Positions 1 to 39,327 are shown, counted from the first letter of the stretch. The stretch is 39,327 nucleotides of DNA from Candidatus Zhuqueibacterota bacterium (GCA_016934825.1 JAFGSB010000087.1:1-39327), one strand, 5' to 3'. Notes: generated by a model not told the origin, from the letters alone. Made by a program: numbers and translations.

Positions 1-35
1 AAATATAATAATTTTTCGAAATGTATGAAATGTAT

Positions 36-51
36 TTGAATATATATTCAA
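36..51. promoter_or_regulatory. 16-bp perfect palindrome upstream of TetR gene
   Basis: The sequence TTGAATATATATTCAA is a perfect inverted repeat about 110 bases before the regulator start. TetR-family proteins usually bind such palindromes near their own gene. Its TGAAT and ATTCA arms recur, with a 3-base spacer, before etfB (923-935) and before the fatty-acid operon (19160-19172). The role as operator is inferred. Confidence 0.45.
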
Positions 52-160
52 GCGGAACAAATTTTTACCGGGATAAAGTAATTTCTTTATTCTTATAATA
101 TAATTTAGTAATTTATTTATTCTAATTTTTTCAATAGAAAAAGACCGTCGGAGAAGATTA

Positions 161-742
161 ATGGATACTATAAAAAGAACAAAAATTTTAAAGGCAGCTA
201 TTAAAGTATTCGCAAAGGAAGGTTTTTTTAACGCCAAGGTTGAGCAAATTGCTAAATTGGCGGGCGTGGCTACCGGGACAACTTATCTTTATTTTGAAAA
301 TAAAGATGATATTCTCATCTCAATTTTTGAGGAAGAAATGATCCCGATTATTGAATCGATGAGAATTGCACTGAGTAAAAAAGAAACGGCCCGTGAAAAA
401 ATAACTGAAATTATTTTCAATCATCTGGAGATGATCCAGGAAAAACCGGATATGGCTCAACTATTGGAAATCGAATTGAGACAAAGCAGTAAATTTATTC
501 ATGGTTACCAGGGTACCAAGTTCAAGGAATACCTGGATATAATGGCCGCTGCTTTTGCGGAAGGTCAGGAGAACGGTGAATTCAGGGAGGATATTCAGCC
601 GACTATTTTTAAACAGATCCTCTTTGGCGCCATCGACCAACTGTCGATTAATTGGACATTGTCCAAATCAAAAAAAATTGATTTGAAATTATGCGCAGAT
701 CAAATCGCTGCCGTTATGTTGGATGGTATTACAAATAAATAA
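161..742 (+). CDS. TetR/AcrR-family transcriptional regulator (FadR-like)
   Basis: This 193-residue protein has the usual TetR size and plan. The N-terminal helix-turn-helix (about residues 8-52) has a recognition segment reading GVATGTTYLYFENKDDIL, which matches the family signature. The remaining all-helical part would hold the ligand pocket and dimer interface. It lies just upstream of, and co-oriented with, etfB-etfA and a membrane Fe-S oxidoreductase. That is the typical setting of FadR-type TetR repressors, which sense acyl-CoA and control beta-oxidation genes. The ligand cannot be read from sequence; acyl-CoA is inferred from context. A palindrome at 36-51 could mediate autoregulation, and similar palindromes stand before etfB and the fatty-acid operon. 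The start at 161 is supported by a GGAGAAG-type ribosome site about 8 bases upstream. Confidence 0.88.
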   Translation: MDTIKRTKILKAAIKVFAKEGFFNAKVEQIAKLAGVATGTTYLYFENKDDILISIFEEEMIPIIESMRIALSKKETAREKITEIIFNHLEMIQEKPDMAQLLEIELRQSSKFIHGYQGTKFKEYLDIMAAAFAEGQENGEFREDIQPTIFKQILFGAIDQLSINWTLSKSKKIDLKLCADQIAAVMLDGITNK

Positions 743-922
743 ATTGAATACCCTGTAAATTGTTACCTGATCCAAAATCCGTTTTGAATATTTTATTTTT
801 TTAATTCGCCTTTGAATAAACAGCAATTAATATTGTTTTAAATCCGGTTTATTTTTTCATATTATATTCAATTTTCCGGTTAATTATCAAAATAATATCC
901 CGAAGCAAAGACAGACATTAGC

Positions 923-935
923 TGAATGGAATTCA
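923..935. promoter_or_regulatory. palindrome TGAATGGAATTCA upstream of etfB promoter
   Basis: Two inverted 5-base arms are separated by 3 bases and end 8 bases before the -35 element of the etfB promoter. The same element with one base changed lies before the fatty-acid operon at 19160-19172. It is a candidate site for the TetR regulator encoded at 161-742. The rest of the 295-base spacer is AT-rich and holds several isolated TGAAT or ATTCA half-sites. Confidence 0.45.
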
Positions 936-943
936 AAATGTGT

Positions 944-972
944 TTGACTTTCCTGCTATATCTTTTTATATT
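944..972 (+). promoter_or_regulatory. sigma-70-type promoter for etfBA operon
   Basis: TTGACT (944-949) and TATATT (967-972) are separated by exactly 17 bases, each one mismatch from the housekeeping consensus. Transcription would start near 979, leaving a leader of about 60 bases before the GTG start of etfB. Confidence 0.65.
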
Positions 973-1037
973 ATTTTCTTTAAAATTTTTTATGATTTGA
1001 CTGAAATGTGTTTAAAAATAATAATGTGGAGGTATAA

Positions 1038-1790
1038 GTGAAAATAATTGTATGCCTGAAACAAGTTCCGGATACGGAAGCGAATATTAAAATCGACACG
1101 AACGGAAAATCGATCTCTGAAGCCGGAATAAAATTTATTATCAATCCATATTCCGAATATGCCATAGAAGAAGCGATAAGGTTAAAAGAAGCGGGTAAAG
1201 CGGAATCGATTACAGCGGTTAGTTGGGGACCCGAGCGTGTATCCGAGGCCTTAAAAACCGCATTAGCTATGGGAGTCGACGACGTTTTGTTGCTCAAGAC
1301 CGATAGTTATTCTGTCGACAGTTTTGCTACCGCCGGGATTCTTGCCGCAAAATTAAAAACCATGGAATATGATTTGATTTTAATGGGAAAAGAAACGATC
1401 GATGACGGCAGTATGCAAATTGGTCCGATGCTAAGTGAACTGTTAAATATTCCCTGTGTAACCGTTGTAACCAAACTCGATGTTGATGGTGAACATGTTA
1501 CGGTGAAAAGAGAAGTTGAGGGCGGATCCGAGATTATTGAAACGTCAACTCCCTGTATTATAACCTGCCAGAAAGGATTAAATGAACCGCGTTATCCGTC
1601 CATTCGCGGTGTGATGATGGCGAAGAAAAAACAGGTGACCACGGAACAGGTAAGTTTTGAGGGCGAAAACCTTTCTATCAACAAGTTATCTTATCCCGCA
1701 GCCCGTAGCGAAGGAAAAGTTGTGGGTGAAGGAGCGGATGCGGTTGCGGAACTGGTTCGGTTGCTTCGCGAAGAAGCCAAGGTCTTATAA
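1038..1790 (+). CDS. etfB: electron transfer flavoprotein, beta subunit
   Basis: EtfB is the AMP-binding subunit of the soluble heterodimer that takes electrons from acyl-CoA dehydrogenases. The 250-residue length is normal. The N-terminus IIVCLKQVPDTE and the segment GKETIDDGSMQIGPML are family hallmarks, the latter matching the nucleotide-binding loop. Translation starts at a GTG preceded by a strong GGAGG at 1028-1032. etfA follows after 37 bases with its own ribosome site, and the membrane Fe-S partner follows that. No acyl-CoA dehydrogenase is adjacent; one is encoded at 27252-28412. No NADH-binding bifurcation partner is visible, so a simple electron carrier is more likely than a bifurcating Etf, but this is inference. 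Confidence 0.96.
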   Translation: MKIIVCLKQVPDTEANIKIDTNGKSISEAGIKFIINPYSEYAIEEAIRLKEAGKAESITAVSWGPERVSEALKTALAMGVDDVLLLKTDSYSVDSFATAGILAAKLKTMEYDLILMGKETIDDGSMQIGPMLSELLNIPCVTVVTKLDVDGEHVTVKREVEGGSEIIETSTPCIITCQKGLNEPRYPSIRGVMMAKKKQVTTEQVSFEGENLSINKLSYPAARSEGKVVGEGADAVAELVRLLREEAKVL

Positions 1791-1827
1791 TACTTAATTT
1801 GTTTATGAATATTGGAGGTTAATATAA

Positions 1828-2796
1828 ATGTCAGCAATCCTTGTAGTTACTGAATTACAGAACAATGAATTTAAAAAATCCTCATTCGAAACCGTTTCAC
1901 AGGCAAGACGTCTGGCAGATTCGCTTGGTCAAACCGTTACTGCCCTGGTAATCGGTTCTGATGTTAAGGCAAAGGCGGCTTCCCTCGGCGAATATGGCGC
2001 GGATCAGGTTTTGACGGCAGAGGACACCAAATTGGAAAATTTTAATCCCGATTATTATAAAACGATCGTAATTGAGGCGGTGAAAAAAGTATCCCCTGAA
2101 ATCGTTTTGTTTATTGCAACTCTTCAGGGTCGTGACCTGGCGCCTCGTGTCGCCGCGGCGCTGGAAACAGGTCTGGCATCCGACTGCACGGGTCTCGAAG
2201 TCGTTGATGGCAGTCTCGAGATCGAACATCCTCTTTATGCGGGTAAAGTTTTTGCCAAACTTTCTCTGGAGTCGCCCGTGAAAATACTATCGTTAAGACC
2301 GGGTGTTTTTGAAGCAAAGATGAACGGTAAACAAGCTGTTGTAAATTCTTTGGAACTGCCCGCGCTTGAAAGCAGGATCAAAATTAAAGAAATAAATAAA
2401 ACCGGTGGAGATAAACTTGATGTCACCGAGGCTGATATAATCGTCACCGGGGGCCGCGGAGTGCGCTCGGCTGAAAATTTTAAAATTATTGAAGAACTTG
2501 CGACCGTGCTGAACGCTGCTGTGGGCGCTACACGTGCGGTGGTGGATTCGGAATGGCGTCCCCATGACGAACAGGTCGGGCAAACCGGTAAGGTTGTATC
2601 ACCCTCTCTTTATATTATGTGCGGCGCTTCGGGCTCGATTCAGCATTGGGCCGGCATGTCGGGTTCCAAATGCATAGTCGCTGTAAATAAAGATCCGGAA
2701 GCACCGATCATCAAACGCGCCGATTACAGCATTGTCGGCGACCTGTTTGAAGTTGTTCCTGCCTTGACTCAGGAGATCAAAAAGATCAAAGGCTGA
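1828..2796 (+). CDS. etfA: electron transfer flavoprotein, alpha subunit
   Basis: EtfA carries the redox-active FAD. The 322-residue protein shows the normal two-part layout: a variable N-terminal domain (about 1-190), then the conserved FAD domain. The latter contains GGRGVRSAENF, VGATRAVVDSEW, QVGQTGKVVSP and the CGASGSIQHWAGM segment, which are diagnostic for the family. The start at 1828 is preceded by TTGGAGGT. It forms an operon with etfB upstream and the membrane-bound Fe-S oxidoreductase downstream, 51 bases away. The predicted path is acyl-CoA dehydrogenase to EtfAB to membrane oxidoreductase to menaquinone. Confidence 0.96.
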   Translation: MSAILVVTELQNNEFKKSSFETVSQARRLADSLGQTVTALVIGSDVKAKAASLGEYGADQVLTAEDTKLENFNPDYYKTIVIEAVKKVSPEIVLFIATLQGRDLAPRVAAALETGLASDCTGLEVVDGSLEIEHPLYAGKVFAKLSLESPVKILSLRPGVFEAKMNGKQAVVNSLELPALESRIKIKEINKTGGDKLDVTEADIIVTGGRGVRSAENFKIIEELATVLNAAVGATRAVVDSEWRPHDEQVGQTGKVVSPSLYIMCGASGSIQHWAGMSGSKCIVAVNKDPEAPIIKRADYSIVGDLFEVVPALTQEIKKIKG

Positions 2797-2847
2797 TTTT
2801 GTTGTTCAAATAAACGATTATTTTAACACCAGCGAAGGGAGTTTCAC

Positions 2848-4833
2848 TTGTTAAATCTGTTTGGTCAAATTGTATTGCTGTTATGTATATTGGCGTCAAC
2901 GGGATTCTTTTTCCTGGAAGTGAGGAAACGATACCGTCTGGTCAAAACCGGACTGAAGGATGAAAAACGATGGGATAAACCGGTAAAACGACTGGGTTTT
3001 GTCGTTGCCAGGGTAGCCACACAGTTGTGTTCTATCAAGGATCGTCCCGTTGTCGGCGTGATGCACGCGTTTGTGTTCTGGGGATTTGTTTTCTTTACGG
3101 TCGCAACAATCAATCACGTCGGCGGGGCTTTTGGGAAGGGATTTTCACTTTGGGGAAAAGGTCTGTTTAACGATCTCTGGTTTCTTGGCGTGGATATCAT
3201 TGCGGTATTCTGCATTATCGGCACAATTTATCTGGCAGTACGCCGTTATTTTGTTAAACCGATCGCCATAACCAAACCCATGCCCATATCCCGTTCTCCG
3301 CAAAGCGCGATTGTTTTATCTTTAATATTTGGTTTAATGCTGACTTATCTGTTAAACCAGGGCGCGGAGATCATTTTAATTGGCGAGTCTTTTGCCAAAT
3401 GGATGCCCTTTACCAGGGCGACCGTTCCGCTTATGGCCGGAATGAGCGCTGGTTCACTACATATTTTGAATTCTTTTTTCTGGTGGTCGCATATTTTAAT
3501 GGTACTCGCTTTTTTGGTGTTTATCCCGCATTCGAAGCACTTTCATCTGCTTGCGGGTCCGATCAATATTTTTTTGCGCAGCCATGATCCGATAGGCACT
3601 TTAAAAAAGGTTGATTTCGAAAAGGTAGAGGAATTCGGCGTTACCAACGTCAACCAGTTCCAGTGGAAAAATATCATTGATTTTTTCTCATGTGTTGATT
3701 GCGGACGCTGCCAGGATGTCTGCCCGGCTTTTCAAAGCGATAAGGCTTTATCTCCAAAAGTGATTATGATGAGTCTGAGAAAACATATTCTGCATGAAAG
3801 CGACAATCTGCTATCCGGGAATGCGCCCGCGGAACCGGTAATGGACAAATGGATCACGGCGGATGAGATCTGGGCCTGCACAACCTGCGGCGCATGCATG
3901 GAAGCCTGTCCCGTTTCCAATGAGCATATACCGACAATACTGGAGCTGCGCCGCGCACAAATGATGATGGAAAATAAATTTCCGCAGGAGTTGAACCCGG
4001 CTTTTAAAGGCCTGGAGACGAATTCCAATCCCTGGAACATGGGCAGCAGCACACGCGCCGACTGGACCGAAGGTTTTGAGGTCCCCATCATGGCCGAAAA
4101 ACAGGAAGTGGATTATCTCTGGTACGTCGGGTGCGCCGGTTCTTTTGACGACAGGGGAAAGGAGATATCAAAGGCGTTCGCGAAAATACTCAATAAAGCC
4201 GGCGTCAGTTACGCTATTTTGGGTGAAGAGGAGGGTTGCTGTGGAGATCCCGCGCGCCGGGTCGGCAATGAATACCTGTTCCAGATGAACGCCGAACAGA
4301 ATATTGAAACATTTAAACAATATAAATTTAAAAAAATTGTTACCTGTTGTCCGCATGGTTACCATATATTGAAAAATGAATATAACGAATTCGGCGGTCA
4401 ATATGAGGTCGTCCATCATTCACAGTTGCTTGCCGAGCTTATCAGTTCGGGTAAGATTGAATTAACTCAAAATGGCAACGGAATAATTACTTTTCATGAT
4501 TCCTGTTATCTCGGCAGATATAATCAAATTTTTGATGAACCGCGCAGTATATTAAGAGCCGCAACCAAACAGGAAATAGTTGAAATGCCTCGAGCGAAAA
4601 CAAAAAGTTTTTGCTGCGGCGCCGGCGGCGGACGAATGTTCATGGAAGAAACCGAAGGCAAACGCATCAATCATATTCGTGTCGAGGAAGCTCAAAAAAC
4701 CGGCGCTGCAACCGTCGGAACGGCCTGTCCGTTCTGTATGAGTATGTTTGATGACGGCATAAAAGAAAAAGGAATCGAGGACAAATTAAAGGTTCAGGAT
4801 ATCGCCCAGATTATCGCAAACGCGATGAGTTGA
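2848..4833 (+). CDS. membrane-bound Fe-S oxidoreductase, ETF:quinone type
   Basis: The protein (661 residues, TTG start with GAAGGGAG upstream) has an N-terminal membrane part of about 245 residues resembling the cytochrome-b-like gamma subunit of nitrate reductase. Two ferredoxin-type 4Fe-4S motifs follow, beginning at Cys282 (CVDCGRCQDVCP) and Cys344 (CTTCGACMEACPVS). Two CCG domains come next, with GCCGDPARR...CCPHGYH and FCCGAGGG...ACPFCMSM, as in HdrB/HdrD. Proteins of this build encoded beside etfBA (the DUF224 proteins of syntrophs are the known example) pass electrons between EtfAB and menaquinone. The direct etfA neighbour supports the same role here. It is not the flavin-type mitochondrial ETF-QO. 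An HdrD-like activity on another disulfide is less likely. Confidence 0.88.
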   Translation: MLNLFGQIVLLLCILASTGFFFLEVRKRYRLVKTGLKDEKRWDKPVKRLGFVVARVATQLCSIKDRPVVGVMHAFVFWGFVFFTVATINHVGGAFGKGFSLWGKGLFNDLWFLGVDIIAVFCIIGTIYLAVRRYFVKPIAITKPMPISRSPQSAIVLSLIFGLMLTYLLNQGAEIILIGESFAKWMPFTRATVPLMAGMSAGSLHILNSFFWWSHILMVLAFLVFIPHSKHFHLLAGPINIFLRSHDPIGTLKKVDFEKVEEFGVTNVNQFQWKNIIDFFSCVDCGRCQDVCPAFQSDKALSPKVIMMSLRKHILHESDNLLSGNAPAEPVMDKWITADEIWACTTCGACMEACPVSNEHIPTILELRRAQMMMENKFPQELNPAFKGLETNSNPWNMGSSTRADWTEGFEVPIMAEKQEVDYLWYVGCAGSFDDRGKEISKAFAKILNKAGVSYAILGEEEGCCGDPARRVGNEYLFQMNAEQNIETFKQYKFKKIVTCCPHGYHILKNEYNEFGGQYEVVHHSQLLAELISSGKIELTQNGNGIITFHDSCYLGRYNQIFDEPRSILRAATKQEIVEMPRAKTKSFCCGAGGGRMFMEETEGKRINHIRVEEAQKTGAATVGTACPFCMSMFDDGIKEKGIEDKLKVQDIAQIIANAMS

Positions 4834-4910
4834 TCTATTACAAACATATTTGATAAAATCCTTGCCGGTATGGTTGTATAATCTGCAATAAATGTATGGT
4901 TATTATACTC

Positions 4911-4946
4911 GGGGAGGATTTTTTTATGCCGGTTACAATTTTTTAA
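4911..4946 (+). other. six-codon minigene with strong ribosome site before thiI
   Basis: GGGGAGG (4911-4917) lies 8 bases before ATG at 4926, which opens a frame encoding only MPVTIF and then TAA (4944-4946). The thiI start 38 bases downstream has a much weaker ribosome site. It could be a regulatory leader frame or the remains of a former start region. Confidence 0.3.
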
Positions 4947-4983
4947 ATGTGATGCGGTTATTTATTTATAAATTGAGAGCAGA

Positions 4984-6195
4984 ATGAATAATCAAAAGAC
5001 AATCAGTTCAGCGTCGGAAAATACGATTAAAATACTTGTTCATTACAGTGAAGTCGGCCTGAAAGGTAAAAACCGGGGATTTTTTGAAAACAAGCTGAAA
5101 CAAAATATCAAACTTGCATTGCGGGATATAACTCATGTCAATATCAGGAATGAATATGGAAGATTTATTCTGAATATAGAAGCAACAGATAAATTACCGC
5201 AGATTGTGGAACGTTTAAAAAAAATCATCGGTATAGCGCATTTTAATGTTGCTTATCCCGGCAGTACCGATGTTGAAAATTTAAAAGATCAGGTTTTGGA
5301 ACGTATAAAGGAATTTCAGTTTGATTCCTTTAAAATACAAACCCGCCGGTCAGACAAGCAATATCCTTTAACTTCGGTGGAAGTGAACCGGATAGTCGGA
5401 GCGCGGATTGTTGAAGCGCTGAATAAAAAGGTCGATCTGAAAAACCCAGGGATGACCTGTACCATTGAAATTTTTAACAAGCAGATCTATTTTTCATTTG
5501 AAAAAATTCCCGGTCTTCGCGGACTGCCGGTCGGAACCAGCGGTAAAGTTGTCAGTTTATTGTCATCCGGTATTGATTCGCCGGTCGCGGCTTACCGTAT
5601 GATGACAAGGGGCTGCCGTGTTATATTTGTTCATTTTCACAGTTTCCCGTTTACGGAAAAATCATCCTATTACAACACCCAGATACTCGCTAAAAAATTA
5701 ACAGCGTATCAATATAAAAGTGTCGTCTATTTTGTACCGCTGGCCAGGATACAGGAAGCCATTATTCTAAGCGTACATCCGAAATTCAGAATTATTATGT
5801 ACCGGCGGATGATGTACAGGATCGCGGAACTTGTTGCCCGAAAGGAAAACGCCAAAGCCCTGGTTACCGGAGAAAGCGTCGGACAGGTTGCCAGTCAAAC
5901 TCTTGAAAATATAATTGCCATATCCGAAGTCGTCTCTCTGCCGGTTCTGCGGCCCCTGATCGGTTCGGACAAGGAAGAGATCATTGAACAGGCGCAAAAT
6001 CTGGGAACGTTTCAAACCTCAATTGAACCGTACGATGACTGCTGCAGTTACCTGCTCCCCAAAAGTCCCGAGACCAAAGCAAAACTGGAACAAGTCCATG
6101 CCGCCGAAGCGCGGATAGACAATTGGGAAGAACTCGTACAAAATGCCCTTCGTGAATCCGAAATCGAGATTTTTCGTTTTCCCGAACAAGGCTGA
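4984..6195 (+). CDS. thiI: tRNA 4-thiouridine sulfurtransferase ThiI
   Basis: ThiI adenylates U8 of tRNA and transfers sulfur to it, and in some bacteria also supplies sulfur for thiamin. The 403-residue protein has an N-terminal ferredoxin-like and THUMP region (about 15-180), then the PP-loop ATPase with LLSSGIDSPVAAY near residue 194. It ends shortly after the DDCCSYLLPKSP motif (Cys353-Cys354). There is no C-terminal rhodanese domain, so it is the short form, which takes sulfur from a separate partner. The opening HYSEVGLKGKNRGFFE is a clear family signature. The first Gly of the usual SGGxDS loop is Ser, a variant I associate with archaeal-type ThiI. It stands alone between the etf operon and the secreted-protein block. 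Confidence 0.94.
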   Translation: MNNQKTISSASENTIKILVHYSEVGLKGKNRGFFENKLKQNIKLALRDITHVNIRNEYGRFILNIEATDKLPQIVERLKKIIGIAHFNVAYPGSTDVENLKDQVLERIKEFQFDSFKIQTRRSDKQYPLTSVEVNRIVGARIVEALNKKVDLKNPGMTCTIEIFNKQIYFSFEKIPGLRGLPVGTSGKVVSLLSSGIDSPVAAYRMMTRGCRVIFVHFHSFPFTEKSSYYNTQILAKKLTAYQYKSVVYFVPLARIQEAIILSVHPKFRIIMYRRMMYRIAELVARKENAKALVTGESVGQVASQTLENIIAISEVVSLPVLRPLIGSDKEEIIEQAQNLGTFQTSIEPYDDCCSYLLPKSPETKAKLEQVHAAEARIDNWEELVQNALRESEIEIFRFPEQG

Positions 6196-6265
6196 CATAC
6201 TTTTAAATTACCGGCAATAAAATTTTTCCCCCTTATTTTTTCCCAAAAAGATAGAATTATAAATA

Positions 6266-6281
6266 TCCGGTAAAAGCCGGA
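6266..6281. repeat. short hairpin TCCGG/CCGGA after thiI
   Basis: TCCGG and CCGGA arms enclose a 6-base loop. The same core with longer arms occurs at 7941-7960. No T-tract follows, so it is a weak terminator candidate at best. The 385-base gap after thiI is otherwise AT-rich and holds only the promoter at 6469. Confidence 0.3.
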
Positions 6282-6468
6282 CATAGGAGATTTATTTTAA
6301 AATTAAATTTTTGTCAAATTTTTGCGAATTAAATGTGTTTTTTGTTAAAAACATATCTTAAGGTATGATGTTTGCAATGTTTTATTCATACTAAATTGTT
6401 GTATTTGTCGGGTAAACTAAAATTATATTTTTTATTTACCGCTAATTTGATAAAAAAGTAAAAAATAC

Positions 6469-6498
6469 TTGACAAATAATTATTTTTTTTTTACTTTG
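6469..6498 (+). promoter_or_regulatory. promoter for the LamG secreted protein
   Basis: TTGACA (6469-6474) is followed after 17 bases by TACTTT (6492-6497). The -10 region ends in TTTG, which also resembles the TAnnTTTG element of Bacteroidetes-type promoters. The leader would be about 75 bases, with GGAGGA 8 bases before the start at 6581. Confidence 0.5.
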
Positions 6499-6580
6499 TC
6501 TATATATTGATGTATTATGCCTCTTTTTATCAATATTTAGACATTATGTTGACATATTTATAAAACCGGAGGAATCTACC

Positions 6581-7930
6581 ATGAAACATTTGGTTACACT
6601 TTTTACTTTTATAATGATAACATCCGGTATGATCTTTGCCCAGGGGGCGGGCAACGCGCTTGAATTTAATGGAACCGATTATGTGAATTGCGGCAGCAGC
6701 AGCAGTTTGAAGCCGAGCGATGTTTTGACGATAGAAGCCTGGGTAAGACCGGATGATGATTCTCATGCGGGCGGTGGTGACGGATTAGTTGTTTCCGATG
6801 GCGACGGCAGTGCGACCGGTGTAAATCTGGATCTGCAAACATCTCAGGTACCTTATTGTATTATCAATACTGCTGATGGACTAAAATCAGTTTCCGGCAA
6901 TGCTATATCTCCTGCAACCTGGGAGCACGTGGCCTTTGTTTTTTCTCCTGTCGGTTTATTTCTATACCAGAATGGAAGTCTGGTTGATTCGGAGCCGTTC
7001 CCGTCAGGTTCAAATTCTATTGTAACAACGGCCAATAATTTTTATATTGGTTCAAAGGGAAGTGGAACCGATCGACGATTTTTGGGCGATATCGATGAAG
7101 TGCGTGTCTGGCACGCGGCATTGACTCAGCCCAATATCAATGCCTGGAAAAGTAAACCCGTTACGTCGTCACACCCGAACTGGGGTAATATGGTATCCTA
7201 TTACAAGTTTGATGAGGATAAAGTTGGTCAAACAACCGGAACGTGTGTTGACAGTAAAGGCTCAAACGATGGCACGAACAGCGGCGCTTTATGGTTTACC
7301 AATAATGATCTTCCACTGCCCGTTGAGCTGACTTCCTTCAAAGTAAATCCGGCGCCAGATGGAAGCGGTATTGAACTGCATTGGATAACTGCGAGCGAAC
7401 TGGACAACCTGGGTTTCGAGATCATCCGGCGGGAAAATATCGGTGAAACCTGGCAGGTCATTGCCAGCTACAAAACGTACCCGGAGCTTGAAGGACAGGG
7501 CACGGTGACTTACGAAACCCATTATAATTATACGGATCGAAACGTCGATAAAAACAGGGCATATCAATACAGTATTGTCAGTGTGAATGTGAATGGTGAT
7601 AGGGATTACAGTCAGGCTGTGGAAATTTCTCTCTCCGGAGTTACGGTTACGGATTTTAAACTGTACCCGGCGTATCCTAATCCCTTCAATCCATCAACGG
7701 TTATTTCATATTTTTTGAAAAACGAATGCGAGGTCAATCTTCGAGTTGTCGATATTCATGGCAGAGCAGTTCGTACATTGCGTGATGGTCTTTTGCATAA
7801 TTCCGGTTTTTATTCGGTGACCTGGGATGGTTTTAGTGACGAAGGCCTGCGCATATCCAGCGGCGTCTATTTTATTATTTTGGAGGCCGGTCGATTTTCC
7901 GGTTCTCAAAAGGTTTTATTTTTGAAATAA
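6581..7930 (+). CDS. secreted LamG/concanavalin-like protein with T9SS sorting domain
   Basis: A clear signal peptide (MKHLVTLFTFIMITSGMIFAQ) opens this 449-residue protein. Residues about 22-195 form a LamG-like jelly-roll domain, with NALEFNGTDYVNCG, LTIEAWVRPDD and FLGDIDEVRVWHAAL as typical strands; such domains bind glycans or proteins. A middle region (about 250-360, starting PLPVELTSFKV) is the linker or fibronectin-like domain usually found before sorting signals. The last 80 residues, from YPAYPNPFNPSTVISYF to the end, are a type IX secretion sorting domain, so the protein should be exported and fixed to the surface. The ligand is unknown. An excellent ribosome site (CCGGAGGA) supports the start. 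Confidence 0.85.
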   Translation: MKHLVTLFTFIMITSGMIFAQGAGNALEFNGTDYVNCGSSSSLKPSDVLTIEAWVRPDDDSHAGGGDGLVVSDGDGSATGVNLDLQTSQVPYCIINTADGLKSVSGNAISPATWEHVAFVFSPVGLFLYQNGSLVDSEPFPSGSNSIVTTANNFYIGSKGSGTDRRFLGDIDEVRVWHAALTQPNINAWKSKPVTSSHPNWGNMVSYYKFDEDKVGQTTGTCVDSKGSNDGTNSGALWFTNNDLPLPVELTSFKVNPAPDGSGIELHWITASELDNLGFEIIRRENIGETWQVIASYKTYPELEGQGTVTYETHYNYTDRNVDKNRAYQYSIVSVNVNGDRDYSQAVEISLSGVTVTDFKLYPAYPNPFNPSTVISYFLKNECEVNLRVVDIHGRAVRTLRDGLLHNSGFYSVTWDGFSDEGLRISSGVYFIILEAGRFSGSQKVLFLK

Positions 7931-7940
7931 TAAAAACCGG

Positions 7941-7960
7941 TGTCCGGTCAAGCCCGGACA
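7941..7960. repeat. hairpin TGTCCGG/CCGGACA after the LamG gene
   Basis: A perfect 7-bp stem with a 6-base loop begins 10 bases after the stop codon. It lacks a following T-run. It may protect the 3' end or act as a weak terminator; the strong terminator comes 190 bases later. Confidence 0.35.
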
Positions 7961-8137
7961 TATCATTCTAAACTTGTTGTAAACATAGCGTATAATTATT
8001 TTGAACATGGTAATTCAGATCAGATAGAGCCCATGAACCGGATACCGGTTTTTTATAAATAATTGTCTTTTTTACTTTAAGATTCGACTTTTTTATTTCT
8101 TGATATGAAATGGCCATTGGGGATTTGAAAATAGTTA

Positions 8138-8153
8138 TGGCACAAAAAATGCA
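8138..8153 (+). promoter_or_regulatory. sigma-54-type promoter (-24/-12) for the subtilase operon
   Basis: TGGCAC (8138-8143) and TGCA (8150-8153) place GG and GC exactly 10 bases apart, matching TGGCAC-N5-TTGCA with one mismatch. The start point would be near 8164, inside the loop of the terminator at 8152-8191. No enhancer-binding regulator is encoded in the window. Confidence 0.5.
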
Positions 8154-8191
8154 CATCAGAGATTACATTTAACTCTGATGTGTTTTTTTTT
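8152..8191 (+). terminator. strong intrinsic terminator after the LamG gene
   Basis: A perfect 10-bp stem (CACATCAGAG with CTCTGATGTG, 11-base loop) is followed by nine T residues. It separates the LamG gene from the subtilase gene. The 5' arm overlaps the -12 element of the sigma-54-like promoter. Confidence 0.85.
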
Positions 8192-8250
8192 AGGGGGGTA
8201 TGTGTGAAATTTATAAGGATTTATAATTTAAAATTTTAAATGGGAGAAAA

Positions 8251-11200
8251 ATGATGTGCTTAAGGCTTTTGAAGTGCTTGTTTTTTCTATTGTTAATTCC
8301 ATTAATGATAACAGCACAAACAATTGATCAAGCTTTTTCCGCATTATCGCAAACCGAAATCGCTAAACTTGATCCTCGTTTTCAGAAAATTATTGTGGGA
8401 GAATACACCCAAAAAGAGAAAATTTTATCAGGTACGGGAATTGAGACTGTTGGTATCAATTCAGCGGGTGATAATATTTACGATGCGGTGGTTTATACCA
8501 CGAATCCGGAAGAACTTGTTTCAACAGGAATACCCGTTAATACAATACTCCCTCAATTTGTAACCGTACGGGTTACAATGCGTGAGTTGTTAACCCTGGC
8601 TCAACTGCAAAATGTACAGTATATAGACCCGGGTCTTTTACAATACCCGTTAAATGATGTCACGGAAGGTGTTACCGGAGCTGATTTGCTGCATGCCGGT
8701 TACCTTAATGGTACTGTTTACAAGGGACAGGATGTTATTTTGTGTATTATTGATACCGGAATTGATTGGGAGCATAAAGATTTTCGCGACCCGGCGGATG
8801 ATACGCAAAGCAGAATATTATATATCTGGGATCAAACCTTAACACCTCAGGGAGCAGAGAGTTCTCCCGCCGAAACCGATTTGAATTACGGTGTGGAATA
8901 TACCCGGGCGCACATTGAAGATGAAATTGACGGTTCTCCGGCCGGATTTGTGCGTGAACAGGATACAAATGGTCATGGAACACACGTAACCGGAACAGCC
9001 GCCGGTAACGGAGCATCATTCACAAATTTGAAATATGCAGGCATGGCGCCGCAGGCAGATATAATCGTCGTTAAAGCGGGCAACGGTTCATTTACGGAGT
9101 CGAACATCATTAATGCTTTGACTTACGCACAGGAAAAAGCAACCGCTTTCGGAAAATCCGTTGTTGTGAATATGAGTTTGGGTTCCAATGCGGGTCCGCA
9201 TGACGGAACCGACGCCAAAAGCCAGGCAATTGATACTTTTACGGGTTCAGGTAGAATTGTTGTTGTATCCGCAGGAAATAGCGGCGATGATTTAATTCAT
9301 ACAATGGGGGGAGTTGGTGCCGGTAATTCTGTCGAGATTACATTCACAGTCCCTGATTATACTCCGGCCGGTGACGTTAATAATGATGATTTGAGTATTG
9401 ATATCTGGTTCGATGGTAACAATGATATGACCGCTCAGGTTATTTCACCAAACGGGTATTCCGTATCACAAACGTCCGGAGGATGGGTGGAAAATAGTAC
9501 GAACGACGGTACGGTAAAGATTGAGAATTATGTATTTTTATCTAACAGCGATCGTTATATCCGTGTCAATATTTGGGATGATATTGCCATCTTACCGCCG
9601 GCGGAGGGAATTTGGAAATTAAAATTGACCAATAATTCCGGTGCGAATGTAAATTACCATGGCTGGTTATTTGATCAGAGTATCGGTACGGCCCCTTCGA
9701 TTATATCTTTATCAAACAGTGATTCCCATTATACGCTCAGTAATAGCGCCGTCAGTGCAATTATTGTCGGATCATATGTTCATCGGTGGTATTGGCCGGA
9801 TTATTTGAATAACTATTGGTGGGGCGGATCACCGGATCTTTCAGACAATTTGTCCTCATTTAGCAGCCGGGGGCCAACCCGTGATGAACAGGACAGACCG
9901 GATATTGTCGCTCCGGGTGATAAAATCGTTTCCAGTTTATCGCAGTATGCAAATCCCGGCACCAGCGCAATATTACCGGGTCAGAAACATCAGACCATGC
10001 AGGGTACCAGTATGTCGTCGCCTGTAGTGGCCGGTGCTGTTGCGCTTTTATTACAGGAAAATTCCAACCTGGACGACGGGGATGTTAAATCTCTGATGAT
10101 TGATAATGCCGATACGGACAGCTATACGGGACTTGTATGGAATTCCATGTGGGGGAACGGTAAACTGAATATTTTCGGAGCCATGAGCGACGCTATGGGA
10201 ACAAGCCCGATAGTTGCCTGGGAGACAATGATCTATGACCAGTGGGGTGCGAACAGTTACATGGATATTGGTTCGGCGGGTTTTCAAAAGATAGCCGTAA
10301 AATTTACGCCCTCATTATCCGGAATAGTGTCCGGTTTCTTTTTTCAAACCTACATCAATAATACACTAACCGCTCCTTTAAATGTGGAAGTATGGTCCGA
10401 TAACAGCGGTAAACCGGGTACAAAATTATCCGGAAGCAGTACAATTGCGATTGAAAAAGATAAAATATTAAAAAATAGTAATACTTTTGTGAATTTGCTG
10501 GCCGGAAATATTTTTGTTAACTCCGGCACTAATTATCATATAGTAATGTATCCTTCGAATACGGGTGAGGTCATTTCAATCAGTGTGGAAAATAATGTGT
10601 CTTCTGATAATCGTTCAACATATTTTAACAGCTCAAACTGGTATTCATTGTCCACAGATTTTCGCATACGACCGGTAGTAGTTGAGAATGCCGGATTAAA
10701 GTTATTAGTAAAAGTTATGTTGCAAGGTCCGTTTAATTCTGTGGATCGAACAATGGATACGAATTTAACTCTGCCATTGACATCTCCATATTCTGAAGAT
10801 CCCGTAACAATTGCCAGCATGCCGGAGAATATTGTTGACTGGGTACTGGTTCAATTGAGGACCACCACAACCGGTACAGCAATAGTCTCAAAAAGCGGGT
10901 TATTACAAAGTGATGGTAAAGTCGTTTCTGCTGATGGAAGATTATATATAGAGTTAAAAGCGCCTGCCGGTGATTATTATGTTGTAGTTAAACACAGGAA
11001 TCATTTATCCGTTATGAGTAATGATCCGTATAATTTGGATTCCGCATCACCTGTAACCTGTGATTTAATTCACGGAGATGGTTCTCATATTCACGGGACA
11101 AATGGCGCAATAGAACTGTTAACCGGATTAAATGTCTGGGGAATGTGGAGTGGTGATGTTAATAAAACCGGTATTATCGATGGTGATGACAGAAACGCCA

Positions 11201-11322
11201 CCTGGAACAATCGGACATTGACCGGATATCAGATGTCGGATTGTGATCTGAACGGACGAGTTGGCGCTTCCGACAGAAATTTGACATGGAACAACAGAAC
11301 CATACAAACTCAAGTTCCGTAA
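8251..11322 (+). CDS. secreted subtilisin-like (S8) protease with dockerin-like C-terminus
   Basis: This is a 1023-residue secreted protease. After a signal peptide (MMCLRLLKCLFFLLLIPLMI) and a propeptide-like region comes the S8 catalytic domain with Asp168 (CIIDTGIDW), His242 (NGHGTHVTG), oxyanion Asn343 (SAGNSG) and Ser587 (GTSMSSPVVAGA). All are intact. A beta-rich jelly-roll-like segment (about 352-492) is inserted between the oxyanion Asn and the catalytic Ser, as in Csp-type subtilases. Residues about 640-960 look like beta-sandwich domains. The end carries two dockerin-like Ca-binding repeats (near 968-988 and 997-1017), each DxNxxG or DxDxxG followed by DRN..WNNRT. There is no type IX sorting domain. 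ATG at 8251 or 8254 could start it, both after GGGAG. A cohesin-like secreted protein follows 24 bases later. Confidence 0.9.
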   Translation: MMCLRLLKCLFFLLLIPLMITAQTIDQAFSALSQTEIAKLDPRFQKIIVGEYTQKEKILSGTGIETVGINSAGDNIYDAVVYTTNPEELVSTGIPVNTILPQFVTVRVTMRELLTLAQLQNVQYIDPGLLQYPLNDVTEGVTGADLLHAGYLNGTVYKGQDVILCIIDTGIDWEHKDFRDPADDTQSRILYIWDQTLTPQGAESSPAETDLNYGVEYTRAHIEDEIDGSPAGFVREQDTNGHGTHVTGTAAGNGASFTNLKYAGMAPQADIIVVKAGNGSFTESNIINALTYAQEKATAFGKSVVVNMSLGSNAGPHDGTDAKSQAIDTFTGSGRIVVVSAGNSGDDLIHTMGGVGAGNSVEITFTVPDYTPAGDVNNDDLSIDIWFDGNNDMTAQVISPNGYSVSQTSGGWVENSTNDGTVKIENYVFLSNSDRYIRVNIWDDIAILPPAEGIWKLKLTNNSGANVNYHGWLFDQSIGTAPSIISLSNSDSHYTLSNSAVSAIIVGSYVHRWYWPDYLNNYWWGGSPDLSDNLSSFSSRGPTRDEQDRPDIVAPGDKIVSSLSQYANPGTSAILPGQKHQTMQGTSMSSPVVAGAVALLLQENSNLDDGDVKSLMIDNADTDSYTGLVWNSMWGNGKLNIFGAMSDAMGTSPIVAWETMIYDQWGANSYMDIGSAGFQKIAVKFTPSLSGIVSGFFFQTYINNTLTAPLNVEVWSDNSGKPGTKLSGSSTIAIEKDKILKNSNTFVNLLAGNIFVNSGTNYHIVMYPSNTGEVISISVENNVSSDNRSTYFNSSNWYSLSTDFRIRPVVVENAGLKLLVKVMLQGPFNSVDRTMDTNLTLPLTSPYSEDPVTIASMPENIVDWVLVQLRTTTTGTAIVSKSGLLQSDGKVVSADGRLYIELKAPAGDYYVVVKHRNHLSVMSNDPYNLDSASPVTCDLIHGDGSHIHGTNGAIELLTGLNVWGMWSGDVNKTGIIDGDDRNATWNNRTLTGYQMSDCDLNGRVGASDRNLTWNNRTIQTQVP

Positions 11323-11346
11323 TCAGGCTTTTTTAAGGAGTATGAC

Positions 11347-12495
11347 ATGAAAAAAATTATTTTTACTGTCTTTGTTTATACGTTTATTATAGCCGTTACT
11401 GCCGGAGTTACAGCAGTATCTTATACATTGAGGGTTGTCGATCAACAAGCCGACGGTACCAATTTCACTTTTAAACTCTATCTGCAAAGTACGAACGTCG
11501 ATTTTTATCTCGCGGATTCTGATATATATTTAAGTTTTAACAGTGAAAATTTTTCCTCGCCGGTTTTAACAAAAATTGAAAATGGAGATTTATATTCTTC
11601 AGCTTACACCGTATCACCTGCGATAACCGGTGATAAAATAGCCATCTCAATTAAAGGTCCAGCTCCGACCTCGGATACGGAATTCCAGAACGGCGCTTAT
11701 CTGCTTTCTACGGACAGTCCCGGTACCTATATTGGAAAATTCCAAATCTCCGGTATCAATAACCCTGCTGGAACAGCCGGGCTGGCATGGTATTACCCGG
11801 GTACAAGCGGAACGGACCTTTTCTATTTTGGCTGTCAGGATCCATGGCCCACGTTTCGTTCTACAACATACGCAAATGAAGATCCGGCTAATGCGGCGTT
11901 GCCTGTTAATATCGCGGGATTGTCCGCCGTGTTGACAGATAATAATTATGTCGTGATAAAATGGACAACAAAATCGGAAATTCGTAATCTGGGTTTTAAT
12001 GTTTTGCGAAGCACGTCCGACAACGGCCCCTGGTACAAATTAAATTCCGAACTGATTAAAGGCGCCGGTACCACAGTAAATGAAAACCAATATGAATACC
12101 TTGATAAGGTGCCCAGGGAAAACGGCATCTATTTTTATAAAATCGAACAAATTGATACCGACGGTAAAATATCCTATTTTGGTCCTGTCCAGTTGGATGT
12201 GGGCTCAACGATACCCAAATCATTTTCCTTACAGCAAAATTATCCCAATCCATTCAACCCTTTTACCAATATTATTTATGCGTTGCCCGAAGAATCGGAT
12301 GTTCGTATAAGGATATTTAATATGCGCGGTGAACTGGTTAATGTTCTGGTCAATCAAAAACAGAATGCAGGAACATACAAGCTCACCTGGGACGGGACAT
12401 CGGAAAATGGACATGTTTTGTCATCCGGTTTATATTTTATCAAGATCGATGCGGGTAAATTTAGTGATATAAAAAAGATGATATTTGCCAAATAG
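11347..12495 (+). CDS. secreted cohesin-like protein with T9SS sorting domain
   Basis: The 382-residue protein has an N-terminal signal peptide (FTVFVYTFIIAVTAGVTA). Residues about 24-180 are a beta-rich domain whose strands (FTFKLYLQST, DSDIYLSFNSENF, YIGKFQISGI, GLAWYYPGTSG) resemble the cohesin / surface adhesin jelly roll; this is my reading and is unproven. A fibronectin-like linker (about 190-285) and a full type IX sorting domain (SFSLQQNYPNPFNPFTN to the end) follow. AAGGAG lies 8-13 bases before the start, and the gene sits 24 bases after the dockerin-bearing subtilase, so they are almost certainly co-transcribed. It could anchor the protease at the cell surface. Confidence 0.78.
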   Translation: MKKIIFTVFVYTFIIAVTAGVTAVSYTLRVVDQQADGTNFTFKLYLQSTNVDFYLADSDIYLSFNSENFSSPVLTKIENGDLYSSAYTVSPAITGDKIAISIKGPAPTSDTEFQNGAYLLSTDSPGTYIGKFQISGINNPAGTAGLAWYYPGTSGTDLFYFGCQDPWPTFRSTTYANEDPANAALPVNIAGLSAVLTDNNYVVIKWTTKSEIRNLGFNVLRSTSDNGPWYKLNSELIKGAGTTVNENQYEYLDKVPRENGIYFYKIEQIDTDGKISYFGPVQLDVGSTIPKSFSLQQNYPNPFNPFTNIIYALPEESDVRIRIFNMRGELVNVLVNQKQNAGTYKLTWDGTSENGHVLSSGLYFIKIDAGKFSDIKKMIFAK

Positions 12496-12563
12496 TACGG
12501 CAGGAATTGAGCAGGAAAAAATAAATACTTGCTTTCAATGGTTTAAAGACTTAAATTCGTCGC

Positions 12564-13541
12564 GTGTTTTTGACAGAAATCGAAAAACCATTGGCATTGG
12601 CTCCATTGGCCGGCTGGACGGACAGAGCATTTCGAAGAATTTGCAAAGAATATGGCGCCAATCTTTTATTTACGGAGATGGCAAGCGCCGATGGTATTAT
12701 TAGATTTAATGAAAAAACTTTAGAACTTTTAAAGTTTGGTGAATACGAGAGACCTGTTGGGATACAGATTTTTGGCGCTGAACCTGAGATCCTGGCTAAA
12801 GCGGTTAATATTGTGTCACAATATAATCCGACATTCATAGATATAAATTTTGGTTGTCCGGCAAAAAAAATAGTAAAACGCGGGGCCGGTTCTTTTTTAT
12901 TAAAAGATTTGCATGTGATCGAAAAGATCGCAAAAGCCGTTACCAGAGTTTCTTCAGTACCGGTTACGGCAAAGTTAAGAAGTGGTTGGGATGATATAGT
13001 TGTCGTTAAAGTGAGTCAGGTGCTTGAAGATTGCGGCTTTTCCATGCTGTCAATCCATCCACGAACACAAAAAATGCAATTTAAAGGGCGCGCGGATTGG
13101 AATCTAATAGGAGAAGTAAAGCAAGCTGTAAAGATACCTGTTATCGGAAATGGTGATATAAAAACAGCTTTTGATGCGGTAGATATGTTTAATATGACCG
13201 GATGTGACGGGGTAATGATCGGCAGGGCCGCTCGTGGTAACCCCTGGATTTTTAAACAAATATCGGATTTGATACAAAAAAAAGCCATACCGAAAAAACC
13301 CGTCTTCTCCGAGTGTATACATACCTGTTTAACACATTTACAATATTCTCGGGAGATTTTCGGGGCCGATCATACGATGTACAATATGCGTAAACACATC
13401 GTATCGTACCTTAAAGGTTTTCCCGGAGCATCGGAAATCAGAACCAAAATTTTTGCGCAAAAAGATTTTCAGGGTGTATACGAAACATTAAATTATTGTT
13501 TGAATCATCAAGATGAAAAAATATCTATAACAGGCAGGTAA
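12564..13541 (+). CDS. dusB: tRNA-dihydrouridine synthase
   Basis: This FMN enzyme reduces uridine to dihydrouridine in tRNA. The 325-residue TIM-barrel protein begins APLAGWTDRAFRRICKEYGA, has the catalytic Cys98 in NFGCPAKKIVKRGAGS, and carries the FMN phosphate segment PVIGNGDI...DGVMIGRAARGNPW. The motifs and length fit the DusB branch. The start is not firm: GTG at 12564 gives the full conserved N-terminus and TTG at 12570 is an alternative, neither with a convincing ribosome site. It lies 68 bases after the cohesin-like gene, and an intrinsic terminator overlaps its stop codon. Confidence 0.93.
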   Translation: MFLTEIEKPLALAPLAGWTDRAFRRICKEYGANLLFTEMASADGIIRFNEKTLELLKFGEYERPVGIQIFGAEPEILAKAVNIVSQYNPTFIDINFGCPAKKIVKRGAGSFLLKDLHVIEKIAKAVTRVSSVPVTAKLRSGWDDIVVVKVSQVLEDCGFSMLSIHPRTQKMQFKGRADWNLIGEVKQAVKIPVIGNGDIKTAFDAVDMFNMTGCDGVMIGRAARGNPWIFKQISDLIQKKAIPKKPVFSECIHTCLTHLQYSREIFGADHTMYNMRKHIVSYLKGFPGASEIRTKIFAQKDFQGVYETLNYCLNHQDEKISITGR

Positions 13542-13558
13542 GATTACCTGCCTTTTTT
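13532..13558 (+). terminator. intrinsic terminator overlapping the dusB stop codon
   Basis: AGGCAGGTA pairs with TACCTGCCT over a 4-base loop, and six T residues follow. The stop codon TAA lies at the top of the stem, so ribosomes finishing dusB would cover the hairpin. The next gene starts only 29 bases later with no clear promoter between, so read-through is likely. Confidence 0.75.
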
Positions 13559-13586
13559 ATTGTTATCAAAAATCAAGGAGTGATTT

Positions 13587-14897
13587 ATGGGTAGAAGTAA
13601 TGTATTAATAATGGGAGCGGCAGGAAGAGATTTCCATAACTTTAATACTTATTTCAGAAATAAAAATAATTATCAGGTTATTCTATTTACAGCCGCGCAA
13701 ATTCCGGATATTGATGATCGTAAATATCCGGCCGAGTTGGCTGGCTCTTTGTATCCAAACGGAATACCGATTATGTCCGAGGATGAACTGCCGGACCTGA
13801 TAAAAAAACATAATATTGATGAAGTATTTTTCTCTTATAGTGATGTGCATCATGAAGAAGTTATGCACAAAGCGTCTTTGGTCAATTCAATGGGAGCAAG
13901 CTTTACATTGCTTGGTCCGAAATTTAGCATGCTGAAATCAAAAGTTCCGGTAGTCGCTGTTTGCGCTGTTCGTACCGGCTGCGGGAAAAGCCAAACAACC
14001 AGACGGGTGGTGGAAATCCTGAAAAAGAAAGGTAAAAAAGTTGTTGTCATTCGGCACCCCATGCCGTATGGTGATCTTGTAAAACAAAGTGTTCAGCGTT
14101 TTGAAACACTTGAAGATCTGACAAAACACCAGTGCACTATAGAAGAAATGGAAGAATATGAACCGCATATTGTCAGGGGCTCAGTTGTCTATGCCGGTGT
14201 TGATTACGGAGCAATCCTGGAAGCTGCGGAAAAGGAAGCGGACGTTATATTGTGGGATGGCGGTAATAACGACGTTCCCTTTTATAAGCCCGATGTTCAT
14301 ATTGTCGTAACCGATCCGCTTCGTCCCGGTCATGAAGTGACCTATTATCCGGGCGAAACAAATCTGCGGATGGCCGATTATGTTATTATCAATAAAGAGG
14401 TTGAGGCCGGATTTGAAGATATTGAAATTGTCAGGCAGAATATTAAAATGGTCAATCCGTCTGCGGTAATTATAGATGCGTCTTCTCCCATAACAATAGA
14501 AAATCCGGAAGTCATTCAGGGGAAAAAAGTACTGGTGGTTGAAGACGGCCCAACCCTGACTCATGGTGAAATGACCTTTGGGGCGGGAGTTGTTGCCGCT
14601 GAGAGATACGGAGCGGAAGAAATAGTTGATCCCAGACCTTATTTAAAGGGTAAACTTGTTGAAACTTTTGATATTTACCCGGAAATCGGCCAGTTGCTTC
14701 CCGCAATGGGTTACGGGAATGAACAGCTAAAAGATCTTGAAGCAACAATTAATGCAACAGAATGTGACTCGGTGATTATTGGAACGCCTATAGATTTGAG
14801 ACGTATAATAAAAATTACAAAACCGTCCGTGCGGGTCTTTTATGACTTGCAGGAAATCGGTAAATTAACACTTGATGATGCGTTAAAAAATATTTAA
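13587..14897 (+). CDS. predicted P-loop GTPase of COG2403 (cyclic 2,3-diphosphoglycerate synthetase-like)
   Basis: The 436-residue protein begins with a nucleotide-binding-like domain (NVLIMGAAGRDFHNFN, about 1-120). A P-loop NTPase domain follows, with TGCGKSQTTRRV (Lys134, Ser135), a Walker-B-like VILWDGGNNDVPF near residue 230 and VVTDPLRPGHE. This is the COG2403 family, often named after archaeal cyclic 2,3-diphosphoglycerate synthetase, but most bacterial members have no demonstrated activity. From memory, the family often sits beside carbamate kinase, as here (38 bases upstream of arcC). That makes a role in carbamate or carbamoyl-phosphate metabolism more plausible than osmolyte synthesis. 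The ribosome site AAGGAG is good. The reaction is unknown. Confidence 0.8.
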   Translation: MGRSNVLIMGAAGRDFHNFNTYFRNKNNYQVILFTAAQIPDIDDRKYPAELAGSLYPNGIPIMSEDELPDLIKKHNIDEVFFSYSDVHHEEVMHKASLVNSMGASFTLLGPKFSMLKSKVPVVAVCAVRTGCGKSQTTRRVVEILKKKGKKVVVIRHPMPYGDLVKQSVQRFETLEDLTKHQCTIEEMEEYEPHIVRGSVVYAGVDYGAILEAAEKEADVILWDGGNNDVPFYKPDVHIVVTDPLRPGHEVTYYPGETNLRMADYVIINKEVEAGFEDIEIVRQNIKMVNPSAVIIDASSPITIENPEVIQGKKVLVVEDGPTLTHGEMTFGAGVVAAERYGAEEIVDPRPYLKGKLVETFDIYPEIGQLLPAMGYGNEQLKDLEATINATECDSVIIGTPIDLRRIIKITKPSVRVFYDLQEIGKLTLDDALKNI

Positions 14898-14935
14898 CAA
14901 AGAATAGGTAAAGTTAGTTTCATAGATAAATATTA

Positions 14936-15892
14936 ATGTCCCGTATTGAAAAGGAAAAGGTCGCTGTTGTTGCGCTTGGGGGAAACGCTATTACCCGTGA
15001 GTTTGAAGAAGGTGATATTTATCAGCAGTTTGCAAATACACGCCGTGCACTTGCAGGAGTTGCCGACCTGGTGGAAAGGGGATATAAAATTGCCATCACA
15101 CATGGGAATGGTCCCCAGGTGGGGAATGCGCTCATCCGTGTTGAAGAAACAAGAAATCTTGTGCCTCCTGTTCCATTAGGAGTAATCGTTGCCGATCTTG
15201 AGGGCGGAATGGGTTACATGATTGAACAAACAATGCAAAATAAACTGTCATTACGAGGTATTGAGCGAAAAGTAGTTACCCTATTAAGTCAGGTCGTTGT
15301 TGATAAGAACGATCCCTCCGTATTGAATCCAACAAAGTTTGTCGGTCCCTTTTATGATCAAAAAGACATTTCCAGGTTACAGAAGACAAGGGGTTATATT
15401 ATTAAAGAAGATTCCGGCAGGGGTTACCGTCGGGTTGTACCGTCTCCAAAACCCAAAAGCATTGTCGAAGCTGAAATAATAAAACAGCTTGTTCATGAAG
15501 AAGTCATTGTTATTGCAGCTGGCGGCGGCGGTATACCCGTTTATATTGAGGAAGACGGCAGGCTGGAAGGGATTGACGGAGTAGTGGATAAAGACCTGGC
15601 ATCATCGGTTCTGGCCCATGAAATTGATGCAACCGAGATGTTTATACTTACAGCGGTTGATAAAGTGGCTATTCAATATGGCAAACCGGAACAAAAAGAC
15701 CTTGATTTACTCACTGTAAAAGAGGCCAAAAAATATTTAAAGGAGGGTCAGTTCCCAAATGGTAATATGGGACCAAAGATTGAAGCGGCAATTAATTTTC
15801 TGCAAAACCATGGTAAACAGGTTATTATATGTTCCGTTGAAGGTTTAACGGACGCTTTAAATGGAAAAACAGGAACCAGAATTATCCCGTAA
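14936..15892 (+). CDS. arcC: carbamate kinase
   Basis: Carbamate kinase interconverts carbamoyl phosphate plus ADP with ATP plus carbamate, usually as the ATP-yielding last step of arginine, agmatine or purine fermentation. The 318-residue protein has the amino-acid kinase fold motifs VVALGGNAI near the N-terminus, ITHGNGPQVGN, VIAAGGGGIPV and PNGNMGPKIEAA. No arginine deiminase, carbamoyltransferase or other carbamoyl-phosphate source is nearby. Instead a COG2403 GTPase precedes it and the KOR operon follows 16 bases later. The ribosome site is weak, suggesting coupling to the upstream gene. Confidence 0.95.
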   Translation: MSRIEKEKVAVVALGGNAITREFEEGDIYQQFANTRRALAGVADLVERGYKIAITHGNGPQVGNALIRVEETRNLVPPVPLGVIVADLEGGMGYMIEQTMQNKLSLRGIERKVVTLLSQVVVDKNDPSVLNPTKFVGPFYDQKDISRLQKTRGYIIKEDSGRGYRRVVPSPKPKSIVEAEIIKQLVHEEVIVIAAGGGGIPVYIEEDGRLEGIDGVVDKDLASSVLAHEIDATEMFILTAVDKVAIQYGKPEQKDLDLLTVKEAKKYLKEGQFPNGNMGPKIEAAINFLQNHGKQVIICSVEGLTDALNGKTGTRIIP

Positions 15893-15908
15893 TTTTAAAA
15901 TAATAAAA

Positions 15909-16151
15909 ATGAGTGCTAATATGGCAAAAAAATCAGAATTAAAAAAAGAAATAAGAATCAAAGAGTCCTGGTGTAAGGGATGTGAGATTTGTGTTGAATT
16001 TTGTCCGCACAATGTGTTAGTCATGAAGGATGGGATAGCCTTTGTCGAAAATTTACAGGCATGTACGGCATGCGGCTTGTGTGAATTATATTGCCCGGAT
16101 TTTGCGATTGAAGTATTTGTAATTAATGATAAAGTTCAAGTAAAAGAGTAG
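15909..16151 (+). CDS. korD: 2-oxoacid:ferredoxin oxidoreductase, delta (ferredoxin) subunit
   Basis: This small two-cluster ferredoxin subunit has CKGCEICVEFCP and CTACGLCELYCP, each coordinating a 4Fe-4S cluster, followed by FAIEV. It passes electrons from the KorAB active centre to free ferredoxin. I start it at ATG 15909 (80 residues), which avoids overlap with arcC. ATG 15921 (MAKKSELKKE) is equally possible, and a frame-open ATG at 15861 would overlap arcC and add an atypical leader. It heads the order D-A-B-C, common in anaerobes. Confidence 0.88.
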   Translation: MSANMAKKSELKKEIRIKESWCKGCEICVEFCPHNVLVMKDGIAFVENLQACTACGLCELYCPDFAIEVFVINDKVQVKE

Positions 16152-16160
16152 TATAGAATT

Positions 16161-17306
16161 ATGAATAAAAATTCTAATAATGTAAAAATTTTATCCGGGA
16201 ATGAAGCGTGTGCCCAGGCGGCCCTGGCGGTGGGGGTGAGGTTTTTTGCGGGTTACCCGATTACGCCTTCATCCGAAATTGCGGAAGTGCTGGCCGGCGA
16301 GTTGCCGAAAAATAACGGAGTTTTTATCCAAATGGAAGATGAACTTGCCTCGATCGGCGCCATCATCGGGGCATCGTTAACCGGTGTAAAAGCGATGACC
16401 GCAACAAGCGGTCCCGGATTTTCCCTGATGCAGGAAAATATAGGATATGCGATTATGGCGGAAATCCCGTGTGTCATTGTAAATGTTATGCGGGGTGGCC
16501 CGAGTACCGGCCTGCCCACGTTACCCTCACAGGGCGATATTATGCAGGCAAGGTGGGGTACCCACGGCGATCACCAGATTATTGCGCTTGCTCCCTTTAG
16601 TGTCAGGGAGGTCTTTGATATGACAATCAGGGCTTTTAATTTGTCGGAAAAATACAGAACCCCGGTCATTTTGTTACTGGATGAAATTATCGGCCATGTG
16701 AATGAAAAAGTGATCTTTCCTGCTGACAATGAGTTTGAAATTATTAACCGTCCGAATCCCGAATCCAAAGATAACTATCTGCCTTATCAGGAAACCGCCT
16801 CTGATATTCCCCCGATGGCGAATTTCGGTTCCTGCTATCGTTACCATGTGACCGGCCTAGCCCATGATGAGACAGGATTCCCCACAAATAATGCAGAAAA
16901 AATTAATCAATTATTACAGCGTCTCGAACGAAAAATTGTAAAGCATACGGATGATATCGTGGAGGTTGAAGAATATCTGCTGAACGATGCCGAGATCGGA
17001 ATAATTGCTTACGGTTCTGCTGCCAGATCCGCGAGACATGCCGTCAAACTGGCCCGCAATGCGGGAATAAAAACGGGAATGCTGCGTTTAAAAACAATCT
17101 GGCCGTTTGCGGAAAAACAAATTCGTGATTTTTCCGATAAAGTAAAATTATGGATCGTGCCCGAATTGAATATGGGTCAAATTGCACATGAGGTTGAATG
17201 GGCGGTACGCGGCAAAGTCCCTGTTTATAAATATAACAAAGTGAACGGTGAGCCGATCAATCCCGAAGAAATTTTGAATTGTATAAAGGATAAAATAAAT
17301 GTTTGA
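16161..17306 (+). CDS. korA: 2-oxoglutarate/2-oxoacid:ferredoxin oxidoreductase, alpha subunit
   Basis: KorA, with KorB, decarboxylates a 2-oxoacid to acyl-CoA with reduction of ferredoxin; it can run in reverse to fix CO2. The 381-residue subunit shows GNEACAQAALAVGVRFFAGYPITPSSEIAE at the N-terminus, TATSGPGFSLMQE and the MRGGPSTGLPT substrate-loop motif. The KorA length without a fused gamma domain and the separate gamma gene fit 2-oxoglutarate-type enzymes better than pyruvate ones, but specificity is not proven. It overlaps korB by 8 bases, which implies translational coupling. Confidence 0.93.
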   Translation: MNKNSNNVKILSGNEACAQAALAVGVRFFAGYPITPSSEIAEVLAGELPKNNGVFIQMEDELASIGAIIGASLTGVKAMTATSGPGFSLMQENIGYAIMAEIPCVIVNVMRGGPSTGLPTLPSQGDIMQARWGTHGDHQIIALAPFSVREVFDMTIRAFNLSEKYRTPVILLLDEIIGHVNEKVIFPADNEFEIINRPNPESKDNYLPYQETASDIPPMANFGSCYRYHVTGLAHDETGFPTNNAEKINQLLQRLERKIVKHTDDIVEVEEYLLNDAEIGIIAYGSAARSARHAVKLARNAGIKTGMLRLKTIWPFAEKQIRDFSDKVKLWIVPELNMGQIAHEVEWAVRGKVPVYKYNKVNGEPINPEEILNCIKDKINV

Positions 17307-18108
17307 TTATGATTATTACTTGCGTAAATCAAAAATGCCGTTAATCTGGTGTCCGGGTTGCGGAGATGGAATTATATTAAAATCCCTGATCAGAGCGATC
17401 CATAAAAACGGATTTACCAAAGATAACGTGGTTATGGTTTCCGGTATCGGTTGTTCAAGCCGGTTAACCGGCTACGTTGATTTTAATACATTGCATACGA
17501 CTCACGGACGGGCAATAACATTTGCCACCGGGATAAAATTAGCCAAGCCGCATTTAAATGTTATTGTGATTACCGGAGACGGCGACGCAACGTCTATCGG
17601 TGGAAACCATTATATTCACGCTGCGCGCCGTAACATCGATTTGACGGTTATCTTGTTTAACAATCAGATTTACGGCATGACGGGTGGACAGGTTTCTCCC
17701 ACAACTCCGAGCGGTAAGAAAGCGACCACTGCGCCGTATGGAAGTTCGGAAAATATTTTTAATATCAGTGGTTTGGCTATAGCAGCCGGGGCCCCGTTTG
17801 TTGCCAGAACAACGGTAGCAAATCCGGTTCAGGTTGAAAGATATATAAATCTGGCTTTACAAAAGAAAGGATTTTCAGTTGTAGAAGTCATGACGCCCTG
17901 TCCGACAACATTTGGAAGACGAAACAAGGCAGGCGCGGGTGTCGATATGTTAAAATGGCAAAAGGAACACAGTGTAACCATAAAAAGCGCGGAAAAGATG
18001 AGCCCATTGGAACTGGATGAAAGTATCGTCACCGGTATTTTTGTTGATATTGAAAAACCGGAATGTCGTACGGAATATCAAAAAGTTATTGATCAATTTA
18101 AATCATAA
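17299..18108 (+). CDS. korB: 2-oxoglutarate/2-oxoacid:ferredoxin oxidoreductase, beta subunit (TPP-binding)
   Basis: KorB binds thiamin diphosphate and one 4Fe-4S cluster. The 269-residue protein has WCPGCGDGI and GIGCSSR (cluster cysteines), HTTHGRAITFATGIKLAKP, and the TPP/Mg motif ITGDGDATSIGGNH...LFNNQIYGMTGGQ. Its length matches KorB. The start ATG lies inside the end of korA (ATG TTT GA). The alpha, gamma and delta subunits are all adjacent, so a complete four-subunit enzyme is encoded. Confidence 0.95.
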   Translation: MFDYDYYLRKSKMPLIWCPGCGDGIILKSLIRAIHKNGFTKDNVVMVSGIGCSSRLTGYVDFNTLHTTHGRAITFATGIKLAKPHLNVIVITGDGDATSIGGNHYIHAARRNIDLTVILFNNQIYGMTGGQVSPTTPSGKKATTAPYGSSENIFNISGLAIAAGAPFVARTTVANPVQVERYINLALQKKGFSVVEVMTPCPTTFGRRNKAGAGVDMLKWQKEHSVTIKSAEKMSPLELDESIVTGIFVDIEKPECRTEYQKVIDQFKS

Positions 18109-18133
18109 GTTAATAAAGGAGAATTATTATAAA

Positions 18134-18697
18134 ATGAGCATTCGATATGAAGTCCGCTTGAGTGGTGAAGGTGGTCAGGGCCTGGTTTTAGCCGGTAAAA
18201 TATTGGCTGAAGCCGCCGCCATTTACGACAATCTAAACGCAACCCAAAGCCAATCGTATGGTCCGGAGGCTCGTGGTGGAGCCAGCCGGTCTGAAGTAAT
18301 TATTTCGGATGATGATATTGATTACCCAAAAGCAGTGAATATTGATCTGCTGTTAGCTTTAACCCAGGAATCTTTTGACCGATATCAAAATGACGTTAAA
18401 GAAGGCGGAATCATTATTGTTGACGAACAATCGGTTACACGGATTTCTGAGGGAAAATTTTTGCTTTATAAAATTCCTATTATTAAATTAGCCAGGGAAA
18501 AGCTGGGACACGCACTTGTCGCAAATATTATCGCGTTGGGAATTATTGCCGGTATTTCCAAAATCGTTTCTGAAAATGCCTTAAAGCAGGCAATAGGGGC
18601 GCGGGTACCGAAGGGTACGGAAGAATTGAACTATAACGCTTTTCAAATTGGATTGGAAGAAAGTGAAAAACTGGTAGCCGTAAAAACTGCCGAATGA
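18134..18697 (+). CDS. korC: 2-oxoglutarate/2-oxoacid:ferredoxin oxidoreductase, gamma subunit
   Basis: The gamma subunit holds the complex together and helps place CoA. The protein opens with YEVRLSGEGGQGLVLAGKIL, the family signature, and contains QSQSYGPEARGGASRSEVIIS. I start at ATG 18134 (187 residues) behind AAAGGAG at 18116-18122. The frame is open further upstream to 18017, but that would overlap korB and add about 39 unrelated residues. ndk follows about 30 bases later. Confidence 0.93.
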   Translation: MSIRYEVRLSGEGGQGLVLAGKILAEAAAIYDNLNATQSQSYGPEARGGASRSEVIISDDDIDYPKAVNIDLLLALTQESFDRYQNDVKEGGIIIVDEQSVTRISEGKFLLYKIPIIKLAREKLGHALVANIIALGIIAGISKIVSENALKQAIGARVPKGTEELNYNAFQIGLEESEKLVAVKTAE

Positions 18698-18726
18698 TAG
18701 TTACTCATCTTCAGGAAGGAAAAGGA

Positions 18727-19143
18727 ATGGAAAGAACATTAGCAATTCTAAAACCGGATTGTTATAAGCGGAAATTAACAGGTGCTGTTCTTGAAAAGAT
18801 CGAAAAAGCAGGTTTTACTCTTGTTGCCGCAAAAATTGTAAAAATGACAAAACCAATGGCAGAGTCATTTTATGAGGTGCACCGTGATAAAAATTTTTTC
18901 CCGGCTTTGGTGGAATTTATGACTGAAAATCGCTGTCTTGTCGCCGTTATCGAAAAAGAGAATGCAATTGAAGATTACCGGAAATTAATGGGAAGTACCG
19001 ATCCTGCAAAAGCAGACAGCGGGACCATTCGCAAAGAATATGCTGAAAGCATTCAAAGAAACATTGTTCATGGTTCAGATTCGCCGGAAAACGCGATTCG
19101 GGAAATAAATTTCTTTTTTAGCGGCTCTGAATTATTGGGATAA
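18727..19143 (+). CDS. ndk: nucleoside diphosphate kinase
   Basis: NDK moves the gamma phosphate of ATP to other nucleoside diphosphates through a phospho-histidine. The chosen start at 18727 gives 138 residues beginning MERTLAILKPDCYKRKLTG, as expected; a good AAGGAAAAGGA lies just upstream. An in-frame ATG at 18694 would add 11 residues overlapping korC. The active His is in SIQRNIVHGSDSPENA, and the middle motif YEVHRDKNFFPALVEFM is typical. In some anaerobes NDK regenerates GTP from succinyl-CoA-linked energy; a tie to KOR is only suggested by position. Confidence 0.96.
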   Translation: MERTLAILKPDCYKRKLTGAVLEKIEKAGFTLVAAKIVKMTKPMAESFYEVHRDKNFFPALVEFMTENRCLVAVIEKENAIEDYRKLMGSTDPAKADSGTIRKEYAESIQRNIVHGSDSPENAIREINFFFSGSELLG

Positions 19144-19159
19144 TATAAAAAATTTAATA

Positions 19160-19172
19160 TGAATGAAATTCA
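19160..19172. promoter_or_regulatory. palindrome TGAATGAAATTCA upstream of the fatty-acid operon
   Basis: This 5-3-5 palindrome lies within a longer near-perfect symmetric stretch at 19157-19179 (one mismatched pair). It differs by a single spacer base from the element before etfB (923-935) and stands 18 bases before the -35 box. It also resembles the TGAATGA...TCATTCA site of Bacillus FadR. Operator function is inferred. Confidence 0.45.
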
Positions 19173-19190
19173 TTGATATTAATTTTTACC

Positions 19191-19219
19191 TTGACTATTA
19201 GTCGTTTTTTTATTAAATT
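19191..19219 (+). promoter_or_regulatory. promoter of the yceD-rpmF-plsX-fab operon
   Basis: TTGACT (19191-19196) and TAAATT (19214-19219) are 17 bases apart. A second perfect palindrome, GACTATTAGTC (19193-19203), overlaps the -35 box and could be a repressor site. The leader would be only about 20 bases, ending in TGGAG before the GTG start. Confidence 0.55.
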
Positions 19220-19245
19220 TTTGACCGATTTGGAGATTTTTTTTT

Positions 19246-19746
19246 GTGCTAAAGTTAAATATATCAAGTTTTTCAGAAGGTTTATCATCTGAAAAAAGAA
19301 CGGTTCTTCCTTCTGAGATTGATTTAGATGAGCAAGAATTTTATCACCCGATCAATTTAGTATTCAATATTAATAAAATTGGTTCAGAAGTTTTTTTAAA
19401 GGTTCAATTAGATACCTCCGTTGCACTCGTGTGTGACCGCTGTTTGGCTGATTATAAATATAAACTCAACGAAACGGTAAGTATTGTCTGCACAACCGAT
19501 AATAGTCTTGTAACGAAAGACGAAGACGGGATTTATTTTATTTCCGAAACAACCAATGAGATTAATATTACGGATTCGATTCGGGATGCGTTAATATTGA
19601 ATATTCCACAAAAAAAATTATGTTCTGAAAAATGTAAAGGATTGTGTGCCCAGTGCGGAGTTAATTTAAATGATGAAACATGTAATTGTAAATCGGAAAA
19701 GATCGACCCACGCTGGGAAGCACTTAAAAAGATAAAGTTTAATTAA
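19246..19746 (+). CDS. yceD: YceD/DUF177 family protein
   Basis: A 166-residue DUF177 protein. The family is almost always encoded before rpmF and is linked to 23S rRNA processing or ribosome assembly in bacteria and plastids; the mechanism is unclear. Visible here are VALVCDRCLADY in the middle and a Cys-rich tail (CSEKCKGLCAQCGVNLN..TCNCK), typical of the longer members and probably metal-binding. The start is GTG with TGGAG upstream. It leads the conserved ribosome/lipid operon. Confidence 0.9.
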   Translation: MLKLNISSFSEGLSSEKRTVLPSEIDLDEQEFYHPINLVFNINKIGSEVFLKVQLDTSVALVCDRCLADYKYKLNETVSIVCTTDNSLVTKDEDGIYFISETTNEINITDSIRDALILNIPQKKLCSEKCKGLCAQCGVNLNDETCNCKSEKIDPRWEALKKIKFN

Positions 19747-19762
19747 TTTTATAGAGGATACC

Positions 19763-19945
19763 ATGGCATTACCTAAACGCAGACATTCAAAATCACGAAG
19801 AGACAAAAGAAGAGCGAATTGGAATTCGAGTGTTCCACCGATAGCTGAATGTTCAAACTGTCATCAACCGAAACTCTCTCACCGGGCCTGCCCCAATTGC
19901 GGTTATTATAAAGGTCGTTCAATTTTTCTGCCAAGAGAATCATAA
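19763..19945 (+). CDS. rpmF: 50S ribosomal protein L32
   Basis: L32 is a small protein of the large ribosomal subunit. The 60 residues start MALPKRRHSKSRRDKRRANW, the family signature. Four cysteines (30, 33, 43, 46) form an intact zinc ribbon, so this is the zinc-containing C+ form. It lies 16 bases after yceD with AGAGGA upstream. The following 87-base spacer contains distant inverted arms ACGCACA/TGTGCGT (19967-19973 and 20001-20007) before plsX. Confidence 0.97.
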   Translation: MALPKRRHSKSRRDKRRANWNSSVPPIAECSNCHQPKLSHRACPNCGYYKGRSIFLPRES

Positions 19946-20032
19946 TGCTTAAATTCCCACCATATGACGCACAAATGATGGAAATTGTAAAATAACTTTA
20001 TGTGCGTGGAACATTATTCCCGGAGTTAAATA

Positions 20033-21052
20033 TTGATAAAAATTGCTTTAGATGCTATGGGAGGAGACAATGCTCCTCATGATGTTGTTCATGGTGGTAT
20101 AGAGGCGGCAAGATTGTCCAGGAACCAGTTTGAAGTTGTTCTTGTGGGTAATAAAGAATCGATTGAACAGGAAATTTCAAGGCACTTTCATACTGCGAAT
20201 TTACCGATAAGTATAGTACATGCATCTCAGGCCGTATCGATGCATGAACAACCTGCAAATGCCCTAAAAATGAAAGACTCGTCCATTTCGGTTTCCATTG
20301 CCATGCTTAAGGACCATAAAGTCGATGCTTTTGTCAGCGCCGGCAATACAGGCGCTGTAATGGCATCGGCTTTATTCGGTTTAAAGAGAATCAAAGGAAT
20401 TCGAAGACCGGCAATAGGATCAATGCTGCCTACGGAAACCGGTACCTCACTTCTCATAGACGCTGGCGCAAATGTGGATTGCAGACCCCTGGACCTGTTA
20501 CAATTTGCGATTATGGGTAGTATTTACTATTCCCGTGTATATGCCAAACCGGATACCACGGTCGGGTTGTTGAGTATCGGGCATGAGGATTCCAAAGGTA
20601 ACGAGGTCGTGATAAAAGCAAACGAACTTTTTAAAGACAGTTCTATAAATTTTATCGGTAATATTGAAGGCGGCGATATTTTAAGAGGCAAAGTTCATGT
20701 CGTTGCCTGTGACGGTTTTGTGGGTAATATAGTTTTAAAAGTTGCCGAAAGTTTGCACGGACTATTGAAATTTAATTTAAAAAGATTTATCAGAAAATAT
20801 TTTTTCTCGCAAATTGGTGCAATGTTGATGAAACCCACTTTTGAGGGTATTAAAAAAGTATTTGATTACCAGGAATATGGCGGCGCTCCGTTATTAGGTG
20901 TGGATGGTAATTGTATCATCGCTCACGGAAGATCAACTCCCCGTGCGATAAAAAATGCTGTTTTAGTCGCTTATAAAATGGTCATTGAAAATGTCAACGG
21001 ACATATTACTGAAACTTTTAATAATTTACATTTTTCTAATAATGAAAATTGA
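20033..21052 (+). CDS. plsX: phosphate acyltransferase PlsX
   Basis: PlsX converts acyl-ACP and phosphate to acyl phosphate, feeding phospholipid synthesis via PlsY. The 339-residue protein starts IKIALDAMGGDNAPHDVV, with VSAGNTGAVMA, GSMLPTE, LIDAGANVDCRP and DGFVGNIVLKVAE as family motifs. Translation starts at TTG 20033, preceded by CGGAG; no ATG gives the conserved N-terminus. It belongs to the yceD-rpmF-plsX-fab operon. Confidence 0.96.
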   Translation: MIKIALDAMGGDNAPHDVVHGGIEAARLSRNQFEVVLVGNKESIEQEISRHFHTANLPISIVHASQAVSMHEQPANALKMKDSSISVSIAMLKDHKVDAFVSAGNTGAVMASALFGLKRIKGIRRPAIGSMLPTETGTSLLIDAGANVDCRPLDLLQFAIMGSIYYSRVYAKPDTTVGLLSIGHEDSKGNEVVIKANELFKDSSINFIGNIEGGDILRGKVHVVACDGFVGNIVLKVAESLHGLLKFNLKRFIRKYFFSQIGAMLMKPTFEGIKKVFDYQEYGGAPLLGVDGNCIIAHGRSTPRAIKNAVLVAYKMVIENVNGHITETFNNLHFSNNEN

Positions 21053-21082
21053 ATAAAGAATATTGATAGACTGGAGATAGTT

Positions 21083-22069
21083 TTGATAAATCCAAAATCT
21101 ATGATTGTGAGTACAGGTTCAGCAGTTCCTGAAAAAGTTTTAACAAATCACGATTTTGAAAAAATGGTGGATACATCTGATGAATGGATAAGAACACGAA
21201 CCGGAATTGAAAAAAGGCACATTGCAGCAGAAGATGAACTGACATCCGATCTTGCCACAGAAGCGGCGAAAAAAGCAATGCAGGAAGCGGATGTATCCCC
21301 GGAAGAATTAGATTATATTATTTTAGCAACAATAACACCCGATGTCGGATTCCCTTCAACAGCCTGTTTTGTGCAGAAAAACCTCGGCGCTGTGAATGCA
21401 ACGGCAATGGATATTTCTGCTGCATGTACCGGATTTATTTATGGCCTTGAACTGGCGGATACTTTAATTACAGTAAACAAAGCAAAAACGATACTCGTTA
21501 TAGGGGCTGAAACACTTTCCAAAGTGACCGACTATACAGACAGGGCGACATGCGTATTATTTGGTGATGGCGCCGGAGCGGCAATCGTAAAACCGGCTGA
21601 GAATTCACGAGGTATATTGGGTACGTTTACAAAAAGTAATGGAAATCTCCATTATTTGTTACATATCCCGGGAATGGGAACAAAACATTTACCAACGCAT
21701 GAAACGCTCGACCAGCATTTGCATTATATTAAAATGGCCGGCCGTGAAGTTTTTAAATACGCGGTAACAGCTATGGGAGATGCTGCGGTTAAAATCATTG
21801 AAGATACCGGTTTGAAAAATGACGAAATTGATTTATTGATACCTCATCAGGCAAATTTAAGAATAATTGATGCCACCGCTAAACGTGTGAACATACCTTC
21901 CGATCGCGTATTTGTAAATGTAAATAATTATGGCAATACATCGGCCGCGTCTATCCCGCTTGCTCTTGACGAAGCGATTAAGACCGGAAAAATTCATCAG
22001 GGGAGTACAGTTGTGCTTGTTGCATTTGGAGCTGGTTTTACGTGGGGTTCGGCAGCAATAAAATTATGA
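21083..22069 (+). CDS. fabH: beta-ketoacyl-ACP synthase III
   Basis: FabH starts fatty-acid synthesis by condensing an acyl-CoA with malonyl-ACP. The 328-residue protein has the full triad: Cys115 (SAACTGFIYG), His in LIPHQANLRI and Asn in NNYGNTSAAS. It opens with GSAVPEKVLTNHDFEKMVDTSDEW. Start is TTG 21083 with CTGGAG upstream. Its last bases overlap a possible start of the lipoprotein gene that separates it from fabD. Confidence 0.97.
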   Translation: MINPKSMIVSTGSAVPEKVLTNHDFEKMVDTSDEWIRTRTGIEKRHIAAEDELTSDLATEAAKKAMQEADVSPEELDYIILATITPDVGFPSTACFVQKNLGAVNATAMDISAACTGFIYGLELADTLITVNKAKTILVIGAETLSKVTDYTDRATCVLFGDGAGAAIVKPAENSRGILGTFTKSNGNLHYLLHIPGMGTKHLPTHETLDQHLHYIKMAGREVFKYAVTAMGDAAVKIIEDTGLKNDEIDLLIPHQANLRIIDATAKRVNIPSDRVFVNVNNYGNTSAASIPLALDEAIKTGKIHQGSTVVLVAFGAGFTWGSAAIKL

Positions 22070-22098
22070 TATTTTTTAATAAAAATGGGTATAATTTT

Positions 22099-23112
22099 AT
22101 GAAAACCAGGCGCCTTATTTTCTGTTTGTTAATTTTATTATTAACAATAATAATATCCTGTGGCCCGACCATGGTTGCAACACAGGTCAATAAACCGGCT
22201 GAAATCAATGTTAAAGGAATAAAAAAAATAGCTGTTGTTGATTTCAATGGTCCGGAGAATTCCGGCAACCTGGCTGCCAGTCTGTTAACGACTAAACTGC
22301 TGAATAGTCATTTTTTTCAGATTTTTGAACGAAGTAAAATCGACATGATTCTGGAGGAACATAAATTAGCGATGTCCGGGGTGGTTGATGAAAGCACCGC
22401 CCGAAAAGTCGGACAATTATTGGGTGTCGATGGCCTTATATTTGGTGAAGTTGTTTCCTTCAGGGTTGAACCGGATCAAACGGGTGTTGAAAAAGTTGAA
22501 AAAAAGGTTGGAACCGGTAAGTATCGTATTGTCATCCGAAACAAAAAGAAAGTCCGGGAAGAAATTAAAAAAACGGTGCTTGTTGACCAGCATTATATCA
22601 TACGCCGTGGAACGGTTGCGATCACTTTCCGTGTTGTGAATATTGAAACCGGAGAATTAATAGCCTCAAAAGCCAAAAGTAAATCTTACGACAGCGGCAA
22701 ATTAATTGAGGGTCGCGGCCAATTAAAACCCCGTGATGCGATTTTACATGACCTGATGAATGAGATCGTAGAAGATTTTGCCAGGCAAATCGCGCCCTAT
22801 AGCGTGACTGAGAACCTGGCTCTGGAATCCGGCAAGGGTGCCATAAAAGTCGGAGTTCAATATGCCAGAAACGGATTATGGGATGAAGCAATTGATGCGT
22901 TTCAAACGGCGGTAAATCAACAGCCGCAAGATTCAAATTCACATTATAATCTGGGCGTAGCTTATCAGGTCGTTGGAGATTACGATAATGCTGAAAAAGA
23001 ATTTAACAAAGCCATTGCATTAAAAAATAAAAACCTGTATTTTCGTGCTTTATCAAATTTAAGAAAACAAAGGCTTGAGCAGGAGAAATTACGTCAACAA
23101 GTGGGTAATTGA
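22099..23112 (+). CDS. lipoprotein with CsgG-like domain and C-terminal TPR repeats
   Basis: From ATG 22099 the protein has 337 residues. A lipoprotein signal (MKTRRLIFCLLILLLTIIIS) ends at Cys21, though the lipobox is loose (IIS-C). Residues about 40-230 resemble the CsgG-type periplasmic/outer-membrane assembly domain (KKIAVVDFNGPENSG, LLTTKLLNSHFFQIFERSKIDMIL, LGVDGLIFGEVV). About 265-325 form two TPR repeats (DEAIDAFQTAVNQQPQDSNS, HYNLGVAYQVVGDYDNAEKE). An alternative start, ATG 22066, overlaps the fabH stop by 4 bases and would give a longer n-region. Its stop overlaps the fabD TTG. The gene is thus fully embedded in the fab operon, where no such protein is normally found. Function unknown. 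Confidence 0.82.
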   Translation: MKTRRLIFCLLILLLTIIISCGPTMVATQVNKPAEINVKGIKKIAVVDFNGPENSGNLAASLLTTKLLNSHFFQIFERSKIDMILEEHKLAMSGVVDESTARKVGQLLGVDGLIFGEVVSFRVEPDQTGVEKVEKKVGTGKYRIVIRNKKKVREEIKKTVLVDQHYIIRRGTVAITFRVVNIETGELIASKAKSKSYDSGKLIEGRGQLKPRDAILHDLMNEIVEDFARQIAPYSVTENLALESGKGAIKVGVQYARNGLWDEAIDAFQTAVNQQPQDSNSHYNLGVAYQVVGDYDNAEKEFNKAIALKNKNLYFRALSNLRKQRLEQEKLRQQVGN

Positions 23113-24044
23113 TATTGGAAAGAACAGCTTTTTTATTTCCTGGTCAGGGATCACAATATGTTGGAATGGGTTATGATTTATACCAAAGATATGCAAAGGT
23201 ACGTGAACGGTATACCCAGGCGAACGATATTGTAGGTTTTAATATTGCCGAAAAGTGTTTTAACGGCACCGAGGAAGAAATTAATCAGACATATATTACG
23301 CAGCCGGCAATATTTGTTCATAGTTATATTTTATTTGAATTATTAAAGGAAATTGATATATTCCCGGAATTAACAGCGGGTCACAGTCTCGGTGAATATA
23401 CAGCCCTTACAGCCGCCGGTTGTCTGGATTTTGTTGAGGCGTTACGTCTGGTAAAATTACGCGGTGAACTCATGCAAAACGCCTCGGATTACCAGAAAGG
23501 AACCATGGCCGCTATTATCGGTCTTGATAACGAACCCGTAGAAAGCATTTGCCGGGAGGCTTCTCAGGAAGGAATTGTCGGCATTGCCAATTATAATTCT
23601 CCCGGTCAAATCGTTATTTCCGGTTCTCTGAACGGTGTGCAATTGGCCATGCAGCTGGCAAACGAAAAAGGTGCGAAGCGGGTTGTTGAACTTAAAGTCA
23701 GTGGAGCGTTCCATTCGCCGCTCATGGACCCGGCTTTGAAAACCTTTAACGAGGAATTACAGAAATTAGAATTTAAAAAACCGTCAATCGAGTTCTTTTC
23801 CAATGTTACCGGCAGTATCGTAACCGAACCGGATGAATTAAAACAATTACTTGCAAAACAACTATCGAGTCCTGTTTTATGGATGCAGACAATCCAGAAG
23901 ATGCATAAAACCGGCGTTTCCGTTTATTTTGAAGTGGGCCCCGGCAATGTATTAACAGGATTATTGAGAAGAATAAATCGTGAATTGTCAGCTACGACTG
24001 TAAATAGTTTACAGCAATTTTTAAAATTAAAGGGAAACAATTGA
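23109..24044 (+). CDS. fabD: malonyl-CoA:ACP transacylase
   Basis: FabD loads malonyl groups onto ACP. The 311-residue protein begins TAFLFPGQGSQYVGMGYDLY and has the nucleophile Ser93 in AGHSLGEYTAL, then VSGAFHSPLM with the catalytic His, and FEVGPGNVLTGL. TTG 23109 overlaps the previous stop by 4 bases (TTGA); TTG 23115 is a possible alternative. It overlaps fabG in the same way at its end. Confidence 0.96.
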   Translation: MILERTAFLFPGQGSQYVGMGYDLYQRYAKVRERYTQANDIVGFNIAEKCFNGTEEEINQTYITQPAIFVHSYILFELLKEIDIFPELTAGHSLGEYTALTAAGCLDFVEALRLVKLRGELMQNASDYQKGTMAAIIGLDNEPVESICREASQEGIVGIANYNSPGQIVISGSLNGVQLAMQLANEKGAKRVVELKVSGAFHSPLMDPALKTFNEELQKLEFKKPSIEFFSNVTGSIVTEPDELKQLLAKQLSSPVLWMQTIQKMHKTGVSVYFEVGPGNVLTGLLRRINRELSATTVNSLQQFLKLKGNN

Positions 24045-24784
24045 AATTATTAGAGAATAAAACAGCAATTGTAACCGGTGGAGCCAGAGGGATAGGGGAA
24101 GCCATATGTTTAAAATTGGCATTGGAAGGATGTCAAATTGTTGTATCGGACATTGATCTTGAAGGCGCAAATCAGTGCGCTGCCAAAGTAAAAGCGCTCG
24201 GTGTCGATGCGATTGCCGTTAAAACGGATGTAACCCAATTTCAGGACGCCGAAAATCTGTTTAAAACCGGGCTTGATAAATTTAACAAAATTGATATACT
24301 GGTCAATAATGCCGGTATAACACGAGATAACCTGATCATGCGGATGAGCGAATCAGAGTGGGATTCCGTTATTTCAGTCAATTTAAAGGGAACCTACAAT
24401 TGTATTAAAGCAGGCACAAGAATGTTTTTTAAACAGAGAGCAGGTAAAATTATTAATATGGCGTCGGTTGTAGGCATTATGGGTAATACCGGCCAGGCGA
24501 ATTATTCGGCGTCAAAGGCCGGTGTAATCGGCCTGACAAAATCTATCGCTAAAGAATTTGGCAGCCGTAATATCCAGGTAAACGCTGTTGCTCCGGGGTA
24601 CATTGAAACGGAGATGACAAAACATCTCTCAGAAGCGGCAAAAGAAACATTTTTAACTATGATACCGTTAAAAAAACCCGGTCTGCCTGAAGATGTCGCG
24701 GCGGTCACATTGTTTCTATCCAGTCCCATGTCAGATTATGTTACCGGCCAGGTAATAAATGTTGATGGCGGAATGGTTATGTAA
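24041..24784 (+). CDS. fabG: 3-oxoacyl-ACP reductase
   Basis: FabG is the NADPH-dependent ketoreductase of the elongation cycle. The 247-residue short-chain dehydrogenase has TGGARGIG for cofactor, NNAGITRDNLIMRM, Ser in INMASVVG, Tyr155 and Lys159 in YSASK, and the closing VTGQVINVDGGMVM. The TTG start overlaps the fabD stop (TTGA), indicating coupling. acpP follows after 62 bases with a very strong ribosome site. Confidence 0.96.
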   Translation: MKLLENKTAIVTGGARGIGEAICLKLALEGCQIVVSDIDLEGANQCAAKVKALGVDAIAVKTDVTQFQDAENLFKTGLDKFNKIDILVNNAGITRDNLIMRMSESEWDSVISVNLKGTYNCIKAGTRMFFKQRAGKIINMASVVGIMGNTGQANYSASKAGVIGLTKSIAKEFGSRNIQVNAVAPGYIETEMTKHLSEAAKETFLTMIPLKKPGLPEDVAAVTLFLSSPMSDYVTGQVINVDGGMVM

Positions 24785-24846
24785 TTGAATTTTGAATTGA
24801 ATAAAAATGTAAACAAAGTAACTATTAATTCAGGAGGTAAAGAATC

Positions 24847-25089
24847 ATGGCATTAGAAGATAAGGTAAAAGAGATCATTGTAGAACAATTGGGTGTGGAT
24901 GCAAGCGAAGTAACACCCGAAGCTTCTTTTATCGATGATTTAGGTGCAGATTCACTGGACACTGTGGAACTTGTCATGGGATTTGAAGCGGAATTCGGTC
25001 TGGAAATCCCCGATGAGGAAGCAGAAAAATTAACCACAGTTGGTGATGCACTTAATTATCTTCAGGAAAAACTTGGTAATCAAGAATAG
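24847..25089 (+). CDS. acpP: acyl carrier protein
   Basis: ACP carries growing acyl chains on phosphopantetheine. The 80-residue acidic protein has the attachment Ser36 in [14 protein letters not shown] and the usual helices ([35 protein letters not shown]). AGGAGGT 8-14 bases before the ATG is the strongest ribosome site of the operon, fitting the high amount of ACP cells need. A GC-rich hairpin follows at 25105-25127. Confidence 0.97.
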
Positions 25090-25104
25090 TATACGTTGAT
25101 AAAT

Positions 25105-25127
25105 GGCGGGGATTATTATTCCCCGCC
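25105..25127. terminator. GC-rich hairpin between acpP and fabF
   Basis: GGCGGGGA pairs with TCCCCGCC over a 7-base loop, 15 bases after the acpP stop. Only a short TGTTT follows, so it may be a weak terminator, a processing site or a 3'-end stabiliser that raises acpP output over fabF. Confidence 0.5.
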
Positions 25128-25230
25128 TGTTTAGACGTGATTCATATGTTGGTTCTTATTTGGAAAGATATTAAAATTTTTGTTTGCATTTTTTTTCACA
25201 GTCATGTGTTTTTTGTAAAATGAGGTTTGC

Positions 25231-26475
25231 ATGGAATTGAAAAGAGTTGTTGTCACAGGAATGGGTCTGATCGGCCCGCTTGGTAACACGATAGAAGAAT
25301 ATTGGAAAAATTTATTAAGCGGTACAAGTGGCGTTGGCCCGATTACTCTTTTTGACGCATCAGATTTTAAAACACAAATAGCCGCCGAAGTCAAAAATTT
25401 TAATGTTAATGATTTTATTGATAAAAAAGATGCGCGCCGCATGGACCGCTTTACGCATTTTTCCGTGATCGCGGCAAATAGAGCCATTGAAGATTCTCAA
25501 ATCAATTTTGACTTGGTTGATAGAAATAAAGTCGGGGTTATCGTTGCGTCCGGTATCGGAGGTATGAATACTTATGAAGAACAGTGTTTTACATTGTTCG
25601 AGCGCGGTCCCAAGTGGATAAGCCCGTTTTTTATTCCCATGCTTATATCTGATATAGCGCCGGGTTATATATCGATTCGGCATAACCTGAAGGGAGTTAA
25701 TTACGCGACAACATCTGCTTGCGCATCATCTTCCCATGCCATCGGCGAGGCTTTTAACCATATTCGTTTTGGTAAAGCAATAGCCATATTGACCGGCGGT
25801 AGCGAAGCTCCGGTTAACAGGATGGGTGTTGCCGGTTTTAACGCCCTGAAAGCTATTTCTGTGAGAAATGACGAACCGGAAAAAGCCAGCCGTCCTTTTG
25901 AGTTGAACCGTGACGGATTTATTATGGGAGAAGGTGGCGGTATTCTGTTACTTGAGGAACTGGAGCACGCCAGGGCCCGTCAGGCGAAAATATATGGTGA
26001 AATTGTTGGCGCTGGTTTTACGGCTGACGCGTTTCATATTACACAGCCTCCTGAGGGTGGAGAAGGCGCAGCCCGCGCCATGAAAGTTGCCATGGAAGAC
26101 GCCGGTATCAAGCCCGAAGAGGTGGATTATATCAATGCTCATGGAACATCCACACCACTCAATGATAAAACGGAAACGGAAGCCATTAAAAGTACTTTTG
26201 GGGACCAAGCATATAAACTGGATATCAGTTCAACAAAATCCATGATCGGACATTTGTTGGGTGCGTCAGGAGTTTTTGAAGCGATTGCCACCTTGTTGAC
26301 CATTCAAAATGATGAAATTCACCCGACAATTAATTATGACACTCCGGATCCGGAATGTGATTTGAACTATGTTCCGAATAAGTCCAGGAAAAAAATTGTG
26401 GCTACCGCTCTTTCCAACTCCTTTGGATTTGGCGGTCATAATGTTTGTTTGGCATTTAAAAAATTCAAAAATTAA
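25231..26475 (+). CDS. fabF: beta-ketoacyl-ACP synthase II
   Basis: FabF elongates acyl-ACP with malonyl-ACP. The 414-residue protein begins RVVVTGMGLIGPLGNTIEEYW and has catalytic Cys164 (TSACASSSHAIGEA) and two His in NAHGTSTPLND and STKSMIGHLLGASG. The closing SNSFGFGGHNVCLAF is typical. It follows acpP at a 141-base distance, so it may have an extra promoter in the AT-rich spacer; I could not identify a convincing one. rnc follows 7 bases later. Confidence 0.97.
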   Translation: MELKRVVVTGMGLIGPLGNTIEEYWKNLLSGTSGVGPITLFDASDFKTQIAAEVKNFNVNDFIDKKDARRMDRFTHFSVIAANRAIEDSQINFDLVDRNKVGVIVASGIGGMNTYEEQCFTLFERGPKWISPFFIPMLISDIAPGYISIRHNLKGVNYATTSACASSSHAIGEAFNHIRFGKAIAILTGGSEAPVNRMGVAGFNALKAISVRNDEPEKASRPFELNRDGFIMGEGGGILLLEELEHARARQAKIYGEIVGAGFTADAFHITQPPEGGEGAARAMKVAMEDAGIKPEEVDYINAHGTSTPLNDKTETEAIKSTFGDQAYKLDISSTKSMIGHLLGASGVFEAIATLLTIQNDEIHPTINYDTPDPECDLNYVPNKSRKKIVATALSNSFGFGGHNVCLAFKKFKN

Positions 26476-26482
26476 GTATTCT

Positions 26483-27235
26483 ATGTTATCATACTTTTCT
26501 TTTCTCAAACTTTTTCGTTTTAAAAAGAATATTGAACATCCAAAGGTAAATTTATCTGATTTATCCGAGCGATTAAAATATAAATTTACCGATACCAATA
26601 TTCTTTATCAGGCTTTAAAACATCGTTCTTATTTGACACGCACCGGTGAGAAAAGGATCGAATCCAACGAGCGCCTGGAATTACTGGGTGATGCTGTTCT
26701 TGGTCTTGTAGTTACCGAATATTTATATAATAAATATCCCGGAGAAGAAGAAGGTATTTTAACAAATTTTAAATCGTTGCTCGTAAACCGAAAGCTGTTG
26801 TCCCATGTTGCCAAAGATTTCGGTCTGGGAAAATTTATTCTTTTGAATGAAGCGGAAGAACGGTCCGGCGGCCGTAAACGGGTGTCAATTCTTTCCGATG
26901 CCGTAGAAGCTATCATAGGGGCCATTTATATTGACGGCGGTCTGGTAAATGCCAAACTATTTATACATAATAATATCACCAACAGGTTGGATGATATACT
27001 CAAAAAGGGTCAGCTAAAAAATTATAAAAGTATTTTACAGGAGTATTGTCAAAGTTACAATATAAAATGCCCTAAATATAAGATCGAAGAAGAAAACGGA
27101 CCCGATCACAAAAAGATTTTCACCGTTGCCGCGTTTGTTGATGGAAAAAAAATGGGCGTGGGACAGGGACATTCAAAAAAAGATGCTGAACAAAAGGCAG
27201 CCAAAGAATCATTAATACAATTAAATGTAATCTGA
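26483..27235 (+). CDS. rnc: ribonuclease III
   Basis: RNase III cuts double-stranded RNA, including rRNA precursors. From ATG 26483 the protein has 250 residues; an upstream open stretch in the same frame overlaps fabF and is not used. The signature NERLELLGDAVLGLVVTEYLY and SDAVEAIIGAIYIDGG hold the Mg-binding acids, and residues about 180-250 form the dsRNA-binding domain (KSILQEYCQ...GQGHSKKDAEQKAAKESL). The placement after acpP-fabF is the common bacterial arrangement. Confidence 0.95.
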   Translation: MLSYFSFLKLFRFKKNIEHPKVNLSDLSERLKYKFTDTNILYQALKHRSYLTRTGEKRIESNERLELLGDAVLGLVVTEYLYNKYPGEEEGILTNFKSLLVNRKLLSHVAKDFGLGKFILLNEAEERSGGRKRVSILSDAVEAIIGAIYIDGGLVNAKLFIHNNITNRLDDILKKGQLKNYKSILQEYCQSYNIKCPKYKIEEENGPDHKKIFTVAAFVDGKKMGVGQGHSKKDAEQKAAKESLIQLNVI

Positions 27236-27251
27236 ATAAAAAGGTAAAAGT

Positions 27252-28412
27252 ATGAATTATTTTTTAACGGACGAACAGGAAACATTTCAACAAATGGCCT
27301 ATGAATTTGCACAGGGGAAAATAGCGCCTGTTGCTGCTGAATATGATGTAAAAGGAGAATTCCCATGGCCGCTCGTAAAGGAAATGGCGCGTATGGATTT
27401 TTTCCGCCTGTGGATACCGGAGGAATATGAGGGTTTTGACGGCGGTATTACGGAGATGTCCTTAGTTACGGAAGAATTTTCCCGCGCCTGTGGAGGTATT
27501 GCTTTGGCCCTGGCTGGTACGGCACTGGGCACTTTTCCGATTTTAATAGCCGGAAGTGAAGAACAAAAGAAAAAATATCTGCCGGAATTGGCAAGTGGTG
27601 AAGCTTTGGCGGCATTTTGTTTAACTGAACCGGAAGCCGGTTCCGACGCCGGCGCTATCCAGACGACGGCGAAGGCCGACGGCGATTATTATATTCTTAA
27701 CGGCACCAAACATTTTATTACAAACGGCGGCGTGGCGAAATATTATACCGTTATTGCCACTACCGATCCAAGCAAGGGATCACGCGGCGCGTCCGCGTTT
27801 ATTGTTGAAGAAGGAACCGAAGGTTTGGTTTTCGGCAAAAAAGAAGATAAAATGGGAATACGCGCATCCGCAACCTGTGAGGTTGTTTTTCAGGATTGTA
27901 AAATTCCAAAGGAAAATCTGCTGTCACGCGAAGGACAGGGATTTATAATTGCCATGAAGACATTGGACAGATCCCGACCCGGTGTTGCCGCCCAGGCTTT
28001 GGGTATCGCCCAGGGCGCGTTCGATCATGCCGTACGTTATTCCAGGGAAAGAAAACAATTCGGACAGAGTATTTCATCTTTTCAGGCCATTCAGGTTATG
28101 CTCGCCGATATGGCGACCCAGATTGAAGCGTCTCGCGCTTTAATTTACGCTACGGCTAAAATGGTCGATGCCGGAATTAAAGATTATGGTAAAGAGTCCG
28201 CCATGTGCAAGCTTTTTGCCGGCGATATGGCTATGAAAGTAACGACCGATGCCGTGCAAATTTTTGGCGGTTATGGTTACATGAGAGATTATCCGATTGA
28301 AAAATATATGCGGGATGCAAAAATCACTCAAATCTATGAGGGGACAAATCAGATCCAGCGGAATGTGATCGCGGCAAAAGTTATCCGCGAATCGGCGATG
28401 CATAAGAAATAG
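27252..28412 (+). CDS. acyl-CoA dehydrogenase
   Basis: This FAD enzyme oxidises acyl-CoA to trans-2-enoyl-CoA and hands electrons to EtfAB. The 386-residue protein has FCLTEPEAGSDAGAI, YILNGTKHFITNG, the RKQFGQSISSFQAIQ stretch and the catalytic Glu363 in YEGTNQIQRNVIA. It most resembles the short-chain (butyryl-CoA type) branch, but chain length cannot be fixed by eye. It lies 16 bases after rnc, at the end of a fatty-acid synthesis operon, while its electron acceptor etfBA is some 25 kb upstream. A terminator follows. Confidence 0.93.
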   Translation: MNYFLTDEQETFQQMAYEFAQGKIAPVAAEYDVKGEFPWPLVKEMARMDFFRLWIPEEYEGFDGGITEMSLVTEEFSRACGGIALALAGTALGTFPILIAGSEEQKKKYLPELASGEALAAFCLTEPEAGSDAGAIQTTAKADGDYYILNGTKHFITNGGVAKYYTVIATTDPSKGSRGASAFIVEEGTEGLVFGKKEDKMGIRASATCEVVFQDCKIPKENLLSREGQGFIIAMKTLDRSRPGVAAQALGIAQGAFDHAVRYSRERKQFGQSISSFQAIQVMLADMATQIEASRALIYATAKMVDAGIKDYGKESAMCKLFAGDMAMKVTTDAVQIFGGYGYMRDYPIEKYMRDAKITQIYEGTNQIQRNVIAAKVIRESAMHKK

Positions 28413-28423
28413 AGTAAATCATT

Positions 28424-28450
28424 AACCCGGCTGCGGCCGGTTTTTTTTTA
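28424..28450 (+). terminator. intrinsic terminator after the acyl-CoA dehydrogenase gene
   Basis: AACC and GGC pair with GCC and GGTT (one bulged C, 4-base loop), and nine T residues follow. It closes the long fatty-acid operon. Confidence 0.8.
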
Positions 28451-28601
28451 CCTGATATTTGAAAAACAAGCTCTGTCCGGTAGATTCCTTATTGCTTAAT
28501 AATGATACAGGACAATTATGTTTTGGTAATCAACCAGTCGGATTGCCAGGGCTAATTCTTGAATACCGGTCACACTCTTTATGCCGGATATGATTTTTTT
28601 C

Positions 28602-28630
28602 TTGACATTATTTTTTATTTAAACTATTTT
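28602..28630 (+). promoter_or_regulatory. promoter in the leader of the threonine operon
   Basis: TTGACA (28602-28607, perfect) and TATTTT (28625-28630) are 17 bases apart. Transcription would begin near 28637, about 400 bases before thrA, and meet a terminator-like hairpin within 80 bases. Confidence 0.55.
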
Positions 28631-28688
28631 CTATTTATTAATTTTTTTAGTTTTTGTAAAATAAGTTTTTAATTCTTTTTGCCGTTAC

Positions 28689-28719
28689 AGGCACAGCCAT
28701 GGCAGGTGTGCCTTTTTTT
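28689..28719 (+). terminator. terminator/attenuator-like hairpin in the threonine leader
   Basis: AGGCACA pairs with TGTGCCT (11-base loop), followed by a run of T residues. It lies only about 50 bases after the predicted start point, so it either ends a short RNA or attenuates thrA-thrC. No Thr- or Ile-rich leader peptide was found. Confidence 0.6.
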
Positions 28720-28948
28720 ATATTCGGTATGTTGAGACGGACGGAGAAAATATACGAAAAGAATTAAAACGATTTGATTATATTATTTATTTTTATATCA
28801 CCAGTGTGCGGTTATATACGGACACGACGCTCTAACATTACATATTAATCAAGTTTTCGATAAATTAATCCCATATAAATTTGTCCGGAGAAATGAGATT
28901 ATTTCATTCTTTAACTTTATATTACATACTTGAAGCCGGTACAGATGA

Positions 28949-28971
28949 TGGTGTCCCTTAAACGGACACCA
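28949..28971. repeat. 8-bp hairpin TGGTGTCC/GGACACCA before thrA
   Basis: A perfect 8-bp stem with a 7-base loop lies 66 bases before the thrA start. Parts of it (ACGGACAC and CACCAGTG) also occur singly at 28819-28826 and 28799-28806. It has no T-tract and may be a regulatory RNA structure or protein site. Confidence 0.4.
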
Positions 28972-29036
28972 GTGATTTAACTATTGTTTATTATTTTATG
29001 TCGGGTATCCGGTCCCGGATCCCGGTAAGGAGAATT

Positions 29037-31478
29037 ATGCTAAGGTTGTTAAAATTCGGAGGCTCTTCACTGGCAAGCCGTGACAGAGTAAACAATGTTG
29101 CAAATATAGTGACGAAAAATTACTCGGGAAACGCCACTGTTGTTGTCGTATTGTCCGCAGTGGGCGGTATTACGGACCAGTTAATTGAGGCCTCAAAAAC
29201 GGCCGAAATAAACGGGAAAAAAGCGATTGAAATTACCGAAAAAATACGTCAACGGCATCTGGATGTTTTTAGTGAAGAATTAAAAGATAAAAAGATCCAT
29301 GATATATTTTTATCGTTGTTCACCGAATTACAGGACATTATCAAAGGCGTTAGTCTGGTGAAAGAATGTTCGCCAAGAACCATGGACATGCTTGTCAGTT
29401 TCGGAGAACGATTATGCGCACAGCTCATGACGGTTTTATTTATAAACAAAGGATTTAATGCGGAATATATCGACGCCCGTGATCTGGTCGTTACCGACCG
29501 CAAGCACGGCGGCGCTCGGGTCCATATTGATGAATCTTACCGGCGAATCAAAAAACGGATAAACGAAAATAAAATATATGTTGTAACGGGTTATATAGCC
29601 TCCACACAGGATGGTGTAACAACCACACTGGGACGCGGCGGTTCCGATTATTCCGGTTCAATTTTTGGGGCCGCTCTTGACGCTGAAAAAATTGAAATCT
29701 GGACCGATGTTGATGGCTTTTTAAGCGCCGATCCGCGTCTCGTCAACAATGCTTTTGTTCTGCCTCTTGTCAGTTACGAGGAGGCGATGGAGTTGTCCTA
29801 TTTTGGCGCCAAAGTGATCCATCCGCAGACAATGGTTCCGGCAATAAAAAAGAAAATCCCGATTTTAATAAAGAACAGCTTTGACCCGGAAAATCCGGGT
29901 ACGATCATTTCACCGGATAAGGGAGATTTTGAACATCCGGTAAAAGGGATTGCCTCTTTTGACGGGATATCCATGATTAATATTCAGGGCGGCGGAATGG
30001 TGGGTGTTCCCGGAATATCGGGACGGTTGTTCAACGCTCTGGCCGAGGAAAATATCAATGTCATTATGATTACCCAGGCTTCTTCGGAACACAGCATCAG
30101 TTTTGCGGTATTAACGACGGAAGCCGACGCGGCACGGGAAGCGATTGAAAATGAATTCAAGATCGAACTCATGGCCGGAATCATTGATAATGTTGAAAAG
30201 ACAGACGGGCTTTCCATCATTGCCGCGGTCGGTGAAAATATGGCCGGTACTCCCGGAATATCGGGCAAACTTTTTGGCGCCCTCGGACAGAATTCCATTA
30301 ACGTAAGAGCAATTGCACAGGGGTCCAGTGAAAGGAATGTCTCCCTTGTTGTGAACAGCAACCAGGCCGAAAAGGCCGTCAATGTCATGCACAGCGCTTT
30401 TTATCTTTCTCAAAGAATCGCCAGTGTATTTGTTGTGGGCGCCGGCTCAATCGGAACAACTTTATTGCAGCAAATTCGTGAGAAACAAAAAGAACTCGCG
30501 GAGCAAAATAATCTGCTGATCAATATCTGCGGTATTGCCAACAGTAAACGAATGATCTTTAATGAAAAGGGGATAGATCTGACAAACTGGCAGGAGATGC
30601 TGAACTCTTCCGGCGAGACGTTCAAAATGACAAAATTGCTGGATAATATACACAGACTTGAACTGGCCAACACAATTTTAGTTGATGTGACTGCGAGTGA
30701 TGAAATCGCCGGGTATTATGAAAAGATCATCTCCGGCGGGATTCATGTTGTGACCCCGAATAAAAAAGCCAATACCATGAGCCAGGAATATTATGACCGC
30801 ATTAAAAATCTGATCAAGGATCATCGTTTACATTATTTATATGAAACCACCGTCGGCGCGGGTCTGCCGTTGATCGGAACCATTATCAATCTGAAAAACA
30901 GCGGTGATAATATCTATAAAATTGAGGGTATTTTATCGGGAACAATGAGTTATTTGTTCAATACCATATCTGCGGACCACCCGTTCAGCCAGGTTGTAAA
31001 AGAGGCTCACCAAAAGGGTTATACCGAACCCGATCCGAGAGATGACCTTTCCGGTATGGATGTCGGCAGAAAGCTTTTGATCCTTGCCCGCGAGATAGGT
31101 ATGAAAATGGAACTTGATGATATTAAAGTACAAACCCTGCTGCCCGAAGGTATGAACACAATCACGCTTGATGAATTCTGGAAAAAACTCCCCTCTCTGG
31201 ATGAACATTTTGAGAAATTGCGTCTCAGTGCAGAGAAGAACAACACCGCGATACGATATATCGCCAGGCTGGATAAAAACGAATGCCGCGTTGGTGTTGA
31301 GGAGGTCCCGGTAAATAAACCGCTTGCCCTTGCCGGCGCTACGGATAACATCATTCAAATCACGACGGAAAGATATTCCGAGAATCCGCTGATCGTCCAG
31401 GGCCCGGGCGCCGGACGTGAAGTGACGGCCGGAGGTGTTTTTGCCGATATTATCAGTCTTTGTTTTCATTTGACATGA
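29037..31478 (+). CDS. thrA: bifunctional aspartokinase / homoserine dehydrogenase
   Basis: This fused enzyme phosphorylates aspartate and later reduces aspartate semialdehyde to homoserine. The start at ATG 29037 (813 residues) is set by TAAGGAG at 29026-29032 and the conserved LLKFGGSSLASRDRV; an in-frame ATG at 28998 lacks support. Residues 1-295 are the kinase (TTLGRGGSDYSG, WTDVDGF). About 310-455 are two ACT domains (GVPGISGRLFNALAEENINV, GTPGISGKLFGALGQNSINV), the site of feedback control. From about 460 comes the NAD(P) motif VFVVGAGSIGTTLL and the dehydrogenase with TTVGAGLPLIGTI and GILSGTMSYLFN. thrC follows; thrB and asd are not in the window. Confidence 0.96.
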   Translation: MLRLLKFGGSSLASRDRVNNVANIVTKNYSGNATVVVVLSAVGGITDQLIEASKTAEINGKKAIEITEKIRQRHLDVFSEELKDKKIHDIFLSLFTELQDIIKGVSLVKECSPRTMDMLVSFGERLCAQLMTVLFINKGFNAEYIDARDLVVTDRKHGGARVHIDESYRRIKKRINENKIYVVTGYIASTQDGVTTTLGRGGSDYSGSIFGAALDAEKIEIWTDVDGFLSADPRLVNNAFVLPLVSYEEAMELSYFGAKVIHPQTMVPAIKKKIPILIKNSFDPENPGTIISPDKGDFEHPVKGIASFDGISMINIQGGGMVGVPGISGRLFNALAEENINVIMITQASSEHSISFAVLTTEADAAREAIENEFKIELMAGIIDNVEKTDGLSIIAAVGENMAGTPGISGKLFGALGQNSINVRAIAQGSSERNVSLVVNSNQAEKAVNVMHSAFYLSQRIASVFVVGAGSIGTTLLQQIREKQKELAEQNNLLINICGIANSKRMIFNEKGIDLTNWQEMLNSSGETFKMTKLLDNIHRLELANTILVDVTASDEIAGYYEKIISGGIHVVTPNKKANTMSQEYYDRIKNLIKDHRLHYLYETTVGAGLPLIGTIINLKNSGDNIYKIEGILSGTMSYLFNTISADHPFSQVVKEAHQKGYTEPDPRDDLSGMDVGRKLLILAREIGMKMELDDIKVQTLLPEGMNTITLDEFWKKLPSLDEHFEKLRLSAEKNNTAIRYIARLDKNECRVGVEEVPVNKPLALAGATDNIIQITTERYSENPLIVQGPGAGREVTAGGVFADIISLCFHLT

Positions 31479-31515
31479 AAATTAATGTTCAATTTATAAG
31501 GATACCGGATAGATT

Positions 31516-32826
31516 ATGAAATTATACAGCACCAGAGATCACTCAATTACCGTTTCTTTTCATGATGCGCTGTTCCAGGGACAGGCAGCGGATCGCGGTT
31601 TATATATGCCTCAGCTTTTTCCGTTAATAGGACAGGATGAATTCAAGAATTTGGCCGGTCTGGACTTTAAGGAACTGGCGTATACAATCGCTCAAAAATA
31701 CCTGGCCGATGAGATATCGTCTACCGGGCTGGAAAATATCATTCAACAGGCATATCACTTTGCGCCGGCGCTCAAACAACTGGACGATTTTACTTTTGTA
31801 CTGGAATTGTTTCACGGGCCGACTTTGTCGTTCAAAGATTTCGGCGCACAGTTTATGGCCCGGGCCATGTCTTATTTTGTCCAGGATGAACACCGGGAAA
31901 TTACAATACTGGTCGCGACGTCCGGTGATACCGGCAGCGCTGTTGCTCACGCGTATCATAAAGTTGAAGGTATTCGAATAATTTTACTTTACCCTTCCGG
32001 TAAAGTAAGTCCACTCCAGGAAAAACAGTTTACAACTCTGGGTAACAATATCCTGGCGCTGGAAATTGACGGTACCTTTGATGATTGCCAGTCGCTGGTT
32101 AAGCAGGCCTTTGCTGACGACAATTTGCGAAAAAAGGTCAAACTGACTTCAGCCAATTCGATCAACATCGGCAGGCTGGTGCCGCAGTCTTTTTATTATT
32201 TCTGGAGCGTGATCAATGTTTTTTTTCAATTGCATAAAGATATTCTCGTCTGTGTACCCAGCGGAAATTTTGGTAATCTTACCGCCGGTCTGTTCGGACA
32301 TGCCATGGGTCTTCCGGTTAAAAAGTTTATCGCCGCAGTAAACAGCAACAATGTCATTCCCGAATATTTTGAAACGGGTGAATACAAACCGCGGCCGTCT
32401 GTCCGAACATTATCCAATGCAATGGATGTCGGTAATCCGAGCAACTGGGAGAGAATTCGCGATCTTTATAATAATAATTATAATTCAATCAAACAGCATA
32501 TATGGACAACTTCGGTGAATGATCCTGTAACCATTGAAACAATGAAACAGGTTTATGAAAAATATCATTATATCATCGATCCGCATACAGCCGTCGGTAT
32601 GCGGGCTGTTGAGCGTTACCGGGATAATGTGCCGGCCGATAAATTTACCCCGGCCATAGTATTGTCAACCGCGCATCCGGGAAAGTTTCAGGAAATTGTA
32701 AATGATGCTCTGAATATGGATTATAAATTACCGGAATCTTTGCATAATGTTTTACGAAAAGAAAAGCAGACCATAAAGATGCCCGGCTCATTTAAGTATT
32801 TCAGGGATTTTTTGTGGGCGATATAA
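31516..32826 (+). CDS. thrC: threonine synthase
   Basis: ThrC turns phosphohomoserine into threonine with PLP. The 436-residue protein begins MKLYSTRDHSITVSFHDALFQG, as in the E. coli-type branch. It has the PLP lysine Lys107 in LSFKDFGAQFMARAM, then LVATSGDTGSAVAHA, the phosphate-binding VPSGNFGNLTAG, and DPHTAVGMRA. It lies 37 bases after thrA in the same operon, with an intrinsic terminator behind it. No homoserine kinase gene is nearby. Confidence 0.95.
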   Translation: MKLYSTRDHSITVSFHDALFQGQAADRGLYMPQLFPLIGQDEFKNLAGLDFKELAYTIAQKYLADEISSTGLENIIQQAYHFAPALKQLDDFTFVLELFHGPTLSFKDFGAQFMARAMSYFVQDEHREITILVATSGDTGSAVAHAYHKVEGIRIILLYPSGKVSPLQEKQFTTLGNNILALEIDGTFDDCQSLVKQAFADDNLRKKVKLTSANSINIGRLVPQSFYYFWSVINVFFQLHKDILVCVPSGNFGNLTAGLFGHAMGLPVKKFIAAVNSNNVIPEYFETGEYKPRPSVRTLSNAMDVGNPSNWERIRDLYNNNYNSIKQHIWTTSVNDPVTIETMKQVYEKYHYIIDPHTAVGMRAVERYRDNVPADKFTPAIVLSTAHPGKFQEIVNDALNMDYKLPESLHNVLRKEKQTIKMPGSFKYFRDFLWAI

Positions 32827-32859
32827 GACAATAAATAAACAAAATAATATTATATTACA

Positions 32860-32895
32860 GGGCGGAATAATCAAATCATTCCGCCCTTTTATTTT
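32860..32895 (+). terminator. intrinsic terminator after thrC (convergent junction)
   Basis: GGGCGGAAT pairs perfectly with ATTCCGCCC (9 bp, 9-base loop), followed by TTTTATTTT. The opposing membrane-protein gene ends at 32894, so the hairpin may serve both directions, though the T-run suits the plus strand. Confidence 0.82.
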
Positions 32896-35128
32896 ACATC
32901 CGGGTATTCAAATTTATCAAACAAAATGCGATAAAGTAAAATAACATGCCGACCATCAGTGCGATTTTGAATCCATAACTGAAAGATACCAGCATAATTG
33001 CCGTACTCCCCAGCACGCTCGCCGCACCGTTGACTGCAAAACCCCAATCAATTAACTCCCCGATTTTGTAACTTCCTTTCGGAAAAGGCATACCCATAAA
33101 AAAAGTTACCGGGAAAATGAAAACAATTGCCGATAAAATTCTTCCGTAAATATTCAATCCCGCCATTGTGGATGTTAACAACGGTGTTACAAATATTTCG
33201 ACCGCCAGTAATAGAATAATTGCGATGAAAGGGAAACGGTTTTTAAAATGTACCGACATTCTGCTGCCGATACCCGATCCGATCAGAATTGTAAACAGGA
33301 TCGTCATACAGGTATATGAAGACGAGCCGATAAATAAAGTATATCTTTGAATGAGAACAATTTCAACAACCATAAAAGCAATACCGATACAAAAGAAGTA
33401 GAGCCATCCCGCCGGTGAAAGTTTTTTACCCTTTTTAGCATACGGCAGCAGATTTAAAGGCAAAACCAGAATAACAATAATCAGCAATATAATTATAATC
33501 AATAATTTCGACAACGGGAACCCCATAAATTCCCAGGGTTTTAGATCATTCAATTTATGAATGTTAAAATTTTTCCATAAACCTAATTGAGCGGTAAACG
33601 GACGGTTGTCGGTACACGGGCTGATATCGATTTTCGCACTGTCCTGCATCACCGACCAACCTTCAGTTACGATCCGGTTTATCAGGTTGCCCGCAGTCGA
33701 ATCCGGCGCCGGATAGAGTAGATGGATCTGAGCATAATTCTCCGGTTTTAATTCACCGAACGCCTTTTGTCTGACCTGCTCTGTGAGCGGTCTTTTCGAC
33801 AGTAACAAAATATTCCGCCGCATTTGCGGGAGATCATAAACGGCAAAGTGGTCCTGCGGATTCTGAATTCCCAGTTCCGAAAGCGCATCCAAAACCTCGG
33901 AGACAATCCGGGGCATATAGAACTGGTGTTCCATCATCATAACGCCGTTATCCGTCAGAGCCCGGTAATAATCTTTGAACGCCCCGGTCGTGAACAGATA
34001 ATTCTCGGCTAGCGCAAACGAACCGGATGCCAGGGCCGCAAATGTGTTGGAACTGAGAGAATAAATCACATCAAATTTATTTTTGAACCGGCGTACATAC
34101 GTGCGCGCGTCTTCGGTTATAACTTTTACTTTCGGGTCTTTGTAAATAAAACCGGAGAATTCGGCAAGTTCTCCGTCAAGCATTAATTTATTAACATGCG
34201 GGTTGACTTCCACCGCGTGTATTTCCACGGCGCCTTCCTGCAGGGCCTGTAAAACATCTACACCGCCGCCGGCGCCAAGAGACATAAACGTGCAGGAATC
34301 GTACTGTTCGATCAGGTATTTGACGCTGATCCCGAACTGGAATCTTTCGGAATCCGGTCTGACCCAGTTGCCGTCAAATCCATAAACCGGGCTGTTTGCC
34401 GCGTTGTCGATATTGATGCCCCGATAATTTTCCTGGTAATTATATATCTTGATTTTCGCTATCGCGTCCCAGTGTTTGTATATAACCGGTGCTCTTTCTT
34501 CACCCGGTTTTTCCATTATTTTTTCCGAATAGGGGATGAGCGCCAGCGTCACGATAAAAAGCAGGGCGGGGAGGAGCCTTTGCACAGATTTGCCGGTGAC
34601 AATTGCTGAAATAATAACGGGTATACCGACTAAAAATACGGCAGCAGGGGTGCCAAAAAGATTCATTAATAAAACCGAGATAATGACTCCCGAGCCCGCA
34701 CCCAATAAATCTGCCATGTATAACCGGGGTATGTCCCGGTGATAATGTTTGAACAACATAGCCAGGGCAATACCACCGCTAAAAAATGGAGCGCTCAGCA
34801 GAATAATCGTTAAAATAAATTTACCAACCATTAACCAACTGATAAATAGTTTTCCATAATCCATACCGATGTGCAATGCTATGGGCGGTCCGGCTGATGC
34901 AAATAATGCGGTGAATGAAAGTATTAACCATAAATGTTTTTGATTGTTACAGGATGAAAATAATTTTAATCCCAGAGCTCCCAAACCCAACCCGAGGACG
35001 GCTAAAGAAAGAATCAGAAAAGCAAAGGTATAAAAGAATTCCGCAGAAAAGATACGCGTCCAGACAATTTCAAGAGCGATAAGCGAAACCGAGAGCAGAT
35101 AAATCACGACGTATTTGTTTTTATGCAC
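32894..35128 (-). CDS. polytopic membrane protein with embedded spermidine-synthase-like domain
   Basis: The 744-residue protein has about seven N-terminal membrane segments (residues 5-210). A soluble domain follows with the SAM-type nucleotide motif FMSLGAGGGVDVLQA near residue 285 and IHAVEVNP plus VITEDARTYV, as in spermidine synthases. About six more membrane segments come after residue 545. This plan matches the family of membrane-fused spermidine synthase-like proteins, which mostly lack proven activity. The motif following the acidic loop (VIYSLSSNTFAALASGSFALAENYLF) replaces the D-x-x-D substrate motif of true aminopropyltransferases, so polyamine synthesis is doubtful. It is the only minus-strand gene in the window, convergent with thrC and divergent from the M50 protease. 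Confidence 0.78.
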   Translation of the reverse strand: MHKNKYVVIYLLSVSLIALEIVWTRIFSAEFFYTFAFLILSLAVLGLGLGALGLKLFSSCNNQKHLWLILSFTALFASAGPPIALHIGMDYGKLFISWLMVGKFILTIILLSAPFFSGGIALAMLFKHYHRDIPRLYMADLLGAGSGVIISVLLMNLFGTPAAVFLVGIPVIISAIVTGKSVQRLLPALLFIVTLALIPYSEKIMEKPGEERAPVIYKHWDAIAKIKIYNYQENYRGINIDNAANSPVYGFDGNWVRPDSERFQFGISVKYLIEQYDSCTFMSLGAGGGVDVLQALQEGAVEIHAVEVNPHVNKLMLDGELAEFSGFIYKDPKVKVITEDARTYVRRFKNKFDVIYSLSSNTFAALASGSFALAENYLFTTGAFKDYYRALTDNGVMMMEHQFYMPRIVSEVLDALSELGIQNPQDHFAVYDLPQMRRNILLLSKRPLTEQVRQKAFGELKPENYAQIHLLYPAPDSTAGNLINRIVTEGWSVMQDSAKIDISPCTDNRPFTAQLGLWKNFNIHKLNDLKPWEFMGFPLSKLLIIIILLIIVILVLPLNLLPYAKKGKKLSPAGWLYFFCIGIAFMVVEIVLIQRYTLFIGSSSYTCMTILFTILIGSGIGSRMSVHFKNRFPFIAIILLLAVEIFVTPLLTSTMAGLNIYGRILSAIVFIFPVTFFMGMPFPKGSYKIGELIDWGFAVNGAASVLGSTAIMLVSFSYGFKIALMVGMLFYFIAFCLINLNTRM

Positions 35129-35293
35129 GATATCGTCCCTTTTTGAATTTGAATCTTGAAATATTTTCGTTATATTTATTAACTCAATTTTTGAAAATCA
35201 TGTCTCCTTCAGTTGAATAAAACTGACCGGTTTTCAATACGCTGTTTTATCTGATTTGTTTCAATAAATTAATATGATTAAAGTGGTGATTCA

Positions 35294-35929
35294 ATGAATT
35301 TAGTAACCTTTTTAATATTAGCGCCCCCGATTTTACTGGCCCTGGTTTTTCATGAATTTTCCCATGCGTTTGTCGCCCATAAACTGGGAGATAACACCGC
35401 CAAACAAAACGGACGTTTAACATTAAATCCACTTGCCCATTTGGACCCATTGGGCACATTGATGATTTTTCTGGTCCGATTTGGCTGGGCCAAACCGGTT
35501 CCGGTCAATCCGTATAATTTGAAAAATCCTAAAAGAGATATGTTATGGATAAGTGTTGCCGGTCCTTTATCAAATATGATATTGGCGTTTTTGAGCGGCA
35601 CCCTGCTGCGTCTTATATATCATACGGGTATAAAACCGGAAATCACCTCAATCGGCGGTCTGTTAATGCTCATGCTGGTGTTTTCTCTGCAAATCAATCT
35701 GGCTCTTGCCATTTTCAATATATTGCCCATTGCCCCGCTTGACGGTTCAAAAATATTATACGGCGTTTTACCGAACAAATATTCGGGATTTGCACTTTTA
35801 CTTGAAAAATACGGTCCGATGGTACTGCTTGGTTTGATTGCCATTGGGTATATCGCGAATATCCATATTCTTGGCGGTCTTATCTGGCCGTTCGTGCGAT
35901 TTTTTAGCAAATTATTTGCCGGCATTTAA
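35294..35929 (+). CDS. site-2 protease family (M50) membrane metalloprotease
   Basis: The 211-residue protein is nearly all membrane segments. Zinc ligands are His20 and His24 with Glu21 (HEFSH in ALVFHEFSHAFVAHKLGD), and the third ligand is Asp150 in IAPLDGSKILYGVLP. This short form without PDZ or CBS domains matches the SpoIVFB/Rv2869-like minimal site-2 proteases often named YwhC or Zn-protease. Such enzymes cut membrane-bound substrates, but the target is unknown. It is divergent from the spermidine-synthase-like gene across 165 bases. The start is preceded by AAAGTGGTGA, a modest ribosome site. Confidence 0.9.
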   Translation: MNLVTFLILAPPILLALVFHEFSHAFVAHKLGDNTAKQNGRLTLNPLAHLDPLGTLMIFLVRFGWAKPVPVNPYNLKNPKRDMLWISVAGPLSNMILAFLSGTLLRLIYHTGIKPEITSIGGLLMLMLVFSLQINLALAIFNILPIAPLDGSKILYGVLPNKYSGFALLLEKYGPMVLLGLIAIGYIANIHILGGLIWPFVRFFSKLFAGI

Positions 35930-35950
35930 TCTCTTTTGGTTTAATTTTCC

Positions 35951-36010
35951 AAAGCTTGCTTCGGAATACTCTTAAAAACGTTCAATAGATACCTCGTAGC
36001 TTGCTGTGAA
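35951..36010. repeat. two imperfect palindromes around AGCTTGCT
   Basis: AGCTTGCT occurs at 35953-35960 within an imperfect CC-AAGC...GCTT-GG hairpin, and at 35998-36005 within an imperfect CCTCG...AGCTTGCT...GAAG hairpin. This looks like decayed copies of a small intergenic palindromic repeat between the protease and symporter genes. Confidence 0.3.
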
Positions 36011-36040
36011 GCATTTCATTTTTATTCTTAAGGGTTCGGT

Positions 36041-37366
36041 ATGAAAAAAATATTAAAGTGGTATTTTTCGGTTTCGCTGGTTTTACGAATTCTGGTGTGC
36101 TTTCTGGCCGGATCACTTTTGGGGGTTCTTTTCTGGTATATTTCAAGCGTCAGCGGACGCCCGGTGGCCGACGTGGTCATTCCTTATATATCCCCGTTTG
36201 GAACGATCCTGATTAATATGCTGAAGATGATCGTCATCCCGATTATCTTTTTCTCGCTGGTAGTCGGGGCGGCCAGTCTGCCGTTAAAGCGTTTTGGCAG
36301 AATTGGTTTCAAAGTAATTATATGGTACTTTTTCTGTTCTTTCCTGGCGGCCCTTGTGGGAGTTCTACTGGCACTGGTCATCAACCCGGGGGGAGGAGCC
36401 GATCTTGCCGGTTGGGAAAAAATGGCCGGGATGCTGGCGGCCCAGGCCGGAGAACTGGCATCCAAATCACAGACACAGGAGAGTTTCGTGACATTGATTG
36501 TGAATATGTTTCAGAATCCCTTTGAAGCTCTGGCCAGTGGAAATTTTTTACCGATCATTGTTTTTTCAATTCTGTTTGGCCTGGGAATCCGCGTCAGTCT
36601 TGAAATTAACAATGATGCACAATTCCAGCAGCGGTTGAATCTGCTGCAGGAGATATTTGCCGCCATGCGGGATGTTATGTTCAAACTTGTGGACTGGATC
36701 CTCGAGTACTCTCCTATTGGAGTTCTGGCGCTTTCGTTCGTTAATTTCAGCTTGTATGGTCCCAATATAGTTGGGCCGTACATACGTGTGACGCTTGGTA
36801 TTATTGCCGGCATATTATGTATGATTTTTATTGTCTACACCTTGCTCATTATTTTAGTTACACGCTCAAATCCCTTTACTGTTTTAAAAAATATTCAGGA
36901 AGCCGTTATCACCGCATTTATTACCCGGAGCAGCGCCGCAACTTTACCCGTATCGATTCGGGTGTCCACTGAAGATTTAAAGATTAAAGAAAGTCTGGCC
37001 GGTTTTTCCCTTCCGCTTGGCGCAACGATCAATATGGACGGTGTATGTGTGCATCTCCCGATGTTTGCCGTATTGGCGGCGAACATGTTCAACATTCATT
37101 TAACGGCATCAACTTTGATTATTCTTGTGCTGACAACCGTACTCGCGTCCATCGGCGCAGGCGGCGTGCCCGGCGGCAGTCTTATGCTGCTCTTTATCAT
37201 ACTTGAGACCATGGGACTGGATCCCTCCCAGGTAGCGGTGATTGTTGCGATCGCACTTGGAATCAATCCGATCCTGGATATGTTTGAGACAGCGAATAAT
37301 GTTACCGGTGATATTGTCTGTACCTACGCCGTTGCGCGAAATGAAAAGTTAATTGACAACGTTTAA
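36041..37366 (+). CDS. dicarboxylate/amino acid:cation symporter (DAACS family), divergent substrate site
   Basis: The 441-residue protein has the GltPh/GltP architecture with eight membrane segments and two hairpin loops. HP1 is seen in FITRSSAATLPVSI, TM7 in LGATINMDGVCVH, HP2 in GAGGVPGGSLML, and TM8 in NPILDMFETANNVTGDIV. Compared with GltPh, the invariant NMDGT motif reads NMDGV (Val335). The Arg that binds the acidic side chain (R397 in GltPh) aligns with Glu416, and D390 aligns with Asn. The Asp, Asn and Asp equivalents of D394, N401 and D405 remain. It is probably a Na+ or H+ coupled transporter, but acidic amino acids are an unlikely substrate; a basic or neutral one is possible. The ribosome site is weak. 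Confidence 0.88.
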   Translation: MKKILKWYFSVSLVLRILVCFLAGSLLGVLFWYISSVSGRPVADVVIPYISPFGTILINMLKMIVIPIIFFSLVVGAASLPLKRFGRIGFKVIIWYFFCSFLAALVGVLLALVINPGGGADLAGWEKMAGMLAAQAGELASKSQTQESFVTLIVNMFQNPFEALASGNFLPIIVFSILFGLGIRVSLEINNDAQFQQRLNLLQEIFAAMRDVMFKLVDWILEYSPIGVLALSFVNFSLYGPNIVGPYIRVTLGIIAGILCMIFIVYTLLIILVTRSNPFTVLKNIQEAVITAFITRSSAATLPVSIRVSTEDLKIKESLAGFSLPLGATINMDGVCVHLPMFAVLAANMFNIHLTASTLIILVLTTVLASIGAGGVPGGSLMLLFIILETMGLDPSQVAVIVAIALGINPILDMFETANNVTGDIVCTYAVARNEKLIDNV

Positions 37367-37422
37367 ATCCTATTTTTACAATTTTTTACAAAATTACAAA
37401 AAATACTATTGCAATAACCAAA

Positions 37423-37438
37423 TTGTAATAAATTACAA
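37423..37438. promoter_or_regulatory. palindrome TTGTAAT-AA-ATTACAA in a TTACAA-rich spacer
   Basis: Perfect 7-base arms flank a 2-base spacer, 57 bases after the symporter stop. Several more TTACAA copies lie at 37377-37455. The 366-base gap before the kinase gene is otherwise AT-rich; its other elements are the sigma-54 site and the 18-bp palindrome listed below. Possible regulator binding cluster. Confidence 0.3.
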
Positions 37439-37610
37439 CCCGGTATTTACAAATTTAATAACCGGAAAAAGTTTGATCAATTAAATTTATCATAATAATT
37501 ATTATGTTTTTTGTCCTTGTTAATTGATTAAAATTATTGAGTTTATAGTCCAGTCTGTTTCCTCCGCATTTCCCTGTTTTTAAAACCATATTGATATTTT
37601 ATTCTGAATC

Positions 37611-37626
37611 TGGCATTGGTATTGCT
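37611..37626 (+). promoter_or_regulatory. sigma-54-type promoter (-24/-12) for the histidine kinase gene
   Basis: CTGGCA (from 37610) and TTGCT (37622-37626) place GG and GC exactly 10 bases apart, matching the -24/-12 consensus YTGGCA-N6-TTGCW. Start would be near 37637, giving a leader of about 95 bases that contains the palindrome at 37671-37688. Confidence 0.6.
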
Positions 37627-37670
37627 TAATGGCTTATATACAGTTCATTGAAAGGATGAGATTGAATATT

Positions 37671-37688
37671 CATACGTTATAACGTATG
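37671..37688. promoter_or_regulatory. 18-bp perfect palindrome in the kinase leader
   Basis: CATACGTTATAACGTATG is perfectly symmetric and lies 45 bases before the kinase ATG, downstream of the sigma-54-type start point. It could be a repressor site that blocks elongation, or an RNA hairpin. Confidence 0.45.
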
Positions 37689-37732
37689 ATGTATATATAA
37701 TTTGAAGTATTATGTAAACAGGAAGTAAAAAA

Positions 37733-39091
37733 ATGCAGTTAACAACAGTTCAATTAAAGAAAAAAATAAATAACATAAAAACATTCAATACCGCCATTAA
37801 AGAGGAATCTGACAATCGTATAACGAATGATATGCAATTCCTGGATAGAATATTTTATCAATTATCAGCGGAAACCGGCAAAAAGGATTTAAGATCAATT
37901 ACCAATTATATAAGTGATATTGCTATTGCATTGTCCCAGGCCGAACGGGGACTTGTTTATTTGAAGGAAAATAAAGAATACCGGTTAATTTCCGCCCGTA
38001 ATAATGAACGTGAGAACATCAATATTTCGAAATCAGATTTCAGCAGGGGCATTCTGTATAAAGCAATTCAATTAAAGCAGCTTGTACAACTCATAGATAA
38101 AAAACTGGTCACCGGTCAGACAAATTTAAATAATATCAGGTTAAAATTTGTTATGTGCGCCCCGATGATTATTAATGGTGAAGATATCGGCGCCATTTAT
38201 GTTGACAGCAGTAAACCATTAAGAAAAGCTTTTCGTTATACGCCTGAATTCTTTTCTTTATTTGGAAACAAAGCCGCTGCATATATCCGCAACATTCAGT
38301 ATCATGAACAAATTTCAGTACATGATAAACAAATGAAACTCATAAATGAACAATTGGAAACATTACAGAAATTGGCCGCCAAAGGTAAAAATGCCTCTAA
38401 AATAGGACATGAATTGAATAATTTGTTGGCCGTAATATATGGAAATATCGAAATTGCCCGCTCACTACTCAATAAATATGGTGAAGGCGACCAGGTCCTG
38501 GAACGTCTTAAAAAAACGGAGGAACTGTTAAGGAATGTGGGCCGTTTTTCAAAGAGTTTATTAAAAAATTCTCAATTTGATTATCGTTTTGAATCAATCA
38601 ATTTAAATCAGGTTATTCTGGATTTTAAATTTCATTATTCCTCTTATTATAAAAATTCGAATACAAGTTTTGCCATCAATCTGGATTTTGATGTGCCTGT
38701 CACGCAAGCCGACCCGGGATTAATAAAACAGGTATTGCTCAATCTGGTAAAGAATTCCATTGAAGCCAAACCGGATTGCCGGATATTAATCAAAACAATT
38801 TATAATAAAGCAAGACAAACAATTAATTTATATGTTGCGGATAACGGGCCGGGATTTTCCCCTGAAAAATTAGCCGCTTTATTTCAAAACAATTATACGA
38901 ATAAACCGAATGGTAACGGATACGGATTAATGATCTGTAAAGAGATCATGCAGAAACACGGCGGAACGATTTCAGCGCAAAGCAGTCCGGGAAAAGGCGC
39001 CATGTTTATCATCAGTCTGCCGGTCAAACCGAATGAAAACTATAAACAAACGCCCCGAAAACAGTTGGATATGATTTATCAATCCCTGTAA
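37733..39091 (+). CDS. GAF-domain sensor histidine kinase
   Basis: The 452-residue soluble protein has a GAF-like sensor domain (about residues 45-200, with LSQAERGLVYLKEN and MIINGEDIGAIYVDSSK) and a short coiled linker. The phospho-acceptor helix has His226 in SKIGHELNNLLAVIYGNIE. The ATPase domain shows the N box (LLNLVKNSIEA), G1 (VADNGPGFS) and G2 (PNGNGYGLMICKEI). No membrane segment or receiver domain is present, so it senses a cytoplasmic signal and signals to a separate response regulator. None is in the window; it may lie downstream beyond 39327. The sigma-54-type promoter suggests an NtrC-family partner. An AGGAAG ribosome site supports the start. Confidence 0.88.
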   Translation: MQLTTVQLKKKINNIKTFNTAIKEESDNRITNDMQFLDRIFYQLSAETGKKDLRSITNYISDIAIALSQAERGLVYLKENKEYRLISARNNERENINISKSDFSRGILYKAIQLKQLVQLIDKKLVTGQTNLNNIRLKFVMCAPMIINGEDIGAIYVDSSKPLRKAFRYTPEFFSLFGNKAAAYIRNIQYHEQISVHDKQMKLINEQLETLQKLAAKGKNASKIGHELNNLLAVIYGNIEIARSLLNKYGEGDQVLERLKKTEELLRNVGRFSKSLLKNSQFDYRFESINLNQVILDFKFHYSSYYKNSNTSFAINLDFDVPVTQADPGLIKQVLLNLVKNSIEAKPDCRILIKTIYNKARQTINLYVADNGPGFSPEKLAALFQNNYTNKPNGNGYGLMICKEIMQKHGGTISAQSSPGKGAMFIISLPVKPNENYKQTPRKQLDMIYQSL

Positions 39092-39143
39092 AGACATTTC
39101 TGTTCAAAATATCTCCTTATGTTTTTCCCTCAATATACAAATT

Positions 39144-39286
39144 ATTGCGATATTTATATTTATGATTTGCGATAATTTGCAAAAATACAACAATTTTTTT
39201 CACAACTTTTAAAAAGTACTTGCAAAATACGATAGTAATTATTATTTTGCAAACAGGCGGTGGGTTTTTATCGGATTATTGCGATA
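39144..39286. repeat. three TTGCGATA repeats at the window end
   Basis: TTGCGATA occurs at 39145-39152, 39167-39174 and 39279-39286 in an AT-rich non-coding stretch of 236 bases after the kinase gene. Two TTGCAAA boxes lie between them. They may be regulator sites for a gene beyond the window; I see no coding sequence here. Confidence 0.4.
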
Positions 39287-39327
39287 GAATTATCGAAAAT
39301 TATTTTAATAATTTTTTATTGTATTAT

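Follow-up and report, generated by a model that had tools for sequence, protein, structure and literature searches.

Most of what is known of cohesin–dockerin assembly comes from clostridial cellulosomes, whose enzymes, peptidases included, carry a C-terminal dockerin on the catalytic domain and bind, along with dozens of partners, to a single shared scaffoldin. We consider here two adjacent genes in a 39,327-nucleotide stretch of DNA from a Candidatus Zhuqueibacterota bacterium (GCA_016934825.1, JAFGSB010000087.1:1-39327; the whole stretch is referred to below as the window), which very probably encode a matched surface plug and socket, likely calcium dependent, with the tail of a secreted protease bound by the cohesin of an anchor protein. 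Like the clostridial enzymes, the window protease is a catalytic domain with a C-terminal dockerin, but it has an anchor of its own, and to our knowledge the clostridial dockerin enzymes lack an X-module of the kind found here. The arrangement also resembles the clostridial type II pairs of cohesin and X-module–dockerin (CipA-SdbA, ScaA-ScaB), which have a C-terminal X-module directly before a two-repeat dockerin and a cohesin partner on the cell surface, and whose structures are those best matched by our model of the window tail. It differs from them in being Gram-negative and using a type IX sorting domain rather than S-layer or cell-wall anchoring, in having a single cohesin on the anchor and the dockerin on an enzyme instead of a scaffoldin, and in its sequences, which are too distant for Pfam and fall into many pair-specific subtypes.

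A cellulosome-like complex has also been proposed, from sequence, for Ca. Stygibacter (Cloacimonadota), with extracellular S8 and C25 peptidases bearing C-terminal dockerins and a T9SS-CTD-anchored cohesin protein, a scaffoldin of 3,755 aa with tandem cohesins and CBMs found by InterPro (PMC8542988). That proposal and ours have in common a dockerin-tailed S8 peptidase and a T9SS-anchored cohesin, both predicted from sequence; in contrast, the window family, present in several phyla, consists of single-cohesin anchors, Pfam-invisible cohesins and X-dockerin tails, encoded as matched pairs of neighboring genes or joined into chains by adaptors. A search of open-licence papers returned no description of the X-dockerin tail family, nor of the single-cohesin anchors and matched pairs.

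The two genes lie on one strand and in one frame, 24 bases apart, with positions and spacing as given in the original prediction: a subtilase (peptidase S8, PF00082) with a C-terminal X-dockerin tail (8251..11322, 1023 aa; all features given here are on the + strand), followed by an anchor protein composed of a signal peptide, a divergent cohesin, a linker domain and a T9SS sorting domain (11347..12495, 382 aa). A ribosome-binding site for the anchor gene (AAGGAG, 11335..11340) stands a few bases 5' of its ATG, and a pattern scan found no terminator-like site on the + strand of the gap, being otherwise at background. The protease opens with a signal peptide judged by eye (MMCLRLLKCLFFLLLIPLMITAQ, 8251..8319), and its subtilase catalytic domain (residues 159-637, 8725..10161; hmmscan PF00082, E 8.6e-49) has readable D/H/S motifs (IIDTGID, NGHGTH and GTSMSSP). 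Its last 206 or so residues (818-1023) form a conserved tail that ends in the dockerin and is shared by 119 genes across the loci retrieved. Directly before the dockerin, conservation and the AlphaFold2 model delimit an X-like beta module (residues 818-966, 10702..11148) that is kept in the 119 tail genes and for which no Pfam family was found. This module belongs to the protease tail and is absent from the description in the original prediction.

The dockerin itself (residues 967-1023, 11149..11319), defined by model, profile and ligands, is of the WNNRT subtype and comprises two calcium-loop/helix repeats. Sequence and ligand statistics place loop 1 (DVNKTGIIDGDD) at residues 969-980 (11155..11190) and loop 2 (DCDLNGRVGASD) at residues 997-1008 (11239..11274); both are EF-hand-like, with D/N ligands at positions 1, 3, 5 and 12, and each is followed by a helix sequence of the DRNxTWNNRT type, the modeled helices occupying tail positions 161-169 and 189-197. 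The calcium ligand positions are kept across 70 distinct tails. At non-ligand positions, repeats 1 and 2 are 55% identical within a tail compared with 17% between tails (permutation maximum 22%), a two-fold symmetry that, by analogy with type I dockerins, would fit two equivalent binding orientations. The AlphaFold2 model of the last 206 protease residues (10702-11319) reaches a pLDDT of 96.2 and a pTM of 0.92, and its ten best PDB matches in Foldseek are all type II X-dockerin chains (10/10, prob 1.0, E 1.5e-5 to 4.5e-4), from C. thermocellum CipA/CipB and A. cellulolyticus ScaA; the best is 4wi0_B (E 1.5e-5), with 4u3s_B, 2b59_B, 5g5d_B, 4fl4, 3kcp_A, 5k39_B and 5m0y_B among the others. TM scores by target run from 0.32 to 0.63, and from 0.55 to 0.63 against chains with the X-dockerin alone. 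Pfam Dockerin_1 leaves the window tail unmatched; among 25 homologous tails, 8 reach this model at E<=1, with 1.2e-5 as the best value. The profile of the tail family matches solved dockerins (2vn5_B, E 0.006; the CipA X-dockerin 2b59_B, E 0.0065), and its match to CipA (2b59_B, 3kcp_A) extends over the X-dockerin boundary. As modeled, then, the protease tail is an X-module plus a type II-like dockerin. A role of the tail as a sorting domain was considered and rejected: domain scans of the protease gave no T9SS CTD family match at E<=1, and the C-terminus is the dockerin. The loops and the scans both agree with the earlier claim of two dockerin-like calcium-binding repeats on a subtilase that has no type IX sorting domain.

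In the anchor protein, a signal peptide recognized by eye is followed by a beta domain (residues 26-163, 11422..11835; delimited by an HMM of 20 relatives and by Foldseek) and, near the C-terminus, by a T9SS type A sorting domain (residues 299-379, 12241..12483; TIGR04183 E 6.7e-13, PF18962 E 8.1e-12). The fold of the beta domain was read from a fused model of both proteins with the stop read through (pTM 0.57), in which the domain has a pLDDT of about 83. Nine of its ten best Foldseek matches are cohesins (prob 1.0, E 3.2e-4 to 3.4e-3, TM by target about 0.5), led by CaCohA2 (6kgf_C, E 3.2e-4) and including 2vo8, 2jh2, CipA 1aoh and modules from C. perfringens; the remaining match, a fragment of CipA, includes an X-dockerin too. 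Pfam Cohesin (PF00963) matches neither the window domain nor its 19 relatives (20 family members scanned), and the family profile finds a PDB cohesin only weakly (6kgc_A, E 0.083). Because a Pfam match is a criterion of detection and not of structure, we limit our claim to a divergent cohesin-like domain: the fold match to cohesins is moderate, and the predicted assignment as a divergent cohesin is good, though not proven. The original prediction of a cohesin-like beta domain and a full sorting domain in this second gene is supported by the predicted fold and by the domain searches, respectively.

The structural matches also bear on a different reading of the locus, in which the X-dockerin tail is a secretion or surface signal, the cohesin-like domain binds a glycan or other ligand, and the two genes are neighbors because both products are extracellular. 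The cohesin fold is related to that of CBM3, chains of which do appear lower in the match list of the anchor domain; however, the best matches are cohesins and not CBMs. The narrower proposal that the domain is a CBM only was discarded on the same structural ranking.

We next consider how often tail and cohesin are found together. The cohesin profile was seeded on the window protein, and a first set of loci had been chosen via the tail; nearly all of the 37 cohesin genes in that set directly follow a tail gene, and those that do not either border the edge of their locus or open a chain. Since those loci were selected through the tail, a fair test has to start from the other side, and 82 genomes of the phylum were searched by the cohesin profile alone. 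In this test, which is not fully independent (some of the genomes had contributed rows to the profiles), 30 loci were retrieved, and in 25 of them a tail gene lies directly upstream of the cohesin gene. At the level of genomes, 27 have both components, 1 the cohesin only, 6 the tail only and 48 neither (Fisher p 8e-15), and the X-dockerin tail is present in 27 of the 28 genomes with a cohesin. The original expectation of the same gene pair in related genomes holds for both adjacency and co-occurrence. The family of pairs extends over Bacteroidota, Ignavibacteria, Kapabacteria, KSB1, Calditrichota and Cloacimonadota. It is visible only via relatives; plain single-sequence searches of the window's own genome with the dockerin or the cohesin found almost nothing outside the window. 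The six phylum genomes with tails and no detectable cohesin speak for the reading of the tail as a signal.

Evidence of another kind comes from covariation among 46 non-redundant adjacent pairs (a 28-pair version was also run), for which we retained only alignment rows readable as a single in-frame stretch. Dockerin and cohesin distances are correlated given the X-module (partial Mantel r 0.62; 0/5000 permutations reach this value, the best being 0.15), whereas the X-modules of the same polypeptides show a correlation with the cohesin of only 0.08 (46 pairs). Nearest neighbors by dockerin and by cohesin agree in 23 of the 46 pairs, with 1.0 expected. Mantel statistics can be inflated by sequence relatedness, but the X-module control argues against such an effect because descent of whole operons should couple the X-module too. 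The pattern suggests that the sequence of a dockerin is matched to that of the cohesin encoded beside it.

Natural exchanges of dockerin type point in the same direction. Proteases orthologous to that of the window (44-46% identity) differ in their dockerins: WNNRT in the window and in genome G080, WNNRN in G001, DDKNDxW in L044 and DYxxW in G019. The window-type cohesin is present in G001 and G080. In the latter, two WNNRT tails are encoded on the contig of the closest cohesin (46% identical): the protease orthologue, at a distance of about 8 kb from this window-type cohesin, has one, and the cohesin gene stands directly before the other. In L044 the protease orthologue lacks a neighboring cohesin gene, but a DDKND-type cohesin with a sorting domain is encoded elsewhere in the genome. 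When cohesin classes were predicted for L044 and five more genomes in which the tail is not beside a known cohesin, the predicted class was present in 2/2 cases for DDKND and 3/4 for WNNR. No matching cohesin was found for the WNNR tails of G149, and with this cohesin profile five further genomes, of 17, have tails and no detected cohesin; both observations count against the pairing. Among orthologous proteases, the type of dockerin appears to track the type of cohesin that the genome encodes. In addition, some cohesin proteins end in a tail of their own and directly precede the next cohesin gene, in chains whose last cohesin protein has a sorting domain (L026/L035, L088 and L094). A covariation independent of the X-module, an exchange of dockerin type among orthologous proteases and adaptors built in this way all stand against the tail being a secretion or surface signal, which we regard as very unlikely.

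A dockerin–cohesin interaction could also involve a different partner, with the tail binding a cohesin from another locus (a Pfam-visible one, for example) and the adjoining gene serving another client. The genome does hold a separate Pfam-visible set on other contigs (eight Cohesin and eleven Dockerin_1 matches at a loose cut-off), and other genomes can encode a tail a long way from the matching cohesin. Against this, the window cohesin and WNNR dockerin are subtype-matched with pairs in unrelated lineages (G001, L022, L029, L030), and the genome has exactly two tails and two family cohesins, forming two adjacent pairs of different subtypes (in the window and on contig C73), each beside its own partner. 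We therefore consider a distant partner highly improbable.

Under the preferred reading of a matched plug and socket, which agrees with the original suggestion that the second protein could anchor the protease, the protease would carry a signal peptide at its start and an X-module plus dockerin at its C-terminus, and the anchor a signal peptide, a subtype-matched cohesin and a type IX sorting domain. The sorting domain would take the anchor through the T9SS and fix it to the outer surface; the protease, having no sorting signal of its own, would reach the surface because its dockerin binds the cohesin of the anchor. We infer this physical binding with indirect support from covariation and adjacency; it would probably depend on calcium. 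For the route by which the protease, without a CTD, would cross the outer membrane, there are two alternatives: the complex may form in the periplasm, with co-export through the T9SS, or outside the cell. The anchor has the features of T9SS type A cargo (a signal peptide, by eye; a type A CTD; and the translocon SprA, TIGR04189, encoded in the genome), and in the protease no C-terminal sorting domain was detected. SprA is necessary background that does not discriminate, because it is found in all 82 of the 82 phylum genomes searched. With its one cohesin, as opposed to the multi-cohesin scaffoldin and many enzymes of a cellulosome, the anchor works like a minimal cellulosome anchor; the system is not a cellulosome.

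The family represents a divergent version of the cohesin–dockerin system, invisible to domain libraries, that takes the form of single-cohesin, T9SS-anchored sockets of many mutually distinct subtypes and recurs in uncultured Bacteroidota-related bacteria, well beyond cellulose-degrading cellulosomes. It offers a possible explanation for secreted enzymes without a T9SS sorting domain in these groups, a way to predict by subtype matching which enzyme sits on which anchor, and many candidate orthogonal binding pairs, and it makes piggyback export through the T9SS directly testable.

Looking across the family, the 55 tail-bearing clients that we scanned include 12 subtilases, 8 FG-GAP proteins, 5 with a rhamnogalacturonan lyase domain, 2 C10 peptidases, 2 amylases and single representatives of many others. 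The original suggestion of a module dedicated to proteolysis therefore holds for this genome, where both tail proteins bear the subtilase motif, but not for the system, whose clients include lyases, amylases, C10 peptidases and FG-GAP proteins. The balance of components varies as well, with up to 24 tails but few cohesins in one genome (G019) and 15-29 cohesins in each of the Saprospiraceae genomes. Gene order and sequence class look like those of a client–adaptor–anchor assembly, with the tiers apparently in that order, and the two genes in the window show the client–anchor system in its minimal 1:1 form. It is conceivable, although less likely than not, that several T9SS phyla share a surface docking code written in X-dockerin/cohesin subtypes, by which tagged enzymes ride a CTD-bearing cohesin through the translocon; if so, enzymes without sorting signals, adaptors and anchors would be assembled by matched subtypes. 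Eight other adaptor-like proteins match Pfam Cohesin, three of them above the curated cut-off, and in order-level relatives (L179-L182) the set consists of three genes, for a small DYxxW-tagged protein, an adaptor of about 400 aa and an anchor.

Order-level relatives carry three genes in a conserved arrangement (loci L179, 4747-8222; L180, 5048-8461; L181, 4444-7770; and L182, 325-3861), which encode a small DYxxW-dockerin protein, an adaptor of approximately 400 aa composed of a SEFRLxVSxN domain and an X-dockerin, and a cohesin anchor that bears a sorting domain. A four-gene chain is found at locus L035 (869-9592). It encodes a tail protein of 1402 aa, two proteins that combine a cohesin with a tail, and lastly a 718-aa cohesin protein in which no sorting domain was recognised; no two of these tails share a subtype.

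Three Saprospiraceae genomes (G150, G152, and G155) each encode 15-29 cohesins of the window-pair family (loci L198, L195, L200, L209, and L216-L218), apparently a large expansion. Several of these are nearest to the WNNR class, and many do not adjoin a tail.

At locus L090 (1145-12330), five successive genes all stop at the X-module, and the match includes no dockerin beyond it. These genes may represent tail variants lacking a recognisable dockerin, or frames that end early; in genome G077, in-frame stops fall at the same place.

Just upstream of the pair in the window, we note a secreted LamG-like protein (6581-7930) with a weak T9SS sorting-domain match; nothing was seen linking this gene to the pair. 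The window's own genome also contains an additional, Pfam-visible dockerin and cohesin set without the X-module tail of the window pair, at L010 (contig C57, about 9544-11184), L001 (C43), L008 (C11), L002/L016 (C3), and L003 (C106). One ORF of this set, subtilase-like in appearance by eye, ends in a canonical dockerin, and the cohesin ORFs of the set end in T9SS sorting-domain-like sequence.
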